Shown here: positions 1 through 64,000 of the stretch, one piece after another
Position numbering within the stretch: position 1 is the first letter of the stretch
How the letters are laid out: the number at the start of each line of letters is the position of its first letter
NCBI GenBank assembly: GCA_002696035.1
Contig: NZQV01000006.1
Location: forward strand, 1 to 64,000
DNA: 64,000 nt
Reading direction: 5' to 3'
DNA from: Balneola sp.
GTDB taxonomy: Bacteria; Bacteroidota; Rhodothermia; Balneolales; Balneolaceae
Notes under the pieces: generated by a model
Seen by the model: the letters and a program-made list of their open reading frames with translations, nothing else
Databases searched by the model: none
What the model was told of the DNA's origin: nothing
Position numbers and translations under genes: made by a program

Positions 1-181
1 ACGCTAGATAGTATTGCCTAAGCATATACTTCTAATTGGAAACCAAATATAAATATTTGATTCACATTTTACTTGTTATTCATAACAGTACCTTTTTTTT
101 GTTGCCCAGTTTTATGCGCTAAGTGTCTGTCAATTTTTCTCTATTTTGAAATAAACTAACTTTGGCTGATTTTCCTTCCGC

Positions 182-1348
182 ATGAATTCAGAAGCATTTT
201 ACAATAGCTTGAACATACTGCCCTCTTTTCGGGAAGTATCTAACTATGCGCTATATACCAGCCTCCCAGATGATTGGTATGTGGCTTTGGCAGATATTCG
301 GGGCTCTACAGACGCCATCCGACTGGGTAAATACAAAGAAGTAAATATGGCCGGTGCTTCCATCATTGCTGCGCTCAACAACTTCTACGATAAGGAAAAT
401 ATTCTGCCCTACCTATTTGGAGGCGATGGCTCACTGATCGCACTCCCAAACGAAGATATCCAAACAGTGAAAGGTATTATGGCCTTCTGTAGAAAAGCCG
501 TAAGTGACGCATATGGCTTGGAAATGGCCGTGGGTTTATTATCCATAAAAGAACTTCGGGAAAAAGGACATGATGTCCGGGTTGCAAGGCTCCGTTTATC
601 CGAGATCTTAGATCAAACCATTTTCTGGGGAAGTGGTGTTACTTTTGCCGAAGACTATATCAAAGAGCACGATACACTGAAAGATGTAGAACCCATTGAG
701 GCAGATTTTTCAGGATTGGAATGTAGATGGAGTCAGGTTCCCAGCGATAAGGATGAGGTTGCAGCTTATATCATTCAGGCTTTCGGAGATAATGAACAGG
801 ATAGTGTAGAAATTTATGAAGAATGTTTTCGGAAAATTGATTCCATTTACGGTTCCGATGAATCCTTCCACCCCATTCGCGAAGAGGCTCTCCAAATGAC
901 CGCCAATCCCCTTTCTCTTGGAATTGAGTGGAAACTCAGAACCCAGCCTCCCACCATCATAAAAAAAATAAAACATGCCGCTATGATGGTCTTTCAGCTG
1001 ATCACAGGTTTGTATCTCATGAAATTCAAAAAGAAAACCTCCGCTACCAACTGGGGTGATTATAAACCGGACTTGGTTCGTCATGCTGATTACAAAAAAT
1101 TCGGAGATGGACTTCGGTTTGTAGCAACCGGTACCGTACAACAACGCATGGACCTCACTACTTTTCTGGATGAAATGTTCCAAAAAAGAAAACTGGCTTA
1201 TGGCGTACATCCCTCCTTTGCGGCTATGGTAACCTGTTATGTGCGAAGCTACCAAAGTAACCACATTCACTTTGTAGATGGCACCGACGGTGGCTATGCA
1301 AAAGCTTCCCAGGAACTAAAAAACCGCCGTAAAAAACTTGGTATTTGA
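182..1348 (+). CDS. DUF3095 family protein
   Basis: This 388-residue protein resembles the DUF3095 family, whose biochemical role is not established. The sequence shows the family-like motif ADIRGST at about residues 37-43 and FGGDGS at about 79-84, arranged like the metal and nucleotide-binding loops of class III cyclases, so a nucleotide-cyclase-like fold is possible but not shown. There is no signal peptide; one hydrophobic stretch lies near residues 265-285. The ATG lies just after an AT-rich leader without an obvious Shine-Dalgarno. It is convergent with the flavin oxidoreductase downstream and appears monocistronic. Family assignment is from recognised motifs only. Confidence 0.8.
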   Translation: MNSEAFYNSLNILPSFREVSNYALYTSLPDDWYVALADIRGSTDAIRLGKYKEVNMAGASIIAALNNFYDKENILPYLFGGDGSLIALPNEDIQTVKGIMAFCRKAVSDAYGLEMAVGLLSIKELREKGHDVRVARLRLSEILDQTIFWGSGVTFAEDYIKEHDTLKDVEPIEADFSGLECRWSQVPSDKDEVAAYIIQAFGDNEQDSVEIYEECFRKIDSIYGSDESFHPIREEALQMTANPLSLGIEWKLRTQPPTIIKKIKHAAMMVFQLITGLYLMKFKKKTSATNWGDYKPDLVRHADYKKFGDGLRFVATGTVQQRMDLTTFLDEMFQKRKLAYGVHPSFAAMVTCYVRSYQSNHIHFVDGTDGGYAKASQELKNRRKKLGI

Positions 1349-1349
1349 T

Positions 1350-1404
1350 TTAGTTAATGGAATACAGTTAAGGTTATTTGTTTTTTCTGATAACCATTAA
1401 CTAA
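1350..1404. repeat. Inverted repeat between convergent genes
   Basis: Arms TTAGTTAATGG (1350-1360) and CCATTAACTAA (1394-1404) are perfect reverse complements separated by 33 bases of AT-rich sequence. The element sits exactly between the two convergent stop codons, so it may act as a bidirectional terminator or be one of the GTTAATGG/GGTTATTGG-type intergenic repeats also visible at 27495-27549. Confidence 0.5.
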
Positions 1405-1411
1405 TAACAAA

Positions 1412-2461
1412 TTAACCGTCCGCCTGGACTTTTTCTTCACCCAATTTCTCCCGCACTACAGGCGCGACCTCTTTCGCAAAAAGCTCTATAGATCGCAACA
1501 ATTTATCGTGCGGAACACTTCCCACGCTCATCTGAAGTAAAAAGCGATCATGTCCAAAGATCTCATGCTGATACATGATCTTGTCGATGATATCCTGCGG
1601 ACTTCCCACCACATTTGCCCCTTTCAGTGTGATGGAAGCATCGAATTGCTGTCGACTCATAGGAGGCCATCCTCGTTCTTTTCCGATCTTGTCCATTTGC
1701 GTTTTGAAGGCCGGAAAAGCTACATCCGCGGCATCTTGAGTGGTTTCTGCGATAAAGCCATGGGAATTTATGCTCACTCGTTGCTCGGGCTGATCGTAAT
1801 CAGCCGCTCCTCGTTTATGAATATCTACCATTTGCTTGAATTGAGCTGGCTGGCCTCCAATGATCGCGATCGCCATTGGCATGCCCATAGCACCGGCCTC
1901 ATAGGCTGATTTCGGCGTTCCTCCCACTGCTCTCCAAACCGGCAATTTATCCTGATATGGCCGGGGATACACACCGCGATTCTCAATATCGGGACGATGC
2001 TTTCCTTCCCAGTTGATCACCTCATTCTCACGAAGCCCCATCAAAAGCTGAAGCTTTTCCATGAATAGCTCTCCGTAGTTCTGAAGATCATATCCAAACA
2101 GTGGAAAGGACTCCGTAAATGAACCACGGCCCACCATGATTTCAGCCCGGCCTTTGGAAAGCAGGTCAATGGTCGAAAATTGCTGATACACCCTCACCGG
2201 GTCTTCTGAACCCAAAACGGTTACCGCAGAACTTAGCTTGATATTTTTGGTCCGGGCCGCAGCAGCCGCCAACAAAGTAGATGGAGCCGACGATACATAT
2301 TCCTCTCTGTGGTGCTCTCCTATCGCAAAAACATCGAGTCCCAACTCATCGGCCAGTTCTATTTCTTCCATCAGCTGATCAAGTCGTTTGGATGGATGTT
2401 GTGGTTTGCTCTCTCCCTCAATGGGTGTGTTTTCTACAAAAGTATAAATGCCTAATTCCAT
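1412..2461 (-). CDS. LLM-class flavin-dependent oxidoreductase
   Basis: A 349-residue luciferase-like monooxygenase (bacterial luciferase TIM-barrel superfamily). It starts MELGIYTF and carries the typical EHHREEY segment near residue 50, a VMVGRGSF-like loop near 110 and a GGTPKSA region near 180, as in FMN/F420-dependent oxidoreductases. Members use reduced flavin to oxidise small organic substrates; the substrate here cannot be told from sequence. Length is normal for the family. It is transcribed toward the DUF3095 gene and is separated from the next upstream gene by about 200 bases, so it is probably a single-gene unit. Confidence 0.88.
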   Translation of the reverse strand: MELGIYTFVENTPIEGESKPQHPSKRLDQLMEEIELADELGLDVFAIGEHHREEYVSSAPSTLLAAAAARTKNIKLSSAVTVLGSEDPVRVYQQFSTIDLLSKGRAEIMVGRGSFTESFPLFGYDLQNYGELFMEKLQLLMGLRENEVINWEGKHRPDIENRGVYPRPYQDKLPVWRAVGGTPKSAYEAGAMGMPMAIAIIGGQPAQFKQMVDIHKRGAADYDQPEQRVSINSHGFIAETTQDAADVAFPAFKTQMDKIGKERGWPPMSRQQFDASITLKGANVVGSPQDIIDKIMYQHEIFGHDRFLLQMSVGSVPHDKLLRSIELFAKEVAPVVREKLGEEKVQADG

Positions 2462-2624
2462 AAAATCCGGGTTTTCTGAATGACTTTTTGTTTAATGTTA
2501 AACTAATCATTTTTGATTATAATAATCGATCCATAGTGATAGATTCAGTTTATTATCTACATTTACACTACATAACCATATGAGACAATAACTATCAGAA
2601 ATTTCATCGATGCAATGATATAAT

Positions 2625-2632
2625 TATATTTG
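2625..2632 (+). promoter_or_regulatory. Candidate Bacteroidota-type -7 box
   Basis: TATATTTG fits the TAnnTTTG -7 element used by Bacteroidota-type primary sigma factors and lies 26 bases before the 48-codon ORF at 2659. No convincing -33 TTG element was seen at the expected distance, so this is a weak call. Confidence 0.3.
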
Positions 2633-2658
2633 CTTTAACTACTACAAATTTACGCACT

Positions 2659-2805
2659 ATGAATTCAGATAATAAAAACTCTACACAGAGAAAACTCAGG
2701 GCACTCAACAAAATAACCGACCTGAGAGAGCAATCTGCTCAAACTCTTAATAGAGACGAGTACCGGAACCACTTGCATAAAAAGCATGGCTGGAAGAATG
2801 CTTAA
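2659..2805 (+). CDS. Small hypothetical protein (48 residues)
   Basis: A short ORF reading MNSDNKNSTQ... to ...KKHGWKNA. It is rich in Asn, Lys, Arg and Gln and has no membrane segment or cysteine. It begins 26 bases after a TAnnTTTG-like box and its TAA overlaps the likely start of the DUF488 gene by 8 bases (ATGCTTAA), a layout typical of translational coupling. I do not recognise the family. The coupling and coding-like composition are the only support. Confidence 0.5.
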   Translation: MNSDNKNSTQRKLRALNKITDLREQSAQTLNRDEYRNHLHKKHGWKNA

Positions 2806-3151
2806 AACCAAACGCGTATACGAAGATCCATCTGAGGATGACGGCTACCGAGTCTTTACCGAGCGACTCTGGCCACGAGGCGTTTCCAAAGAAAGAGCTG
2901 CGCTGGATCAATGGATTAAGTCTATCGCTCCGAGTCATGATCTGCGTAAATGGTTTGATCACGATCCGGATAAATGGGGAGAATTCAAGGAGCGATACCG
3001 GAGAGAACTATTTGGATCGGATGCGGTAAATGAAATGGTGGAGATCATCCGGGCAAATGACACCGTGACAATGGTATATGCATCCAAAGATGAGGAACAC
3101 AACAGTATGGTTTTGTTAAAAGAGTTTTTGGAAGACTTGATCGAAGAATAA
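2798..3151 (+). CDS. DUF488 family protein
   Basis: A 117-residue protein of the DUF488 family, seen in the motifs TKRVYE near the start, DGYRVFTERLWPRG at about residues 15-28 and TMVYASKDEEHN near 92-103. DUF488 proteins are small, cytosolic and of unknown function; they are often found beside stress and nitrogen-oxide genes. I chose the ATG at 2798 because MLKTKRVYE matches the family N-terminus and because it overlaps the stop of the upstream 48-codon ORF; an in-frame ATG at 2786 would add four residues. Confidence 0.85.
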   Translation: MLKTKRVYEDPSEDDGYRVFTERLWPRGVSKERAALDQWIKSIAPSHDLRKWFDHDPDKWGEFKERYRRELFGSDAVNEMVEIIRANDTVTMVYASKDEEHNSMVLLKEFLEDLIEE

Positions 3152-3192
3152 CATCGATGAATTAGGTCGATCGTACGGTTAATCCTGTAACT

Positions 3193-4455
3193 TTATAACA
3201 TTTTGGGACTGATTACAATCATAGCCCATCCCCATTGTTGCAGGCCACCGGCTTCTCTATTCTGAATAGATTCAAGACTTTTATCATTGAATAGAAGTGA
3301 ATAACCAACTTGCAATCTGATTTCGTTTGTAAACCTATGGTTAACAGAAAAATCCAGTTCCGAAGCAAGTGAACGACTTAATAACTTGGTAGGATCAAGC
3401 GGATCTTCAATTTCATTCGCCAGTGAAAAATGATGATAAACCACATTCAAACTCACTATTTCGGACGCAGTATAATTTACGCTCATATAAATATCCTGTA
3501 GACCGCCATTTTGTGTCTCAGCCGGAATATTTAAAAAATAATCCATATGCCCATAGAACTTATGGTTAGTAGCATAAAGGGTATTAAATGTGTTACCGGA
3601 AGGGTTACTGCCTCCAGCTTCACCTCCCGATAAGTAATCAATTCCACCCGAAAAAGTCAGCGGATTTACACTATAGGATACTTTCAAAGCGGCCATATAT
3701 GCAGATATATTCTCGCGGGCTGCATCGTCACCATTTTGAAAATATAAAGTACCGCTGGCACTTACTTTTTCAGTTGCGTTATAATTGATGTGCGTACCAT
3801 ACGTATATCTGTAGTTCACTTCACCCGGTGAGACTTCAAACCCATCTGTAAGCATTAATCCTGAAATGCTTAATTTTTCAAAATCTTTATTCATCCAGAG
3901 ATAGGAAAGTACCTTGTAGTTATTCAGTGAATAATAGTTTCCCTGTAAATTTTGGATTTCCTGATTGTAAGCCGCCCCCACATCCAGTTTAAATGAGGAT
4001 GAAAGGTTTTTGTACTTAAACACTAATGCGTCGTGACTCCTCGCTTGTTGTGCCCAATTTACGCTTCCGAGTAAGCGTTGATCATCATAAACCAACTCTT
4101 GACGACCTAATTTCAATCCGATCTCGTCTGAAAAGTAAATTTGAGCCCACGCCTCATGGATATTTACATTTGGTGTATCATCTAACTGAGGTACTTCACC
4201 CCAGGTTCTAACGTCTTGAGCAGCGATCTTGAAATCATAAGAATTTCCCTCGTATAACAGTTTTATACGGGTCCGCTGCGAAGTAAAAAAAGCTGGATCA
4301 CTTTGATCTGTATTCAATACTCGATATCCGTCACGGAACTCTGTACGGGGACGAAATTCACCGGTCAAACTAACTTGCGCAAAACCCAATACAGGCAGCA
4401 AAGCGATGCATATTATGCTAGTAATCGTGTAATGAAGTAATTTCATGGAAATCAT
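3193..4455 (-). CDS. Alginate-export-type outer membrane porin
   Basis: A 420-residue outer-membrane beta-barrel with an N-terminal signal peptide ending near GFAQ (residue 27). The region at about residues 117-145 (GRQELVYDDQRLLG, then SVNWAQQARSHDA) is typical of the alginate_exp porin family, and the remainder is alternating amphipathic strands. Despite the family name, such porins in nitrite or copper clusters probably pass small anions; the substrate is inference. It is the last gene of the minus-strand run nirK - FGE-like - SCO - cupredoxin - porin, four bases after the cupredoxin stop, so it is likely co-transcribed. An internal ATG at 4446 is an alternative start. Confidence 0.85.
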   Translation of the reverse strand: MISMKLLHYTITSIICIALLPVLGFAQVSLTGEFRPRTEFRDGYRVLNTDQSDPAFFTSQRTRIKLLYEGNSYDFKIAAQDVRTWGEVPQLDDTPNVNIHEAWAQIYFSDEIGLKLGRQELVYDDQRLLGSVNWAQQARSHDALVFKYKNLSSSFKLDVGAAYNQEIQNLQGNYYSLNNYKVLSYLWMNKDFEKLSISGLMLTDGFEVSPGEVNYRYTYGTHINYNATEKVSASGTLYFQNGDDAARENISAYMAALKVSYSVNPLTFSGGIDYLSGGEAGGSNPSGNTFNTLYATNHKFYGHMDYFLNIPAETQNGGLQDIYMSVNYTASEIVSLNVVYHHFSLANEIEDPLDPTKLLSRSLASELDFSVNHRFTNEIRLQVGYSLLFNDKSLESIQNREAGGLQQWGWAMIVISPKML

Positions 4456-4459
4456 AATT

Positions 4460-4927
4460 TTATCTATTTTTTATTTGTCGCTTTGCTCTATTTAGCGTTT
4501 TCATAACTGCTTCAGGTATGAGCGTATCGTCATAGTCGGGCATGCTTATTTCTGTCCCCGATATAATTCGCCCGGAGTGCCCCATTCGTTCGTGTGGAAG
4601 ACAGAAGTAATCGTACACACCTTTCTCTTTCAATTTCAGAAACCAAACTTCTCCGGCGTTTAGCATACCGGAATCAAACGATTGGGCTTCTTCAGGAATT
4701 CGCTGTGGACGACGGTTATCGGGGTGGTAAGCCGTGACGGTATGCAATCCTTCCACCACTTCGAATCGGATTACATCACCTGGGTCAACCTGCAAAACGG
4801 TAGGCTCAAATCTTGCATCTTCAGCCGTTCCCAGTATTTTTACGGTGAGCGTATCGCTCGGATTACCATAAACCGAAACAGGAATCACCAGTAAAAAAAT
4901 CACCGCTATGTTTATCCAGGTTTTCAT
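4460..4927 (-). CDS. Plastocyanin/azurin-like cupredoxin
   Basis: A 155-residue periplasmic blue-copper protein. A signal peptide spans about residues 1-21. The type 1 copper ligand set can be read as His62 (in EGLHTV) and Cys109, His112 and Met115 (in FCLPHERMGH), spaced as in plastocyanin-like proteins. Such proteins shuttle electrons in the periplasm. Its place between an SCO protein and a porin in the nirK cluster suggests that it is an electron donor to nitrite reductase; this is inference. Confidence 0.88.
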   Translation of the reverse strand: MKTWINIAVIFLLVIPVSVYGNPSDTLTVKILGTAEDARFEPTVLQVDPGDVIRFEVVEGLHTVTAYHPDNRRPQRIPEEAQSFDSGMLNAGEVWFLKLKEKGVYDYFCLPHERMGHSGRIISGTEISMPDYDDTLIPEAVMKTLNRAKRQIKNR

Positions 4928-5023
4928 CTTTTCAATATTTATAGATCTGTGTAATCCGTTTTCTAATACGTTGTTAGACAGAACAAAGACTTTCGTCTCT
5001 GGAGAGTCGATGTACGAATGTTA

Positions 5024-5635
5024 TCAGTTTTTCAACATGGCTGTGATAACTGCTGACGCTTCTTTCATAGATTGGTTTAGGCCTTCCACTCGTTTGGCAA
5101 CTTTGCCTTCTGTATCCAACACGGTCACAAGATTGGAGTGAGCAAAATGTCCGTCACTCGTTTGCTGATATTTTACCCCCAACATGGTCGCCAGCATTTT
5201 GATTTCGGTTCTTTTCCCAGTGATGAAATGCCATTCGGGAAGATCAAGCTGCTCATATTTCGCATAGTCCTTCAATACCTCAGGCGTATCGTTTTCAGTA
5301 TCAAAAGAAATGGCAAGCACTTTTGTTTTGGCTTGAACCGATTCATCAAGGGAACTGAACAATCGCCAGGTATCCTGAATTAAAATCGGACAAACTTGTG
5401 TACAGTTTCCATAAAACATCACCACGATCACCGGTTCACCCTTAAAATCACTAAGCTGTACCACTTTATTCCGGTGATCGATAAACTCAGCATCCAGGTG
5501 ATAGAGCGAATGATCCGCGTGAACTTCTCCGGCTTTTAGAGCCTCTTTTTCATGTTGATGGTGCCGGTGCTGAGCAAAAGCATTCATGGAAAAGATCCCC
5601 AAAAATACCAAGGTATAAGCGATTACTGATTTCAT
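5024..5635 (-). CDS. SCO1/SenC/PrrC family copper chaperone
   Basis: A 203-residue thioredoxin-fold protein with a signal peptide (about residues 1-21), a His-rich stretch just after cleavage (HRHHQH), the SCO copper motif CTQVC at residues 78-82, and the conserved C-terminal histidine in GHFAHSN (about 163-166). SCO proteins deliver copper to oxidases or keep thiols reduced in the periplasm. The ATG overlaps the stop of the upstream FGE-like gene by four bases (ATGA), so translation is likely coupled. In this cluster it is a plausible copper donor for NirK. Confidence 0.92.
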   Translation of the reverse strand: MKSVIAYTLVFLGIFSMNAFAQHRHHQHEKEALKAGEVHADHSLYHLDAEFIDHRNKVVQLSDFKGEPVIVVMFYGNCTQVCPILIQDTWRLFSSLDESVQAKTKVLAISFDTENDTPEVLKDYAKYEQLDLPEWHFITGKRTEIKMLATMLGVKYQQTSDGHFAHSNLVTVLDTEGKVAKRVEGLNQSMKEASAVITAMLKN

Positions 5636-6444
5636 AATGTATTTCCGTTTTCATATTGAGATGTGGGTGCCGGTTCATCATAAGCGCATCGGAAACCGAC
5701 CATTCCGGTGGTTATTTTTGCATTGAAGCTCATTCGTGTGATGTATCGGATAGAAGCTGCATAACTGTACACAGACCCAAGCGTGTTCATCCTACCAACC
5801 GTGCCACAATCCAGCGAAAGTTCATCTGCGATTATGGGCTTGAAATCTTCTACCCATTCCATCACTAGTCCAAACTGATCTTTCACGCCTTCGGTATTTT
5901 CAATTTGGGTTGAACCGACTTCAGCGAGATTATTTACATCAATACCCGAATACCAGTTTATAAGCTCACTGCTAAATGTTCTCATTTCCGTTTTTGATTC
6001 GAATTCCATCAGCTGAGCTGAATATTCCCATTGGTTGAGTGTTGGAAGTCGACCGCCTTGATCTGAACAGTACGCATTGGCCGCATACCATGAAACCCGC
6101 GTTACGGGCCGATTTTCTCCTAATTTTTCATAACCAGGATCCAGATCTGACCTCCATTCTCTGAGGTAACCATCATTCGTAAAAATGGGTGGGATCTCAG
6201 AGCGTCTCCATTCGGGATTCTCTTTCAGGAATTTTACAAATTCTTCGTTCGTAACAGCTGTTTCATCCATGTAAAAGGAATCGACGGGAACCGGCTCGCC
6301 TGGAATTTCCGGTAATACAGAATGAAAAGATCCCTCCGGAACAAGTACTCTTGCCGTTTGCGAAGACGCAACCTCAGGCATGAAAATGGTCATCACAACC
6401 AACAACGGAAGGGCAAGAATTACTCTGTTCGTTTGGGATCTCAT
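5632..6444 (-). CDS. FGE/SUMF1-fold (EgtB/PvdO-like) secreted protein
   Basis: A 270-residue exported protein of the formylglycine-generating-enzyme-like fold: DETAVTNEEF near residue 63, PVTRVSWYAANAYC near 115-128, GGRLPTLNQWEYS near 132-144 and a C-terminal VGFRCAY. The pair of active-site cysteines of true sulfatase-activating enzymes is not evident, so a structural or binding role is as likely as catalysis. The ATG at 6444 starts a good signal peptide; a TTG 33 bases upstream is in frame but less likely. It lies between nirK and the SCO gene, which suggests a role in maturation or electron input to NirK, by context only. Confidence 0.82.
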   Translation of the reverse strand: MRSQTNRVILALPLLVVMTIFMPEVASSQTARVLVPEGSFHSVLPEIPGEPVPVDSFYMDETAVTNEEFVKFLKENPEWRRSEIPPIFTNDGYLREWRSDLDPGYEKLGENRPVTRVSWYAANAYCSDQGGRLPTLNQWEYSAQLMEFESKTEMRTFSSELINWYSGIDVNNLAEVGSTQIENTEGVKDQFGLVMEWVEDFKPIIADELSLDCGTVGRMNTLGSVYSYAASIRYITRMSFNAKITTGMVGFRCAYDEPAPTSQYENGNTL

Positions 6445-6483
6445 GTTATTTAAATTTAGCTTTTTCAATTCGTTCAAGCAGTG

Positions 6484-6561
6484 ACTGGTTCAAACTTTCG
6501 CTTGGACCAATCTTGCCTTAAATCATCACCGCATCCCGTATACACGGGAACACTTGCGCTA
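6484..6561 (-). repeat. Degenerate REP-like doublet, inverted copy
   Basis: Read on the minus strand this is TAGCGCAAGTG..., then a TTGGTCCAAGCG half, matching the two-hairpin elements at 9711-9886, 21268-21355 and 22489-22577 but with several changes. It fills the gap between nirK and the FGE-like gene. Confidence 0.6.
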
Positions 6562-6643
6562 ATGCCTAACAGATAAACCTGGCATAAGCTTCACCCTATG
6601 CCAGATAAAATTATTCAGTAATTCAAATTCTCGACTTATAACT

Positions 6644-6664
6644 GGGCGGACAAGCTGTCCGCCC
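6644..6664. repeat. GGGCGGA hairpin after nirK
   Basis: GGGCGGACA-AGC-TGTCCGCCC is a perfect 9-bp stem with a 3-base loop, 12 bases beyond the nirK stop. A near-identical 21-base hairpin lies at 9906-9926, also just beyond a gene stop. There is no T-run, so it may be a 3' mRNA-stabilising repeat rather than an intrinsic terminator. Confidence 0.65.
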
Positions 6665-6675
6665 TACGTTATGAG

Positions 6676-7809
6676 TTATTTCTTACGTGGACCTGCTTTC
6701 AGCGTACCAGTTGCTCCTTTCTCGGCATCCACAAACTCGTGGTCAATCAGGATGTATTTTCCTTCTTCTGGCACGATCATATCCATAGTTGCTGAACCAG
6801 ATGCTCCAAGAAGAACAGTCTGCATTCCTCGCATTTCATTGGATGGATGTCCTTCCAGCCACACGCGGTCAAAGATGCCGCCAATCACGTGGAAACTTGA
6901 AGTACCGCTTGGACCGTTATTGCTAACATGGAATCGTACACGCTCGCCTGCATTGGCTTTCAGTGGCTGGTCGTGAAGGATGGTTTGGTGACCGTTGAAT
7001 ACCACGTGCGAAGGATTGTTGCTTGAAGCTGCTTCGAAATCGTAAGTGTAAAGGTCGCCTGCACCAGGAGTTAAGTAGTATTCACTTTGTACGATCACAT
7101 ATTCGCGATCTACTTCATAACCTGTGTCGTATCCATCTTTTGGAGAAACAACTACTACTCCGTGCTGCCCCATTGCGGTGTGCATCAATACACTTGGAGT
7201 TCCGCAGTGGTAGATGTAAGTACCGGCATAGTTTGCAACCCAGTCAAATTTGATGGTTTCGCCCGGACCAATGGTTCTCCATTTGTCATCCTTAGCTACA
7301 GTACCGGCATGGAAATCCATGGAATGAGGCATTGGCATAATAGCTGCAGAGTTTTTCTGATAAGGATTATTTGCTACCTGATTCATAAACGGTGAGCCGC
7401 CTTTTGCAGGGTCAGTGATGGTAACTTCCTCATCCGAACGGTTTTTCATCACAAAGGTGATCTTATCGCCTTCTTTAACATGAAGTACCGGACCGGGAAC
7501 CGTTCCGCCAAACGTCCATGCCTGGTAGCGAACACCTTCAGCCACTTCAATTTCCTGTACAATGATGTCGATGCGAACTTCGTGGTGTTTGTTGCCTTCA
7601 TAATCCAGCGGGGCCAGATTTGGGAGTTGTGTGACGTACTCCCCGACTACGGGAGGGCCGTCATAATCTTCGGTGTATACTTCTGCTTCCGGCATGCCGA
7701 AGGTCATTCCGTCTAATGTATATTCTTGGGTTTGAGCCGTTAAGAGTGAACTCATGCCAAAGAAAATCATTCCAACTAAAAGAGTGATTTTTGAGATTGC
7801 GCTTTTCAT
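6676..7809 (-). CDS. nirK: Copper-containing nitrite reductase (NirK-type multicopper protein)
   Basis: A 377-residue exported two-cupredoxin protein; nitrite reductases of this type reduce nitrite to NO in the periplasm. A signal peptide spans about residues 1-25. Type 2 copper ligands are visible at His167, His201 and His307, and the catalytic Asp165 (MDFH) and His268 (SHVVFNG) are present. Type 1 ligands His162, Cys202 and His210 are present, but the expected axial Met five residues after His210 is Gln215. It is the first gene of a minus-strand cluster with FGE-like, SCO, cupredoxin and porin genes. A palindrome of the AAGACA-N4-TGTCTT type lies about 30 bases upstream of the ATG. A non-nitrite multicopper oxidase is the main alternative. 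Confidence 0.85.
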   Translation of the reverse strand: MKSAISKITLLVGMIFFGMSSLLTAQTQEYTLDGMTFGMPEAEVYTEDYDGPPVVGEYVTQLPNLAPLDYEGNKHHEVRIDIIVQEIEVAEGVRYQAWTFGGTVPGPVLHVKEGDKITFVMKNRSDEEVTITDPAKGGSPFMNQVANNPYQKNSAAIMPMPHSMDFHAGTVAKDDKWRTIGPGETIKFDWVANYAGTYIYHCGTPSVLMHTAMGQHGVVVVSPKDGYDTGYEVDREYVIVQSEYYLTPGAGDLYTYDFEAASSNNPSHVVFNGHQTILHDQPLKANAGERVRFHVSNNGPSGTSSFHVIGGIFDRVWLEGHPSNEMRGMQTVLLGASGSATMDMIVPEEGKYILIDHEFVDAEKGATGTLKAGPRKK

Positions 7810-7838
7810 AGTATTGGGTTTTAGTAGTTATTAGTTAT

Positions 7839-7854
7839 AAGACTATTTTATCTT
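7839..7854. promoter_or_regulatory. Candidate operator before nirK
   Basis: AAGACT-ATTT-TATCTT fits the 16-base pattern AAGACA-N4-TGTCTT with two changes. Its centre is about 38 bases upstream of the nirK ATG. It is one of six such sites in the window and is a candidate for a Crp/Fnr-family regulator. Confidence 0.45.
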
Positions 7855-7912
7855 AAATAAGTTTAAAGCCTTTAATCGCTTTTGATCAATGATAATCACA
7901 CATTGTGAATTT

Positions 7913-7928
7913 AAGATGAAGATGTCTT
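7913..7928. promoter_or_regulatory. Second candidate operator in the nirK-fetA gap
   Basis: AAGATG-AAGA-TGTCTT matches 11 of the 12 fixed bases of AAGACA-N4-TGTCTT. It lies about 95 bases before the FetA-like ATG on the plus strand and could serve either divergent gene. A TCACA-CAT-TGTGA inverted repeat lies just before it. Confidence 0.4.
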
Positions 7929-8022
7929 AAATATATTCTTGAATAATTCTTCTCGATGTATCCTACTCTCCTTTCAACAAAATTCATTATACTCGAGGCG
8001 AACGTTTTCACCTAATAGATCT

Positions 8023-8658
8023 ATGAGCTCCGGCCTATTTAACATCCAAAACATTCATTTCAGGTATGATGATGAATCCGTTTTTGAGGATTTTTCTGTT
8101 GAGATCAATCAAGGGGAAAAAATAGCTATCAAAGGAGAATCCGGTTCCGGAAAAACGACGCTATTTCGAATCTTGTTGGGATTTGAGCATCCCGAAAAAG
8201 GGAACATTTTGTACCAAGGCGAATCCTATTCCACCGATACTATTCACAAACTTAGAAAAGAAGTCGCCTGGCTACCCCAAGACCTGAACCTTGGATCCGG
8301 CAATACGTCAGAACTGGTGGATTTCATATTTGAATTTCAGCATAATATTGAATCAAAGCCAAGCAGGTCTAAACTTGTTGAGACACTGAATCAATTGGGT
8401 TTAGGAGAAGATACGCTGGATAGCAAATTCAGTGATCTTTCCACCGGGCAGCGGCAGCGGGTGGGACTGGCAACTTGTTTTCTCCTCAACAAAAAAGTGC
8501 TTCTTTTGGATGAACCCACTTCTGCCCTCGACGAACAATCGAAGCAAAAAGTAACGGATCTTATTTTACAGGATAATATAACCGTCATTTCCACCTCCCA
8601 CGATCCCTGGTGGGTGAAAAGATGTGATCGTATCATCGAATTAGAAAACTATGGTTGA
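8023..8658 (+). CDS. fetA: ABC transporter ATP-binding protein, FetA-like
   Basis: A 211-residue ATPase with Walker A GESGSGKTT at about residues 37-45, signature LSTGQRQR near 145-152 and Walker B VLLLDEPTSALDE near 164-176. It is small, like FetA/YbbL. The permease 170 bases downstream is FetB-like, so the pair probably exports iron or helps resist oxidative stress. I chose the ATG at 8023 (MSSGLFNIQNIHF); the longer frame from 7939 adds residues without family resemblance. The gene is divergent from nirK. Confidence 0.85.
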   Translation: MSSGLFNIQNIHFRYDDESVFEDFSVEINQGEKIAIKGESGSGKTTLFRILLGFEHPEKGNILYQGESYSTDTIHKLRKEVAWLPQDLNLGSGNTSELVDFIFEFQHNIESKPSRSKLVETLNQLGLGEDTLDSKFSDLSTGQRQRVGLATCFLLNKKVLLLDEPTSALDEQSKQKVTDLILQDNITVISTSHDPWWVKRCDRIIELENYG

Positions 8659-8706
8659 CAAAAAACTACTTAAATCAGGAGTATTCCGTAACTACTGAAG
8701 AATGTT

Positions 8707-8776
8707 TCTCTCAGAGTCGCGCAGAATAAATCTGCATATCTCAGCGCTAAACTTTGCGAAACTCTGCGAGAGCGAG
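8707..8776. repeat. Intergenic inverted repeat (CTCTGCGAGAG type)
   Basis: CTCTCAGAGTCGCGCAGA and a later CTCTGCGAGAGCGAGA form an imperfect inverted repeat across about 70 bases, between the FetA and FetB-like genes. It looks like one of the small non-coding dispersed repeats common in this phylum. Confidence 0.4.
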
Positions 8777-8827
8777 AAATTGATTTAGAATTAGAAGTTT
8801 ATTTATAGACATCAAAAATAAATAGAA

Positions 8828-9619
8828 ATGGACATCATCGACCTTAGCTGGTGGCAACTTGGAATCGGGTTCTTGATCCTGATTATCCCTGCATGGATCC
8901 TTTGGCGATACAAAACCGGGCTCAATAAAAAACTGGGTATTGCCACAGTCCGAATGACCTTACAATTGCTCTTCGTGGGATATTACCTGGAATATCTTTT
9001 TGAATTGGACAATGCGTGGCTGAATGCGGCCTGGATCATGATCATGGTATTGGTAGCAGATTTTGCCACCATCGACCGGAGTGAGCTGAACCGTAAGAAA
9101 TCACTTCTCATCCCGATCTTTGCTGCCACGTTCTTTGGGATCATCGTGATCGATATGTTTTTCCTGGAAGCTGTTATTCAACTCCCGAAGTTCCTGGCTG
9201 CTCAGTACACTATTCCTATTACCGGTATGGTTTTGGGAAATTGCCTGCGCAGTAATGTGATCGGTATCAACGCTTTTTATTATAGCCTGAATGAACATCA
9301 GGAGCGGTACCGGTTTTATCTTTGCTGTGGGGCGACCCGAAGTGAAGCTGTTTTCCCTTTCTTTCAGGATGCCCTTAAAAAATCAGCAAATCCTACCTTG
9401 GCTTCCATGGCTACCATCGGCCTCGTTTCTCTCCCGGGCATGATGACCGGTCAAATTTTAAGCGGAAGCTCTCCCCTCATCGCTATAAAATACCAGATCA
9501 TGATTATGCTGGCCATCTTTTCGGGAACGGTTTTGTCCGTTTATCTCGGTATCAAACTCAGCAACCGATTTGTCTTTTATGATAATGATGTGCTGGACAG
9601 TTCGATCTTAAAGGATTGA
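8828..9619 (+). CDS. fetB: ABC transporter permease, FetB/UPF0014 family
   Basis: A 263-residue membrane protein with about seven hydrophobic segments. The diagnostic region near residues 198-215 reads GMMTGQILSGSSPLIAIKYQ, the signature of the FetB/YbbM family, and GATRSEA near residue 175 is the coupling loop. With the ATPase upstream it forms a FetAB-like exporter, known in E. coli to act in iron export and peroxide resistance. The 169-base gap to fetA holds a repeat, so co-transcription is likely but not certain. Confidence 0.92.
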   Translation: MDIIDLSWWQLGIGFLILIIPAWILWRYKTGLNKKLGIATVRMTLQLLFVGYYLEYLFELDNAWLNAAWIMIMVLVADFATIDRSELNRKKSLLIPIFAATFFGIIVIDMFFLEAVIQLPKFLAAQYTIPITGMVLGNCLRSNVIGINAFYYSLNEHQERYRFYLCCGATRSEAVFPFFQDALKKSANPTLASMATIGLVSLPGMMTGQILSGSSPLIAIKYQIMIMLAIFSGTVLSVYLGIKLSNRFVFYDNDVLDSSILKD

Positions 9620-9636
9620 AATTTGATCAACCAAGG

Positions 9637-9680
9637 AATGGAACACAGATGACGTAGATTTGGCTGATATTTGCTGATTG
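9637..9680. repeat. GAACRCAGATGACG-type dispersed repeat (fragment)
   Basis: ATGGAACACAGATGACG followed by TTTGGCTGAT and a GCTGATT end matches the longer copies at 21128-21218, 22394-22480 and 28839-28912. Those copies end in the inverted form CATCCGTGTTC; this one is truncated. Confidence 0.5.
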
Positions 9681-9710
9681 ATGTAATTAATCTCACATCA
9701 CCACACCACC

Positions 9711-9886
9711 CACCTAGCGCAAGCGTTCCCGTGAATACGGGATACGGTGTAGGATTCGACTTTTAGAATTGAATTAGAAACTGGTCCAAGCGGACGCACC
9801 ACCTAGCGCAAGCGTCCGCTTGTGCGGTGTTGGATTTGACTTTTCGAATTGAATTAGAAATTGGTCCAAGCGGACGCTTGAACCAG
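9711..9886. repeat. Tandem REP-like doublets, 89-base period
   Basis: Two copies of one unit lie head to tail. Each begins with TAGCGCAAGCG (9715 and 9804) and ends with GGTCCAAGCGGACG. Each unit has a left hairpin around CAAGCG/CGCTTG and a right hairpin CAAGCG-GA-CGCTTG, joined by about 40 bases of AT-rich sequence. The first unit has a diverged left hairpin (TTCCCGTGAATACGGGA). With the flanking repeats it fills the whole 315-base gap from 9620 to 9934; no gene is seen there. Confidence 0.75.
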
Positions 9887-9905
9887 TTCCATTTAATTTT
9901 TAAAT

Positions 9906-9926
9906 GGGCGGAGAGGCTGTCCGCCC
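9906..9926. repeat. GGGCGGA hairpin after the mevalonate operon
   Basis: GGGCGGA-GAGGCTG-TCCGCCC is the second copy of the 21-base hairpin seen at 6644-6664. It sits nine bases beyond the stop of the last gene of the mevalonate operon. Confidence 0.6.
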
Positions 9927-9934
9927 TTCGTGAT

Positions 9935-11731
9935 TTAGGCTACAGCCAATTGAAACATTTGTTCTAAGCGAGCTTTTTCTGCTTCAACGGTAGTTTTTAT
10001 GGATTCCAGATTTTCTCCTTCGTATCCATTTGAATGGGCTATCTCCAGACAATAATCCATTCCGGCTTCTAGGTTATCGCGGAATTTGGTGAGTTTACGA
10101 TTTTCATTGGGATCTGAATCCGATACATCGATCAGGTCCTGCAGATAATCCACATACATGCGCATTTCCTTGGCAAACATGTGCGGACGATCTCCATCCA
10201 CCAAAGACTCTCCCCTTCCATAGATATGGTTCAGCATTTCTTCGAGTGAATATTCACCATTGAAATAAGCAATGTTTGGCCCAGGACAAATGGCTTGTGG
10301 TGAACGGCTTTCCTTCTGTATACCCAGTTGAATCAGCGCTCCGTTACCAAGATGATCACACAAACAAGCTTTGTCTAATACTTTGGTCTTGAGCCGCCCT
10401 TTCTTGTCTTCAGCATAATCAGCTTGGGTGATCTGGTCGATCTTCAGCAACTGATATTGTGTTGAGGCTGTACAGATTGGGTTTTCAGTAAACTCGGTAT
10501 TCGATTCCAGAAAGCCTTTTGGACACGGTGACCCTGGTTTTCCTTTCTCGATTCTTTCTTCATGCCATATCCGGGAACCTGTCTGACGCACATTGTTGAA
10601 AGGTACGCCCAAAGGTGAAACTCCACTTAGATACAGATCTTCCTCTTTCGCATTTTCCAGCAACGATCTTGTCGTTTGATCGACGGTGGTCGCTTCGGGA
10701 ACCAATAAAAAAGGACTCCCCCAACCAGTAGAATCCATATCATATTCTTTGATTAATCGCTGCATTTCTCCATGCGTTCCAATACCACCCTGAACAGTAA
10801 TTCGTGGTTCCTCGAATTTCCAGTCTGGTGAAAAACCATCGCGCTCATCCTCATAAAATTTCTCCACAAGCGGACGGATAGCCGAGCTCAACATTTCTTT
10901 TTTCTCTTTGAATTCTTTCAACAAAACCGGCAGCAACAAGCCATCGGTAGCAAAAGCATGTCCACCACAATTCAACCCGGATTCGATCCGATATTCAAAT
11001 ACTTCCAATCCCTTTTTGGCAAGATATTTTCCTTGAATCAGCGCAGAGCGGAAATCACTCACTTTAAGGATGATCTTCTTTTTGATGTTACCTGAGGCAT
11101 CACGGTAAAAGTCCTGAAATTCAGCTAAATAATTGTATAACCGGGGATTAAATCCAGCAGATAGAATGAGGTTAGAAGATAGCTTACTATTTGCATATCC
11201 GCGCAGAGCAGCACTTCCATCGCTGTATTCAGCGCTCATTGGTTCACCCGATTTGGTGAGGTTGAGTTTATCCACCTTCGCCATGATGTTCACATCAATG
11301 GAGCCGGGCTGCATCAGGTTGTTCAGTTTTTCTGCCAAATTTTGACGCTCACTTTCGGCCGTATCCATCAGCTTCTGATAGGCTGTTTTTAGTGAACTTT
11401 CATCCGGCAGCATGCGAAAATATTTAGCCTTGTCATTATCACTTAAAAAAGGCTCTGTTCTCAGCTCCTCGAATTTCTGATGTACAATATCATGGACCAA
11501 ATTGAGGTAAGCCGTGATGCGTTTTGCACGGCCATCTTCAGCAGATCGCGGGATATTCTTATAGGGAAGTGCGAATTTCTCGGCGTAATACTTCCTGATC
11601 TTTTCGACGAGCAGGTCATCCACAACAGAGATGACCGAATTAATACCATAGGGCGCAACTCGGATAGGTGAATCGATGGAGTGCCCGGTTCCCATTACAG
11701 GAATGGAAAAAGTGTGTAAAGATGAATTCAT
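9935..11731 (-). CDS. Conserved ~600-residue protein of unknown function, possibly NPD/FMN-barrel-like
   Basis: A 598-residue cytosolic protein I cannot name. Its start (TFSIPVMGTGHSID) and the later segments ESGLNCGGHAF near residue 255 and VQGGIGTHGE near 315 recall FMN-dependent nitronate-monooxygenase-like barrels, where GGHAG and GGI motifs bind flavin phosphate. The C-terminal third has five cysteines spaced C-X16-C-X35-C-X-C-X23-C, which could bind an Fe-S cluster or metal. The ATG at 11731 follows GAGG by nine bases; a GTG at 11746 is less likely. It is the last gene of the mevalonate run, but a 130-base gap with an operator-like palindrome suggests an extra promoter. Confidence 0.75.
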   Translation of the reverse strand: MNSSLHTFSIPVMGTGHSIDSPIRVAPYGINSVISVVDDLLVEKIRKYYAEKFALPYKNIPRSAEDGRAKRITAYLNLVHDIVHQKFEELRTEPFLSDNDKAKYFRMLPDESSLKTAYQKLMDTAESERQNLAEKLNNLMQPGSIDVNIMAKVDKLNLTKSGEPMSAEYSDGSAALRGYANSKLSSNLILSAGFNPRLYNYLAEFQDFYRDASGNIKKKIILKVSDFRSALIQGKYLAKKGLEVFEYRIESGLNCGGHAFATDGLLLPVLLKEFKEKKEMLSSAIRPLVEKFYEDERDGFSPDWKFEEPRITVQGGIGTHGEMQRLIKEYDMDSTGWGSPFLLVPEATTVDQTTRSLLENAKEEDLYLSGVSPLGVPFNNVRQTGSRIWHEERIEKGKPGSPCPKGFLESNTEFTENPICTASTQYQLLKIDQITQADYAEDKKGRLKTKVLDKACLCDHLGNGALIQLGIQKESRSPQAICPGPNIAYFNGEYSLEEMLNHIYGRGESLVDGDRPHMFAKEMRMYVDYLQDLIDVSDSDPNENRKLTKFRDNLEAGMDYCLEIAHSNGYEGENLESIKTTVEAEKARLEQMFQLAVA

Positions 11732-11780
11732 AGATACTGACCTCACAAAATTAGGTGTCTTAAGCGGTTTATTCCTATTT

Positions 11781-11796
11781 AAGACAAAATCATCTT
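11781..11796. promoter_or_regulatory. Candidate operator before the ~600-residue gene
   Basis: AAGACA-AAAT-CATCTT matches 10 of 12 fixed positions of AAGACA-N4-TGTCTT. A further TGTCTTAA at 11756-11763 forms a wider inverted repeat with TTAAGACA ending at 11786. The site lies about 50-65 bases before the ATG at 11731. Confidence 0.4.
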
Positions 11797-11861
11797 TAAT
11801 TGTGAAGTCTGTGTGAAGATTTCAAATATCATCAAAAACTACACATAAGTGTACCTACAGG

Positions 11862-14138
11862 TCAGCTCTCGGTAGATTTGATCTCAGCTATCAATGCATC
11901 AAACCCGGATTCATGCATTTTTTTCTGGATCTTCTTCTGAGCCGATTCTGAATCACAAAGTGCGATCATAGCACCTCCGCCTCCACCACCAGTCAGTTTT
12001 GCGCCAAGAGCCCCATTCGTTCTGGCAATTTCAATAAGTTCTTCCACTTCCGGTGATGAAACCCCCAGCGTATTCAGATAGCCATGATTCATGTTCATGA
12101 TCATACCCAGCTCTTCCAGATCGCGGTCTTCAATGGCATTTTTCGAAGCAAGCGCCAATTCATCCATCTGATCAAAGATCTGCTTGTACCATTTTGGATA
12201 TTTTTCTGCCTGCTCCCGAACCTGCTTTACCATTTTGGACGTCATACTTTCCACCCCGCTCAATCCGATCACGATAGGTATAGATTCTGTCAAATTAAGG
12301 GTATCCATTTTAGGAGGAGTTCCTTTTTGGAACATGATCAGGTTTCCATAGGTCGATACCGTATTATCAATTCCTGATGCACCGCCATGGACAATATTTT
12401 CAGACTCAAAAGACAATCGGCGTACATCGTCGTCTCCCAATCCCAGCTCAAAATGCTTATTCAGCGCCCGGATGATCGCTACAGCCAGCGCTGCAGAACC
12501 CCCCATTCCCATTGCTCTTGGCACTTCCGGGAACACTTCGATATTCATGGCTTTGTCCCGCAGATCAAGATGATCAAGGATCATTTCCAGTGATCTGTAA
12601 ATAGAATATTGGTGATCCGCTCCAAATTCCAGGGTTTGCTCCACGCCCCATCTCGGGATCATAAGTCGTACGCCTTTATCATGATCCCAGACCTTTGCTT
12701 TCATTTTTAGGGTAATGGGAGCCGCCACGGCATGGGTTCCATGCACCACCGAGTGCTCGCCGGTCAGGATGATCTTTCCGTATCCAAACGACATCTCGTC
12801 ATCCTTTTCAGGAGTTGGAGCAGACACTTGCCCAATACTTTGTTCCTGCTGAAGTTCAGCAACGATCTCTTTGGCCTTCCACACTTTGATCTCTCCGCTT
12901 TCCACAAGTCGCTCCAGCACCTGTTCAAATAATTCAGCCGGAGCCCCAGCAGTACTTGCCACGCTTCGGGCATGCAGGGTCATATGGCCGCGCTGAATGC
13001 CTTCGGTTCCCAGTGAACGCAAGGCGGAAAAGTTTTGGGCTAACCCTACAGCTCCCATTATTTCAGCCAGTTCCGTCGCTTTCTCTATCCCTAAAATTCG
13101 ATGTGCAATTCCAACGGCTCTGTTGGATTTCAGAGATCCGCCTACGGTTCCAACTTTCAGAGGAATATCGATAGTTCCGACCAGGTCTCCATTTTCATTC
13201 TTGAACCAGTTTGTGAGTGAGGTATAACGTCCGGTGCGTGCAGCATAAGCATGGGCAGCTGCTTCAATGGCCCGCCAGTCGTTGCCGGTAGCGATGGCAA
13301 GCGGATCGATCCCATTCATGATTCCCTTGTTATGGGTAGAAGCACGATATGGATCCACAGCAGCAAATTCGGCTGCGCGTATAATTCCATCACGCACTTC
13401 CTTCCCGGAAGAATCGTTGAAGTCCAGATATTTGGTTGGGATCTCACACTTGGCCCGAACCATGGCCCGATCCGTTAAATTCGACAAGATCCGAAGATAT
13501 ACTTTTGAACCGGATATCTTTTCAACCAGGGAGGCCACACCTTCGCACATACTGTTCACCAAATTTGCGCCCATGGCATCCTGCGTATCTACCAACAAAT
13601 GAACGACCACCATGCTGCCGGGATGGCGATCCTGCTGATGGATCATCACCTCCAGATCAATAGCTCCGCCGCCACGTTTTACCATATTGGGGTGAAGACT
13701 ATTGGCGAGATTCAGGATCTCCTGCTTATCCTGTAAAATAGCATGGCGCACTTTCATAGGGTGACGCACATCCACGAGCTGAATTTGACCGATCAATATT
13801 GGATCATCAGATTCCACTTGAAATCCGCCGGCTTTTCGAACCACTTTGGCCGCTGAACTGACAGCAGCTAATATTGAAGGTTCTTCTACCACCATCGGCA
13901 CGATGTACGGTTTATCATTGATCAAAAAATTGAGTCCCAATCCCATAGGAAGGCCAAATACCCCGATCACATTTTCGATCATCTTATCGGCGTCATCCTG
14001 CGTTAACAGGTGCATTTGCTCACGGAGAGAAATATAATCTTCCTGATTCAGGATGCCTTTATCTCGCAGAATATCGAGACGATTTTCAACGCTGTACTTA
14101 TAAAATTTCGGGATTCTTGATTTGTCGTTATTGCTCAT
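11862..14138 (-). CDS. Fused class II HMG-CoA reductase - mevalonate kinase
   Basis: A 758-residue protein with two complete mevalonate-pathway enzymes. Residues about 8-430 are class II (Pseudomonas mevalonii-type) HMG-CoA reductase: catalytic Glu in VVEEPS (83-88), Lys271 in HNKGIMNG, Asp287 in GNDWRA and His385 in RGHM. Residues about 450-758 are a GHMP mevalonate kinase: YGKIILTGEHSVVHG, PRAMGMGGSAAL (540-551), Asp591 in GASGIDN and LTGGGGGGAM (715-724). A Gln/Glu/Pro-rich linker at 430-449 joins them. The fusion would make mevalonate and phosphorylate it in one polypeptide. It follows the phosphomevalonate kinase gene after about 57 bases. Both sets of catalytic residues look intact. Confidence 0.93.
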   Translation of the reverse strand: MSNNDKSRIPKFYKYSVENRLDILRDKGILNQEDYISLREQMHLLTQDDADKMIENVIGVFGLPMGLGLNFLINDKPYIVPMVVEEPSILAAVSSAAKVVRKAGGFQVESDDPILIGQIQLVDVRHPMKVRHAILQDKQEILNLANSLHPNMVKRGGGAIDLEVMIHQQDRHPGSMVVVHLLVDTQDAMGANLVNSMCEGVASLVEKISGSKVYLRILSNLTDRAMVRAKCEIPTKYLDFNDSSGKEVRDGIIRAAEFAAVDPYRASTHNKGIMNGIDPLAIATGNDWRAIEAAAHAYAARTGRYTSLTNWFKNENGDLVGTIDIPLKVGTVGGSLKSNRAVGIAHRILGIEKATELAEIMGAVGLAQNFSALRSLGTEGIQRGHMTLHARSVASTAGAPAELFEQVLERLVESGEIKVWKAKEIVAELQQEQSIGQVSAPTPEKDDEMSFGYGKIILTGEHSVVHGTHAVAAPITLKMKAKVWDHDKGVRLMIPRWGVEQTLEFGADHQYSIYRSLEMILDHLDLRDKAMNIEVFPEVPRAMGMGGSAALAVAIIRALNKHFELGLGDDDVRRLSFESENIVHGGASGIDNTVSTYGNLIMFQKGTPPKMDTLNLTESIPIVIGLSGVESMTSKMVKQVREQAEKYPKWYKQIFDQMDELALASKNAIEDRDLEELGMIMNMNHGYLNTLGVSSPEVEELIEIARTNGALGAKLTGGGGGGAMIALCDSESAQKKIQKKMHESGFDALIAEIKSTES

Positions 14139-14195
14139 GGATCTGAATTTTCGGGGAATCTGAGGCAGGCGATGCTAATAAATAAAAATGCAGGG

Positions 14196-15272
14196 TTAGC
14201 TGACATCCTGAGTTTTGGAGATCTGAATACCTTCTGGTTGAACTTCAAGGTTCATCAGGTCAAATACGCTTTCGTCAATGGCCCGTTTGATCTTGTTCAT
14301 GGTTTCCTGATCGCTACAAAAAGCAATTCCGATATCACCACCACCTGCTCCGGATGGTTTATAGGTGCCACCCTGATTTTTAACAATGGAATAAATTTCT
14401 TCGTGTACATCCGACATGATCTCCGTGCCACTTTGTTTGCCAAGCTCTCGTTCGCATTCAGCATAATCTGAAATAACCTGTAGGAAAGCGTTTGTATTGC
14501 CAGCTCCAAAGGTCTTCACTCCTTCTTTAGAGAGATCAGTCATCTTTGTGATAATAGAATTGTAGGCAGCAGAATTCTCTTCTCTGAATGTGTTCACACT
14601 TCGCACAAAATGGCGTGTTGAAGCCGAATATCCTGCCCAGATGCATGCCATGTAAAGGTCCTCAGGCCTATCGATGCGCTTAATAGTACCATTGGGGTTA
14701 TCAGGATTATCCGGCATGGTATAACTTAAAATGCCGCCGGTAGCACTTGCTGCAATATCCACTCCACTGCCCATTTTTCCTTGAGCATATCGGTGTGCCT
14801 GAAAAGCTTCTCGATACAGATCTTTTGTAGACATCTCCACCCCCATGTACTCCATCAACCCTGATAAAAGCGAAACCGTAAGTGCGGCACTTGAACCTAG
14901 CCCGAATTTATGTCCGGTGACCCGATGGTAGAAAGAGGACGTATCTATCTGGATAGAAGCACCCGGGATCTTTCCGAATTTCTGTGATACATATTTCAAA
15001 ATGCAAAGCACAAACTTCAGCTGGTCTTGGGTATCAGAATCTATGGTAGTCCGAAAATGAGCATCACCATCTGCATCAAGTATAAACTGGATCTCGGGAA
15101 TATTCAGGTTGGGTGTGCGAACCTGAAACGTGCTATTATATAACGAATCGATATGTACTTCACACTGTCTATTAACGGCAGCAACCAGCGCAGGTGCGCC
15201 TTCAAGCACGGCATATTCTCCCAAAAGAATGAGTTTTCCGGGTGATGAAACGTTGATGGTAATGTCGTCCAT
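14196..15272 (-). CDS. Phosphomevalonate kinase (GHMP family)
   Basis: A 358-residue GHMP kinase: N-terminal SPGKLILLGEYAVLEGAPA (residues 10-28), ATP loop HKFGLGSSAALTVS near 126-139 and C-terminal KPSGAGGGDIG near 304-314. It most resembles bacterial phosphomevalonate kinases, which convert 5-phosphomevalonate to the diphosphate. Its ATG shares a base with the mvaD stop (TAATG), so the two are translationally coupled. Mevalonate kinase is already present as a fusion downstream, which supports the phosphomevalonate assignment. Confidence 0.88.
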   Translation of the reverse strand: MDDITINVSSPGKLILLGEYAVLEGAPALVAAVNRQCEVHIDSLYNSTFQVRTPNLNIPEIQFILDADGDAHFRTTIDSDTQDQLKFVLCILKYVSQKFGKIPGASIQIDTSSFYHRVTGHKFGLGSSAALTVSLLSGLMEYMGVEMSTKDLYREAFQAHRYAQGKMGSGVDIAASATGGILSYTMPDNPDNPNGTIKRIDRPEDLYMACIWAGYSASTRHFVRSVNTFREENSAAYNSIITKMTDLSKEGVKTFGAGNTNAFLQVISDYAECERELGKQSGTEIMSDVHEEIYSIVKNQGGTYKPSGAGGGDIGIAFCSDQETMNKIKRAIDESVFDLMNLEVQPEGIQISKTQDVS

Positions 15273-16309
15273 TATAAGATGATTTCTTTCTCCGGGTCTA
15301 CTATATGTGCTGCAGTCCCCGGTTTTGCTTCAATTATGTGTTCCACTCCTTTCACGCCCAATACTGCTTCTTTTATCGTCTCGACCGATTCAGGCAGACA
15401 CAAGATCTTAACCTGAGGGCCGGCATCAATTGTCAAGTAAGCCTGTATTCCGTTCTGGCGGAGTTTCCACACTCTATGAATTGTTTCTGTGGTCGCAGCA
15501 TTCCAATATAATATAGGAGGCCTGGCAGCTAAGGCAAGACCGTGCATTTTAAAACAGCTATGCTCGGTAAGCTCTCCGACTTTTTCAAAATCTCTGGCTG
15601 AAAGTGCTTTTTTCATCTCCTCAAGATCTGTGGGCTGAGATGCGATCCATTCATCATAAAATGGAGCCGTTTGTGCGGTCCGGTTCATGCCTTCTGTAGA
15701 ACCCAGTTCTTTCTTTTGGGTTGAGGTAACTGCGACAAGCAGACGTACATCCCAGTGTGATTGATCATGAAGCTGAATTGCAACATCTTCACTTCCATCT
15801 TCTTTGGTTCCAAGCTTCATCTCACAAAACCCGCCATACAAAGACCGCGCTGCAGATCCTGATCCCTGTCTTGCCAAAGCAGAAAGGGAAATTCGGTCTA
15901 AATTCAACCCAAAACGGTCATTCACGGCCAGCGCCAATGCGGCAAATCCTGAAGCTGATGATGCAAGTCCCGCTCCGGTTGGAAAATTATTTTCACTTTC
16001 GATATGAGCCTTTGGACGATCTTTGGTTCCAGCCGCAAGATCAAGAAAATCAGAAATACGTCTTAGCTGCTTTCCTTCTACCTCTTTCTCATTCAGAACA
16101 AAAATATCCTGATCTAAACGATCTTTCAGTTCGAGATTGGTTTTGGAGTAGAGGGCGTCCAAGGTAAGAGAGATAGAACCCACCGCAGGCAAATTATTTT
16201 GCACAGCACGCTTTCCCCAATATTTAACAAGTGCAATATTGGAGTGTGCTACCGCCGTAACGGAACCAGATCTGTAACCTTCGATGTTTGAGTGATTGAG
16301 GTTTTCCAC
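15272..16309 (-). CDS. mvaD: Diphosphomevalonate decarboxylase
   Basis: A 345-residue GHMP-fold enzyme that decarboxylates mevalonate diphosphate to isopentenyl diphosphate. Key stretches are SNIALVKYWGKR near residues 23-34, the ATP loop FPTGAGLASSASG near 109-121, RQGSGSAARSLYGG near 145-158 and AGPQVK near 295. The N-terminal KYWGKR is characteristic of the decarboxylase. It is the promoter-proximal gene of the mevalonate operon. An isopentenyl-diphosphate isomerase and HMG-CoA synthase are not in the window. Confidence 0.94.
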   Translation of the reverse strand: MENLNHSNIEGYRSGSVTAVAHSNIALVKYWGKRAVQNNLPAVGSISLTLDALYSKTNLELKDRLDQDIFVLNEKEVEGKQLRRISDFLDLAAGTKDRPKAHIESENNFPTGAGLASSASGFAALALAVNDRFGLNLDRISLSALARQGSGSAARSLYGGFCEMKLGTKEDGSEDVAIQLHDQSHWDVRLLVAVTSTQKKELGSTEGMNRTAQTAPFYDEWIASQPTDLEEMKKALSARDFEKVGELTEHSCFKMHGLALAARPPILYWNAATTETIHRVWKLRQNGIQAYLTIDAGPQVKILCLPESVETIKEAVLGVKGVEHIIEAKPGTAAHIVDPEKEIIL

Positions 16310-16424
16310 AAAATAAATTTAATGTGCAGAAACGATTCCAAAGTTAAGCTTTTGAGTTCAGTTTAAACAGGGTTTTTTGTAACTGAAATTTTAGATCATT
16401 TCAGCTGTTCACAGGTTTTGTCGA

Positions 16425-18341
16425 TTATTTTATCCACTTTAAACGCATTCCGTTCATGATCACCAACAGCACTGAAAGTTCGTGAATGAGCATACCGCCG
16501 GCCATGTGTACTTCGCCGGCAAACACCCCAGTCAGTAACGCGCCTACCGTAATCAATGCTATAACCACATTTTGGTGGATATTTCTCAGGGTGAGTTTGG
16601 AGATGCGTAAGGCTTCGGGAATTTTAGTGAGATCGTCGGCCATCAAGGCAATATCAGCCGATTCTATAGCCACATCAGTTCCGGCTGCTCCCATGGCTAT
16701 GCCGATATCGGCGGCCGTAAGTGCTGGTGCATCGTTGATGCCATCACCCACCATCGCTACGAGGTGACCGTCTAACTGTAATTGTTCAATCACCTTCATT
16801 TTATCTTCCGGCAGCATCCGGGAATGCACATTCTTGATGCCCGCTTCATCCGCAATACTTTGGGCGATAGAATTGTTGTCTCCGGTCAGCATAACCAACT
16901 TTTCAATCCCAATTTCGCTTAGTTTTTGCATGGCTGAAGCTGCATTTGAATGAATGGTATCAAACAAACCCAATCCGCCGATCAGCTCCCCGTTTTGAGC
17001 CACCAACACCACCGTTCGGCCTTTCTCTGAAAGAGTTTGGATGTACTGAAACGCTTTCTCATCCACCACAATATCTTTTTCGTCCATGAAGGATGGATTG
17101 CCAACGAGGATCTGATGTTCACTATATCTGGCTGAAATACCGAAACCAGTATGCGACTGAAATGAATGGGCATCAGGAATTTCCTGTCTTTTCTTACCTT
17201 CAGTCAAAATCGCTCTTGCCAAGGGATGTTCGGAACCTGATTCGGCAATTCCCGCCCAGTACAAAACTTCATTTTTAGTGATCTCTTCCGGAATTTCTTC
17301 ATCAAAATCGACAGGCACTTTTTGGGGCTGAAGGCTGAAGACATCGGTAACCCCGGGTTTACCTTCAGTCAGCGTTCCGGTTTTATCCAGCGCTAAAGCG
17401 GAAATCTTCCCGGCATTTTCCAAATATTCCCCGCCTTTGATGAGGATTCCTTCTTTGGCAGCCCGCCCAATTCCCGTGATCACAGAAATAGGTGTGGAAA
17501 TAACCAGCGCGCCGGGACAGCCGATCACAAGCAAGGTAATGGCCAGTTCAATGTTTTGGGTAAAGATGAACGAAATCACACTCAGCCCCACAATGCCCGG
17601 AGTGTACCAGCGGGCAAAGCGTTCGATGAATCGTTGCGTAGGCGCTTTGGCATCCTGTGCTTCCTCCACTCTTTTGATGATCTTGGCCAGCGTGGTATCG
17701 GCTCCAACTTTTCCTGCCCGTATGAAAATGCGCCCGTTTTGGTTGATGGTCCCCGAAAACACCTTCGAGCCCTGATTTTTGTCGGCGGGAATTGATTCCC
17801 CGGTGATCGCGCTTTCATCTACCGAGCTTTGCCCCGATTCAACCTCACCGTCCACCGGAATTCGGCCACCGGGTTTTACCAGAACCAACATGTCTTTTTC
17901 TACCTGTCGCGCCGGAATGGTCTCGGTTTCTTTTCCACGGACAATCGTTGCTGTTTGCGGAACCAATTCAACCAGATTCTTCAGAATCTTTCGGGTGTTC
18001 TTCAGGGTTCGACTCTCCAACCATCCACCCAGTAAAAACAGGAAAGTGACGGCCGCCGATTCCCAGTATATCCCAATGGAAATTCCGCCAATAGCGGCAA
18101 TACTCACCAACAGCTCGATGTTGGTTTGACTGTTCTTCATTCCCAGCCACGCTTTTTGGATGATCTCGTAGCCGGCTACAACAGCCGCGAATATCATCAA
18201 AGCGTTACCGGTGAATGGAGCTTCCATCACCCCAAGAAAAAACCAGCCGGATAAAATGAATATCCCACTTACGGTCAGTAATATTTTTTTGCGGATTGAT
18301 GGGTTTTTGAAAAGAGAGATAAGTTGGTTGAAGGAAGTCAT
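16425..18341 (-). CDS. Heavy-metal P1B-type ATPase without N-terminal HMA domain
   Basis: A 638-residue metal-exporting P-type ATPase. The sequence shows TGES near residues 180-183, phosphorylation motif DKTGT at 319-323, a soluble ATP-binding domain with EHPLARA near 390, and GDGINDAPAL near 560. The transmembrane metal motif is Cys-Pro-Gly (residues 275-277), not the commoner Cys-Pro-Cys. There is no N-terminal metal-binding domain; a separate 71-residue HMA protein is encoded just upstream. Zn, Cd or Co export is more likely than Cu because the following motif reads ALVISTPIS, but this is uncertain. Confidence 0.9.
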   Translation of the reverse strand: MTSFNQLISLFKNPSIRKKILLTVSGIFILSGWFFLGVMEAPFTGNALMIFAAVVAGYEIIQKAWLGMKNSQTNIELLVSIAAIGGISIGIYWESAAVTFLFLLGGWLESRTLKNTRKILKNLVELVPQTATIVRGKETETIPARQVEKDMLVLVKPGGRIPVDGEVESGQSSVDESAITGESIPADKNQGSKVFSGTINQNGRIFIRAGKVGADTTLAKIIKRVEEAQDAKAPTQRFIERFARWYTPGIVGLSVISFIFTQNIELAITLLVIGCPGALVISTPISVITGIGRAAKEGILIKGGEYLENAGKISALALDKTGTLTEGKPGVTDVFSLQPQKVPVDFDEEIPEEITKNEVLYWAGIAESGSEHPLARAILTEGKKRQEIPDAHSFQSHTGFGISARYSEHQILVGNPSFMDEKDIVVDEKAFQYIQTLSEKGRTVVLVAQNGELIGGLGLFDTIHSNAASAMQKLSEIGIEKLVMLTGDNNSIAQSIADEAGIKNVHSRMLPEDKMKVIEQLQLDGHLVAMVGDGINDAPALTAADIGIAMGAAGTDVAIESADIALMADDLTKIPEALRISKLTLRNIHQNVVIALITVGALLTGVFAGEVHMAGGMLIHELSVLLVIMNGMRLKWIK

Positions 18342-18366
18342 TATTCTGAATTCTTTGGTTAGAAAA

Positions 18367-18399
18367 AGACCTCTCAGGTTTCATAAACCTGACAGATCT
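18367..18399. repeat. CAGGTTT palindromic repeat
   Basis: A 33-base imperfect palindrome centred on CAGGTTT-CAT-AAACCTG, with AGAC/ATCT ends, between the HMA gene and the P-type ATPase gene. It may form a hairpin in the shared transcript and may separate the two messages. Confidence 0.55.
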
Positions 18400-18413
18400 G
18401 GTTTTGAGTTGAT

Positions 18414-18629
18414 CTAAAACGGAGATACCATAGCCGAATAACCTGATTGCATAACGGCGGCCAACAGGTCATCTTCGGTGACCAACTCCGGGTCGTGCTC
18501 CACTTCGATCTTTCCGGAATTGAATTTCACGGTTACTTTTTCAATGCCTTCCAGGCCCTTCAAATTAGACTCAATGTTGTTCACGCAAGAGGGGCAATTC
18601 AGTTCGTCACTTCTTAGGATAGTTTTCAT
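18414..18629 (-). CDS. Small heavy-metal-associated (HMA) domain protein
   Basis: A 71-residue single-HMA protein of the ferredoxin-like fold. The metal site reads NCPSCVNN with cysteines 12 and 15, followed by KVTVKFNSGKIEVEHD, as in CopZ/MerP-type domains. It is transcribed 72 bases before the P-type ATPase, which itself lacks this domain, so it likely passes metal to that pump. Confidence 0.88.
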   Translation of the reverse strand: MKTILRSDELNCPSCVNNIESNLKGLEGIEKVTVKFNSGKIEVEHDPELVTEDDLLAAVMQSGYSAMVSPF

Positions 18630-18665
18630 GGGATGGTTCTTTTATGATTTGTGATTTGTTTTTTT

Positions 18666-18724
18666 GCCACGAAAACACGAAAGCTCAAAAAATTAATTGT
18701 TTCGTGTTTTAGAGATTTCGTGGC
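18666..18724. repeat. GCCACGAAAACACGAAA dispersed repeat
   Basis: Outer arms GCCACGAAA and TTTCGTGGC and inner arms AACACGAAA and TTTCGTGTT make a two-step inverted repeat of 59 bases. This sequence type is widely seen between genes in many bacterial genomes; no gene lies inside. Confidence 0.6.
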
Positions 18725-18806
18725 CTTAAGATTCATTTATTTGTGGCTTTTACTCACAACGCTCGCATCCCGAATTATTCGGAAGCACGCTGCGAGGTTG
18801 TTACGA

Positions 18807-19406
18807 TTAGTGCTCGTGGCCTACACTGTGTTCCACTTCGGAGGTGGCGGTTTGGTACAGCGGCTCCACGTAGTGCATGTATTTCACATAGGCATTTACG
18901 TATTTGCGGGCGGCTTCTATGTTTTGGGGATCGAAATCTTTTAGCTCTTGTACTTTTTCGTAGTAGTGATGCAGGCCGCTTTCGATTCCCTTCATCAGCA
19001 GTTGATGAACATCGGCTAGTGAACCATTCTCAAGAGCTTCATCTGCAGCAGTTATGGCTGGGCCAAAATCGGTGCCGGCTGGTTTGAGTCCCGTGTAAGG
19101 CGCACCTTCAGCTTGTCTGTGTAGTCGAACTACGGTTTCAAAGAAATGGCGGTCGGCTACTTTCTGAACATTTTCGCCTTTTCCCCTAATATCGAGGACT
19201 TCATGGAAAACAGTTTCCACTTCCGCTTCCTGTTCGTCGGTGATCCACTTTAGGACCGGAGTGAGATCGCCAGTTTCGAGGGCAGTTTGTGCGTCTTGTA
19301 CTACCGGACCGTCCATGCTGTCGCAATGAGCTTGCGAGAATATCGGGGTTAATGAAAAGAGGGTTACTAATAGAAGTGTTAATAATGTTGATATTTGAGT
19401 ATTCAT
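18807..19406 (-). CDS. DUF6448 family exported protein
   Basis: A 199-residue exported protein. A signal peptide ends near residue 26, and mature sequence begins with AHCDSMDGPVVQDAQTAL, the typical start of DUF6448 proteins. The body is alpha-helical and ends in a His-rich tail (VEHSVGHEH). Function is unknown; the histidines and the neighbouring HMA protein and metal pump hint at metal handling, which is inference. Confidence 0.78.
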   Translation of the reverse strand: MNTQISTLLTLLLVTLFSLTPIFSQAHCDSMDGPVVQDAQTALETGDLTPVLKWITDEQEAEVETVFHEVLDIRGKGENVQKVADRHFFETVVRLHRQAEGAPYTGLKPAGTDFGPAITAADEALENGSLADVHQLLMKGIESGLHHYYEKVQELKDFDPQNIEAARKYVNAYVKYMHYVEPLYQTATSEVEHSVGHEH

Positions 19407-19503
19407 GACTGTTAGTTTTTGGGGTTCTTGATTTTCATCCCCAATCTAACAGCCACCAATCGGCACTAAAATGATGTATATCAAATTAGTGAGCTAGCTA
19501 AAA

Positions 19504-20250
19504 TTATTTCTGAATAATCGCTTTGAGTTGCTCAATATCTTCAACTTCCACCCACTGCCGTCCGGTATCTATAATTCCTTCTTTTTGAAAATTACTCATT
19601 ACCCGACTGGCTGATTCAGTAGTGGTGCCAGCCATATCAGCCAAGTCTTTGCGTGAAAAAGGGAGCTGGATAAGCGTTCCCTCTTCTTTATTTTCTCCAA
19701 ATTTTTCACTGAGTGTGAGAAGGATATTGGCGATACGCGTTTCCACCGGCTCTGTGGTAAGCTGTTTGATGTGCTCTTGAGAAGACCGCAGTTTTTCGGC
19801 GCTCGTGTCCAGAATGGCAATCCCAACAGAGGGAAATCCCTGTAATATTTCCCGAAAATCCTTCAGCCCAATAGACAATATACAGCTGCCACTTTGGGCC
19901 ACGGCCGACTCAGTATAAACATCGCTGCCCAACAACTTTAGTGAGCCGAAATAGCTTCCGGGATTTAGAATATCGAGAACCACATCTTTTCCTTCTTCGG
20001 TATATTCAAGCAGTTTAACGGCGCCCTCCACCACCACACGTAAATAGCGTGCCGGTTCACCTTGATAATAAATTTCGTCCCCAGCCTGATAATGATTTGC
20101 TGAAAACCGTTTTACGATCTGATCCAACTCATCCTGCTTTAAATCACGGAAAAACGAGACCATCCCAAGCTTCGTGGTTTTCAATTCCAGCGTGCAGTGA
20201 TGTCCGTCTGGGGCATGATCTTTAAGCGGAGTCGTCTTTCGTTTTCCCAT
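19504..20250 (-). CDS. Crp/Fnr family transcriptional regulator
   Basis: A 248-residue regulator with an N-terminal cyclic-nucleotide-binding-like domain (about residues 30-150, with GDEIYYQGEPARYLRVVVEG) and a C-terminal winged helix (about 165-245, recognition region SRKDLADMAGTTTESASRVMS). It lacks the cluster of N-terminal cysteines of oxygen-sensing Fnr; only one cysteine is near the N-terminus. So it may sense NO by heme, or a nucleotide. The ATG at 20250 is preferred to an upstream TTG. It lies 18 bases after a DUF2249 gene and is probably co-transcribed with it. It is the best candidate to bind the AAGACA-N4-TGTCTT sites. Confidence 0.9.
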   Translation of the reverse strand: MGKRKTTPLKDHAPDGHHCTLELKTTKLGMVSFFRDLKQDELDQIVKRFSANHYQAGDEIYYQGEPARYLRVVVEGAVKLLEYTEEGKDVVLDILNPGSYFGSLKLLGSDVYTESAVAQSGSCILSIGLKDFREILQGFPSVGIAILDTSAEKLRSSQEHIKQLTTEPVETRIANILLTLSEKFGENKEEGTLIQLPFSRKDLADMAGTTTESASRVMSNFQKEGIIDTGRQWVEVEDIEQLKAIIQK

Positions 20251-20268
20251 GATTGTCAGCAAAAATTA

Positions 20269-21021
20269 TTAGTCTGATTTCAGCTTCATTACCTTCACTT
20301 TCCATTCTTCCGGCATTACTTCCAGATATTCCCAGTTGAAAGGAACATCGTTTTCGGCTTCCATCTGGTAATATAAAGGTTTGGGATCGTGATCGTTAAT
20401 GAACACGAAAGCCTCGCCGGGTTTTAACTCTTCAAAAGCTTCAAATACCATATCATGGCGTTTTGCCGGTGGATATGGGCGGACATCAAATTTATTCACC
20501 ACGCTGATGTCGGTGGTATCCACATCATTTTCGGCTTTTTTAGTAACGTGAACAACGAATTCCCCCTCTTCTTTCTTCTTGTATTCCCAGCTATGTTCAC
20601 CCTCAAATTTCTTCTGAAAGATCTGATGGATCTCAGCAGGCTCTTCCGAAGCCCGGATTTCCATTACATCATTCGGCAACATCATACCATAACGATGGAA
20701 AATGGTGTACTTCCAGTCTTTCTTCTCTGTTTTTCGAAGATCGATCAGCGTAGAAACACCGGAGCTTTTGCTGCCTTCGGAGGCTTCGGTTCGGGTCACC
20801 CGCACTTTCCATTCTTCAGGATCACGTTTCAGATACTCCCAGCCGACCACATCTCCAAAAATGGAGCGGAATTCATAGTACAGGGGTTTAGGATCGTGAT
20901 CATTAATAAAAACAAAGCTCTCTTCCGCAGGCAGATCCTTAAACAGCTTCAGCAGTTTTTCGTGTCGTTTGATAGGAATGAGAGTTCGTACGTCGAGTTC
21001 TTTTTCGGTTATTACAGACAT
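20269..21021 (-). CDS. Three-repeat DUF2249 protein
   Basis: A 250-residue cytosolic protein made of three DUF2249 units. The first (about residues 6-80) and third (about 175-247) share FVFINDHDPKPLYY and WEYL...PEEWKV; the middle one (about 90-165) is degenerate and lacks the HDPKP motif. DUF2249 domains are frequent next to nitric-oxide and anaerobic respiration genes; their function is unknown. It begins the DUF2249-Crp operon, and its start codon lies inside an AAGACA-N4-TGTCTG palindrome identical to that of the single-domain DUF2249 gene at 25816. Confidence 0.87.
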   Translation of the reverse strand: MSVITEKELDVRTLIPIKRHEKLLKLFKDLPAEESFVFINDHDPKPLYYEFRSIFGDVVGWEYLKRDPEEWKVRVTRTEASEGSKSSGVSTLIDLRKTEKKDWKYTIFHRYGMMLPNDVMEIRASEEPAEIHQIFQKKFEGEHSWEYKKKEEGEFVVHVTKKAENDVDTTDISVVNKFDVRPYPPAKRHDMVFEAFEELKPGEAFVFINDHDPKPLYYQMEAENDVPFNWEYLEVMPEEWKVKVMKLKSD

Positions 21022-21030
21022 TTTTGTCTT
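21015..21030. promoter_or_regulatory. Operator-like palindrome at the start of the DUF2249 gene
   Basis: On the minus strand it reads AAGACA-AAAA-TGTCTG, with the ATG inside. The same 16 bases and about 30 bases upstream of them recur before the second DUF2249 gene. A protein bound here would block translation-region transcription, or the match reflects recent duplication. Confidence 0.45.
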
Positions 21031-21049
21031 ATTTAGGGTTAAAAATTTT

Positions 21050-21078
21050 AGCTGTCAGCTCTCAGGCTTCAGCTTTTA
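21050..21078. repeat. AGCTGTCAGCT-type dispersed repeat
   Basis: AGCTGTCAGCT plus CAGGCTTCAGCTTTT matches copies at 21241-21264, 21377-21395, 22649-22686 and 25756-25789. It forms part of the repeat-filled 380-base gap from 21022 to 21401, in which no gene is seen. Confidence 0.5.
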
Positions 21079-21127
21079 GTATTTTGGGTTGAATTTATTG
21101 GGCTACTGAATCCTTTGTTACAATCGA

Positions 21128-21218
21128 ATGGAACGCAGATGACGCTGATCTTAAGGATAGTCACTGATTTATAATGGTCCTAAAATCTTTAAAACTTTCC
21201 GTGGCCATCCGTGTTCTA
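21128..21218. repeat. GAACGCAGATGACG dispersed repeat, full copy
   Basis: The left end GGAACGCAGATGACGCTGAT and the right end GGCCATCCGTGTTC are near reverse complements, so this is an inverted-repeat element of about 90 bases. Copies occur at 9637, 22394 and 28839. Confidence 0.6.
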
Positions 21219-21267
21219 TTCCTCTATTTCTATAGGACAAAACTGACAGCTGAAGTCTGACAACAGA

Positions 21268-21355
21268 ACTAGCGCAAGCGTCCGCTTGTGCGATGTTTGA
21301 ATAAAGCTACATTGTTTTACTAAACAATTTGGTCCAAGCAGACGCTTGAACTAGC
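21268..21355. repeat. REP-like doublet
   Basis: Left hairpin CAAGCGTCCGCTTG and right hairpin around CAAGCAGACGCTTG flank an AT-rich spacer. It is followed by CCTTGGAAATATTATTTGT, as is the copy at 22489-22577. Confidence 0.7.
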
Positions 21356-21376
21356 CTTGGAAATATTATTTGTTGC

Positions 21377-21395
21377 AAAAAGCTGACAGCTTTTT
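21377..21395 (-). terminator. Possible terminator after nadA
   Basis: AAAAAGCTGACAGCTTTTT is a perfect palindrome seven bases beyond the nadA stop. On the minus strand the stem ends in a T-run, so intrinsic termination is possible, but the stem is AT-rich and the loop short; it is also one of the AGCTGACAGCT repeats. Confidence 0.4.
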
Positions 21396-21401
21396 CACCC
21401 A

Positions 21402-22367
21402 TCACCCAATCGTCATCATTCGCTCAATGGGTTTAATTGCTTGCTTAGCGAGGTCTTCGGGCACTTTCACTTCAAACTGATCATACTCGAGAGCTTCATA
21501 AACATTTTTGAGGTTGATCTTCTTCATAAACTCACACACCGATTCTTCATTGGCCGCAATGAACTTCTTGCCGGGATTTTCTTTTTCCATTCTATGCAGG
21601 ATGCCGGTTTCGGTCGCCACCACGAATTCCTCGGCTTCAGATTCCTTCACAAAATCAATCATGCCGCCTGTGGAATAGATATGGGCATCTTTACAGTCGT
21701 GGTAAAAGGCGGAATTCATCATGCAACTGGTGGAACAACCGCACTCGGGGTGAATGAGAATTTCGGCATTAGGGTGCTCTTTCTGCTTTTCGCCCAAATT
21801 CAGATCTCCGATCTTTTCGTGAACATGACAGGCACCATCCCAAATGTGCATATTCTCCCGGCCGGTCATGAGTTCTATGTAACTGCCCAAAAACTTATCG
21901 GGACCAAACAAAATTTCTTTGTCTTTGGGAATGGAATTGATCACCTCCATCGCATTGGATGAAGTGCAACAATAATCCGTTTCGGCCTTCACTTCGGCAG
22001 TCGTATTTACATACATCACCACCACTGCGCCGGGATGTTCGGCTTTCCATGCTCGTAATTGCTCAGCCGTGATGGTATCGGCCAGAGAGCAGCCAGCTTC
22101 CATATCCGGAATCAATACTTTCTTGTCGGACGAGATGACCGAAGCTGTTTCCGCCATAAAGTGCACGCCACAAAATACGATGGTCTCTGCATTTGTTTTT
22201 GCAGCTTTGCGAGCTAATCCTAAAGAATCACCAATGTAATCTGCAATATCCTGCACTTCAGGAACCTGATAATTGTGTGCCAGGATAATGGCGTTCTTTT
22301 GTTTTCTGAGTTCGTTAATACGAAATATCAATTCCTCATTTATCATCTTTGATGTATCTAATTTCAT
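21402..22367 (-). CDS. nadA: Quinolinate synthase
   Basis: A 321-residue NadA that condenses iminoaspartate with dihydroxyacetone phosphate to quinolinate for NAD synthesis. It has AHNYQVPEVQDIAD (residues 30-43), cysteines in FCGVHFMAET, YCCTSSNAME and HPECGCSTSC for the oxygen-sensitive [4Fe-4S] cluster, and VATETGILHRM near 250. NadA is often isolated from nadB; here it sits beside a SufR-like Fe-S regulator and an Fe-S repair protein, which fits its labile cluster. Length is normal for the family. Confidence 0.95.
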   Translation of the reverse strand: MKLDTSKMINEELIFRINELRKQKNAIILAHNYQVPEVQDIADYIGDSLGLARKAAKTNAETIVFCGVHFMAETASVISSDKKVLIPDMEAGCSLADTITAEQLRAWKAEHPGAVVVMYVNTTAEVKAETDYCCTSSNAMEVINSIPKDKEILFGPDKFLGSYIELMTGRENMHIWDGACHVHEKIGDLNLGEKQKEHPNAEILIHPECGCSTSCMMNSAFYHDCKDAHIYSTGGMIDFVKESEAEEFVVATETGILHRMEKENPGKKFIAANEESVCEFMKKINLKNVYEALEYDQFEVKVPEDLAKQAIKPIERMMTIG

Positions 22368-22393
22368 TGAATGCTATTTGTCTTCATTATCGT

Positions 22394-22480
22394 ATGGAAC
22401 GCGGATAAAGCTGATGTTGCAGATGGTCGCTGATTTAAATTTTTCTGTAAGAAACCTTTCCGTGATCATCCGCGATAGCC
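22394..22480. repeat. GAACGCGGAT dispersed repeat
   Basis: Starts TGGAACGCGGATAAAGCTGAT and ends CCGTGATCATCCGCGATA; related to the element at 21128-21218. Together with the REP-like doublet and the AGCTGACGGCT repeat it fills the 317-base gap 22368-22684, where no gene is seen. Confidence 0.55.
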
Positions 22481-22488
22481 ACCTCAGC

Positions 22489-22577
22489 ACTAGCGCAAGC
22501 GTCCGCTTGTGCAATAGTTGAATAAGGCAACTTTGCTTTTTCAAATAGTGTTTGTTCCAAGCGGACGCTTGAACCAG
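22489..22577. repeat. REP-like doublet
   Basis: Same architecture as 21268-21355: left hairpin CAAGCGTCCGCTTG, AT-rich spacer, right hairpin CAAGCGGACGCTTG, then CCTTGGAAATATT. Confidence 0.7.
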
Positions 22578-22648
22578 CCTTGGAAATATTTTTTGTATCA
22601 AACAATCTGACAGTTGCGCGTTCTATTCCTCTGTATTCCGTGGTATCA

Positions 22649-22686
22649 AAGCTGACGGCTGAAGCCTGATAGCTGTCAGCTTTTTT
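22649..22686. repeat. AGCTGACGGCT/AGCTGTCAGCT repeat
   Basis: Two related copies, AAGCTGACGGCTGAAGCC and TAGCTGTCAGCTTTTTT, lie directly at the 3' end of the SufR-like gene and overlap its stop by two bases. Confidence 0.5.
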
Positions 22687-23311
22687 ACCCCACACAATAC
22701 GTACAAGCAAAATCACCTTCTGCTATATAAGTGGTTCGTTCAATGTCCTTGCCAAATACTTTTTGATAGAATTCTTCTTCGAGCTTACAGGGCAATTTTG
22801 TCACTTTAATGATCTCCCGAAACGGGCAGTTACACTCTTTCATCATCAGCTTTCCGGAACCAGGATCATGCTCATATTCAGCCATAAATCCTTCTTCATC
22901 TAGCATCTGACGAGTAATCCGGGCTTTTTCTTCTTCGGATTTTACCTCCGCTTCTTCCATCATAAGCTTCAGTTTCATATACCTGCGATCCCAAAACTTT
23001 TTAAAAAAATCTTCCAGGATCTTATGCTCTCCCTCTGTTTGCAGGTATCGAATGAATTCCCGCATCATCTCCGGCTCATAAGAAGGATACAATCCATTGC
23101 CTTTTTTGGTGAGCCGGAACCGCAGGCTGGGTCGCCCGCGGCCCGATCGCTCGTAACTACGCTCGATGTAGTCGTCTTCTTCCAGTTGCGTGAAATGTTC
23201 ACGAACCGTCGTCTTAGCCAAATCCATTTTCTCCACGGTCTCATCAAGGGTAAGCTGTCCGTGGTGTTTTACCAGGTCAAGTAGATCTTTTTTGGGGCCA
23301 GTTATGGTCAT
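22685..23311 (-). CDS. SufR-like Fe-S transcriptional regulator
   Basis: A 208-residue regulator. The N-terminal winged helix (about residues 6-75; LAKTTVREHFTQLEEDDYI and GRGRPSLRFRLTKKG) resembles the DeoR/SufR type. The C-terminal half has cysteines 160, 162, 175, 203 and 206 (ECNCPF, LPCKL, FACTYC), as in SufR where they bind a [4Fe-4S] cluster that senses Fe-S status, oxidants or NO. It lies 11 bases after the RIC gene on the same strand. Candidate targets are that operon, nadA and the divergent ctaA, via the inverted repeat at 24165-24181. Confidence 0.85.
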   Translation of the reverse strand: MTITGPKKDLLDLVKHHGQLTLDETVEKMDLAKTTVREHFTQLEEDDYIERSYERSGRGRPSLRFRLTKKGNGLYPSYEPEMMREFIRYLQTEGEHKILEDFFKKFWDRRYMKLKLMMEEAEVKSEEEKARITRQMLDEEGFMAEYEHDPGSGKLMMKECNCPFREIIKVTKLPCKLEEEFYQKVFGKDIERTTYIAEGDFACTYCVG

Positions 23312-23322
23312 GTATCAAGTCT

Positions 23323-24081
23323 TTAATTTATCGTGATTTCCGGTTCTATTCCCGAAATAAGATACTGCTCTTCCAGGAAATGATGTTTCTCCAAATCGTC
23401 CTTCAGGTTTTTCAAGGTGGTATATAACAGCCGGAACGTGGTGCATGCTTCACTTGGAGGAGTAAAGTTATCGGTCAGCTCCGCAATCCGTCCAATCTGA
23501 TATTCAATTTCTTCTTGATCTTTTTGAATGAGGGCAATTTGTTTTTTTAGTGACTTAACGAGTCCATCACGAGGCTCTCCATTATGAGCAAATAGCTTTA
23601 GAACCGCCGGGAAAAATTTTTCTTCCTGGAACTTCAGGTGGAATTCAAGCTTCTCCTTCAACTTCTCAAAATACCAGCGTACCTGGTTGAGTTCCGGGTA
23701 CTGGGTTCCGTGCACATCACAAGCTCGATGCTCAAAACCGGTGGCATCCTCTACCAGCGACCGTGTATAACTGTGATGCTCTTCTTCCAAATATTTTACT
23801 ACCAGCTCAGGCGACCATCCAAAAATTCCGGGGGGATATTCAAAGCCTTTTCCATTTCCAAGCTTAAGAAGAGCTTCAAGTACCTCATCCTCATTTTTCT
23901 GCTGGGCTGTGCAAACTTCCATTACCGATTTATCCTCATTTCCTTTTATAGGCAATCCAAGATTTTTGAGTACATCAGTTGCCCTGCTCTCTTGTTCCAG
24001 CAGCTCTGAGACGGTCATCGCTAAAAGTCGGGAGCCTGTTCGTTCCATGATCTCTGCCATAATTGGGGGATTAACATTCAA
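23323..24081 (-). CDS. ric: RIC/ScdA/YtfE-like di-iron Fe-S repair protein
   Basis: A 252-residue hemerythrin-like protein. Iron-ligand candidates lie in EEEHHSYTR (about residue 99), EFHLKFQEEKFFP (about 146-158) and EKHHFLEEQYL (about 232-242). Such proteins repair Fe-S clusters after NO or peroxide damage. The N-terminal ScdA_N-like domain lacks the usual Cys-Cys-Gly-Gly motif; the aligned segment reads LGLPIKGN. The downstream gene is a SufR-like regulator. An ATG-proximal HTH operator candidate lies 84 bases upstream. Confidence 0.85.
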   Translation of the reverse strand: MNVNPPIMAEIMERTGSRLLAMTVSELLEQESRATDVLKNLGLPIKGNEDKSVMEVCTAQQKNEDEVLEALLKLGNGKGFEYPPGIFGWSPELVVKYLEEEHHSYTRSLVEDATGFEHRACDVHGTQYPELNQVRWYFEKLKEKLEFHLKFQEEKFFPAVLKLFAHNGEPRDGLVKSLKKQIALIQKDQEEIEYQIGRIAELTDNFTPPSEACTTFRLLYTTLKNLKDDLEKHHFLEEQYLISGIEPEITIN

Positions 24082-24164
24082 AAAATCGACCGATTCCAGT
24101 CATTGGAATAATGATAGGCAAAGAAACTTCCTTTTTCAATAAAAACGGTAATTTTAGTTTTAAA

Positions 24165-24181
24165 TATTGTATGTCAATATA
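24165..24181. promoter_or_regulatory. Inverted repeat between ric and ctaA
   Basis: ATATTG-TATGT-CAATAT is a perfect 6-bp inverted repeat in the divergent promoter region of the RIC gene (ATG at 24081) and ctaA (ATG at 24223). It is a plausible operator for the nearby SufR-like or another NO-responsive regulator. Confidence 0.4.
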
Positions 24182-24222
24182 CCCGTTCTTAATTTTGGGG
24201 TGAATTTAATCTTTATGACTTA

Positions 24223-25238
24223 ATGACTCTTTCCCAAAAAAATTACGTTTACTATTGGTTATGGTCCGGCGTTGTGTTGATCAGTTTAATGATCATTGTC
24301 GGAGGAATTACCCGCCTTACCGACTCCGGACTTTCCATGAGCGACTGGAACCTGATCATGGGCTCCATCCCACCAATGAATGAAACTGACTGGCAACAAA
24401 CTTTTGAGCGCTACAAAAAATTTCCGCAATACCAGCAACTCAATGCAGGAATGGAGCTGGAGGAATTCAAAACTATTTTCTTCTGGGAATATCTGCACCG
24501 GTTGCTTGGCCGTGTGGTTGGTATTGTCTTTATCATCCCATTCGGGTTCTTCTGGACCAAAGGATATTTCGATTCTAAATGGCTGAAGCGGGTGTTTATC
24601 CTGTTAGGCCTGGGAGCTTTGCAAGGCGCCATGGGCTGGATCATGGTGAAAAGCGGACTGGTGGATGTTCCCTATGTGAGTCATTACCGGCTTGCAATAC
24701 ATTTTATGTTGGCTTTTATACTGATCGGATTCTGCTTGTGGTATGCCCTTGATCTCAGAAATAGAACTATAAAAATACTTCAAAGATCAAGTTTGAACCG
24801 GTGGCTTTATGTCATTGGATTTCTATTCATCATCCAGCTCATTTACGGTGCTTTTACCGCCGGCCTTGATGCCGGATACCTCTATAACACCTTCCCAAAA
24901 ATGGGCGGACAATGGCTGCCCCCACCTTTGCTGCACTCGATCCATTCCTGATCAACCTGGTTGAAAATCCCGGAACCGTACAGTGGATCCACCGCGTAAA
25001 TGGAACGTTACTTTTGATTTCTGTTGTCATCTTTTGGTGGAAAGCGGCTGTTCAACGATCGGACTATTGGTTACGCGCCATCAGCGGAGCTCTGCTTACC
25101 GTCATTCTTCTGCAATATTTGGTTGGTGTACTTACCCTTTTTTATAGCGTGCCTATTTCGCTTGGCGTACTTCATCAGGGAATCGCAATTTTATTTTGGA
25201 TCATCTTTCTTACGACACTGCATCGTATGAAATATTAA
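24223..25238 (+). pseudogene. ctaA: Heme A synthase (COX15/CtaA), split by a frameshift
   Basis: Two frames together make one COX15/CtaA protein of about 338 residues, which oxidises heme O to heme A for cytochrome oxidase. The first frame (24223-24951) has GGITRLTDSGLSM, EYLHRLLGR and SHYRLAIHF; it stops soon after GGQWLPP. The second frame continues FAALDPFLINLVENPG, QWIHRVNG and LGVLHQG to 25238. The join is at the run of five C at 24919-24923; one more C restores the frame exactly. Both halves are otherwise intact, so a sequencing error, a recent mutation or rarely a frameshifting event are all possible. The gene is divergent from ric. Confidence 0.85.
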
Positions 25239-25329
25239 AATCTATTATTACCGTTTTTATTATTGATTATCACTGTCTCACTCTCTAACTTTGGGACGGA
25301 GTAAATAATGAACCCAAATTCATCCGAAT

Positions 25330-25665
25330 ATGGCGTATGTAGTCACAGAGAATTGTATCAATTGTAAGCATACGAATTGCGCTGCCGTTTGTCCGGTGGA
25401 TGCATTCCGCGAAGGACCTAATTTCCTGACAATCGATCCTTTTGAGTGCATTGATTGTGATGCCTGCGTTTCAGAATGCCCGGTGGAAGCCATTTATCCG
25501 GATGATGAAGTCCCCATGAAATGGGAGCATTACATTGAATTGAATGAACAACTTGCTGATGAATGGTCTGACCGGATCATCAACGAAATGAAAGATCCAC
25601 TACCGGAAGCAGAATCCTGGGCAGACAAATTTCCAAAGCTAAATGAGTTGATCAAGGAATGGTAA
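25330..25665 (+). CDS. fdxA: 7Fe ferredoxin, FdxA type
   Basis: A 111-residue ferredoxin that begins MAYVVTENC. Cysteines are in CINCKHTNCAAVCP (9-22) and CIDCDACVSECP (near 40-51), the pattern of FdxA proteins with one [3Fe-4S] and one [4Fe-4S] cluster; the C-terminal extension WADKFPKLNELI is typical of the family. The free cysteine found after CPVD in many homologues is Ala here. It carries low-potential electrons in the cytosol; the partner is not shown. Confidence 0.93.
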   Translation: MAYVVTENCINCKHTNCAAVCPVDAFREGPNFLTIDPFECIDCDACVSECPVEAIYPDDEVPMKWEHYIELNEQLADEWSDRIINEMKDPLPEAESWADKFPKLNELIKEW

Positions 25666-25680
25666 TGCAACTAATAACCA

Positions 25681-25704
25681 GGCCCAAGCGAACGCTTGAA
25701 CCAG
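25681..25704. repeat. Single REP-like half-element
   Basis: GGCCCAAGCGAACGCTTGAA, then CCAG, is the right hairpin alone of the REP-like doublet. A further short inverted repeat (CTGGTTCCATACGCTCTGCG with CTGGAACC) follows. Confidence 0.55.
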
Positions 25705-25755
25705 CCATTAATATATATTTACCTGGTTCCATACGCTCTGCGCTGGAACCAAAAA

Positions 25756-25789
25756 GGCTGACGAATGATAACTGAAGCCTGAAAGCTAA
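25756..25789. repeat. GCTGAAGCCTGA-type repeat before DUF2249
   Basis: GGCTGACGAATGATAACTGA followed by AGCCTGAAAGCT recurs, inverted, upstream of the three-repeat DUF2249 gene at 21050-21078, directly next to the shared leader. Confidence 0.45.
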
Positions 25790-25806
25790 GATTTTTAATC
25801 CTAAAT

Positions 25807-25822
25807 AAGACAAAAATGTCTG
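25807..25822. promoter_or_regulatory. Operator-like palindrome at the second DUF2249 start
   Basis: AAGACA-AAAA-TGTCTG contains the ATG at 25816 and is identical to the minus-strand site at 21015-21030. Confidence 0.45.
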
Positions 25823-26058
25823 ATATAGAACAAGAATTAGATGTAAGGGTCATCCCTCCTCAGCAAAAACATCCAACTATCTTTAAAACCTTCGAGAATC
25901 TGGGCGAAAATGAAGCCTTTATCCTCGTGAACGATCACGATCCCAAGCCGCTTCGGTATCAAATGTCGGCTATGCTGGGAGATGATGTATTTCACTGGGA
26001 ATACCTGGAAGAAGGTCCCGAAGTTTGGAAAGTGCGAATTGGAAAAACTACAGCATAA
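25816..26058 (+). CDS. Single-domain DUF2249 protein
   Basis: An 80-residue protein with the motif VNDHDPKPLRYQM near residues 38-50 and FHWEYLEEGPEVWKVRIG near 58-75. It closely matches units one and three of the 250-residue DUF2249 protein. It probably starts an operon with the SufT-like and NnrS-like genes, with very short gaps. DUF2249 function is unknown; the context points to NO or nitrite metabolism. Confidence 0.9.
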   Translation: MSDIEQELDVRVIPPQQKHPTIFKTFENLGENEAFILVNDHDPKPLRYQMSAMLGDDVFHWEYLEEGPEVWKVRIGKTTA

Positions 26059-26072
26059 AGGAATTAGTTTTC

Positions 26073-26390
26073 ATGACCAAAAAACGGCGCCGGGTAGCCC
26101 GGAAATTAGAAGAGGTGATAGATCCCGAGTTAGGAGTGAACATCGTGGACCTTGGGTTGGTATATGACATTCTCATTGAGGATGGACATGTCATCATAGT
26201 ATACACCACTACTACTCCGGGTTGCCCCATGCGTCGTTATTTGCAACAGCAGATCGATAAGGCGCTTACTGACATTGAAGGAATCGAATCAGCTGAAAGT
26301 AAACTGGTCATGGAGCCCGAATGGACCGTCGATATGATCGTGCCCGATGTTGAATTTTTCGCTGTCCCTCCGCCCCAACTCAAACAATAA
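26073..26390 (+). CDS. MIP18/DUF59-family metal-sulfur cluster assembly protein (SufT/PaaD-like)
   Basis: A 105-residue DUF59 protein. The motif VIDPELGVNIVDLGLVYD (residues 12-29) and TTTPGCPMR (near 48-56, with the reactive cysteine) are diagnostic. Such proteins help assemble or transfer Fe-S clusters. The ATG at 26073 is preferred to 26025 because it removes a stretch overlapping the DUF2249 end and places VARKLEEVIDPE at the usual distance. Its stop is four bases before the next ATG. Confidence 0.9.
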   Translation: MTKKRRRVARKLEEVIDPELGVNIVDLGLVYDILIEDGHVIIVYTTTTPGCPMRRYLQQQIDKALTDIEGIESAESKLVMEPEWTVDMIVPDVEFFAVPPPQLKQ

Positions 26391-26394
26391 CCGG

Positions 26395-27474
26395 ATGCAA
26401 GCCTTCCAATTCTCAAACAAACTACTGGCCGGATTTATGGCTTTTGCCGCTCTGGGATTGCTGGCAGGATTATATGCCGGGCTCATCCGGATCGGGTACT
26501 TGACCGAAATTCCTATCAACATTACCGGCGGACTTCACGGCCCGCTCATGATCAACGCTTTCCTGGGAACACTCATCAGTCTGGAAAGAGCTGCTGCTCT
26601 TGAAAAACGCTGGACGCTTTCCGGCCCTTTTTTGATGGCAGCATCCGTCATTTTCATGCTCTTTGTGGATATGCAGTATGGAGCCTGGCTTTTTACCGCG
26701 GGAAGTTTAGCTGTCTCCGCCACCCTTTTGTACATCTGTCGCATTCAACCCAAGATCTACCATTTCATCATGGCGATGGGTGGAATTTCTTTGTTCATAG
26801 GGAATTTGTTATTCGTTCTGGGAGCTCCGGTTTTCGAGATCGTGATTTGGTGGATGGGCTTTCCCGTACTCACTATTTTTGGAGAGCGACTGGAGCTGAA
26901 CCGGATTATGCGTCCGCCCAAAAAAGCACAATGGGCTTTTGTAGGACTGATCGCAATTTGGGTTTTTGGAACCCTTTTGATGCACTTCACCCGAACCCAC
27001 GGCTGGCATTTGGTGATGATCACCACCTTCGCCACGGCTCTCTGGCTCATCAAATATGATATTGCCCGAAAGACGATCAAATCGGTGCAATGGACTAAAT
27101 ATAGCGCCTGGTGTTTGCTCAGCGGATATGGATGGCTGGTTTTGACCGGAATTTTTGGGTTGATCTACGGGCTACCCGCAGCCGGACCTGTTTACGATGC
27201 ACTGCTACACATGGTGTTTGTGGGATTTGTGTTCAGTATGATATTTGCCCACGCCTCGGTCATCATTCCATCACTTTCCGGAAAGATCATTCCCTGGAAC
27301 CGATATTTTTACCTGCCACTTTTATTACTTCACGGATCATTAATTATCCGCATTGCAGGAGATTTTTTAGGATTTTATGCGATACGCTCCATCGGATCTT
27401 GGGTCAATGTATTGGCAATATTGATGTTCTTGGGCGGAGTTTTGGTGCAAATTTTAAGAAATCGATCTCTATAA
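26395..27474 (+). CDS. NnrS-like polytopic membrane protein
   Basis: A 359-residue protein with about ten to twelve hydrophobic segments. Features include GGLHGPLMINAFLGTLISLERAAAL-like loop near residues 43-67 and HMVFVGFVFSMIFAHASVI near 282-300, with several conserved-looking histidines. This resembles NnrS, a heme and copper membrane protein linked to NO tolerance, but the match is by pattern only. It follows the SufT-like stop by four bases, so it is in the DUF2249 operon. I chose the ATG at 26395; an upstream start at 26347 would overlap the preceding gene. Confidence 0.68.
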   Translation: MQAFQFSNKLLAGFMAFAALGLLAGLYAGLIRIGYLTEIPINITGGLHGPLMINAFLGTLISLERAAALEKRWTLSGPFLMAASVIFMLFVDMQYGAWLFTAGSLAVSATLLYICRIQPKIYHFIMAMGGISLFIGNLLFVLGAPVFEIVIWWMGFPVLTIFGERLELNRIMRPPKKAQWAFVGLIAIWVFGTLLMHFTRTHGWHLVMITTFATALWLIKYDIARKTIKSVQWTKYSAWCLLSGYGWLVLTGIFGLIYGLPAAGPVYDALLHMVFVGFVFSMIFAHASVIIPSLSGKIIPWNRYFYLPLLLLHGSLIIRIAGDFLGFYAIRSIGSWVNVLAILMFLGGVLVQILRNRSL

Positions 27475-27494
27475 AATAGTTATTCCTTGATTGG

Positions 27495-27549
27495 TTATTG
27501 GGCTACACCACATTAACAAATCAACCAATAACCAATAACCAATAACCAA
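27495..27549. repeat. GGTTATTGG inverted and tandem repeat
   Basis: GATTGGTTATTGGG is followed by CAACCAATAACCAATAACC, repeated in 9-base steps (AACCAATA), right before the next ATG. The arms are inverted copies, so the region can form a hairpin over the ribosome-binding region of the CopD-like gene. Confidence 0.55.
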
Positions 27550-27551
27550 AC

Positions 27552-28043
27552 ATGTACTACATTTCTCTCTACATTCATATTCTCTCAGCTATTTTTTGGA
27601 TTGGCGGAATGTTGTTTACGGTGGCGGTTTTGGTTCCGGCTTCACGCCATAAGATCATCGAGCCGAACCGGGGTACCTTTTTTAAGATCATTGGAGAGAA
27701 GTTCAGTCGTATTTCTTGGATACTTTTTTTGATATTAATCATCAGCGGAATCACCAATTTAACCACCCGTGGATTCGACTTGCGATTATTTTTTGATCCA
27801 GGTTTCTGGCAAGCTGGATTTGGCTATTTCCTGGGCATCAAGCTTATCATTTTCAGTATCGTGCTCATTATCAGTGGACTGCATGATTTCTATTTTGGTC
27901 CGAAAGCTGCCAAGTTGATGGAATCGAATTCCGGTTCACACCAAACCCAGACATTTCGAATGATCTCAAGCTGGCTGGGACGGCTAAACTTGCTCTTTGG
28001 GTTGATGATATTGTACTATGCCATCAGAGTAGCTCGGGGGTAG
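27552..28043 (+). CDS. CopD-like / DUF4149-like membrane protein
   Basis: A 163-residue protein with four transmembrane segments. HILSAIFWIGGMLFTVAVL (residues 9-27) with conserved His and Trp, and the last segment with GRLNLLFGLMILYYAIRVARG, resemble the CopD-domain and related small membrane proteins. Copper import or electron-transfer roles are known for CopD; here only the fold type is supported. It lies between the NnrS-like and HPP genes. Confidence 0.75.
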   Translation: MYYISLYIHILSAIFWIGGMLFTVAVLVPASRHKIIEPNRGTFFKIIGEKFSRISWILFLILIISGITNLTTRGFDLRLFFDPGFWQAGFGYFLGIKLIIFSIVLIISGLHDFYFGPKAAKLMESNSGSHQTQTFRMISSWLGRLNLLFGLMILYYAIRVARG

Positions 28044-28102
28044 TAATTGAGAGAATACAAAAAGAGTTCAACTATCTCTGCCAGGATACTTACCTTTTTG
28101 GC

Positions 28103-28615
28103 ATGAACTATAAGCCGATTACCATTTCCTTCAAAGCTACCATGTTAATCTTGCCCTTAGGCATCATTGCCTGGTATTCAGGTAACGCTTTTATATTTCC
28201 GAGCCTGGGTCCCACAGCCTATTTAATGGCTGTTGAGTGGAAATCAAAATTATCTCTGCGAGAAGTTTTGGGCGGACATATTTGTGGAGTGATTGGTGGA
28301 GCAATCAGCTATTTTTGGCTGGTGAGTCCGGCTACAATGATTAACCTCTCTGGACTCCAGTCCGAAGCCGGCCTTCAAATTGCACTTGGAGCAGGCCTTG
28401 CTATCTTTTTAACTTCTGTATTGATGATTTTAACCAAAACAAGTCACCCGCCCGCTTGTGCCACCACTTTGATCCTCTCTCTCGGATTTCTCCCGAAAAT
28501 ATATGATGGCTTTATCATAATCTTTGCAGTTGCAGTACTATATCTACTATATCATTTTTTGTTTATGATGATCGAAAAGGCAAATAAAAACAGGAACCTT
28601 AATGAAAGAGGCTGA
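28103..28615 (+). CDS. HPP family membrane protein
   Basis: A 170-residue protein with four or five membrane segments. The motif FPSLGPTAYLM near residues 32-42 and the name-giving TSHPPACATTL near 113-123 identify the HPP family. Members in cyanobacteria and chloroplasts are linked to nitrite transport, which would fit a nitrite/NO gene region; direct function here is inference. The stop is four bases before the next small ORF. Confidence 0.9.
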   Translation: MNYKPITISFKATMLILPLGIIAWYSGNAFIFPSLGPTAYLMAVEWKSKLSLREVLGGHICGVIGGAISYFWLVSPATMINLSGLQSEAGLQIALGAGLAIFLTSVLMILTKTSHPPACATTLILSLGFLPKIYDGFIIIFAVAVLYLLYHFLFMMIEKANKNRNLNERG

Positions 28616-28619
28616 GTGA

Positions 28620-28808
28620 ATGCAAAATAAGTCAGAACAGCTTGTAATTGCAGAACAAATCAGGGAAGCCTGCATCAAAGCGGCAAGGGAAGGATTTATG
28701 GATGCATCTATGAGCGGACTTTGCATGGAAGGTGCTTTGGAGGCGGCCATTAGTGCCATGCAATCCTTAAATATAGATCAGATCTTAAAGGTCCAAGCGG
28801 ACGCTTGA
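28620..28808 (+). CDS. Small conserved-type protein (62 residues) ending in a REP element
   Basis: The sequence EQLVIAEQIREACIKAAREG and MSGLCMEGALEAAISA look like a compact helical protein that I believe is often found near DUF3565 genes; its function is unknown to me. The last five codons and the stop (VQADA, then TGA) come from a REP-like half-element at 28790-28813, so the natural C-terminus has probably been replaced. It starts four bases after the HPP stop. Confidence 0.75.
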   Translation: MQNKSEQLVIAEQIREACIKAAREGFMDASMSGLCMEGALEAAISAMQSLNIDQILKVQADA

Positions 28809-28813
28809 ACCAG
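28790..28813. repeat. REP-like half-element overlapping a gene end
   Basis: GGTCCAAGCGGACGCTTGAA, then CCAG, is the right hairpin of the REP-like doublet. It supplies the last codons and TGA stop of the ORF at 28620. Confidence 0.65.
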
Positions 28814-28838
28814 TTTAGGAAGTCCTAAGAAAGAATGA

Positions 28839-28912
28839 AATAGAACGCAGATGAGACGGATTTGGCGGATCATCCGCTCTATCGTCGTCAACCGTGTTCC
28901 ATAAAAATGTAC
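28839..28912. repeat. GAACGCAGATGA dispersed repeat
   Basis: TAGAACGCAGATGAGACGGA at the left and CAACCGTGTTCCATA at the right form an imperfect inverted element of the same family as 21128-21218, between the 62-residue ORF and DUF3565. Confidence 0.55.
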
Positions 28913-28925
28913 CAATAGCAATATT

Positions 28926-29123
28926 ATGAAGCAGCCCATCATTGGTTTTCACAAGGATGAAGTTGGGGATTGGGTGGCCGACTTAGAATGTGGTCACACC
29001 CAGCATGTACGGCATGATCCGCCGTGGCAATTACGGCCATGGGTCGTCACAAAAGAAGGACGTAAATCAAAGTTGGGTATGGAGTTAAACTGCAAGAAAT
29101 GTGATGAAACTCAGGATTTTTGA
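28926..29123 (+). CDS. DUF3565 protein
   Basis: A 65-residue protein with the DUF3565 pattern IIGFHKDEVGDWVADLECGH, QHVRHDPPWQLRPWV and a final CKKCD. The Cys22-His24 pair and C-terminal CXXC may bind zinc. Function is unknown. It follows the small ORF at 28620, which I consider its usual neighbour. Confidence 0.9.
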   Translation: MKQPIIGFHKDEVGDWVADLECGHTQHVRHDPPWQLRPWVVTKEGRKSKLGMELNCKKCDETQDF

Positions 29124-29281
29124 TTTATGATTGTTGATTTATGATTTATCATTTCCTCAAGAAGCCTAAAAGTTTACATTTGATACAAGGATTAGAGATT
29201 AAAGAGAAAACGCATTACTCCTGCTTTGATTCGCTTTTGAAAAATCAGTAAAAAAATTAAACAAACTAAAATGGTGAAATT

Positions 29282-29761
29282 ATGAGCTCTTCTGTTTTTT
29301 TCCGAACTGTTGTGTGTGGTTTTATTGCGACTTTTGTAATGGCTATGGTGGCTTTTCTGCAAGGTTCCATTGGGCTGCCCGTCATTGATGTCGGCCATAT
29401 ACTCACTGAAAGCTTTAACCATGTACATGCATCAGAACCCTATCATATTATTTTTGGCAACCTGGCCTTTAATATCATTGGAGTTGGTTTAGCCCTCATC
29501 TGGGTTGTGTACCTGCAAAAACGAATTCCCGGAAACTGGTTAATTCAAGGCATAATTTTTGGGGTGATCATCTCGATAATTGGAGGACTTGTTGTATCCC
29601 CTGTAGTTTCCCAGGCAGCAGGAGAGTCTTTCGGTATTTTTTATTCTGAAACATGGATTCCCGGAAAGCTCATTATAGCCGGATTACTCATGCATATTGT
29701 GTATGGCACCGTTCTTACCCAATCTCTGAAAATTGCCGGTGTGGATGGGGTGAATGGTTGA
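29282..29761 (+). CDS. Small four-helix membrane protein of unknown function
   Basis: A 159-residue protein with four hydrophobic segments (about residues 8-28, 58-78, 90-112 and 132-150) and a His-rich loop near 46-55 (NHVHASEPYHI). I do not recognise the family with certainty. It is followed by a strong hairpin at 29794-29823 and seems to end the nitrosative-stress region. Confidence 0.75.
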   Translation: MSSSVFFRTVVCGFIATFVMAMVAFLQGSIGLPVIDVGHILTESFNHVHASEPYHIIFGNLAFNIIGVGLALIWVVYLQKRIPGNWLIQGIIFGVIISIIGGLVVSPVVSQAAGESFGIFYSETWIPGKLIIAGLLMHIVYGTVLTQSLKIAGVDGVNG

Positions 29762-29793
29762 TTTCCCTAACCTGTTAAAATTTTGCCATGTCA

Positions 29794-29823
29794 TGTATAG
29801 ACACAAGATTTTGTGTCTATACA
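29794..29823. repeat. Perfect 13-bp hairpin (TGTATAGACACAA)
   Basis: TGTATAGACACAA-GATT-TTGTGTCTATACA is a perfect palindrome. Outer TTGCC/GGCAA bases can extend the stem. It resembles the AGACGCAAAATTTTGCGTCT type of dispersed palindrome known between genes in many bacteria. It may also terminate the preceding gene, although the T-run is short and displaced. Confidence 0.6.
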
Positions 29824-29866
29824 TTGGGGCAATATTTTTAATCTAAATTTATAATTTCTATTCATC

Positions 29867-30871
29867 ATGATCTTTATTGACAACGAAGGCATCACAAAAC
29901 CACAAATTAATCTGGCGCTGGAGGAATATGCCCTGCGGAATTTCGGGGAATCGGAGGATTACCTGCTGTTTTATGTGAATGAACCTTCCATCATCATCGG
30001 GCGAAATCAGAATACGCTGGAAGAGATCAATGATGAATATGTACGCGAAAATGGCATTCATGTGGTACGCCGGATGTCGGGTGGCGGTGCGGTTTATCAC
30101 GATCTGGGAAATCTGAATTTCAGCTTCATCACCAAGTATAAACAAGAGAACCTGAATAATTTCCTGAAATTCAACGAGCCGGTGATCCGAATTCTTAAGA
30201 AAATGGGTGTTCCAGCAAAAATGAGTGGGCGAAATGATATCCTGGCTAATGATAAAAAGATATCCGGTAATGCTCAGTTCTCAACTGGAAAAAGAATGTT
30301 TTCACATGGCACCCTCCTCTTTAACAGTGATTTGGGAGAGGTCGCCAACGCCCTGAACGTGAAGATGAGTAAGATTGAATCCAAGGGACATAAATCAGTA
30401 CGAAGTCGGGTTTCCAACATCATCGAGTTCATTGATGAAAAGAACATGACACTGCCTGATTTTAAGCAACATATTCTGGATGGACTGTATAAGGATCGAG
30501 AAAACTTTGAGACGTACAATCTCACCGAAGATGAGTGGAAAGCCGTTCATGAACTCAAAGAAGAAAAATATGGCAATTGGGAATGGAACTACGGAAAATC
30601 CCCAAAATTCAACATTCAGCGCAGCAAACGATTTCCGGTTGGTGAAATTGACCTTCGGCTGGATGTGCAAAATGGCCACATCAAAAACCTGAAGATCTAT
30701 GGTGATTTCTTTGGGAAAGAGTCTGTTAAGGAAGTGGAAGACCTATTAAAAGGTGTTCGGTATGAACCGGAAGATATAGCAGGTTCTTTGGAGAAAGTGG
30801 ATGTAACAGAATACTTCGGGAATATTGAGAAAGAGGAGTTTTTGAGTTTGGTATATGGCGAGGATGAATAA
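29867..30871 (+). CDS. lplA: Lipoate-protein ligase A
   Basis: A 334-residue ligase that activates lipoate with ATP and attaches it to lysines of dehydrogenase and glycine-cleavage subunits. It shows IIIGRNQN (residues 43-50), RRMSGGGAVYHDLGN (68-82), the lysine-containing GRNDILANDKKISGNAQ (near 121-137) and a complete C-terminal accessory domain after about 245. Length matches the two-domain type. It is convergent with the acyl-CoA synthetase. Confidence 0.95.
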   Translation: MIFIDNEGITKPQINLALEEYALRNFGESEDYLLFYVNEPSIIIGRNQNTLEEINDEYVRENGIHVVRRMSGGGAVYHDLGNLNFSFITKYKQENLNNFLKFNEPVIRILKKMGVPAKMSGRNDILANDKKISGNAQFSTGKRMFSHGTLLFNSDLGEVANALNVKMSKIESKGHKSVRSRVSNIIEFIDEKNMTLPDFKQHILDGLYKDRENFETYNLTEDEWKAVHELKEEKYGNWEWNYGKSPKFNIQRSKRFPVGEIDLRLDVQNGHIKNLKIYGDFFGKESVKEVEDLLKGVRYEPEDIAGSLEKVDVTEYFGNIEKEEFLSLVYGEDE

Positions 30872-30942
30872 TAGCTGGCAGCCTTCCAAAATGTGCAGAG
30901 AGCATGAGCGAGTATGGGGGTTGCGGTATTAGTAAGATACAC

Positions 30943-32998
30943 CTACTTCAACTCACCTCTCACATCAATGGCATAGACTCCTTCTCCATCTTCCATAACG
31001 CTGAGAGGATTGATCTCGAGCTCTTTTATTTCCGGAAAATCGTTGGCGATTTGACTTAGTTTCATCAGAGCATCAACCACCGCTTCCTTATCCCTTGGAG
31101 ATAGGTTTCTCCACCCGTTTAGTTTTCGTCCGGCTTTGGTAGCATCTATGAGTTCCTGTGCACGGATGCTGTTCAGCGGGGCTATGGTCATTTCTACATC
31201 TTTATAGAGCTCCACATCGGTCCCCCCTGTACCAAATAGAACCAACGGGCCGAATTGATCATCCTGTATAAGTCCGATGATCACTTCTTGTGCATCTTCT
31301 ATCATCTGCTGGACTAAAACCCCTTTCATCTCTCCTTCCGCTTTTTTTACAGATCGCTCGATCTTTTCCCAGGCATCCCGAACTTCAGCTTCATTTTCTA
31401 TTCCAAGAATAACACCTCCCACATCCGCTTTATGCGTAATGGTATCCGAGACTAATTTCATGGCCGTTTTGCAGTTCATTTCCTTGGCGATCATTACTGC
31501 TTCGTCCATAGTTTTAGCTAGTTTCTGCTTGGGAAGTTGGATCCCATAGATCTGAAGTAATTCCTCCCAATCTTTGTTATCCACGGCTTTCCGGGCTGAC
31601 GGCTTATCCACCTCAATAATATTGGCATTCGATTCGTCTTCTTTCGTCAACCACTCACGTCGGGCATTCATCGCTGATAACAAAGATGCTGAACGTTCCG
31701 GGAAAGCGACATTGGGAATTCTTCTTTTTTGCAGAATTCTAAGTGCATCTTCTACGGAAGCTTTCCCCATAATGGAGGTGATCACGGTCTTTTTGTGAGC
31801 ACCGGCAACTTCGCCCACTACTTCAGCAAGACTTTCTGGCAAGAACCAATCTTGCGGAGCTTGTATAACCACCACGGCATCAACATTATCATCCGTAAGT
31901 AAAGCTTCCAGAGCCAAAGTATAAGTCCCCGGTCCGGAACCCGCTAATACATCTACAGGGTTATTTACACTGGCCGCTTTCGGGAGACGTTTTGATAAAT
32001 ATTCTTTAGTCCTGTCAGACAATTCAGCGATCTCAAGTCCCTTCTTTTCCAGGGCATCAACGGCCAGGATTGCCGGGCCTCCTGCATTAGTTAGCACAGC
32101 AACTCTTTTCCCTTTAGGCAGTGGTTGCCATGCCATCGCTCTGGCCCACTCAAACATTTCTTCAATAGTATCGGCTTCCTGAATTCCACAATACCTGAAT
32201 GCAGACTTATAAGCCTCAGCACTTCCCGCCAGCGCACCGGTATGAGAAGCCACTGCTCTAGCTCCGCTTTTTCCCTGGCCTCCTTTGAGTATCAAAAATG
32301 GTTTATCCTTTGCTGCTTTCCGGGCTTCTTCTAAGAATAACCTGCCATCCGAAACTCCTTCTATATATGAAGTAATCACTTTTGTCTGGGGATCCTCGGC
32401 AATACTTCCGATCATTTCAATTTCATTCACATCAATTTGATTACCCAGACTTACTATCCTTGAAAAACCGATCCCACTACCACTAGCCCAGTCAATAATT
32501 GCTGCAACCATAGCGCCGGAATGTGAAATAAAACCAATTTCACCGACTTCAGGCATTCCCACCACAAATGTTGTATTCACCGGAGTATGTGTATCTATAG
32601 TGCCAATACAATTTGGGCCAATGATCTTTATACCATATTCTGAGGCAACAGCTAACAACTCTTCTTCCAGCTGTTCTCCTTCTTCTCCTGTTTCACTGAA
32701 ACCTCCGGTAACAATTACCGCATGGTGTATTTCCCTTTCACCACACTCTTTCAACACGCCGGCAACTGCTTTGGCTGGAACCACAATTATAGCCAGATCT
32801 ACAGGATCGGGTACCTGACCTATCGTCTCATAACAGGTTTTGCCCAAAATTTCATAGGCATTGTGATTCACCGGATAAATACCACCCTTGTACCGATACT
32901 CAATTAAATTTCGAATTACACCGTACCCGAGTTTATGAGCATCTTGTGACGCCCCTACTACTGCTACCCCTTTTGGGGGCAAAGAATGGATTAGCCAT
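30943..32998 (-). CDS. ADP-forming acetate/acyl-CoA synthetase, with a possible N-terminal frameshift
   Basis: A fused alpha-beta NDP-forming acyl-CoA synthetase of about 684 residues. It has a CoA-binding domain (VAVVGASQD near 10, IGPNCIGTID near 125), SHTGALAG with the phosphohistidine near 250, and a C-terminal ATP-grasp domain (MKLVSDTITHKADVGGV and NPLSV). The long intact frame begins only at a TTG at 32982. The likely true start is ATG at 32998, giving MANPFFAPKGVAVV if one base is removed from the CCCCCAAAAGGGG run near 32970-32980. A sequencing error or an N-terminally altered gene are both possible. A perfect AAGACA-N4-TGTCTT site lies 22 bases upstream. Confidence 0.85.
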
Positions 32999-33019
32999 AT
33001 TTTTGATTGGTTTCATTTA

Positions 33020-33035
33020 AAGACACTTTTGTCTT
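33020..33035. promoter_or_regulatory. Perfect operator-like palindrome before the acyl-CoA synthetase
   Basis: AAGACA-CTTT-TGTCTT is the only exact palindrome of the set. It ends 22 bases upstream of the ATG at 32998 on the minus strand. Confidence 0.5.
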
Positions 33036-33119
33036 ATATAAGAAAAAACCAACATATAATCTTTGTGTAAAGACTAAGTGAATTCATTCCCAATCATCTG
33101 TGGCAACATACACCGAGTA

Positions 33120-34277
33120 CTAAAAATTCTTAATGAACCACGACTTCTCAGTAAGTACCTTTTCCCAATGCCGGATGATTCCTGATTTTTTCAGTTCCAG
33201 ATCATTCTTATAGAAATTCCCTTTCACCTTTTGAGCTTTATCAGCTCCCATGTCAAGAATGTAATCGCCCTCTCCCTCGAAAGACTTATTTGCTGCCTTC
33301 CCTGAAATATGTCTGCCAATATTATGGGCTACGATATCTCCCTGATGCTGCGCAAGAACTCCTGATTTTGGAAGACTCTCCCCATCTTCAGTGACGATCG
33401 AGATGATATCGCCGATGGCATAAACGTTGGGAAACTTGGTTTCCAGCGATTTCTCATCAACTTCAACCCAGCCCGATTTCCCGGTCAGACCTGCTTCTTC
33501 TATTACAGGAGGACATTTATGGTCCGGGGTAAATGTAAGCAGGTCAAACTCTACTTCTTTTCGTTCTTCCGTATCTGTTTTAAATGACAGGGAATTTTCA
33601 GAGCCTTCGAGCAGCTGATGATTCGGCATGTATTTTATGCCCTTCGACTTCAAAAGCTGAAGTACGTTTTCAGAAATTTCTTCCCCGGTAAAAGGCATAG
33701 GTTTAGATTCAGGAGTGTAGATCGTTATCTCAGCTCTTTCTTTTACCCCTTTTTCATACAGGTAATTATCTATGAGCATTGCAGCTTCATAAGGTGCTAC
33801 CGGCGATTTGTAAGGAAGCGAGGAAACTGTAATGGCAATGTTACCACCCTCAAAATCTTCCAGTTTGTCATAAAAGGCAGATGCGCCGTCGATGGTGTAG
33901 AAATTTTGGCCAAACTCATCAAGGTGGTGCTTTGATGATTGTTCCACGCCCAGGGAAATGATCATGTAATCCCCTATGTACTTCACTCCATCTACTTCTA
34001 CTGTTTTTTGCTCAGGATTCACAGAATCGATCTCACCAAAAACGAATTCTATTCCGCCTACTTCAGCATCTTTAGTGTCCCGATAAACCTGTTCTTCTTC
34101 CCTTTTGCCAACCATCAGCCAGGTCAGTGACGGAGCAAAAACATTCTTCCTGTTCCTTTCAAAAACCAGGATCCGCGCCAGGTTGATACCATCTTCATTT
34201 CCGATTTTTCTGTTGAGTTCTTTGGCTACATTTATTCCGCCAATCCCTCCGCCTAATACCAATATTGTCTTATCCAT
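33120..34277 (-). CDS. FAD-dependent oxidoreductase, SQR-like
   Basis: A 385-residue flavoprotein of the sulfide:quinone reductase / type II NADH dehydrogenase-like group. It has the dinucleotide-binding LVLGGGIGGINVAKEL at the N-terminus, a second nucleotide segment and FPNVYAIGDII near 295. Only one cysteine is visible (HKCPP near 260), so it lacks the cysteine pair that canonical SQR uses for sulfide. It lies beside an ArsR-rhodanese regulator, so persulfide or sulfide handling is likely, but the substrate is open. I chose the second ATG (MDKTIL). Confidence 0.82.
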   Translation of the reverse strand: MDKTILVLGGGIGGINVAKELNRKIGNEDGINLARILVFERNRKNVFAPSLTWLMVGKREEEQVYRDTKDAEVGGIEFVFGEIDSVNPEQKTVEVDGVKYIGDYMIISLGVEQSSKHHLDEFGQNFYTIDGASAFYDKLEDFEGGNIAITVSSLPYKSPVAPYEAAMLIDNYLYEKGVKERAEITIYTPESKPMPFTGEEISENVLQLLKSKGIKYMPNHQLLEGSENSLSFKTDTEERKEVEFDLLTFTPDHKCPPVIEEAGLTGKSGWVEVDEKSLETKFPNVYAIGDIISIVTEDGESLPKSGVLAQHQGDIVAHNIGRHISGKAANKSFEGEGDYILDMGADKAQKVKGNFYKNDLELKKSGIIRHWEKVLTEKSWFIKNF

Positions 34278-34328
34278 CATGCTGTTATTTATATGTTTGA
34301 ACTTCCATTTTGATCTAAAATTTACCCG

Positions 34329-34988
34329 TTAGCTTTCTACGGGTAATCCACTTTCCTGCCATTCGGGGAAACCATATTCCAGTCTTTTTGCCTTAAACCC
34401 ATTCTTATTCAAATAATTAACGGCTTCATCTGCCATCAGGCATAAAGGCCCCCTGCAGTAGGCAACCACTTCTATGTCACCTGACAACTCTTCCAGTCGT
34501 TCATGTAGATTTTTTTCAGGAATAGACAACGCTCTTTTTATGTGTCCCTTTCTGTATTCATCCTCAGGCCTCACATCAATGACAACCACATCATCATGCT
34601 CCATTTTTTCAAGAAGTTCCGATTTGGATATCATCTCAAATTCCTCACTTTTGCTTCTGTAATCTTTCAGCAGACTGTTGACCTCTCCATTATTGGCAAA
34701 TCCCAGATTTCGTAAAGCGCTCCAGGCATTAAAAACATCTACGGAGATCAGTTTATAGTAGATGTACTTTCCCTTTCTTTCTGCCTTCACCAGCTTCGCA
34801 TGCTTCAGTACCTGTAAATGCTGAGAGGCATTCGCCACACTCAGAGTCGTATTCTTTGAAATGTATTCTACCGGAGCCGGACCTTGTGCCAGCAGATCCA
34901 ATATCTCAAGCCGATGTGGATTCCCAAGCGCTTTGGTCATCTCTGACATTTCTTTATAAATAGCCGTTTTGAATTCTCGTGCTGTCAT
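34329..34988 (-). CDS. ArsR-family regulator with C-terminal rhodanese domain
   Basis: A 219-residue fusion. Residues about 1-95 form an ArsR winged helix (LGNPHRLEILDLLAQGP and SVANASQHLQVLKHAKLV). Residues about 120-218 form a rhodanese domain with active-site loop CRGPLC, which can carry a persulfide. There are no other cysteines, so sensing is probably through the rhodanese loop. The ATG at 34988 follows AGGAG by a short gap; the longer frame from 35066 lacks this. An 11-bp perfect inverted repeat lies 43 bases upstream. It is co-directional with the SQR-like gene. Confidence 0.92.
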   Translation of the reverse strand: MTAREFKTAIYKEMSEMTKALGNPHRLEILDLLAQGPAPVEYISKNTTLSVANASQHLQVLKHAKLVKAERKGKYIYYKLISVDVFNAWSALRNLGFANNGEVNSLLKDYRSKSEEFEMISKSELLEKMEHDDVVVIDVRPEDEYRKGHIKRALSIPEKNLHERLEELSGDIEVVAYCRGPLCLMADEAVNYLNKNGFKAKRLEYGFPEWQESGLPVES

Positions 34989-35030
34989 GTCTCCTAATTT
35001 AAGTTGGTAGATAATACGTGTTAATAATAT

Positions 35031-35056
35031 AACATTCAATAAGTCTATTGAATGTT
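35031..35056. promoter_or_regulatory. Likely operator of the ArsR-rhodanese regulator
   Basis: AACATTCAATA-AGTC-TATTGAATGTT is a perfect 11-bp inverted repeat with a 4-base centre, in the gap between the regulator and the divergent membrane-protein/thioredoxin operon. It has the AT-rich form typical of ArsR/BigR-type sites. One mismatch extends it by several bases each way. Confidence 0.7.
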
Positions 35057-35207
35057 GTATTAGCAATTCATTCTATGATTTGGCAGTTTTTCTACTCTTT
35101 AGATTTTGTTTGGAAAGCAAGACTGAACCTCTTGTTTATCGATCAGAAGGTTTTGGGGCTTTAGCGATATGAATTGAAGTTCTAATTAACCAGCACCAAA
35201 CTCTCTT

Positions 35208-35297
35208 CTCCAATTAGGGACAGGAAAACCAATTGCTGTTGCTTCCTGGGAGGAGAACGAGGTGTTGTAACCTGTTATAACAACTACCCTCCTTCCC
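35208..35297 (+). promoter_or_regulatory. Possible structured leader before the thioredoxin operon
   Basis: Two stems overlap. Stem A pairs CAGGAA (35221-35226) with TTCCTG (35243-35248) and CTCC (35208-35211) with GGAG (35249-35252). Stem B pairs GGGAGGAG (35248-35255) with CTCCTTCCC (35289-35297). They cannot form together, as in attenuators. The rest of the 356-base gap 34989-35344 holds the ArsR operator and no gene. Confidence 0.3.
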
Positions 35298-35344
35298 GCA
35301 AATAGCTTTAATATAGTCTTCACATTAAAACCGTATTTATTGGT

Positions 35345-35599
35345 ATGAAATCAATGAGTAAGACAACAATTTTTTCGAACTGGCACACCATGCGCTGGGT
35401 GGCGTTTTCCTTAGGGATCTTTCTGGCAGTGATGGCCATCTGGTACAAAGATATCGTAACCGGTTTCCTGAGTGCGTTCTTCGTATTCCAGGCCGTTACC
35501 AATACCGGATGCATGGTATCCCAGTCTTGTGGAGTTCCCCGACAACAGGACTCCCAATCCAACGAAGAATCTGAAATCAAATATACTGAGGTTAAGTAG
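35345..35599 (+). CDS. Small two-helix membrane protein, YgaP/DUF2892-like
   Basis: An 84-residue protein with two hydrophobic segments (about residues 18-33 and 38-53) and cysteines in NTGCMVSQSCGVP. This resembles membrane partners of rhodanese and sulfur-trafficking proteins (YgaP or DUF2892 type), but the match is loose. It begins the operon with thioredoxin, OsmC and Dps. A second ATG at 35354 is possible. Confidence 0.7.
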   Translation: MKSMSKTTIFSNWHTMRWVAFSLGIFLAVMAIWYKDIVTGFLSAFFVFQAVTNTGCMVSQSCGVPRQQDSQSNEESEIKYTEVK

Positions 35600-35605
35600 A
35601 AGATC

Positions 35606-35929
35606 ATGGCAAACGCAGAAGCAAAAAAAGCATCATTCAACGACATTATTAACGAAGACACACCGGTATTGGTTGATTTTTACGCCGACTGGTGCGCCCC
35701 CTGCAAAATGATGACCCCAATCTTGCAGCAGCTGAAAAGCGAAATGGGCGATAAAATCAACATTATCAAAATTGACACGGAACGAAATCCGGATGTAGCT
35801 ATCAAATATCAGGTTCGTGGAATCCCAAATCTGATCCTTTTCCGAAAAGGAGAATTACTTTGGCAGCAAGCAGGCGTGGTTCAGATGCCGCAATTAAAGC
35901 AGATCATAGAACAAAAACTGGAGCAGTGA
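35606..35929 (+). CDS. trxA: Thioredoxin
   Basis: A 107-residue thioredoxin with active site ADWCAPCK near residues 29-36, cis-proline in RGIPNLILF near 70-78 and no signal peptide, so it is cytosolic. Its TGA overlaps the ATG of the OsmC gene (TGATG), so the two are coupled. In this operon it likely reduces persulfides or peroxides together with OsmC. Confidence 0.95.
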   Translation: MANAEAKKASFNDIINEDTPVLVDFYADWCAPCKMMTPILQQLKSEMGDKINIIKIDTERNPDVAIKYQVRGIPNLILFRKGELLWQQAGVVQMPQLKQIIEQKLEQ

Positions 35930-36381
35930 TGGCTGAACTGATCAAACACACCTATGATGTTGAACTGAATTGGGATGAAGGACGGCAGGGAACACTTCAG
36001 TCCTATAAATTGAATGATTCTATTGAAGTTGCTACTCCTCCCGAATTTCCCGGTGGAGTGGATGGTATCTGGAGTCCGGAGCATTTGTTTGTGGCCTCGG
36101 TGAGTAGCTGTTTTATGACCACTTTTACGGCCATCGCAGAATATTCGAAGCTGGATTTTGAAGAACTTACTGTGCCCGCTACAGGTTTGATGAGCAACGA
36201 GTCTGGCAAGTTTGCCATGACTGAAATTGTATTACAGCCAAAGTTGATTATCACCGATGAAGATCAAAAAGAGAAAGCACTGAGAATTTTACAAAAAGCG
36301 GAACAAGCCTGCCTCATCACCCGGTCCATCAAAACAGACGTAAAACTGGAGCCGGAAGTAGTTGTTACAGCATTAACTTAA
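35929..36381 (+). CDS. OsmC/Ohr-family peroxiredoxin
   Basis: A 150-residue OsmC-like protein. The redox cysteines are in VASVSSCFMTTF near residue 60 and EQACLITRSI near 126, and the GVDGIWSPEHLFVAS segment is typical. Such proteins reduce organic hydroperoxides or persulfides with thiols. The start at 35929 is fixed by overlap with the thioredoxin stop and by the motif-matching N-terminus. Confidence 0.9.
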   Translation: MAELIKHTYDVELNWDEGRQGTLQSYKLNDSIEVATPPEFPGGVDGIWSPEHLFVASVSSCFMTTFTAIAEYSKLDFEELTVPATGLMSNESGKFAMTEIVLQPKLIITDEDQKEKALRILQKAEQACLITRSIKTDVKLEPEVVVTALT

Positions 36382-36396
36382 AAGGGAGAAAAGACA

Positions 36397-36876
36397 ATGA
36401 GCACTTTAAATAACATTGGTTTAGACAAAGATAAATCCAAAAAACTGTCCGATAAACTTGGTGTTCTTTTAGCCAGTTATACCGTTTTCTATCAAAATAC
36501 ACGTGGATATCACTGGAACATAAAAGGGAAAAGCTTTTTTGAACTTCATGTCAAATTTGAGGAACTGTACAACGATCTCTTCGTGAAGATTGATGACGTA
36601 GCAGAGCGTATCCTCACCCTTGGGTTTACACCTGAACACCGATATTCAGAATACGTATCAAGATCATTGATCAAGGAAAGCGTAAAAGTCACCGATGGAG
36701 AAAAAGCCGTTGATGAAATTCTGGATGCCTTCAAAGCGTTGATAACATTGCAACGTGAAATTCTTGATCTTTCAGACGATGCCGACGATGAGGGCACAAA
36801 TGCTATGATGAGCGATTACATCAGCGAGCAAGAAAAACTGGTCTGGATGTATTCCTCCTATGCTCATAAGCAATAA
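36397..36876 (+). CDS. dps: Dps family ferritin-like protein
   Basis: A 159-residue Dps. Ferroxidase-site residues lie in QNTRGYHWNIKGKSFFELHVKFEELYND (about 31-58) and helices are those of the DNA-protecting dodecamer family. It stores iron and protects DNA from peroxide. It follows OsmC by 15 bases, with GGGAGAA before the ATG, in an oxidative-stress operon. Confidence 0.94.
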   Translation: MSTLNNIGLDKDKSKKLSDKLGVLLASYTVFYQNTRGYHWNIKGKSFFELHVKFEELYNDLFVKIDDVAERILTLGFTPEHRYSEYVSRSLIKESVKVTDGEKAVDEILDAFKALITLQREILDLSDDADDEGTNAMMSDYISEQEKLVWMYSSYAHKQ

Positions 36877-36925
36877 TCCCATTATTGAATAAATCAAAAA
36901 TCATCAATTCTAAATCACAAATTCT

Positions 36926-37312
36926 ATGTCGTACCATTTCAGTAAAACCTTAGATCTCAGCTTTGATGAAGCCATCGAGAAAACTACAGCTGAACTCAAA
37001 GAAGAAGGATTTGGAGTGCTTACCGAAATTGACATCAAAGATACGCTGAAGAAAAAGCTGGATGTAGATTTCAGAAAATACCAGATTTTAGGAGCTTGCA
37101 ATCCGCCAAACGCCTACAAAGCACTGCAGGCAGAGGGCCACATCGGGCTGATGTTGCCATGTAATGTGATCGTTCAGGAGCATGAAGACGGCTCAGTGGA
37201 AGTCTCCGCTGTAGACCCTGTCGCTTCTATGCAGGCCATTGAAAACAAAGACCTCGGCGAGGTAGCAGATACCGTTCGCGGAATGCTCAAAAATGTTATT
37301 GACCGGTTGTAA
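36926..37312 (+). CDS. DUF302 protein
   Basis: A 128-residue DUF302 protein. The segments FDEAIEKTTAELKEEGFGVLTEID, YQILGACNPPNAYKAL and IGLMLPCNVIVQE are diagnostic. DUF302 proteins are found with sulfur and metal stress genes; function is unknown. The two cysteines may matter for redox or metal. It ends the operon at a clear terminator. Confidence 0.92.
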   Translation: MSYHFSKTLDLSFDEAIEKTTAELKEEGFGVLTEIDIKDTLKKKLDVDFRKYQILGACNPPNAYKALQAEGHIGLMLPCNVIVQEHEDGSVEVSAVDPVASMQAIENKDLGEVADTVRGMLKNVIDRL

Positions 37313-37349
37313 ACTTTCTGCTTGCTTTACCTTTTATTCATGAAATTAC

Positions 37350-37386
37350 AAAGCCACGGAGCATGCTTCGTGGCTTTTAATTTTTT
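37350..37386 (+). terminator. Intrinsic terminator after DUF302
   Basis: AAAGCCACG-GAGCATGCT-TCGTGGCTTTT forms a strong stem, followed by AATTTTTT. It closes the YgaP-like - trxA - osmC - dps - DUF302 operon. Confidence 0.8.
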
Positions 37387-37445
37387 GTGAATTCGGTCTT
37401 TCCCCAATCTTTTCAGGAACACTAAAAAAACCTTCCTAAAAACTG

Positions 37446-37453
37446 TATCTTTG
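37446..37453 (+). promoter_or_regulatory. Candidate -7 box before dusB
   Basis: TATCTTTG fits TAnnTTTG exactly and lies 40 bases before the ATG at 37493. The -33 element is not clear. Confidence 0.4.
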
Positions 37454-37492
37454 TATCTCATTACAGCAAATTTAAAAGAGATACTTCCAAAT

Positions 37493-38482
37493 ATGAACAT
37501 TGGTCCCATCGAATTACCAGAGCAGCCTTTATTCCTCGCACCCATGGAGGACGTTACCGATTCGCCCTTCCGCCAAATTTGTCGGCGAAAAGGAGCGGAT
37601 ATAGTCTTCACTGAATTCATCAGTTCAGAAGCCATTATCAGGGATTCTGACATTGCCATGCAAAAAATGGATTTCGAGGAAATGGAACGACCCTTTGGTG
37701 TACAGATTTTCGGCGGCCGGGAAGAAGCCATGGAAGGGGCCGCAAAAGTAGCTGTAAATCAGAATCCAGATCTTGTGGATATCAATTTCGGGTGTCCGGT
37801 TTATAAGATCGTAAAAAAAGGAGCTGGAGCGGGTTGCCTTAAAGATCTCTCGATGATGGAACGGATGGCGGGAACCGTTGTGGATGCCGTGAAAGACCGA
37901 CCTGTCACGGTAAAAACCAGATTGGGATGGGATGACAATACCATCAAAATTCAGGAAGTGGCTTTGATGTTACAAAAGCTTGGAGTGAAGGCCCTCACCG
38001 TTCACGCCCGTACCCGTGCTCAAAAATACAAAGGGGATGCTAGATGGGAATGGCTCAAAAAACTAAAAAACACCCCCGGACTTGAGATCCCTATTATTGG
38101 AAATGGGGATGTTACCTCGCCTGAACTGGCTAAGAAAATGTTTGAAGAAACCGGCGTGGATGGAGTTATGATTGGTCGCGGAGCCATTGGGAATCCCTGG
38201 ATCTTTGAGCAAACCCGCCATTATCTGGAAACCGGGGAATTATTACCCGACCCAAGTGTACGTCAACGCGTAGATTTATGTGCCGAACAACTTCGGTTGT
38301 CGGTTCAACAACATGGCGAACGATACGGCGTCATCATCATGAAAAAACATTACGGGCAATATTTGAAGGGCGTTCGAAACGGCAAAAATCTCCGCATGCA
38401 GCTCATGGAGCACGATGAAATGGATCCGATCCTGGAGCTTTTGCTTAATTTTGATGAGACCGAAATTCACGCCGTAGCATAA
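37493..38482 (+). CDS. dusB: tRNA-dihydrouridine synthase
   Basis: A 329-residue FMN enzyme that reduces uridines in tRNA. It has LFLAPMEDVTDSPFRQICR near the start, DINFGCPVYKIVKKGAGAG near 100-118 with the catalytic cysteine, LTVHARTRAQ near 180 and GNGDVTS with GVMIGRGAIGNPW near 205-240. The family resemblance is to the DusB group. The ATG at 37493 gives MNIGPIELPE, the normal start; an ATG at 37451 lies in the promoter. Confidence 0.93.
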   Translation: MNIGPIELPEQPLFLAPMEDVTDSPFRQICRRKGADIVFTEFISSEAIIRDSDIAMQKMDFEEMERPFGVQIFGGREEAMEGAAKVAVNQNPDLVDINFGCPVYKIVKKGAGAGCLKDLSMMERMAGTVVDAVKDRPVTVKTRLGWDDNTIKIQEVALMLQKLGVKALTVHARTRAQKYKGDARWEWLKKLKNTPGLEIPIIGNGDVTSPELAKKMFEETGVDGVMIGRGAIGNPWIFEQTRHYLETGELLPDPSVRQRVDLCAEQLRLSVQQHGERYGVIIMKKHYGQYLKGVRNGKNLRMQLMEHDEMDPILELLLNFDETEIHAVA

Positions 38483-38631
38483 ATGATATCGTTGTATTGC
38501 CAATTAAATACACCCGTTTCTGGTTCCAGAAATTTCACTTAATCAGAAACCATAGATCGCCCCATATCCTTTTGAATCTTTGGGAAAGTTCAGTCGTACT
38601 AAATGTTTCACCTAACTAAACTACCCATACC

Positions 38632-38832
38632 ATGTTTACACGACTTGCCCGACTCCTTAACTCATTTATTGGCGCATCTGCTATAGCGGCCGCTCCCCTA
38701 AAAGCCATTTCAGGGATTGTGATAAGTTTAATTGTTCCTTATCTCCTTTATGCTTTTCTGGGAGGATTTGGAATAGCCCTTGCACTGGTCGGGTTGATCT
38801 GGGGTACTGTTTGGCTTTCGAAAAAGAAGTGA
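38632..38832 (+). CDS. Small hydrophobic protein (66 residues)
   Basis: A short protein with one long hydrophobic hairpin (about residues 27-62) and a KKK tail, so a two-helix inner-membrane protein. No family is recognised. It has a run of 150 bases before it and ends shortly before the convergent serS; coding potential looks real because composition is smooth and hydrophobic segments are clean, but evidence is limited. Confidence 0.55.
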   Translation: MFTRLARLLNSFIGASAIAAAPLKAISGIVISLIVPYLLYAFLGGFGIALALVGLIWGTVWLSKKK

Positions 38833-38877
38833 TTTGGTGAAATAGTAAATACCCTCTTCATCAAATCACTATATCAC

Positions 38878-40146
38878 CTACAAATGATCCCTGTCAAAAA
38901 ACGGTTTCAGCACTTCAGGAACCCTTACTTTCCCATTTTCTTCCTGATAGGTTTCAATAATAGCTGCAACCACTCGCGGCAGTGCTAAACCGGAACCATT
39001 CAGCGTATGTAAGGTCTCAATGTCCTTTTCGTCTTTTCGGTATCGAAGCTGCATTCTTCGCGCCTGGAAACTCTCAAAGTTAGAGCAGGAACTTACTTCC
39101 AACCAGCGTTTTTGTCCCGGACTCCAAACTTCCAGATCGTACTTTTTACTTTGGGTGAAGCCCATATCACCCGTACACATTAACAATGTACGATACGGTA
39201 ATTCGAGAGCTTCAAGTAATTTTTCGGCATGCTCGCGCAGGCTTTCAAGTTCATCATAAGAATCTTCCGGCTTCACGATCTTCACCAATTCTACTTTATC
39301 AAACTGATGCAATCGATTCAACCCCCGAACATCTTTTCCATAAGAGCCGGCCTCGCGTCGCCAGCAAGGGGTATAAGCCACGTATTTTGCAGGAACTTCA
39401 TTCAGCTCAAAGATCTCATCTCTGTGAAAATTGGTCACTGGAACTTCTGCAGTCGGAATCACAAAAAATTCATCACGGGGAATTTCATACATCATGTCTT
39501 CCTTATCGGGAATTTGTCCCGTGCCGCGGGCCGAATCTTCATTCACAAAATAGGGAGTCTGCAGTTCGGTGTACCCGGCCTTCACCCCTTCATTGATAAA
39601 ATAGTTAATGAGTGCTCGCTGAAGCTGAGCCACGGCTCCTACATAAAAAGGAAATCCAGCCCCGGTTACCTTAACACCCCGCTTAAAATCGATCCAGCCG
39701 TGCTTTTCGGTTAGCTCCCAGTGAGGTTTCAACCATTCCCTTTCATCGGTCTCGCCCCAGGTTTTGAACGTCTCGTTATCCTCTTCGGTGAAGCCTACCG
39801 GTACGCTTGGATGTGGCACATTCGGAATCTTGAGCAACAGGTCTTCACGCTCCTCACTTAACTCCCGAACTTCCTCTTCCAGCTCTTTGATCTTCTCTTT
39901 CATCTCTGACGTTTCCCTGATGATAGCCTGAGCTTCTTCCTTTTTGCCCTGCCCCATCAGCTTTCCGATCTCTTTGGCTTTGGTATTGCTTTCGGCCCGG
40001 ATAAGATCTCCTTCATGCACTTTTGATCGCCATTTCTCGTCCATGTCCAGCACTTTCTCTACAATGGAAGTATCCTTCTCTCCTTTGTTCGTGATGGCCT
40101 GTTCAACCTGTTCCTTATTATCTCTTATGAAGTTGATATCGAGCAT
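38878..40146 (-). CDS. serS: Seryl-tRNA synthetase
   Basis: A 422-residue class II aminoacyl-tRNA synthetase that charges tRNA-Ser. The N-terminal coiled coil is at about residues 30-105; motif 2 lies near CWRREAGSYGKDVRGL and motif 3 near LNGSGLALPRV. It ends with VPEVLKPF. The ATG at 40146 (MLDINFIRDNK) is the standard family start, 114 bases inside the longest open frame. Confidence 0.97.
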   Translation of the reverse strand: MLDINFIRDNKEQVEQAITNKGEKDTSIVEKVLDMDEKWRSKVHEGDLIRAESNTKAKEIGKLMGQGKKEEAQAIIRETSEMKEKIKELEEEVRELSEEREDLLLKIPNVPHPSVPVGFTEEDNETFKTWGETDEREWLKPHWELTEKHGWIDFKRGVKVTGAGFPFYVGAVAQLQRALINYFINEGVKAGYTELQTPYFVNEDSARGTGQIPDKEDMMYEIPRDEFFVIPTAEVPVTNFHRDEIFELNEVPAKYVAYTPCWRREAGSYGKDVRGLNRLHQFDKVELVKIVKPEDSYDELESLREHAEKLLEALELPYRTLLMCTGDMGFTQSKKYDLEVWSPGQKRWLEVSSCSNFESFQARRMQLRYRKDEKDIETLHTLNGSGLALPRVVAAIIETYQEENGKVRVPEVLKPFFDRDHL

Positions 40147-40335
40147 GAAGTATTCTGTATTCGGTTTATGATTTGAATGCCAAAGATAAGAGGTATTCCG
40201 CTTTTTGTTGAGCCTTTTTTGAAGAATACAGATTACTTTTTTTTGCAGAGATGGGAACACCCCAGCATTGACTACCTAAATAATTTAGGCTATTTTCAAT
40301 CATTCAAATAATTTTTAGGGAAATAAGGACACATT

Positions 40336-40818
40336 ATGAGCCATCTATTAGATGAAACTGACATCTCCATTCTGAATCATCTGCAGGAGCACGGAAGAGC
40401 TCAGCGTAACACGATCGCAGATCTGGTCAACCTTTCCGTTCCCTCTGTTTCTGAGCGAATGAAGAAATTAGAAGAAAGAGGATTGATTGAAGGATATAAA
40501 GCCATTCTTAACAGCAAGAAATTTCACTTTGATATCACTGCCTTCATTTTTGTACAGGTGGATGGTTCTGAAAATTATCAGAATTTTGTAGAGAAGGCTT
40601 CCGCAGAAGAGGAAGTACTGGAGTGCCATTCCATTACCGGCGACGGTTCGCATTTTCTGAAAGTCAGAACCAAGAACACCGGTTCTTTTGAAAGTCTACT
40701 TTCCCGGATTCAGGCTTGGGTAGGCGTCAGTAAAACCCGCTCAAACCTCGTGCTATCTAGTTTTAAAGAAACCCGCGCCCTCCCGGTTGAGCATGCAACT
40801 GAACTCATAAAATCCTGA
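40336..40818 (+). CDS. Lrp/AsnC family transcriptional regulator
   Basis: A 160-residue protein with an N-terminal winged helix (DETDISILNHLQEHGRAQRNT and SVPSVSERMKKLEERGLIEGY, about residues 6-55) and a C-terminal RAM ligand-binding domain ending near residue 150. It is likely to respond to an amino acid. It is divergent from serS, so an effect on that gene is possible. Confidence 0.92.
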   Translation: MSHLLDETDISILNHLQEHGRAQRNTIADLVNLSVPSVSERMKKLEERGLIEGYKAILNSKKFHFDITAFIFVQVDGSENYQNFVEKASAEEEVLECHSITGDGSHFLKVRTKNTGSFESLLSRIQAWVGVSKTRSNLVLSSFKETRALPVEHATELIKS

Positions 40819-40959
40819 CCTCACTAAATCTCTCCCCTACTTTTCGTTTACTTACTACGGGAGGAATCCTTAACTTACGTCATTCTGACAGTATGAATGT
40901 TTAATGCTTTGGATTTGAATAAATGACCGTTAATCCAAGGTTTAACGCTTAAGAAATTT

Positions 40960-42246
40960 ATGGATAGAGAAGTATTTCAGGAACAACATGGCTTATTGGG
41001 CACCTCCGAAGCGATGCGGCAGGTCGTTGATAAGATCATGCAGGTAGCTAAGACCGATATAACCGTAACCCTGCAAGGTGAAAGTGGCGTTGGTAAAGAC
41101 GTGACCGCCCGTGCCATTCATTCCATGAGCAAAAGAAGTCGCAATAATCTGGTGATCGTCAACTGTGGAGCTATTCCTGAGGGCATTATCGAAAGTGAGT
41201 TGTTTGGACATGAAAAAGGCGCTTTTACGGGCGCAGAAACTTCGCGGGAGGGTTATTTTGAGAAAGCCAATGGCGGCACCATATTCCTTGACGAGATCGG
41301 GGATACCCCAAAAAATGTACAGGTAAAATTATTACGCGTTTTAGAAAATGGAGAGTTTTTCCGTGTAGGGTCCAGTAAAGTTGAGACCACGGATGTCCGC
41401 GTAATTGCTGCAACCAACCAGGATCTTTGGAAGATGGTGCAGGAAGGAGATTTTCGTGAAGATCTGTATTATCGGCTCGATACGGTACAGATCAAACTGC
41501 CTCCGCTTCGGGATCGGCAGGAAGATATCATCCCTATCTTTAGAAAATTCGTTGAAGAGTATTCAGCCCGGTACGACTCCGTCTTCAAGGGATTTTCGGA
41601 TGAAGCTCGTGAGTTGTTGGTATCCTATCGGTGGCCCGGAAATATCCGTGAGTTACGTAATGTAGCTGAACAGCTGGTCGTACTTGAAAAATCTCAGTTC
41701 ATTGATAAGGAGAAACTCCAGAAATACTTAAAAGGTCGCCAGCACGAGGGAAGCGCCGATAATTTACCCATGGTAGCTCCCAAAGAACCCCGTGAAGACA
41801 CTCAGGATGGTGATTTTGGAAAGACCGACAGAGAACTTGTTTACCGCGCACTGGTTGAGCTTCGAAATGATATAGCAGATGTTAAAAAGATGTTTGCCAA
41901 CTTCTTGTATTCAACCTTTTCCAGCAAAAATATAAAAGCTCTTCCCCCATCTGTTCGTGATGAAGTGGACAAAACGGACATATCGGGCGTAAACATGGAT
42001 ATGAGTAAACATGCGCCGCTCGGCATGGAGTCTATGCCTGAAGAACAGGAGTATGAGGAATCGGAAGAATCTGAATTAAGCCAGTTTTTTGAACAAGATG
42101 ATATGCCTTCCATTGAAGAAGCCGAAAAATTCCTGATTCAACAGGCCCTTAAACGATTTGACGGAAACCGCCGAAAAGCTTCCGAATCGCTGGGCGTGAG
42201 CGAACGAACCCTATATAGAAAACTGGATCAATATGGGCTTGACTAA
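40960..42246 (+). CDS. Sigma-54-dependent activator without receiver domain
   Basis: A 428-residue regulator that begins directly with the AAA+ domain: Walker A GESGVGKD near residues 41-48, sigma-54 contact loop GAFTGA near 88-93, Walker B IFLDEIGD near 108-115. The C-terminal part (about 385-428) is a Fis-type helix-turn-helix (RRKASESLGVSERTLYRKL). There is no sensor or receiver domain. The acidic linker at about 330-375 is long. The LptE gene overlaps its 3' end by 14 bases, so they form one unit. Confidence 0.93.
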   Translation: MDREVFQEQHGLLGTSEAMRQVVDKIMQVAKTDITVTLQGESGVGKDVTARAIHSMSKRSRNNLVIVNCGAIPEGIIESELFGHEKGAFTGAETSREGYFEKANGGTIFLDEIGDTPKNVQVKLLRVLENGEFFRVGSSKVETTDVRVIAATNQDLWKMVQEGDFREDLYYRLDTVQIKLPPLRDRQEDIIPIFRKFVEEYSARYDSVFKGFSDEARELLVSYRWPGNIRELRNVAEQLVVLEKSQFIDKEKLQKYLKGRQHEGSADNLPMVAPKEPREDTQDGDFGKTDRELVYRALVELRNDIADVKKMFANFLYSTFSSKNIKALPPSVRDEVDKTDISGVNMDMSKHAPLGMESMPEEQEYEESEESELSQFFEQDDMPSIEEAEKFLIQQALKRFDGNRRKASESLGVSERTLYRKLDQYGLD

Positions 42247-42748
42247 AAAGTGGTTAGCACTGGCTGTTTTGTCAGGGCTTTTATTGAGCGGATGTCTGCG
42301 TTACAGCTTTACCGGGGCTTCTATTCCTGCCGGGGTTGAAACTATTTATATTCCATTTTTTCCGGATCAATCTAATAGTGGACTGGGTGATCTTAGCAAC
42401 CGTCTTAACGAGGTATTGATCAACCGGTTTGTGAATCAAAGCAGTCTTGGCCTGGCCAACAACGAAGCCGATGCAGATGCCGTTTTGGATGGAGTGATCA
42501 CGGCTTACAGCAATCGCCCGTTTACAATCAGTGATGATGAACGGGCTACACAGAACGAAGTAAGTATTACGGTTCGCGCCACCTATACTTATACCGATGA
42601 GGAAGAAGCTGAGTGGAGTAAAAGTTTCAACGGAAAGTTTACCTATGACCCCACCCAGAATCCCATAAACGGGGAAAATCAGGCGGCTAACAGTGCGCTT
42701 GAACAAATAGCTAACAATATGTTCAACGATGCTGTAAGTAATTGGTAA
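42233..42748 (+). CDS. lptE: LptE-like outer-membrane lipoprotein
   Basis: A 171-residue lipoprotein of the LptE/LptE-like family for lipopolysaccharide assembly. The lipobox is LLLSGC with Cys21, followed by RYSFTGASIPAGVETIYIPFF, the usual Bacteroidota start. It works with LptD in the outer membrane. The ATG overlaps the upstream regulator gene by 14 bases; this arrangement is common in the phylum. Confidence 0.88.
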   Translation: MGLTKKWLALAVLSGLLLSGCLRYSFTGASIPAGVETIYIPFFPDQSNSGLGDLSNRLNEVLINRFVNQSSLGLANNEADADAVLDGVITAYSNRPFTISDDERATQNEVSITVRATYTYTDEEEAEWSKSFNGKFTYDPTQNPINGENQAANSALEQIANNMFNDAVSNW

Positions 42749-42808
42749 TTTGCTTTGATTGTAAGCCTTCTTCCCTTTATTATTCTGCAGCTTTAATCAG
42801 ACCCCTGC

Positions 42809-43429
42809 ATGCAAGAACTCCCTTTCCACATACCAAAGTCGCTCTCTTCTTATGTTGAAAAGTTTGAAGATGATCCCGAACAGATTATCTCAAAACTCAA
42901 AAAACATTTAAAGAAAAGAGGTCCCGATGCTGTGGGACATTTTCTGCTATCGTGGTTTTACCATCTTCAGAACGAGAACAAGAAATCTATTCAGGAAGCT
43001 TTAAAAGCAAAAACCTACGCTCCCGGAAGCCCCTTGATGGAGCACTTGCATTATTTCCTGGTTCACCCTGAAAAATTTGAAGCCGCTATTCCAAATCAGT
43101 CCTATATCTCTTCCGGCGGGATGAAGCTGCAACAGTCTTCCCGAACCTCTCCCTTACTTGATCTTGACCGCCTCATTCAGATGCTGGAAGAAGTAGAATC
43201 TCAGCGCATCCAAATTCCTACTGAAGATGAAGAATTTGACGATTCTGATCTGAGCAAAGATTCGGAAGAAGTGGACGATCTCGCATCCGAAACCTTGGCC
43301 AAAATTCACACCAAGCAAGGACGACACAAAGAGGCTATTAAAATGTATGAACGGCTCATCTCCCGCGACCATAACAAGGCCGATCATTATCAGGAGCAGA
43401 TCACTAAACTGAAGGGTAAGTCTAAATAA
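42809..43429 (+). CDS. TPR-like protein of unknown function
   Basis: A 206-residue cytosolic protein. The C-terminal part (about residues 155-200; LAKIHTKQGRHKEAIKMYERL) is a tetratricopeptide unit, with a more acidic segment near 130-155. It follows lptE by 60 bases and probably is in the same unit. No specific role can be named. Confidence 0.8.
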   Translation: MQELPFHIPKSLSSYVEKFEDDPEQIISKLKKHLKKRGPDAVGHFLLSWFYHLQNENKKSIQEALKAKTYAPGSPLMEHLHYFLVHPEKFEAAIPNQSYISSGGMKLQQSSRTSPLLDLDRLIQMLEEVESQRIQIPTEDEEFDDSDLSKDSEEVDDLASETLAKIHTKQGRHKEAIKMYERLISRDHNKADHYQEQITKLKGKSK

Positions 43430-43663
43430 TTTTAGAAGTTACCTAATGTAGCTGTCCTTTCCGACCAGGTAATTTTAACGATGGTCTCTTCTTAAAAAAC
43501 GTTCTATATCTTCACGATAAACTTGCTCCAAAAAGCTATTCTAATAAGTAGAGCAAATAGAAGTAAAAAAAGCGCAAATATTTTGTATTTTTTTGGCAAA
43601 TAGAATTTAAAATTGATGCTTTTACAGCATCAAAATTATACCGATCAGCTTAACCAACGTATC

Positions 43664-45301
43664 ATGAAAATTGAAAATCCCATTCTTCCAGGCTTCAACC
43701 CCGACCCATCCATCCTCAGAGTAGGCGACGATTATTACATTGCCACTTCTACTTTTGAATGGTTTCCCGGAGTTCAGATCCATCATTCCAAAGATCTAAA
43801 GAACTGGAAGCTGATCACACATCCACTGAACCGAACTTCCCAGCTTAATATGGCCGGAAATCCCAATTCTTGTGGGGTTTGGGCACCTTGTCTTTCTTAT
43901 AGCGATGGTACTTTTTACCTCATCTTTACCGACGTAAAAACTTTTCGAGGTCCTTATAAAGACGCTCACAATTACCTGGTAACTACGGATGACATCACCG
44001 GCGACTGGTCTGAGCCAACGTACCTGAATTCTTCCGGTTTTGACCCTTCCCTTTTCCATGATGATGATGGACGAAAGTGGTTGGTAAACATGGTTTGGGA
44101 TCACCGATCAGAAAAACACCCATTTGGGGGAATCTTACTGCAGGAATTTTCTGAAAAGGAAGGGAAGCTGGTTGGCCCGATTCACAACATATACGAAGGC
44201 ACTGATATTAAACTGGTTGAGGCGCCTCACCTGTATAAAAAGGATGGCTATTATTATCTGATGACAGCAGAAGGCGGAACCGTGCTTCGCCATGCGGTCA
44301 CCATGGCTCGTTCCAAAAACCTGACCAGCCCTTTTGAAACGGATCCTCAAAACCCGATGCTAACATCTTTCAATAATCCAGAGCTCGAACTTCAACGTGC
44401 CGGTCACGCCTCTCTTGTAGAAACACAGAATGGTGAATGGTATTTGGCTCACCTTGTCGGACGAAGAATGCCCACTCGCGGACGGTGCACTATGGGACGC
44501 GAAACCGCCATCCAGAAAGTAACGTGGACGGAAGATGGCTGGCTGCGTCTGGAGGATGGTTCCAATGAACCGAAAATGATCGTAGAAGGCCCCGACCTGC
44601 CTGAACATACATGGGAGCAAGAATCTCCCCGCGATGATTTTGATTCTGAAGACCTGAACATCAACTTCCAGTTTTTGCGTGTTGATATTGAAGAAGCCGG
44701 TTTGCTTTCTCTGACTGAACGTCCGGGTTACCTGAGACTGAAAGGAGGAGAATCTTTGAACTCGCATCATCGTCAATCTCTGGTAGTTCGGCGTCAGCAA
44801 TCTTTTTTCTATACTGCAGAAACCAAGCTCGAATTTGAGCCCGAAACCTTCCAGCAAATGGCAGGGCTCATATGCATGTACGACAACCGTAACTATTATT
44901 ACCTGCACGCCACTTGGCACGAAGAATTAGGCCGCTGCCTGGATATTCATACCTTTATTGCCGGTGAATATAATGAACCGCTCAGAGCGCGAATTTCAAT
45001 TAACGATGAGGGACCTGTTTACCTCCGGGCTAAAGTAGATTACGATAAGCTCCGTTTCTTCTACTCTGAAGATGGCGAAAACTGGACCTTTACCGGGCAG
45101 ATCTTTGACGCCAGTACGCTCTCTGATGAATTCGAAAAACCCGGCGGCGACGGACATTTTACCGGTGCATTTGTGGGAATGGCTTGTCAGGATCTTTCAG
45201 GGCGAAAGAAACCGGCTGACTTTGACTATTTCGAATACCACAACCGGAAAGAAATGGATAAAACGCCTACTAAAGCGGAAGACTATTACTACGTAGGATA
45301 A
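43664..45301 (+). CDS. Glycoside hydrolase family 43 beta-xylosidase/arabinofuranosidase
   Basis: A 545-residue GH43 enzyme. The five-bladed propeller spans residues about 1-300, with catalytic Asp in GFNPDPSIL, Asp in SGFDPSLF and Glu in LVEAPHLYK; the C-terminal beta-sandwich domain (about 320-540) is the usual XynB-type module. It likely hydrolyses xylo-oligosaccharides or arabinosides. No signal peptide is seen, so it is cytosolic. The ATG at 43664 gives MKIENPILPGF; an earlier ATG at 43616 adds 16 residues of no clear family resemblance. Confidence 0.9.
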   Translation: MKIENPILPGFNPDPSILRVGDDYYIATSTFEWFPGVQIHHSKDLKNWKLITHPLNRTSQLNMAGNPNSCGVWAPCLSYSDGTFYLIFTDVKTFRGPYKDAHNYLVTTDDITGDWSEPTYLNSSGFDPSLFHDDDGRKWLVNMVWDHRSEKHPFGGILLQEFSEKEGKLVGPIHNIYEGTDIKLVEAPHLYKKDGYYYLMTAEGGTVLRHAVTMARSKNLTSPFETDPQNPMLTSFNNPELELQRAGHASLVETQNGEWYLAHLVGRRMPTRGRCTMGRETAIQKVTWTEDGWLRLEDGSNEPKMIVEGPDLPEHTWEQESPRDDFDSEDLNINFQFLRVDIEEAGLLSLTERPGYLRLKGGESLNSHHRQSLVVRRQQSFFYTAETKLEFEPETFQQMAGLICMYDNRNYYYLHATWHEELGRCLDIHTFIAGEYNEPLRARISINDEGPVYLRAKVDYDKLRFFYSEDGENWTFTGQIFDASTLSDEFEKPGGDGHFTGAFVGMACQDLSGRKKPADFDYFEYHNRKEMDKTPTKAEDYYYVG

Positions 45302-45311
45302 GGACTTGCAG

Positions 45312-45344
45312 CGTGAAAGGCTTGGTCGGGAATGATCAAGCCTT
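45312..45344. terminator. Hairpin between convergent GH43 and MBL genes
   Basis: GTGAAAGGCTTG and CAAGCCTTCAC can pair with one bulge, between two convergent genes. It has no clear T-run, and the right arm overlaps the MBL stop; a bidirectional terminator is possible. Confidence 0.35.
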
Positions 45345-45962
45345 CACGAATCCATTTGAGCTCTTTTCGTGCCCAATAGTGGTTGAAGGACCATGACCGG
45401 GATAAACGGTAGTCTCTTCGGGTAGGGTATACAGCTTTTCTTTGATACTTTGCTCCAGAACTGAAAAATCTCCCTTATACAGATCGGTACGCCCAATGCT
45501 TTCTTTGAACAAAGCATCTCCTGCGATCACAAGCTTTTCGTCTTCAAAATAAAGTGAAATATGATCCGGTGAATGTCCGGGCGTATAAAGACATTCAAAC
45601 TGAAAATTACCAATCTCAAATGTTCCTTTTTTGGGAAGCACTTCAGGTTCAAAGTCGAAACCACCCTGACTCAAGCCAAACATCTGAGCCTGACTCCCAA
45701 AATTATTCCACAAATAGCGATCTGCATCACTCAGGTACACCGGAATATCAAAATCCCGAAGCGTACGGCTCAGCCCCATAACATGATCAACATGGGCATG
45801 GGTAAGCACTATGGCCTTCAGCTCTCCGCTCAGTGATTTTTTTAGTTGCTGAAATTCCGACTCGCTCGAAAACCCCGGATCTATCAGAAGGTGTTCGTTA
45901 TTCTGGGTGAGCAGATAGGTATTCTCTAGAAAAGGGCCTACTTCAAATTTCTGAATGTCCAT
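45336..45962 (-). CDS. MBL-fold hydrolase (glyoxalase II-like)
   Basis: A 208-residue metallo-beta-lactamase fold protein with the metal motif THAHVDHVMG near residues 54-63, TPGHSPDHISLY near 126-137 and VIAGDALFKESIGRTDL near 145. This resembles hydroxyacylglutathione hydrolase-like proteins. The substrate is unknown. The ATG at 45962 (MDIQKFEVGPF) is preferred over the longer frame from 45995, which overlaps the terminator of rpmE. Confidence 0.9.
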   Translation of the reverse strand: MDIQKFEVGPFLENTYLLTQNNEHLLIDPGFSSESEFQQLKKSLSGELKAIVLTHAHVDHVMGLSRTLRDFDIPVYLSDADRYLWNNFGSQAQMFGLSQGGFDFEPEVLPKKGTFEIGNFQFECLYTPGHSPDHISLYFEDEKLVIAGDALFKESIGRTDLYKGDFSVLEQSIKEKLYTLPEETTVYPGHGPSTTIGHEKSSNGFVKA

Positions 45963-45973
45963 ATTTTCTGAAA

Positions 45974-46010
45974 TAAAAAAAGGATGTATCAACAAAGATA
46001 CACCCTTTTA
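45974..46010 (-). terminator. Intrinsic terminator after rpmE
   Basis: On the minus strand AAAAGG-G-TGTATC, loop, GATACA-T-CCTTTTTTT gives a strong stem with a T-run, 18 bases beyond the L31 stop and just upstream of the MBL gene. Confidence 0.85.
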
Positions 46011-46027
46011 AAAATTGGTAATTGAGC

Positions 46028-46246
46028 TTAGTCTTCCTTCTTACCGTAACGACGCTTGAAGCGGTCAACACGGCCTGCAGTAGACGTAAATGTATTGCTC
46101 TTGGTATAGAACGGGTGGTTTTTAGAATCTACCTCGCTGCGATAAACGCCATCTTTGACGTCCATTGTACTGCGAGTTTCGATTTCAGTACCATCGCTCA
46201 TCAATACTGTAATTTCTTTGTAATCTGGATGAATTCCGTTTTTCAT
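46028..46246 (-). CDS. rpmE: 50S ribosomal protein bL31
   Basis: A 72-residue bL31: MKNGIHPDYKEI at the start and HPFYTKSNTFTSTAGRVDRFKRRYG at the end. The zinc-binding cysteines of the C+ form are absent (LMSDGTEIETRST in place of the CXC region), so this is a zinc-independent C- form. It has its own terminator, and 77 bases separate it from the AAA gene upstream on the same strand. Confidence 0.95.
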   Translation of the reverse strand: MKNGIHPDYKEITVLMSDGTEIETRSTMDVKDGVYRSEVDSKNHPFYTKSNTFTSTAGRVDRFKRRYGKKED

Positions 46247-46323
46247 GATCTTGTGCTATACTTGCTTGAAATTTGCAAAGGTTTGAAATATAAGGCTAAG
46301 ATAAACTGAATTCAACGTAAGAA

Positions 46324-47811
46324 TTACTCAAAATCATTAAAGCCATCATCGTCCAGATCTCCCAAAGAGGAAAACATAGAACCGAGCATATCTGAGTAGA
46401 GCGTTTCATCGTCAAGGTCTTGTTTACTGAGCATGGAGTTTTGGTGAAGGGCATCAAGTACAAAATCCATCCACACAAAATACTCTTTCTTAGGCGCTTC
46501 TTTGGCATATTTTTGAACTATACCTTTGAGTCCGGCAACCTTGCTCAATCCCTTCTCATATTCCTTATTTGAGAGCGTATCCGAGATGTTGATCTCATTA
46601 CCATCGGCAAACCAGTCCATCACCTCTTTATATTTTTCTTTCTGATCTTCGGCTTTGCTTTGTGGGTCAGGGAAATATTGCTTGAAGGTTTTACTGATCG
46701 CTTTGCCTAAAATATGTTTGGCAACATTCATGGCGCCTTCCTGCTCACCTTCATACACCAACTCAATTTTACCTGTAAGAGCCGGAATCATGTGATAGAG
46801 GTCTGCGATACGGACTGAGGTCTCATCCTCCTCATTCACGATAGCGCGGCGCTCTGCGGATGAAACTAACTGCTCCATTGCAGTAATGGTCATTCGGGTA
46901 GAAACTCCACTTTTTTGGTCAACATATTCTGAATCCCGAGCCTCAAAAGCAGCTTGCTCCACAATTTCCCTGAATAATTCCGGTATGTAAACATCCACTC
47001 CGCTTTCGCGTTTCTGCCACGCCTCTTGTCTTGTGATATTCACACCAATTCCCAGTTCTTTTGGATAATGGGTGATGATCTGCGAATCAATACGATCCTT
47101 AAGCGGGGTGATAATATTCCCCCGGTTGGTATAATCTTCAGGATTAGCAGAAAATGCCATAGATACATCGAGAGGAATTCTCACATTAAATCCCCGGATC
47201 TGAATATCGCGCTCCTGCATAATATTAAGCAAGGCCACCTGAATTCTGGGTTGAAGATCTGGCAATTCATTGATCACAAAAAGCCCCCGGTTGGTCCGTG
47301 GGATCAACCCAAAATTGATCACGTTCTGGTCAGCCAGGGTAAGCTTGTTTGTCGCAGCTTTGATCGGGTCAATATCACCGATAAGATCGGCGACTGTAGT
47401 ATCCGGGGTCGCCAGTTTTTCACCATAGCGGTACGAACGGTGTAGCCATTCCACAGGCGTGTCATCTCCTTTTTCGGCCACCAGGTCTTTAGCATATTTA
47501 GACAACGGATTCAGTGGATCATCATTGATCTCGGAGCCTTTTACAATTGGAATGTATTCATCCATAAAATTCACAAGCATCCGCAGAATCCGGGTCTTTG
47601 CCTGCCCGCGAAGTCCTAATAGGATCATATCATGCTTCGAAAGCAAAGCATGCTGAATTTGAGGAAGTACGGTTTTATCGTATCCCAGAATACCCGGAAA
47701 AAGTTCTTCTTTACTCCGGATCTTCTTGATCAAATTCCTGCGTATTTCTTCTTTTACTGAAACCGATTTCCATCCACTTTCCTTCAACTCTCCAAGGGTA
47801 GTAGCTTTCAT
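46324..47811 (-). CDS. MoxR/magnesium-chelatase ChlI-like AAA+ ATPase
   Basis: A 495-residue ATPase. Walker A reads LLGLRGQAKTR near residue 65-75 and Walker B GLFVINELPDL near 175-185; IQVALLNIMQERDIQIRG near 188 is the ChlI/MoxR-type helix insert. The C-terminal half is a large helical part. Such ATPases remodel partner proteins; a VWA protein usually lies nearby but is not in the window. The ATG at 47811 follows GGAAG; an upstream TTG at 47829 is in frame. Confidence 0.85.
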   Translation of the reverse strand: MKATTLGELKESGWKSVSVKEEIRRNLIKKIRSKEELFPGILGYDKTVLPQIQHALLSKHDMILLGLRGQAKTRILRMLVNFMDEYIPIVKGSEINDDPLNPLSKYAKDLVAEKGDDTPVEWLHRSYRYGEKLATPDTTVADLIGDIDPIKAATNKLTLADQNVINFGLIPRTNRGLFVINELPDLQPRIQVALLNIMQERDIQIRGFNVRIPLDVSMAFSANPEDYTNRGNIITPLKDRIDSQIITHYPKELGIGVNITRQEAWQKRESGVDVYIPELFREIVEQAAFEARDSEYVDQKSGVSTRMTITAMEQLVSSAERRAIVNEEDETSVRIADLYHMIPALTGKIELVYEGEQEGAMNVAKHILGKAISKTFKQYFPDPQSKAEDQKEKYKEVMDWFADGNEINISDTLSNKEYEKGLSKVAGLKGIVQKYAKEAPKKEYFVWMDFVLDALHQNSMLSKQDLDDETLYSDMLGSMFSSLGDLDDDGFNDFE

Positions 47812-47887
47812 TCTCTTCCGTTTATTCAATGACGATTTATGTTAAACTGTGATTTGTATAACCTTCATTTCAGCCACTTCATTCAAC

Positions 47888-49150
47888 CTAATTCCCTTCC
47901 CGTAAAATATTTGTGATAGCTCTCGCCTTTACCAAAGTTTCTTCCCATTCTGCCTGTGCATCTGAGTCGCTGGTGATGGCTCCACCAACCGGATACACAA
48001 GTTTACTCTGTTGAATGATGGCTGTTCTGATGACGACATTGAAATCAAAATCTCCCTCCGGATCTATATAACCAATCGCCCCTGAATAGATCCCCCGCTT
48101 GTAATTTTCATAGTCTTCGATGGCTTTCATTGCCGAAATTTTCGGGGCGCCGGTCATTGACCCCATCGGGAAACAAGCCTTTAGAACATCCAGGCTATCC
48201 GTTGCCTCGCTGACCCTGCACTCTACTGTTGAGACCATTTGATGAACCGTCTCGAAGCTCTGTATCTCAAACAAACCGGAAACAAGCACGCTGCCTTCAA
48301 TAGCAACCCGACTCAGGTCATTTCGAACCAGATCCACGATCATCAAATTCTCGGCTCTTTCTTTTTCAGATTCCTGGAGGAGTTTGAGAGTCTGCTCCGA
48401 CTCTCCCTGCCTCGAGGCCGTCCCCTTTATGGGCTGCGATCTCACATGGTCTCCTTTCCTCGCTAAAAACCGTTCAGGAGAGGCACAACAAATATCGATA
48501 TCATCAATATGAAGATAACTTCCAAAGGGCACCGGTCCGGCGGCTTTCATAGCATCGTATAACGCAAATGGATCTCCTTCAAAATCAAACTCTATCGGAT
48601 GACTGAGATTGATCTCGTAATACTCCCCTTCAAAGATATCGAGCTTGGCATTTTCCACCAACCGGATGTATTCGTCTGCAGAAATTTGTCTTGTCGGCTG
48701 AACGGAGAATCCGGAATTCTGCACCGAATCAAGCTCATCAGGTAATTCCCCCCTCAAGACCTTTATTTGGTTGTGAAGATCAATTTCCAGCAGAAACCCG
48801 GGGTTCATGAAAAACAGGTCAGGCGCACCGATCAATTCTTTGTTATGGGAATGAAGATCTTCCAGCTCGTTTTTCAGGTCGTATCCCAAATAACCGAACA
48901 GCCAGTCTTGTTGCTCCTCTCTGAAGTTTTTGAACGCATCCCATGCTTTTTCCTGGAACCGTTCTGATTCTCCTTTCTTCATCACTTCGATCTGGTCTTC
49001 CCAAGCCTTGATCCATGCTGTCGGCTTAGCAGCTATATAGCTTTTCGTACTGGCAGGATGTTCTTTCATCTGGGATTCCAGCAATATTACCGGACCGCTT
49101 TTTCGCAGATGTCTGATGAGCTGTGATATGTATTTTTCGGTCAATTTCAT
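47888..49150 (-). CDS. pabB: Aminodeoxychorismate synthase component I
   Basis: A 420-residue chorismate-utilising enzyme. The motif QPIKGTASRQ near residue 237 has PIKGT, which marks the PabB group; anthranilate synthases have PIAGT. Other markers are NLMIVDLVRNDLSRV near 262 and GSMTGAPKISAM near 322. It makes 4-amino-4-deoxychorismate for folate, with an amidotransferase partner not in this window. It is divergent from pyrD. Confidence 0.9.
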   Translation of the reverse strand: MKLTEKYISQLIRHLRKSGPVILLESQMKEHPASTKSYIAAKPTAWIKAWEDQIEVMKKGESERFQEKAWDAFKNFREEQQDWLFGYLGYDLKNELEDLHSHNKELIGAPDLFFMNPGFLLEIDLHNQIKVLRGELPDELDSVQNSGFSVQPTRQISADEYIRLVENAKLDIFEGEYYEINLSHPIEFDFEGDPFALYDAMKAAGPVPFGSYLHIDDIDICCASPERFLARKGDHVRSQPIKGTASRQGESEQTLKLLQESEKERAENLMIVDLVRNDLSRVAIEGSVLVSGLFEIQSFETVHQMVSTVECRVSEATDSLDVLKACFPMGSMTGAPKISAMKAIEDYENYKRGIYSGAIGYIDPEGDFDFNVVIRTAIIQQSKLVYPVGGAITSDSDAQAEWEETLVKARAITNILREGN

Positions 49151-49221
49151 GAATCTAGGGCGTTCGAGTATACGGGTTCTTTCACTCTTTTTGAATGCTT
49201 TTTCGTATCATTGTCGTCATG

Positions 49222-50262
49222 ATGTACCAAAAGCTTATACAACCGATCCTTTTCCAGAAAGATGCCGAAGTTGCCCACGAAATGGCGCTTGAACTGGCAT
49301 CCAAAACCCATCAATATCCGTTTCTAGCTGAGCTCGCCAGATCTATCTACGGGTTAAGCACCCCCGGGCTTGAACAAGAGATCTTTGGACTCAAATTTCC
49401 AAACCCCATTGGGTTGGCAGCCGGTTTCGATAAAAATGGCACGACTCCAAAAGCCATGCAGGCACTTGGATTCGGATTTGTTGAAGTGGGGAGCATCACT
49501 GCAAAGCCATCTGAGGGAAATGCCCGACCAAGAGCCTTTCGTTTGACTGAAGATCGATCACTCATCAACAGAATGGGGTTGAATAATGAAGGTGCGGATT
49601 TGATCACTGAACGACTCAGGAATTTGAAGCTGGACATTCCACTTGGCATAAACATTGCAAAAACCAACGATGCGTCCATACATGGTGATGCCGCTATTCG
49701 GGATTATCTTTACAGCTACCAAAAGGCGCTGCCCGTGGCCGATTACATCACCGTGAACATCTCCTGCCCCAACACCGGTGAGGGTAAAACCTTTGAAGAC
49801 CCAAAGGCACTCGATGACCTGCTTACTGCCCTTCAACCCGGAAAAGAATCCCATAAACCCACACTCATAAAATTTACCGTAGATATTGAACGCGAGTCGC
49901 TTGAGAACCTGGTCGCGATCTGTGAAGAACACGGCGTTGATGGCTATGTTGCCACGAATACATCTTCTGTGAGAGAGGGCCTGAGGACATCGGATGAAAA
50001 ACTGGCAAAGATCGGTAACGGAGGTTTAAGCGGAAAAGCCATTCAGCACAGGAGTACGCAAGTAGTAAAGTGGCTTAGCGAGATCACCAAAGGCGGGAAA
50101 CCGATTGTAGGTGTTGGAGGCATTCATGATCTGGATTCGGCTATAGAGAAACTGAGTGCTGGAGCATCACTCTTACAAATTTATACCGGTATGATCTATG
50201 AAGGACCTGAGTTGATCAGATCCATCAAAAAAGGACTGGTAAAAAACCAGATCAATTTCTAA
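49222..50262 (+). CDS. pyrD: Dihydroorotate dehydrogenase, class 2 (quinone)
   Basis: A 346-residue membrane-associated flavoenzyme of pyrimidine synthesis. It has the N-terminal amphipathic helix of class 2 (MYQKLIQPILFQKDAEVAHEM), LAAGFDKNGTTPKAM near 58, NISCPNTGEGKTFED near 170 and GVGGIHDLDSAIEKLSAGAS near 300. Catalytic Ser lies in the NISCPN region as in class 2. The ATG at 49222 gives MYQKLI. Its 3' end overlaps the convergent TPR lipoprotein gene by 11 bases. Confidence 0.95.
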   Translation: MYQKLIQPILFQKDAEVAHEMALELASKTHQYPFLAELARSIYGLSTPGLEQEIFGLKFPNPIGLAAGFDKNGTTPKAMQALGFGFVEVGSITAKPSEGNARPRAFRLTEDRSLINRMGLNNEGADLITERLRNLKLDIPLGINIAKTNDASIHGDAAIRDYLYSYQKALPVADYITVNISCPNTGEGKTFEDPKALDDLLTALQPGKESHKPTLIKFTVDIERESLENLVAICEEHGVDGYVATNTSSVREGLRTSDEKLAKIGNGGLSGKAIQHRSTQVVKWLSEITKGGKPIVGVGGIHDLDSAIEKLSAGASLLQIYTGMIYEGPELIRSIKKGLVKNQINF

Positions 50263-52996
50263 GTGGGAAAGTGAGCTCACATTCAACAGCTACTGCCTGA
50301 CCGCCGCTCATAATGGGTTCAAAAGAAAATTCATCGGCAAACGCATTGTCGAATGTAGCGGTAAGTTCGTCGGAGGCTTGATCCGTTTGCAGCACATACT
50401 CATCCACAATACCACGCTGGTTTACTCTGAATAAAAAGGTAATCTCATCTATTTGCAGTTCATCCGGCAATGTTATTTCATCCAGTAAAGCTTGCATACC
50501 ACCCCGAATTTCAAGCGTTTCATCCAACTCACGGCAATTCATATAATTACCTTCCATGGCTTCAGGATCAGGACGCTCCTCGGGGTCGGGACCTTGGGTC
50601 AGCCCTTCATCGGCCTCGCTTTCTTCCTCAGGAATAGCAATTTCCTTGCTCAGTCGCTCAATTCTTGGGCGCAATTTCGAGTCTTTGAATTCATCCAGGA
50701 AAGTATCTATAGCTGAACGCGCGCTGTCCCAGTTAGCTCCGTAATAGGGAAAGTTATCGGAGAAATCCGGCTGTTGCAGAGTAGAATCCACAATGGCCCG
50801 GTAAGACGTACTATCTTCGACAGAGAGCGTCATCGTGGTATCATTCAACACCTGGCGAAGTGAATCCTTCATGGCTTGAAAATCATTTTCACGCTCATTC
50901 CAGCGAGATTTGCTATTTACCCAGGCATCCAGCTTGGTTTGATACCCCTCCTGTTCTTTTCCAGCTTCCATGTACGCTCTGATTGCTTCAGATAGTGCCT
51001 GTGGTGCAATTGGGTGGGTTTTATTCCGTAATGCAAACGAACGGAGGGAATCTGCTTTAACAACAGAAGAAACGGAGTCCATAGAACTCAGTGAATTATA
51101 AATTTCTACAATATCGATCGAATTCAACTCCTGAACTGGAGACTCCAATCCGTAGGTTTCTGCAACGCGGCTTGCGTAATTAGACGTGGGATATTCGTCC
51201 ACCAATCGTCTGGCATATTTCATTGCCTGGTCTTGATCTCCCTGGCTGGCATAAAGCTCCGAAAGTGAGTACAACGAAACCATGTTTACACTTTCTGAAG
51301 AGGGATTCTCAATGGCCAGTTTAAAGTAATGGATGGCGCTGTCGGGCATATCCAGGGAAAGAAACATCAAATTTCCCAATTCATATTGTGATCCTGCAAT
51401 AAGCTTTCGAACTGAATCCTGTTCTTGCTCTTCAAATGGAATTCGGCTCAGATCTATTCTGACTTGCGCCAATTCTGACTGCTCATTACCACCGGTCATT
51501 TGTTCTTCTTCGGAATCATCCTGAAGGCTGGAATAATCTATAAGCTCCTCCACTCTCCAGTTATCAGCAAGTGGGCGATTGCCCCAAATAGCCATGAACT
51601 GCTGCCTTGCATTTGCCTGCAATGCCGGATTATTTGAATTCAGAAAACCGTTCGTAAGACTGGAAGCATCCTGTGTTTCTTCTTCATTTACTGTCACAAG
51701 CTGATTTTGTTGATCCTGCCTTTCCTCCTGAAGCCGTTTTAACTCCTCCAGTCGTTGTTTCTTAAGCTGAACCAAAGCCGAATCAAATTCCTGCTGATTC
51801 ATTTGACCGAGCTTCAATAAACTATCCTGCAGGGCGATATCAGATTTGATGCGCGTGTAATTGCCAAATGATTCAGCCAGCTCCGTAGCTCTGAAATTTT
51901 CAGGCAGTTTATCGGCAGACACATTTCGTTGTGCAGCTGAATCGTAATATGCAGCAGCTTTGTTAAAATCGTTCAGATAAAACCGGTAGATCTCTGCCAA
52001 GCCATAATAAGAGCGGGCTGCTATTTCCGGAGAAGGATTGCTCAATCTGTTTCTTAGTACGTTATTGTACGACCGAATAGCTCGCTCAAACTCCCCTCTT
52101 TCATGTTGTGTTCGGGCAAGTTCAAAGTCCAACTCTGACTTATAGTCCAGGTTTTTATCATCCCGAACCATATCATTAAAGATGCGATAAGCTACGTCAC
52201 TCCAGCCAAGTTCACGGGCAACTTCAGCCTTTTTACGCTGTGCCAGGTATTGAACTCTGTATTCAACGTAATGATCTTTCACCTTATCGTAGGCATTGAA
52301 AGCAGCCTCAGGATTGTCGATACGCTCATAGACCTGACCCAACAAAAAATAACCACGCTCACGGTATTCTTTTTTATTCAGATCAGGCAAAGCTTCGTTC
52401 AGCTCAGTAACAGCCGTCTGCCAATTCTCTAACTGAACGTGATGCTGAGCCAGCAATAACTTAGCTTCGGCCTTCCGGCTATCACTCCAAATTTCATCCT
52501 GAAGGGCTAGCTGCTCCGACAAAAAAGCAATGCCCTCGTTATGCAGTTCCATGTCGAGCAATACCCGGCCCTGCCATAATATGGACTCCTGCTGGAGCTT
52601 TTCATCCTGGGTAGTCACAAACAGCTCTTTGAACTTTTGATCCGCCGAAAAGTATTCTTGCCGGTAATAGTAAGATTTCCCGATTAGCCCAATGGCATTA
52701 TCCACCCATTTGGATTCTTCATACCGGCGAAGAATATCAGCACCTTTTTGAATGGCTTTCTCAAAATCCTGAGCTCCGGCATTTACCGGTTTGGGGTGAA
52801 CCCGAATAGGCTGAAGAGGATTATAATCCCTGGGTTGATTCAGGTTTTTTTTGAGCCCTGCCTCGTAGCTTTGCTGTGCGTTGTAATAGGTATTGTAATA
52901 AGCATTAAAATTAGTCCATCCTGACTTGAATGTAGTTTTACATCCAGTCAAAAAGAGGACCACCAAAATACCTAAAACAAAACTTCGAGCATTCAT
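50252..52996 (-). CDS. TPR-repeat lipoprotein with TonB-C-like tail, PorW/SprE-like
   Basis: A 914-residue lipoprotein. The lipobox is FLTGC (Cys19), then KTTFKSGWTNFNAYYNTYYN, like the N-terminus of PorW/SprE proteins of the type IX secretion and gliding apparatus. Residues about 70-660 are TPR-like helices. The last ~95 residues (NYMNCRELDETLEIRGGMQA, ending CELTFPLRN) look like a TonB C-terminal domain. It probably sits in the outer membrane with a periplasmic body. It lies 22 bases after pyk on the same strand, a likely operon. Confidence 0.78.
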   Translation of the reverse strand: MNARSFVLGILVVLFLTGCKTTFKSGWTNFNAYYNTYYNAQQSYEAGLKKNLNQPRDYNPLQPIRVHPKPVNAGAQDFEKAIQKGADILRRYEESKWVDNAIGLIGKSYYYRQEYFSADQKFKELFVTTQDEKLQQESILWQGRVLLDMELHNEGIAFLSEQLALQDEIWSDSRKAEAKLLLAQHHVQLENWQTAVTELNEALPDLNKKEYRERGYFLLGQVYERIDNPEAAFNAYDKVKDHYVEYRVQYLAQRKKAEVARELGWSDVAYRIFNDMVRDDKNLDYKSELDFELARTQHERGEFERAIRSYNNVLRNRLSNPSPEIAARSYYGLAEIYRFYLNDFNKAAAYYDSAAQRNVSADKLPENFRATELAESFGNYTRIKSDIALQDSLLKLGQMNQQEFDSALVQLKKQRLEELKRLQEERQDQQNQLVTVNEEETQDASSLTNGFLNSNNPALQANARQQFMAIWGNRPLADNWRVEELIDYSSLQDDSEEEQMTGGNEQSELAQVRIDLSRIPFEEQEQDSVRKLIAGSQYELGNLMFLSLDMPDSAIHYFKLAIENPSSESVNMVSLYSLSELYASQGDQDQAMKYARRLVDEYPTSNYASRVAETYGLESPVQELNSIDIVEIYNSLSSMDSVSSVVKADSLRSFALRNKTHPIAPQALSEAIRAYMEAGKEQEGYQTKLDAWVNSKSRWNERENDFQAMKDSLRQVLNDTTMTLSVEDSTSYRAIVDSTLQQPDFSDNFPYYGANWDSARSAIDTFLDEFKDSKLRPRIERLSKEIAIPEEESEADEGLTQGPDPEERPDPEAMEGNYMNCRELDETLEIRGGMQALLDEITLPDELQIDEITFLFRVNQRGIVDEYVLQTDQASDELTATFDNAFADEFSFEPIMSGGQAVAVECELTFPLRN

Positions 52997-53018
52997 ATCG
53001 ATCGGTTAACGAACAGAA

Positions 53019-54452
53019 TTAGTCAATCGTACTTACTTTGATCATATTGGTACGGCCGCGTTTTGCTATAGGCATTCCTGTAGCTACAATCACCCGGTCG
53101 CCAGATTTCACCATACCGTTATCACGCAGGTACTCTTCCATCATCCGTACGCTTTTATCGGTGTCAAAAAGTTCATCCATTTTAACTGAATAAACCCCCC
53201 AAACCAAGTTCAGCTGCCGGCGAACCTTAGTACTTTCGGTGAATGCCACAATGGGCACCTGTGGACGAAATTTAGCAATTCTGCGAGCTGTATTTCCCGA
53301 GTGGGTGATCGTACTGATTGCTTTAGCTTCTACATTATCTGCAATACTTACGCATGAATAGGCTAAGGATTCAACCACCTGTTTCTCTTTCCATTCGGGT
53401 TTGCGATAGCTTAAACTGTTATATAACTGAGTACGCTTCTCTTCAATAGAACGGCAAATTCGGTCCATTACATTAACTGCTTCCATAGGATATTTACCGG
53501 CTGCCGTTTCCCCGGAAAGCATCACCGCATCGGTTCCGTCCAGAACAGCATTGGCAACATCAGAACTTTCGGCACGAGTGGGGCGTGGATTTGTGATCAT
53601 GGAATCCAGCATTTGTGTGGCGGTGATCACAGGTTTTCCGGCAACCCGACATTTCTCAATGATCATCTTCTGAACGATAGGTACTTGTTCAGTTGGGATC
53701 TCAATTCCAAGGTCTCCACGGGCAACCATAATGCCATCGGCCTCTTCAATGATCTCATCGATCACATCCAGTGCTTCCGGTTTCTCAATTTTCGCAATAA
53801 TACTAGCCTGACTCCCCGCAGCACGCACCCGCGAAATGATATCACGTACATCTTTGGCCGTTCGCACAAAAGATAATGCAATCAGATCCACATCCTGTTC
53901 GATCCCAAACTCAAGATCCTTGAGATCTTTTTCGGTCATGGCAGGAATTGAAATACGTACATTAGGCAGGTTCACCCCCTTTCGAGACTTCAGCATTCCC
54001 CCTACTACCACTTTAGCTTCCAGGGAATCGGGCTTTTTATCAGTTACTTTGAATTCAAGCAACCCATCATCCAGCAAAATAGAATTTCCTACTTCTGCTT
54101 CGTACAACAGGTTCTTATAATCAATAGGGATAACCGAGCTCGTGCCCTCGACTTTTTCTCCGGTGATCTTTACGGTAGAGCCGGTTTCCAGCTTCTGTCC
54201 GCCATCTTTCATAGTCCCTACCCGGATCTTTGGTCCCTGTAGGTCCATAAGTACCGGTACACTATATTCATACTTTTCAGAGGCCTTTCGGATATGTTGA
54301 ATAACCTCGGCATGATCTTTATGTGTTCCGTGAGAGAAGTTGACCCTTGCCACATTCATACCATGAAGCAGAAGGTCTTCAATTTTTTCTTGTGTGTTGC
54401 AGCTTGGCCCAATGGTGCATACAATTTTTGTACGTCGCCTTGCAGATATCAT
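53019..54452 (-). CDS. pyk: Pyruvate kinase
   Basis: A 477-residue pyruvate kinase converting phosphoenolpyruvate and ADP to pyruvate. It has RRTKIVCTIGPSC at the start, VARVNFSHGTH near 35-45, IMVARGDLGIEIP near 240-252 and ITATQMLDSMI near 275. A C-terminal domain follows, with the GDRVIVATGMP motif. All usual active-site stretches are present. Confidence 0.97.
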   Translation of the reverse strand: MISARRRTKIVCTIGPSCNTQEKIEDLLLHGMNVARVNFSHGTHKDHAEVIQHIRKASEKYEYSVPVLMDLQGPKIRVGTMKDGGQKLETGSTVKITGEKVEGTSSVIPIDYKNLLYEAEVGNSILLDDGLLEFKVTDKKPDSLEAKVVVGGMLKSRKGVNLPNVRISIPAMTEKDLKDLEFGIEQDVDLIALSFVRTAKDVRDIISRVRAAGSQASIIAKIEKPEALDVIDEIIEEADGIMVARGDLGIEIPTEQVPIVQKMIIEKCRVAGKPVITATQMLDSMITNPRPTRAESSDVANAVLDGTDAVMLSGETAAGKYPMEAVNVMDRICRSIEEKRTQLYNSLSYRKPEWKEKQVVESLAYSCVSIADNVEAKAISTITHSGNTARRIAKFRPQVPIVAFTESTKVRRQLNLVWGVYSVKMDELFDTDKSVRMMEEYLRDNGMVKSGDRVIVATGMPIAKRGRTNMIKVSTID

Positions 54453-54556
54453 AAAGAGTGTTTATTTATGTGAATGAGAGTTTTACGATGTTGCTAAAGA
54501 TAGGTGAAATGTTGCAATCATTGTGAAATGATTTTTAAAAAAGGTAATGTGAAAAT

Positions 54557-55984
54557 ATGAAACACTCAGAATACAATACGGCAGTAAAATTATTTGTTCT
54601 ATTTTTTGCATTAAGCCTTGTTGGATGCTCACCTTCTTATTATGAGGATATTAAAAGAGGTTCAACATACAATTATGAACCTGGATTACCTGAGCTTTGG
54701 TTTGAACCTTCAGGAATCATAACCCCGGAAGGCAAGCCAAAACTGACTGTTGCAGGTACTATTCCCAAAGGAAGCCTTATCTATAAAGATGTGGACGGAG
54801 TTCAAACCGCATCTATAAGCATTAATATTGAGGTCATTAATACTACAGCAGATGAAACACTTTCAGATACATTCACTGCTAAAATACTCAGAAAAAGTGA
54901 TTCCGGCTCTCTAAATGATGATTTGTATAATTTTTATAAAACCTACGATGTAAAGGCAGGTTACTTTGACGTTCTTATCTCTGTAATGGACCAAGCCACC
55001 GGAAAGATGATCGTCAGGGAAGATAAATCTCACATACCTGTATTAAAAAATGGGGCCAGAAATATCACCAACATTCGATTACTTGCTAAACAGAAAGGCG
55101 AAACAAGTGATTTCAGGCCCATCCCTACTTATGATGTAAACCAAACCGCTGACAGTATTAAATTCGAATTTCAGGTAGCTAATACAGGAAGGAAGATTTC
55201 TCCTATTACATTTGAGGTTAGACTCATTAAATTCAGATCAGATACGACCATTGCCTCCCCTATGAGCTCTCCCAACCGGGCCGCATCCAGTATTGAGTAT
55301 AAAGGTATAGATCTCAGAAATTATGAGGTCATTCAACGCACAGAACGGCAACTCACGCAACCCGGAAATGTTACGGTAGAGTTTGTTTTCGATAATCTCC
55401 CAAACGGAAATTACCGGTTTGAGGTTGGGCAGGATATTGAAGAAAAAGACAGACTCTATAAAGCCCGTGAATTTGCCATAAAGGGAGATAATTATCCATT
55501 GGTACAGTCACCAAGAGAACTTGCTGAACCTTTGATCTATATCATGGATCCCAAAGAATATGAAGAAATGATGCAGATAAAGTCGAATGACTCTTTAAAA
55601 GCAGCCGTTGATCGTTTTTGGCTGAGCAACATTCAAAATTCTTCGCTGGCAAGAACTATCATATCTATGTACTACCACCGAGTTGAAGAGGCTAATAAAC
55701 TATTCTCAAATTTTAAAGAAGGATGGAAAACAGACATGGGTATGGTTTATATACTATTTGGACCTCCTTTCTTTCAAACAAAAAGCCTGAATGAATACAA
55801 ATGGGCTTATTCTTATGATCTCACCATTCCGGAGTACAATTTCACTTTTGTTCGCAATAAATCTAAATCGGATGTCTATCCTTTTGAACATTACGTACTT
55901 GAACGGGACAACATTTACTTCCAGCTTGAATATCGTGTCAGAGAGCTATGGAAATCCGGGAGGATCTTGACTGCTACTCTTTAA
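54557..55984 (+). CDS. GWxTD domain lipoprotein, copy 1
   Basis: A 475-residue exported lipoprotein: lipobox LSLVGC near residue 24, beta-rich body and the C-terminal GWxTD domain with NFKEGWKTDMGMVYILFGPP near 395-414. Close paralogues lie at 61422 and 62872. GWxTD proteins are found widely in this phylum; their function is unknown. It is divergent from pyk. The gene is followed by a 410-base gap. Confidence 0.9.
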   Translation: MKHSEYNTAVKLFVLFFALSLVGCSPSYYEDIKRGSTYNYEPGLPELWFEPSGIITPEGKPKLTVAGTIPKGSLIYKDVDGVQTASISINIEVINTTADETLSDTFTAKILRKSDSGSLNDDLYNFYKTYDVKAGYFDVLISVMDQATGKMIVREDKSHIPVLKNGARNITNIRLLAKQKGETSDFRPIPTYDVNQTADSIKFEFQVANTGRKISPITFEVRLIKFRSDTTIASPMSSPNRAASSIEYKGIDLRNYEVIQRTERQLTQPGNVTVEFVFDNLPNGNYRFEVGQDIEEKDRLYKAREFAIKGDNYPLVQSPRELAEPLIYIMDPKEYEEMMQIKSNDSLKAAVDRFWLSNIQNSSLARTIISMYYHRVEEANKLFSNFKEGWKTDMGMVYILFGPPFFQTKSLNEYKWAYSYDLTIPEYNFTFVRNKSKSDVYPFEHYVLERDNIYFQLEYRVRELWKSGRILTATL

Positions 55985-56395
55985 GTGGAATAGACTAAGT
56001 AATACAAAAGTGGTGGTTTGAGAAGAAGTGAACAGGCTTCAACTTATTGAAAAGCAAAGTCAGGATAAGCATAGCTTTAGAAGATTACTCATTTCTGTTT
56101 TCAAAATTAGCGGAATCCATCCTTTACTATAAAAACATCAACTCTTTACCTATTTGAGCCATGAATTTTGTTAGCTCATAGGCTAAAACCTAACGTTAAG
56201 AACCCAGCTATACTTATTTTACCTATTCAGGGTCTTTCATTGTTCAAAGATGATTTCGGCTTGCCTAAATGCTAGTATGTTTTACCTTCATGAAGTTATA
56301 TTTGATTGAAGTTTACAAGCACTTCTATTCTTTCTGTACTCTACTCAACTTTATAATTTCTACACCCAATTCTCTAATCAGAAATCATTAGCCAA
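55985..56395. other. Gene-free stretch
   Basis: About 410 AT-rich bases between GWxTD copy 1 and the SusD-like terminator. I see no ORF longer than 20 codons with coding character, no tRNA-like fold and no member of the REP-like family. It could be the remnant of a deleted segment of the GWxTD array. Confidence 0.5.
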
Positions 56396-56397
56396 TA

Positions 56398-56430
56398 AAA
56401 AAGGCCACTCTGTAAACAGAGCGGCCTTTA
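56398..56430 (-). terminator. Intrinsic terminator of the susCD operon
   Basis: AAAGGCC-GCTCTG-TTTA-CAGAGT-GGCCTTTTTT on the minus strand is a strong stem-loop followed by a T-run, 26 bases beyond the SusD-like stop. Confidence 0.9.
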
Positions 56431-56455
56431 AAAGATTTATTCAGTTATTGCTGAA

Positions 56456-57910
56456 TTACTGATCCCACCATACTGGTGTTAAAGGATCATCAGGGCCTTG
56501 TTCACTAACAGCAGCATTGTAATTCTCTGTGTTGTTAGTTGCCTCAGATGTAGGATATGTGAAACGAATTGGAATCTGACTCAATACACCAAAAGGGTTT
56601 GGTGTAAGAACCGGATGACCTGTACGTCTCCATTCTGACCAAGCTTCGTATCCATTTGGATACATAGCAAGCCATTTCTGATACCCAATTTGCTCATCCC
56701 AGGTAGCTGAGTTATAAGCAACTTCAGGCTGTGCAGTATAAGCGGTGAAGTCAGCAGCGTCGTAAACACCCCACTGATTCCAGGAAGCTTCAATACCGGC
56801 CACATAGTGGTCAGCAGCAACACCTGTAATCCAACCACGCTCAACGGCTTCTGCCTGGGCAAATTCCATTTCAGCTACGGTTATGATAGGAAGCGGAGCA
56901 TCCTGAACACCAACACTAGGTCCACCGGCACCAATAGCGGCACCTGGGAAAGAGATCTCAGAGTTAGGTGTATCACCTGCATTCTCAGCAAATGGCATAC
57001 CTACGATCTCGTCGAAAGTAACTTCACTGTCACCATTACTGGCATCAGGAGCTGGATTAGCATAAACCAAAATTCGGTTGTCTTCTAATCCTTTCATAGT
57101 GTCTGCAATGGTAGCAGAGATAGCATAATCAGTACGAGTTCTGAAACGAGTATACCAAGGGTTCTCGTTATCAGCACTTGTTAAGTAAGGATATAATACA
57201 TCCTCTGTGATAATACCGTCACTTACTGCATCTGAGAATTCAGTTTCAGCAAGAGAAGCGTTCGATTCTGACAACCTGAGGGCCGCACGGGCTCTTAAGC
57301 TGTTAGCTAATTCAACCCACTTCTGCATGTCACCTTGGAAAAGGATATCGCCTGTTACAGCAGCAGAACCGGGATCAATTTGATCCGCAGCCGCTTTGTA
57401 TTCAGCGATCAGATTTTCGTAAATAGCTGATTGGCTATCATAGGAAGGCTGAAGATTCTCTCTACCCTGAAGTGCTTCAGAATAAGGAACCATTCCCCAG
57501 CGATCAGTGATCATCTGGTAAAAATAGGCCTTCATGATTCGCGCAACGGCTATTTGATTTACGTTACTACCACCAGAAAGTACATCTCCGGCAGTTTCTT
57601 CGTTAGAGTTCAGATCAATGATGGTCTGAAGATCCTGTAGAGGACCTGTGTACCAGCCATTGAAATTTGCATTTACCTCACGGTATTCCTGCGCTTCAGT
57701 ATATTGCGTTTCGGTCATATACTGAACCCACAGTGTTCCCATAACGGCACCTACTTTGTCACTCATACTGCGCTGGGCATTGGTGAGCAACAGTTCTGTT
57801 CTAACCTGAGATGGATTATTCGGATCTGTATTAAGATCTCCGAAGTCATCGCAACTCGCGAACAGTCCCGTAAGTAACATAACAAGAACTAGTTTCTTTG
57901 CTGCTTTCAT
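56456..57910 (-). CDS. susD: SusD/RagB family outer-membrane lipoprotein
   Basis: A 484-residue SusD-like protein. The lipobox is LFASC near residue 20, then DDFGDLNTDPNNPSQV, typical of the SusD-like_2 type. Four TPR-like helices follow (VARIMKAYFYQMITDRWGMVPY). It acts as the lid of the SusC channel and binds glycan, peptide or other ligand. It is 44 bases after susC. The ATG at 57910 gives the clean signal peptide; one at 57934 adds eight residues. Confidence 0.93.
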   Translation of the reverse strand: MKAAKKLVLVMLLTGLFASCDDFGDLNTDPNNPSQVRTELLLTNAQRSMSDKVGAVMGTLWVQYMTETQYTEAQEYREVNANFNGWYTGPLQDLQTIIDLNSNEETAGDVLSGGSNVNQIAVARIMKAYFYQMITDRWGMVPYSEALQGRENLQPSYDSQSAIYENLIAEYKAAADQIDPGSAAVTGDILFQGDMQKWVELANSLRARAALRLSESNASLAETEFSDAVSDGIITEDVLYPYLTSADNENPWYTRFRTRTDYAISATIADTMKGLEDNRILVYANPAPDASNGDSEVTFDEIVGMPFAENAGDTPNSEISFPGAAIGAGGPSVGVQDAPLPIITVAEMEFAQAEAVERGWITGVAADHYVAGIEASWNQWGVYDAADFTAYTAQPEVAYNSATWDEQIGYQKWLAMYPNGYEAWSEWRRTGHPVLTPNPFGVLSQIPIRFTYPTSEATNNTENYNAAVSEQGPDDPLTPVWWDQ

Positions 57911-57954
57911 ATAATTGTTGTTTAAAAAGTTCATAATATTCTGTCTCCTATGAT

Positions 57955-60900
57955 TTAAAATCCAACATTGACACTAAAACCAAAGGAGCGAGTACCTGGT
58001 AAAGTACCACCTTCCCAGAATCCAAATCCATTGGCGTTATTCTGGATAGCTGAAGGATCAACTCCGCTAACGCTAGAATAGATCAATAGTGGGTTCAGGG
58101 CAACAAGCGATACGCTTGCACGGTTGATAGGCAGTTGCTCGAGTGTGTTTCCTGCTAAGTTATAAGTCAGCTTAAGTTCTCTAAGCTTAACATAACTGGC
58201 ATCTTCTAACCACTCTTCCTTGTTGTAGAACATGTTACCCCAGTATGAAACTGAGTTTACAAGGTAGGCAACTTCGTTACCGTTGGCGTCAACACCTTCA
58301 AGGAGTTTACCACCAGAGTTAGAAGCAGCTTGTCCTACAGGTACAGAGGTTACTTCATTTCCGCCTGAATCCAATACTGGATCACGCTGTGGGTTTCCTA
58401 AAGAGTTGTTTCCAACTGTTTCTGAAACTAAACCAGAGTAAGCACCAAACATTCTTGAAATAGAATAGAACTGACCACCTTTCTGGAACGAAATGAACGC
58501 GCCTAAAGCGAAGTTCTTATAATTCACATCAAGGTTGAAACCACCATTCCAGTCTGGAAGGATGTTTCCTAGATCTTTATTGTATTCAAGTGCATAAGAA
58601 GTACCTGCACTGTTGATGATAGGCTGGCCATTTTCATGGTACATAGTACCACCATAACCGCCGGAAGTAATTGCTCTACCCCATTCTTCGCCTTCAACTG
58701 CATATAGTTGAACACCAAAGTATGCACTTTCAAGCAATCGGGTATCGATTCCTTCTGCAAGTTCATCAACTACACCTGTACTGGCTGACCAGTTTAGGTT
58801 TACATCTACCGTTAGGTCTCTTTGCTCTACTGCAGTAGCACCTAAAGCAAGTTCCCAACCTGTGGTTGTGAATTTACCGGCATTAACCAAAGTAGCACTA
58901 TAACCACTGGATCCGGGAGCATCAAGCTGAAGGATCTCATTCTCTTTAACTGAGTTATAATAAGTAACATCAGTTCTTAGTCGACCATTTAAGAATCGAA
59001 GATCTAAACCAAACTCGTAGTCGGATGAAATTGCCGGCTCAAGATTTTGATTTGCAAGAACGTTAGGAATAGATTGTGTTGGCTGACTGCCATATGGTGT
59101 TCCGCTATTAAATGTTTGCAGAATTCTATATGGGTCGAGGTCATCACCTACCTGTGCGATAGAAGCTCTTACTTTACCAAAACTTAAAATGTCTTGATCG
59201 CTAAAAGCATCAAACTCAGTGAAAACTAAACTACCTGATAAACCATAGTATAGGTATGAGTTGTTATCTACAGGAAGTGCAGAAGACCAGTCATTTCTAA
59301 CAGAAGCGTCGATATAAGCTAAATCACGAAATCCGAATGTAGCTGTACCGAACAAACTGCGTACTTGTTTCTCTTCCTTGTAGCTTGATACACCAGGTCT
59401 GTTAATAGACGCATCAATATTAAAGAAGTTAGGAGTGGAAAGCCCACCAACAGTTTGTTGAATTACAGAGCTGTAATCCTGAGTCAAGATGTTACCACCT
59501 ACATAACCAGACAATGAAAAGTCTTCAAAGTCTTTGTTAAATCTTGCACCAGTTTCGTAGTTCACTTCACGTCGTGAACGCTGTGCAATATAATACCAGT
59601 CTTCTTCCAGTCCACCGGTACCAATACGGTCTTCAGCAGTAAAGGAATAAGTATCAAGGTGTAATTTACCAAGCAACTCAATATTGTCACTTAGGTTGTA
59701 TGATAAGTTGTAGTTACCATATAACCGGTCACGATCATCCTGTTGAACATTTTCATACACTGTGAAATAAGGGCTATCCCAGTAAAGTGGACGAAGGTTT
59801 GTATTGGAACGAATATTCCAAGACATGATCGTTCCATCTTCAGCACGGTAGTTATCAAGCTTACTCATATCCAACTGACGCTGGAACCACTGATTCATAG
59901 CCTGAGCAGGGTTACCCTGAACAGCTGAATAACCGGTAGCTGGACGTCCTTTACCTTGTGTATTCACATAGTTGAAGGCAATACTTGAAGTCAACTTATT
60001 ATTGTGATTCAAAGAACCATTAAAGTTAACAGCAGTTTTGTCCAGTGATGAGTTAGGATAAATACCACCCTGATTTGTGTGATTCAAACCTGCACGATAT
60101 GCAGCGTTACTTGAACCACCGGAAATAGAAAGTTTGTTAGAAACCCTTACACCTGTGTCGTAGAAATCACGAACGTTGTTTTCCTGAGGATTAAGTGGAA
60201 CGGTAGTACCATAATCACTTTGTCCGTCTCCTGTGAAGTCGGCATCATACCATGACCACCATGGGCGATACTGAGTTCCATCCATACGTGGACCCCAACT
60301 TTCATCGGCAGCATAATTCAAACCATTGTAGGTTTGTCCGTCTACAGGATCTGTATACTGAAGGAAATCTTGTGTATAACCTCCGGCATATTCGTTCTGA
60401 TAGTCGGGAAGAATATATGCGTTTTCAAAATAAGTGCTGTTTGTAAAGTCGATTCTCACCGGCTGATCTGCACCCATTTGACCATTTTTGGTAGTGATAA
60501 GGATCACACCATTAGACGCACGGTTACCGTATAGAGCAGCAGCTGCAGCTCCTTTAAGTACAGATACGTTAGCAACACTGCTAAGGTCAATATCGGAAGC
60601 AAGGTTACCAAGGTCACGCCCGGTAGCTGCATTACCAATATTGAATGAAGAGTTATCAACAGGTGTTCCGTCAATAACGAACAATGGCTGACCATCATTA
60701 AGGCCGTTTACACCACGAATACGAATTCGTTGTGAACCACCCATTGTAGCGCTTTCAACAACTTGTACACCGGCAACTTTACCGGAAAGTGCACCTACAA
60801 CGCTGTTTTGATCAACGCTGGCTAATTGTTCTGCACTTACATCCTGCACAGAATAACCAAGTGATTTTTGCTCACGGCTAACACCGAAAGCGGTTACTAC

Positions 60901-61230
60901 AACATCTTCGAGCATTTGGATATCTTGATCCAATTCAAAGTCGAAAGTATTGTTGTTTGCATTTACAGTGATATCACGCTCGATGGTTAGGTAACCAACA
61001 GAACTTACACGAAACGTATAAGTACCATAGTCAACATCATCGATAGAGTATTCACCGTCAATATTTGTAGCAGCACCGGTAGACAAATCCGCAATATATA
61101 TTGCAACCTGCGGAATAGGTTCTCCAGTCTCTGCATCAGTAACAGTACCGGTAACTGTTGTACTCTGCGCAAATGCGGCAGAAACAGATACCAAGACCAT
61201 AAATGAACTGATTAGTAGCTTTTTTAACAT
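57955..61230 (-). CDS. susC: SusC/RagA family TonB-linked outer-membrane transporter
   Basis: A 1091-residue TonB-dependent transporter. A signal peptide ends near AFAQ (residue 22). A carboxypeptidase-D-like domain (TGTVTDAETGEPIPQVAIYI) spans about 27-105. The plug follows, with VVVTAFGVSREQKSLGYSVQ near 110 and IRIRGVNGLNDGQPLFVIDG near 168. The beta-barrel ends in a phenylalanine-containing last strand (FSVNVGF). With the SusD-like partner it imports oligomeric nutrients; no degradative enzymes are adjacent, so the substrate is unknown. Confidence 0.96.
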   Translation of the reverse strand: MLKKLLISSFMVLVSVSAAFAQSTTVTGTVTDAETGEPIPQVAIYIADLSTGAATNIDGEYSIDDVDYGTYTFRVSSVGYLTIERDITVNANNNTFDFELDQDIQMLEDVVVTAFGVSREQKSLGYSVQDVSAEQLASVDQNSVVGALSGKVAGVQVVESATMGGSQRIRIRGVNGLNDGQPLFVIDGTPVDNSSFNIGNAATGRDLGNLASDIDLSSVANVSVLKGAAAAALYGNRASNGVILITTKNGQMGADQPVRIDFTNSTYFENAYILPDYQNEYAGGYTQDFLQYTDPVDGQTYNGLNYAADESWGPRMDGTQYRPWWSWYDADFTGDGQSDYGTTVPLNPQENNVRDFYDTGVRVSNKLSISGGSSNAAYRAGLNHTNQGGIYPNSSLDKTAVNFNGSLNHNNKLTSSIAFNYVNTQGKGRPATGYSAVQGNPAQAMNQWFQRQLDMSKLDNYRAEDGTIMSWNIRSNTNLRPLYWDSPYFTVYENVQQDDRDRLYGNYNLSYNLSDNIELLGKLHLDTYSFTAEDRIGTGGLEEDWYYIAQRSRREVNYETGARFNKDFEDFSLSGYVGGNILTQDYSSVIQQTVGGLSTPNFFNIDASINRPGVSSYKEEKQVRSLFGTATFGFRDLAYIDASVRNDWSSALPVDNNSYLYYGLSGSLVFTEFDAFSDQDILSFGKVRASIAQVGDDLDPYRILQTFNSGTPYGSQPTQSIPNVLANQNLEPAISSDYEFGLDLRFLNGRLRTDVTYYNSVKENEILQLDAPGSSGYSATLVNAGKFTTTGWELALGATAVEQRDLTVDVNLNWSASTGVVDELAEGIDTRLLESAYFGVQLYAVEGEEWGRAITSGGYGGTMYHENGQPIINSAGTSYALEYNKDLGNILPDWNGGFNLDVNYKNFALGAFISFQKGGQFYSISRMFGAYSGLVSETVGNNSLGNPQRDPVLDSGGNEVTSVPVGQAASNSGGKLLEGVDANGNEVAYLVNSVSYWGNMFYNKEEWLEDASYVKLRELKLTYNLAGNTLEQLPINRASVSLVALNPLLIYSSVSGVDPSAIQNNANGFGFWEGGTLPGTRSFGFSVNVGF

Positions 61231-61421
61231 ACTAGGTCCTCTTTAGTTAAATTTTAGATGAGTGGGGATGATAATTAATAAATACCTTGGCATCAATATT
61301 ATTTCTGACATTTATTTGCAAGCGATAAGGCAAATCAACCAATTTTTTTACAATATCTATAATATATAGAAAGAACATTTGTTATTACTTACATTGCAGA
61401 AAAGGAAATCAACAGTTTACT

Positions 61422-62852
61422 ATGATCAAAAGAGTACCATTACTCACAGCCAGCCTTATCCTTTCCCTTACCTTACTATTTACCGGATGCTCCAACCAAT
61501 ATATAGATGAGGTGGATCGAGGTTTGGGATACAACTACGTGCCAGGGCACCCTGAATTACGGGCAGCTGCCAGTGGTCAAATTCAACAAGACAATACTCC
61601 TATTGTGATAGTCACTGGCGATCTGGTTAAAGGAAGCCTTATATATACGGAAAAAGAAAACGCCTACCGTGCTAGTTTTAACATAGAAATTCGTATTCGA
61701 GAAGCATCACAGGAAAACGGTGCTATCGGAAAAAGAGAAATTGAAGATATTATTATAGGAGAAGTTTCCACCATCACCAACAGCCAACAGGTGTATCGGT
61801 TTGAAGAAATATTTGAAGTATCTCCAGGCAAATATGACATTCAGATCATCGTAACAGATAAAAATTCAGGAAAGAGATCTATCCAGAACTTGTCTACCCA
61901 GATCCCTGACCCACAGGATCAAATTTCCCATATAACGGAAATCCGTATCCTGGGGAAGAATACCGATCGGGATCAAAGCTCGTTTCAGCAAGCTACCACA
62001 TACGATATCCCATCCCGTATCGATTCCTTAAAGTTCACTTTTCAAGTCACCAACAATAAGCCAAACCAACCCATCGAGCTTACTTCAAGACTTCTGAAGT
62101 TTCGGGCCGATACTTCCATTGCCCGCCCGATGTTCTTTAATAACTATTCGTCCTCCAGTATCCAGCATCAGGGGATCGACTATGATGAATATGAGGTGAT
62201 ACAGGAATCATCCCGACTTTTGGAACAACCGGGAAGCGTGATCATCGAGTTCTCATTTTCAGATCTGGACCGTGGAAATTACCGTTTAGAAGTGAGTTCT
62301 GAATTAGATAGCGAAAATGAGCTATACAAAGCCCGCGATTTCAGCATCAAGAGTGAGAACTATCCGTCTCTTAAATCTCCAAAGGAACTGGCCCGCCCTC
62401 TTTACTATTTAATGAATGAAGATGAATACAAGGAATTGATGAGCATCAATGATCCCAAGAAACTAAAAAGTGCTATCGACCGGTTTTGGTTATCCAATAT
62501 TCAAAATTCAAACATGGCTAAAAATGTGATCTCCCAATACTATCAGCGGGTTGAGGATGCCAATAAACAATTTTCTAATTTTAAGGAAGGCTGGAAAACC
62601 GATCCCGGCATGATGTATATCCTATTTGGACCTCCTATATATAGTGACCAGTTTTCCGATCAAATGTTCTGGTCCTATTCCTATAATCAGGATGATCCCG
62701 AACGAAACTTCCTGTTTGTGCGTCCTAAGCTAAAGAATCGATATTTTCCTTTTAATCACTACATCCTTCAGCGAAACTCCTATTACCACACCGTCTACTA
62801 TCAACAAACAGAACGCTGGAGAACAGGAACGATCTTGAATACCAATTTATAA
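61422..62852 (+). CDS. GWxTD domain lipoprotein, copy 2
   Basis: A 476-residue lipoprotein (lipobox LLFTGC near residue 23). It matches copy 1 along its length: GLGYNYVPGHPEL, PRPL-type YYLMNEDEY near 332 and FKEGWKTDPGMMYILFGPP near 394-412. It is divergent from susC with a 190-base AT-rich gap, and is 19 bases before copy 3, so copies 2 and 3 are probably one operon. Confidence 0.9.
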   Translation: MIKRVPLLTASLILSLTLLFTGCSNQYIDEVDRGLGYNYVPGHPELRAAASGQIQQDNTPIVIVTGDLVKGSLIYTEKENAYRASFNIEIRIREASQENGAIGKREIEDIIIGEVSTITNSQQVYRFEEIFEVSPGKYDIQIIVTDKNSGKRSIQNLSTQIPDPQDQISHITEIRILGKNTDRDQSSFQQATTYDIPSRIDSLKFTFQVTNNKPNQPIELTSRLLKFRADTSIARPMFFNNYSSSSIQHQGIDYDEYEVIQESSRLLEQPGSVIIEFSFSDLDRGNYRLEVSSELDSENELYKARDFSIKSENYPSLKSPKELARPLYYLMNEDEYKELMSINDPKKLKSAIDRFWLSNIQNSNMAKNVISQYYQRVEDANKQFSNFKEGWKTDPGMMYILFGPPIYSDQFSDQMFWSYSYNQDDPERNFLFVRPKLKNRYFPFNHYILQRNSYYHTVYYQQTERWRTGTILNTNL

Positions 62853-62871
62853 CCCCGGCTTCAAAATCAGG

Positions 62872-64000
62872 TTGAACACTCATACGGCTTCATATCATCC
62901 CTTACTTGCACTTTCCGCTCTGCTTTCGGCACTACTATTCATGAGTGCCTGCTCCTCCAGCTATTCCGGCAAGGCTGAGATCGGGTCGGATGAGATCGTT
63001 GTTCCGGGACAGCCTTTTATTACGCTCAATGTATCCTCCAATATTACGGAAGACCAGCAGACGCAGGCTATTCTATTTATTTCCATTGAAGAAGGAAGCC
63101 TGATCTATAAAAACCAGCAGGATTCTCTGGTGAGCCGAATAGAGCTTCAGGTTGAAATTCTTTCAGAAAAAGGCACCCCACATGTCAGCGATCTGTATCA
63201 GCTATTATTAGGTAAAAGCCCGGATAGCAAATACTATGACCAAAACACCACCTATCGAAGAATCACCTATAATGTGCCTCCCGGAGATCATACCGCAAAA
63301 ATAACCATCACCGATCTGCATTCCGGACAGACGACGACCAGGCAACGAGAATTATCCATCACTGATCCTGACTCTGATGAAACAGCTCTCAGTCAAATTC
63401 GGTTTTTCAAGAAAACAACTACCACCGATCCCTTTGTGGCCGTAAATGGTTACAACATAAATATGGGGTACGATTCGCTGAAATTTTCATTCCAGGTCGT
63501 TAATGGAAACCCTGAAGACCCTGTGGAAGTAGAATCAAGGCTCATGCAATTTGAGGCTGACCTTCAACCCGCCCGGTCAATGGCTGGCAGGCAGCACAGG
63601 CGTTCTTCTTTAGTTAGTAAGGGAATCGACTATACAAAATTTGAAGTCCTTCAGTCTACAAAGCGAATATTAAACACGGGTGGAAGCGTAACCATTGAAA
63701 ATGCATTTCAGGATCTGCCCCGGGGAAATTATCGGTTTGAAGTGTCAGCTAACCAAGATGGGGAAAAGACGCTCTACGAAGTCCGTGATTTTGCAGTAAA
63801 AAGCCCGAATTATCCCCAGATCAAATCTCCCGTTGAGCTAGCGCGTCCTCTTTATTATCTAATGAATGAGAAAGAATACCAGAAATTACTCAGCATCACC
63901 GACCCTGATTCTTTAAAAAAAGCCGTTGATAACTTTTGGCTAAGTAACATAAAGAATGCTCCGAAGGCTCGGGAAATCATCAAGATGTATTATGAGAGAG
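62872..64000 (+). CDS. GWxTD domain lipoprotein, copy 3 (partial, cut by window end)
   Basis: An open frame of 376 codons that runs to the window edge without a stop. It starts at a TTG, giving NTHTASYHPLLALSALLSAL and lipobox FMSAC, then a body matching copies 1 and 2 (RPLYYLMNEKEYQKLLSITD and NFWLSNIKNAPKAREIIKM at the end). The GWxTD motif itself should lie just beyond 64000. The TTG start is supported by the signal peptide; an ATG at 62939 would remove most of it. Confidence 0.85.
   Translation, partial: MNTHTASYHPLLALSALLSALLFMSACSSSYSGKAEIGSDEIVVPGQPFITLNVSSNITEDQQTQAILFISIEEGSLIYKNQQDSLVSRIELQVEILSEKGTPHVSDLYQLLLGKSPDSKYYDQNTTYRRITYNVPPGDHTAKITITDLHSGQTTTRQRELSITDPDSDETALSQIRFFKKTTTTDPFVAVNGYNINMGYDSLKFSFQVVNGNPEDPVEVESRLMQFEADLQPARSMAGRQHRRSSLVSKGIDYTKFEVLQSTKRILNTGGSVTIENAFQDLPRGNYRFEVSANQDGEKTLYEVRDFAVKSPNYPQIKSPVELARPLYYLMNEKEYQKLLSITDPDSLKKAVDNFWLSNIKNAPKAREIIKMYYER

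Follow-up and report, generated by a model that had tools for sequence, protein, structure and literature searches.

NirK-type copper nitrite reductases usually hold their type 1 (T1) copper with two His, a Cys and an axial Met. The locus described here raises the question of which residue takes the axial place when the Met column is occupied by a Gln, and what such an exchange would mean for the enzyme. The gene (6676..7809, minus strand, as for all features of this protein and its cluster given below) lies in a stretch of 64,000 nt of contig NZQV01000006.1 of the marine bacterium Balneola sp., from here on called the window, and is an intact open reading frame for a nirK-like, two-domain copper nitrite reductase of 377 amino acids.

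Active-site residues and the axial position

The N-terminus of the translated protein is hydrophobic and resembles a signal peptide. A search of the PDB returned NirK matches with E values from 1e-64 to 1e-24, the best solved match being GtNirK of Geobacillus (3WKQ; E 1.7e-64; roughly 43% identity), followed by AniA, three-domain enzymes and 6HBE (9.7e-37), the structure of TsNirK from Thermus scotoductus SA-01. The score with the TIGR02376 model, 184.6 bits, is under the equivalog cut-off of 296.3, but this is not decisive for membership because the Thermus thermophilus orthologue of TsNirK likewise falls short of it (155.1 bits). The NirK core ends some five residues before the C-terminus, and there is no fused cupredoxin domain. 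A laccase-like or CopA-like identity was ruled out by weak scores and by the ligand pattern.

Alignment with solved NirKs confirmed most of the residue assignments of the original prediction. The sensing loop HSMDFH (7309..7326) carries His162 (type 1 ligand), Asp165 (catalytic) and His167 (type 2 ligand), and the motif HCGTPSVLMH (7180..7209) carries His201 (type 2) together with Cys202 and His210 (type 1). Two assignments had to be changed. His307 (SSFHVIG; 6889..6891), taken before for a type 2 ligand, aligns with the catalytic His216 of TsNirK and with SSFHVVG of GtNirK; the third type 2 ligand is instead His357 (LIDHEF; 6739..6741), which aligns with LVTHVF in 6HBE and IVTHQF in 3WKQ and matches TsNirK His267, a type 2 ligand that the neighbouring subunit contributes through its domain II (PMC6400189). 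His268, formerly the catalytic His, stands in a column where other NirKs have Tyr, Phe, Gln or Ile, and is neither catalytic nor a ligand. With 6HBE and 3WKQ as guides, the three type 2 His (His167, His201, His357) and the catalytic pair (Asp165, His307) are all found, while Ile309, Gln330 and Thr331 align with other recognised active-site positions, the latter two with the Gln239/Thr240 region of TsNirK. Judged by the alignment, the protein has every residue that nitrite reduction is known to require.

The T1 motif reads HCGTPSVLMHTAMGQHG, with the spacing Cys202-x7-His210-x4-Gln215. In a multiple alignment including both structures, Gln215 (codon CAG; 7165..7167), five residues after His210 (His+5), shares its column with the axial Met of 3WKQ and with Gln130 of 6HBE, and the stretch from His210 to Gln215 is free of gaps. 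It is thus Gln215, and not Met213 (7171..7173; His+3), that occupies the axial column, as had been claimed. The accompanying premise, that the axial ligand of known NirKs is Met, holds for 3WKQ but is out of date: TsNirK, a proven NirK, has Gln instead (PMC6400189), and Met is therefore usual, not defining. In the 1.63 Å TsNirK structure of Opperman and colleagues, Gln130 is bound to the T1 copper in a His2-Cys-Gln coordination, and the enzyme is an active nitrite reductase with a turnover of 65 per second (PMC6400189). This coordination by a Gln at His+5 is strong, if indirect, support for copper binding by Gln215: the T1 site of the window protein is most likely of the stellacyanin type too, with Gln215 very probably holding the copper axially in place of the usual Met. 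The AlphaFold2 model of the protein, from 12 sequences, has a mean pLDDT of 41.7 and was set aside as too poor. A sequencing or assembly error behind Gln215 was ruled out, since each of the 26 distinct sequences of the clade described below has the residue, and these come from independent genomes.

The original prediction had named Met213 as an alternative ligand. A rearranged loop could bring this residue to the copper, leaving Gln215 in the second sphere of an ordinary His2-Cys-Met site, and it is true that the MGQ motif, and with it Met213, occurs without exception in the Gln clade, that Ser or Tyr takes this place in the Met-type sister clade, so that the presence of Met213 and the Met-to-Gln change at His+5 go together, and that small cupredoxins with amicyanin spacing, the neighbouring one among them, have their axial Met at His+3. 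We nevertheless regard this arrangement as distinctly improbable: the alignment needs no gap between His210 and Gln215, the only solved Gln case (6HBE) has its ligand at His+5 and a Gly at His+3, and the Cys-to-His loop of the window protein is of the long NirK type, not of the short amicyanin type.

The reading that we prefer, with a probability of about three in four, is that the protein is a periplasmic two-domain copper nitrite reductase with Gln215 as the axial T1 ligand. On its sequence, we file it as a variant of NirK in the broad, class II/III-like sense; Asp165 and the two-domain build place it outside the definition of a TsNirK-type enzyme. TsNirK (three domains; 6HBE; PMC6400189) shares the axial Gln at His+5, the type 2 ligands, the catalytic His and the Gln/Thr pair (239/240 in TsNirK), but it has Ser in place of the catalytic Asp in the sensing loop, a Cys-to-His spacing longer by two residues and a C-terminal cupredoxin domain, where the Balneola protein, about 34% identical, has Asp165, a longer loop before the T1 His and a separate cupredoxin gene (4460-4927). 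The two-domain GtNirK of Geobacillus (3WKQ and others) has the same Cys-to-His spacing and the same catalytic and type 2 residues, but an axial Met and no long loop before the T1 His. NirKs fused to haem c (RpNiR, 3ziy; Met-type NirK of Balneolaceae) have the core fold and active-site residues in common with the window protein and differ in their axial Met and C-terminal haem c domain. With the stellacyanins, which are plant phytocyanins, the likeness is the (here predicted) Gln as fourth T1 copper ligand; these are single-domain cupredoxins, and the analogy is one of a single ligand, not of family membership.

Neighbouring genes and a candidate electron donor

Most Balneolaceae members of the Gln clade have the same three kinds of gene behind nirK. 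In the window and at ten Balneolaceae loci these follow in the same order: an FGE-sulfatase/SUMF1-like gene (5632..6477; PF03781, 5e-25), a SCO1/SenC gene (5024..5635; PF02630, 1.4e-20) and a gene for a small cupredoxin (4460..4927; PF00127, 6e-8), which we propose as the electron donor. An outer membrane porin of the Alginate_exp type (3193..4455; PF13372, 7e-12) closes the cluster here and at loci L033 and L039, as it does in some genomes only. The alignment of the clustered cupredoxins shows a conserved His and a Cys-x2-His-x2-Met loop, with Leu replacing the Met in two of the 11; the fused domain of TsNirK likewise has C-x2-H-x2-M (CSIHPYM). In the divergent genome G360, an azurin-like cupredoxin is encoded directly downstream of nirK, and genome G227 has both kinds. 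No recognised cupredoxin gene was found near nirK at L044 or G602, nor was a cupredoxin or haem c gene adjacent at any of the four loci examined in the Met sister clade.

Genome G227 and Fodinibius roseus each carry a second NirK, of the Met type, no more than about 9 kb away from the Gln-type cluster. It has haem c at its C-terminus and FGE and SCO genes of its own; the one of G227 scores above the TIGR02376 cut-off (351.5 bits). As the cupredoxin gene is clustered with the Gln-type nirK while the Met-type NirK of these two genomes is fused to haem c, the gene order suggests that the Gln-type enzyme uses a cupredoxin donor. The genes for NirK-haem c, FGE and SCO near the Gln-type cluster (L040, 2513-9034; L125, 3936-16492) form, with the latter, two paralogous modules, which are adjacent in Fodinibius roseus.

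Two further observations concern the surroundings of the cluster. Near nirK in the window, a gene on the minus strand (9935-11746) specifies a protein of 603 amino acids that matches nothing in Pfam, NCBIfam or PADLOC. It occurs directly upstream of nirK at L033 and L034, and a homologue (5e-158) lies near the Met-type relative in L121; the gene is possibly linked to nitrite or NO. Beyond it (11862-14138, minus), an open reading frame for 758 amino acids fuses an HMG-CoA reductase (PF00368) to a GHMP kinase resembling mevalonate kinase and adjoins further mevalonate-pathway genes (14196-15272 and 15272-16309); G227 has an open reading frame of similar length with a like start and setting (L125, 8976-11297).

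Distribution and origin of the Gln clade

The genomes searched were 394 from the phylum, 244 from the class, 199 from the phylum to which an Acidobacteria MAG belongs and 146 from the family that contains the nearest Met-type relative; the species-genome contigs were scanned in addition. The genome searches and the contig scan together gave 26 distinct sequences, from Gracilimonas, Fodinibius/Aliifodinibius, Rhodohalobacter and other Balneolaceae or Bacteroidota bins, including the divergent Balneolaceae G360 and G602, a partial sequence (G626) and one from the Acidobacteria MAG (L044). All 26 have Gln at His+5, down to some 53-58% identity, and all have M-G-Q; the remaining NirKs in the alignment carry an axial Met, save two with Leu, one with Ile and two Thermus-type sequences with Gln. 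The Gln at the T1 site of this clade is real, conserved and biochemically meaningful. The clade is also set apart by a lineage-specific loop before the T1 His, in the window protein at residues ~125-160 (7330..7437; counted as 37 residues): the stretch measures 37-65 residues in the Gln clade against six in canonical NirK and 12-22 in the Met sister clade. The literature that we searched contained no Gln NirK other than TsNirK, and no M150Q variant; the lineage is thus apparently new to that literature, while the kind of site is already known from TsNirK, whose crystal structure with a Gln ligand lowers the novelty of a Gln-ligated NirK.

Several other NirK-like sequences came to light. The Gln-type NirK on the Acidobacteria MAG contig (L044, 5980-7071) is 57% identical to a Balneolaceae protein, which would reflect either lateral transfer or a binning error. 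Three NirK-like proteins of the Acidobacteria set (L050, L054, L055) have Leu or Ile as their axial T1 residue, like high-potential laccases. On plasmids of Pseudomonas aeruginosa, a gene for a NirK-like "multicopper oxidase" with the NirK ligand pattern and an axial Met (L082, 3088-3864) is situated between transposase and resistance genes. A scan of viral contigs for further NirK sequences yielded one fragment.

In trees built with the insertion and the axial region taken out, the Gln clade received a support of 99 (quick tree) and 90/87 (careful tree), and its union with the Met sister clade, nine Met enzymes from another Bacteroidota family, 99/96. TsNirK and its T. thermophilus orthologue cluster with L053, which has Met. 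As part of the preferred reading and at the same confidence, one NirK clade would have acquired the Met-to-Gln change in its ancestor, where it became fixed together with the longer loop before the T1 His. We favour a gain of Gln independent of that in Thermus, two gains being the simplest reading. Descent of both from a single Gln-bearing ancestor, with no second gain, would account for the pattern H-T-x-x-G-Q-[HF]-G that the Balneolaceae clade and Thermus-type NirK have in common, and when the Gln clade and the whole Thermus-type group are forced together, the tree is 18 log units worse, with a p-AU of 0.074, short of formal rejection; such descent nonetheless appears rather doubtful, given that in the best trees the Gln clade has the Met sister clade as its neighbour (99/96), that the Thermus-type relative L053 carries Met and that a single origin requires reversals to Met. 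Forcing the Gln rows alone into one clade gave p-AU values of 1e-5 to 1e-10, but this test is biased, as it splits Thermus from its Met relative L053, and we do not rely on it because L053 is left out.

Expected potential and physiological role

The axial ligand is a main control on the potential of type 1 copper. In rusticyanin, the exchange M148Q brought the potential from 667 to 563 mV, a drop of ~100 mV (PMC11881046), while a Met-to-Leu replacement in AxNiR raised it by 96 mV, with effects on activity that depended on the donor (PMC13324648). By analogy with these replacements, Gln215 should lower the T1 potential, favour transfer from T1 to type 2 copper and disfavour electron uptake from high-potential donors. 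The protein matrix can offset the ligand, as stellacyanin (Gln) has 265 mV and AcNiR (Met) 240 mV (PMC11881046). The lowered potential of the original prediction is thus plausible; the unusual spectra that it also foresaw are not guaranteed, because the overall UV-visible spectrum of TsNirK is blue and unremarkable (PMC6400189).

From the sequence we infer copper binding by Gln215, nitrite reductase activity, the identity of the donor and the lowered potential. His162, Cys202 and His210 would bind the T1 copper, with the side-chain oxygen of Gln215 as the axial ligand. This copper would take up electrons, probably from the small cupredoxin of the same cluster, and hand them across the Cys202-His201 bridge to the type 2 copper, bound by His167, His201 and, from the neighbouring subunit, His357, where nitrite would be reduced to NO with protons from Asp165 and His307.

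A profile search of the genome for NosZ and the qNor-type NorB domain found neither a NosZ above the cut-off nor a qNor-type NorB, which agrees with the report on the Gracilimonas tropica genome, where nirK is present and reductases for nitrate, NO and N2O were not found (PMC4642740). These absences, the score under the TIGR02376 cut-off and the second, Met-type NirK of some relatives would all suit a protein of NirK architecture with a main job other than respiratory nitrite reduction, e.g., nitrite/NO homeostasis or oxidase chemistry with a dedicated cupredoxin. Such a role seems unlikely to us, as all nitrite-reducing residues are retained and nitrite reductases are its nearest relatives of known structure. 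Incomplete denitrification chains are common, and they are no argument against the production of NO.

The likely cupredoxin partner is fused in Thermus, and separately encoded and clustered in Balneolaceae. It is a tentative possibility, with few independent cases to draw on, that NirK exchanged Met for Gln on two or more occasions, on each of them with a cupredoxin as its likely immediate partner, and that the axial ligand would be a switch by which the T1 potential is retuned to the class of donor. In TsNirK, the one characterised Gln NirK, the effect of Gln is not separable from those of the Ser that replaces the catalytic Asp and of the fused cupredoxin. The natural Gln NirKs of the Balneolaceae clade retain the standard catalytic pair, lack a third domain and come with a separable cupredoxin, and some genomes of the clade offer a nearby Met-type NirK for direct comparison.
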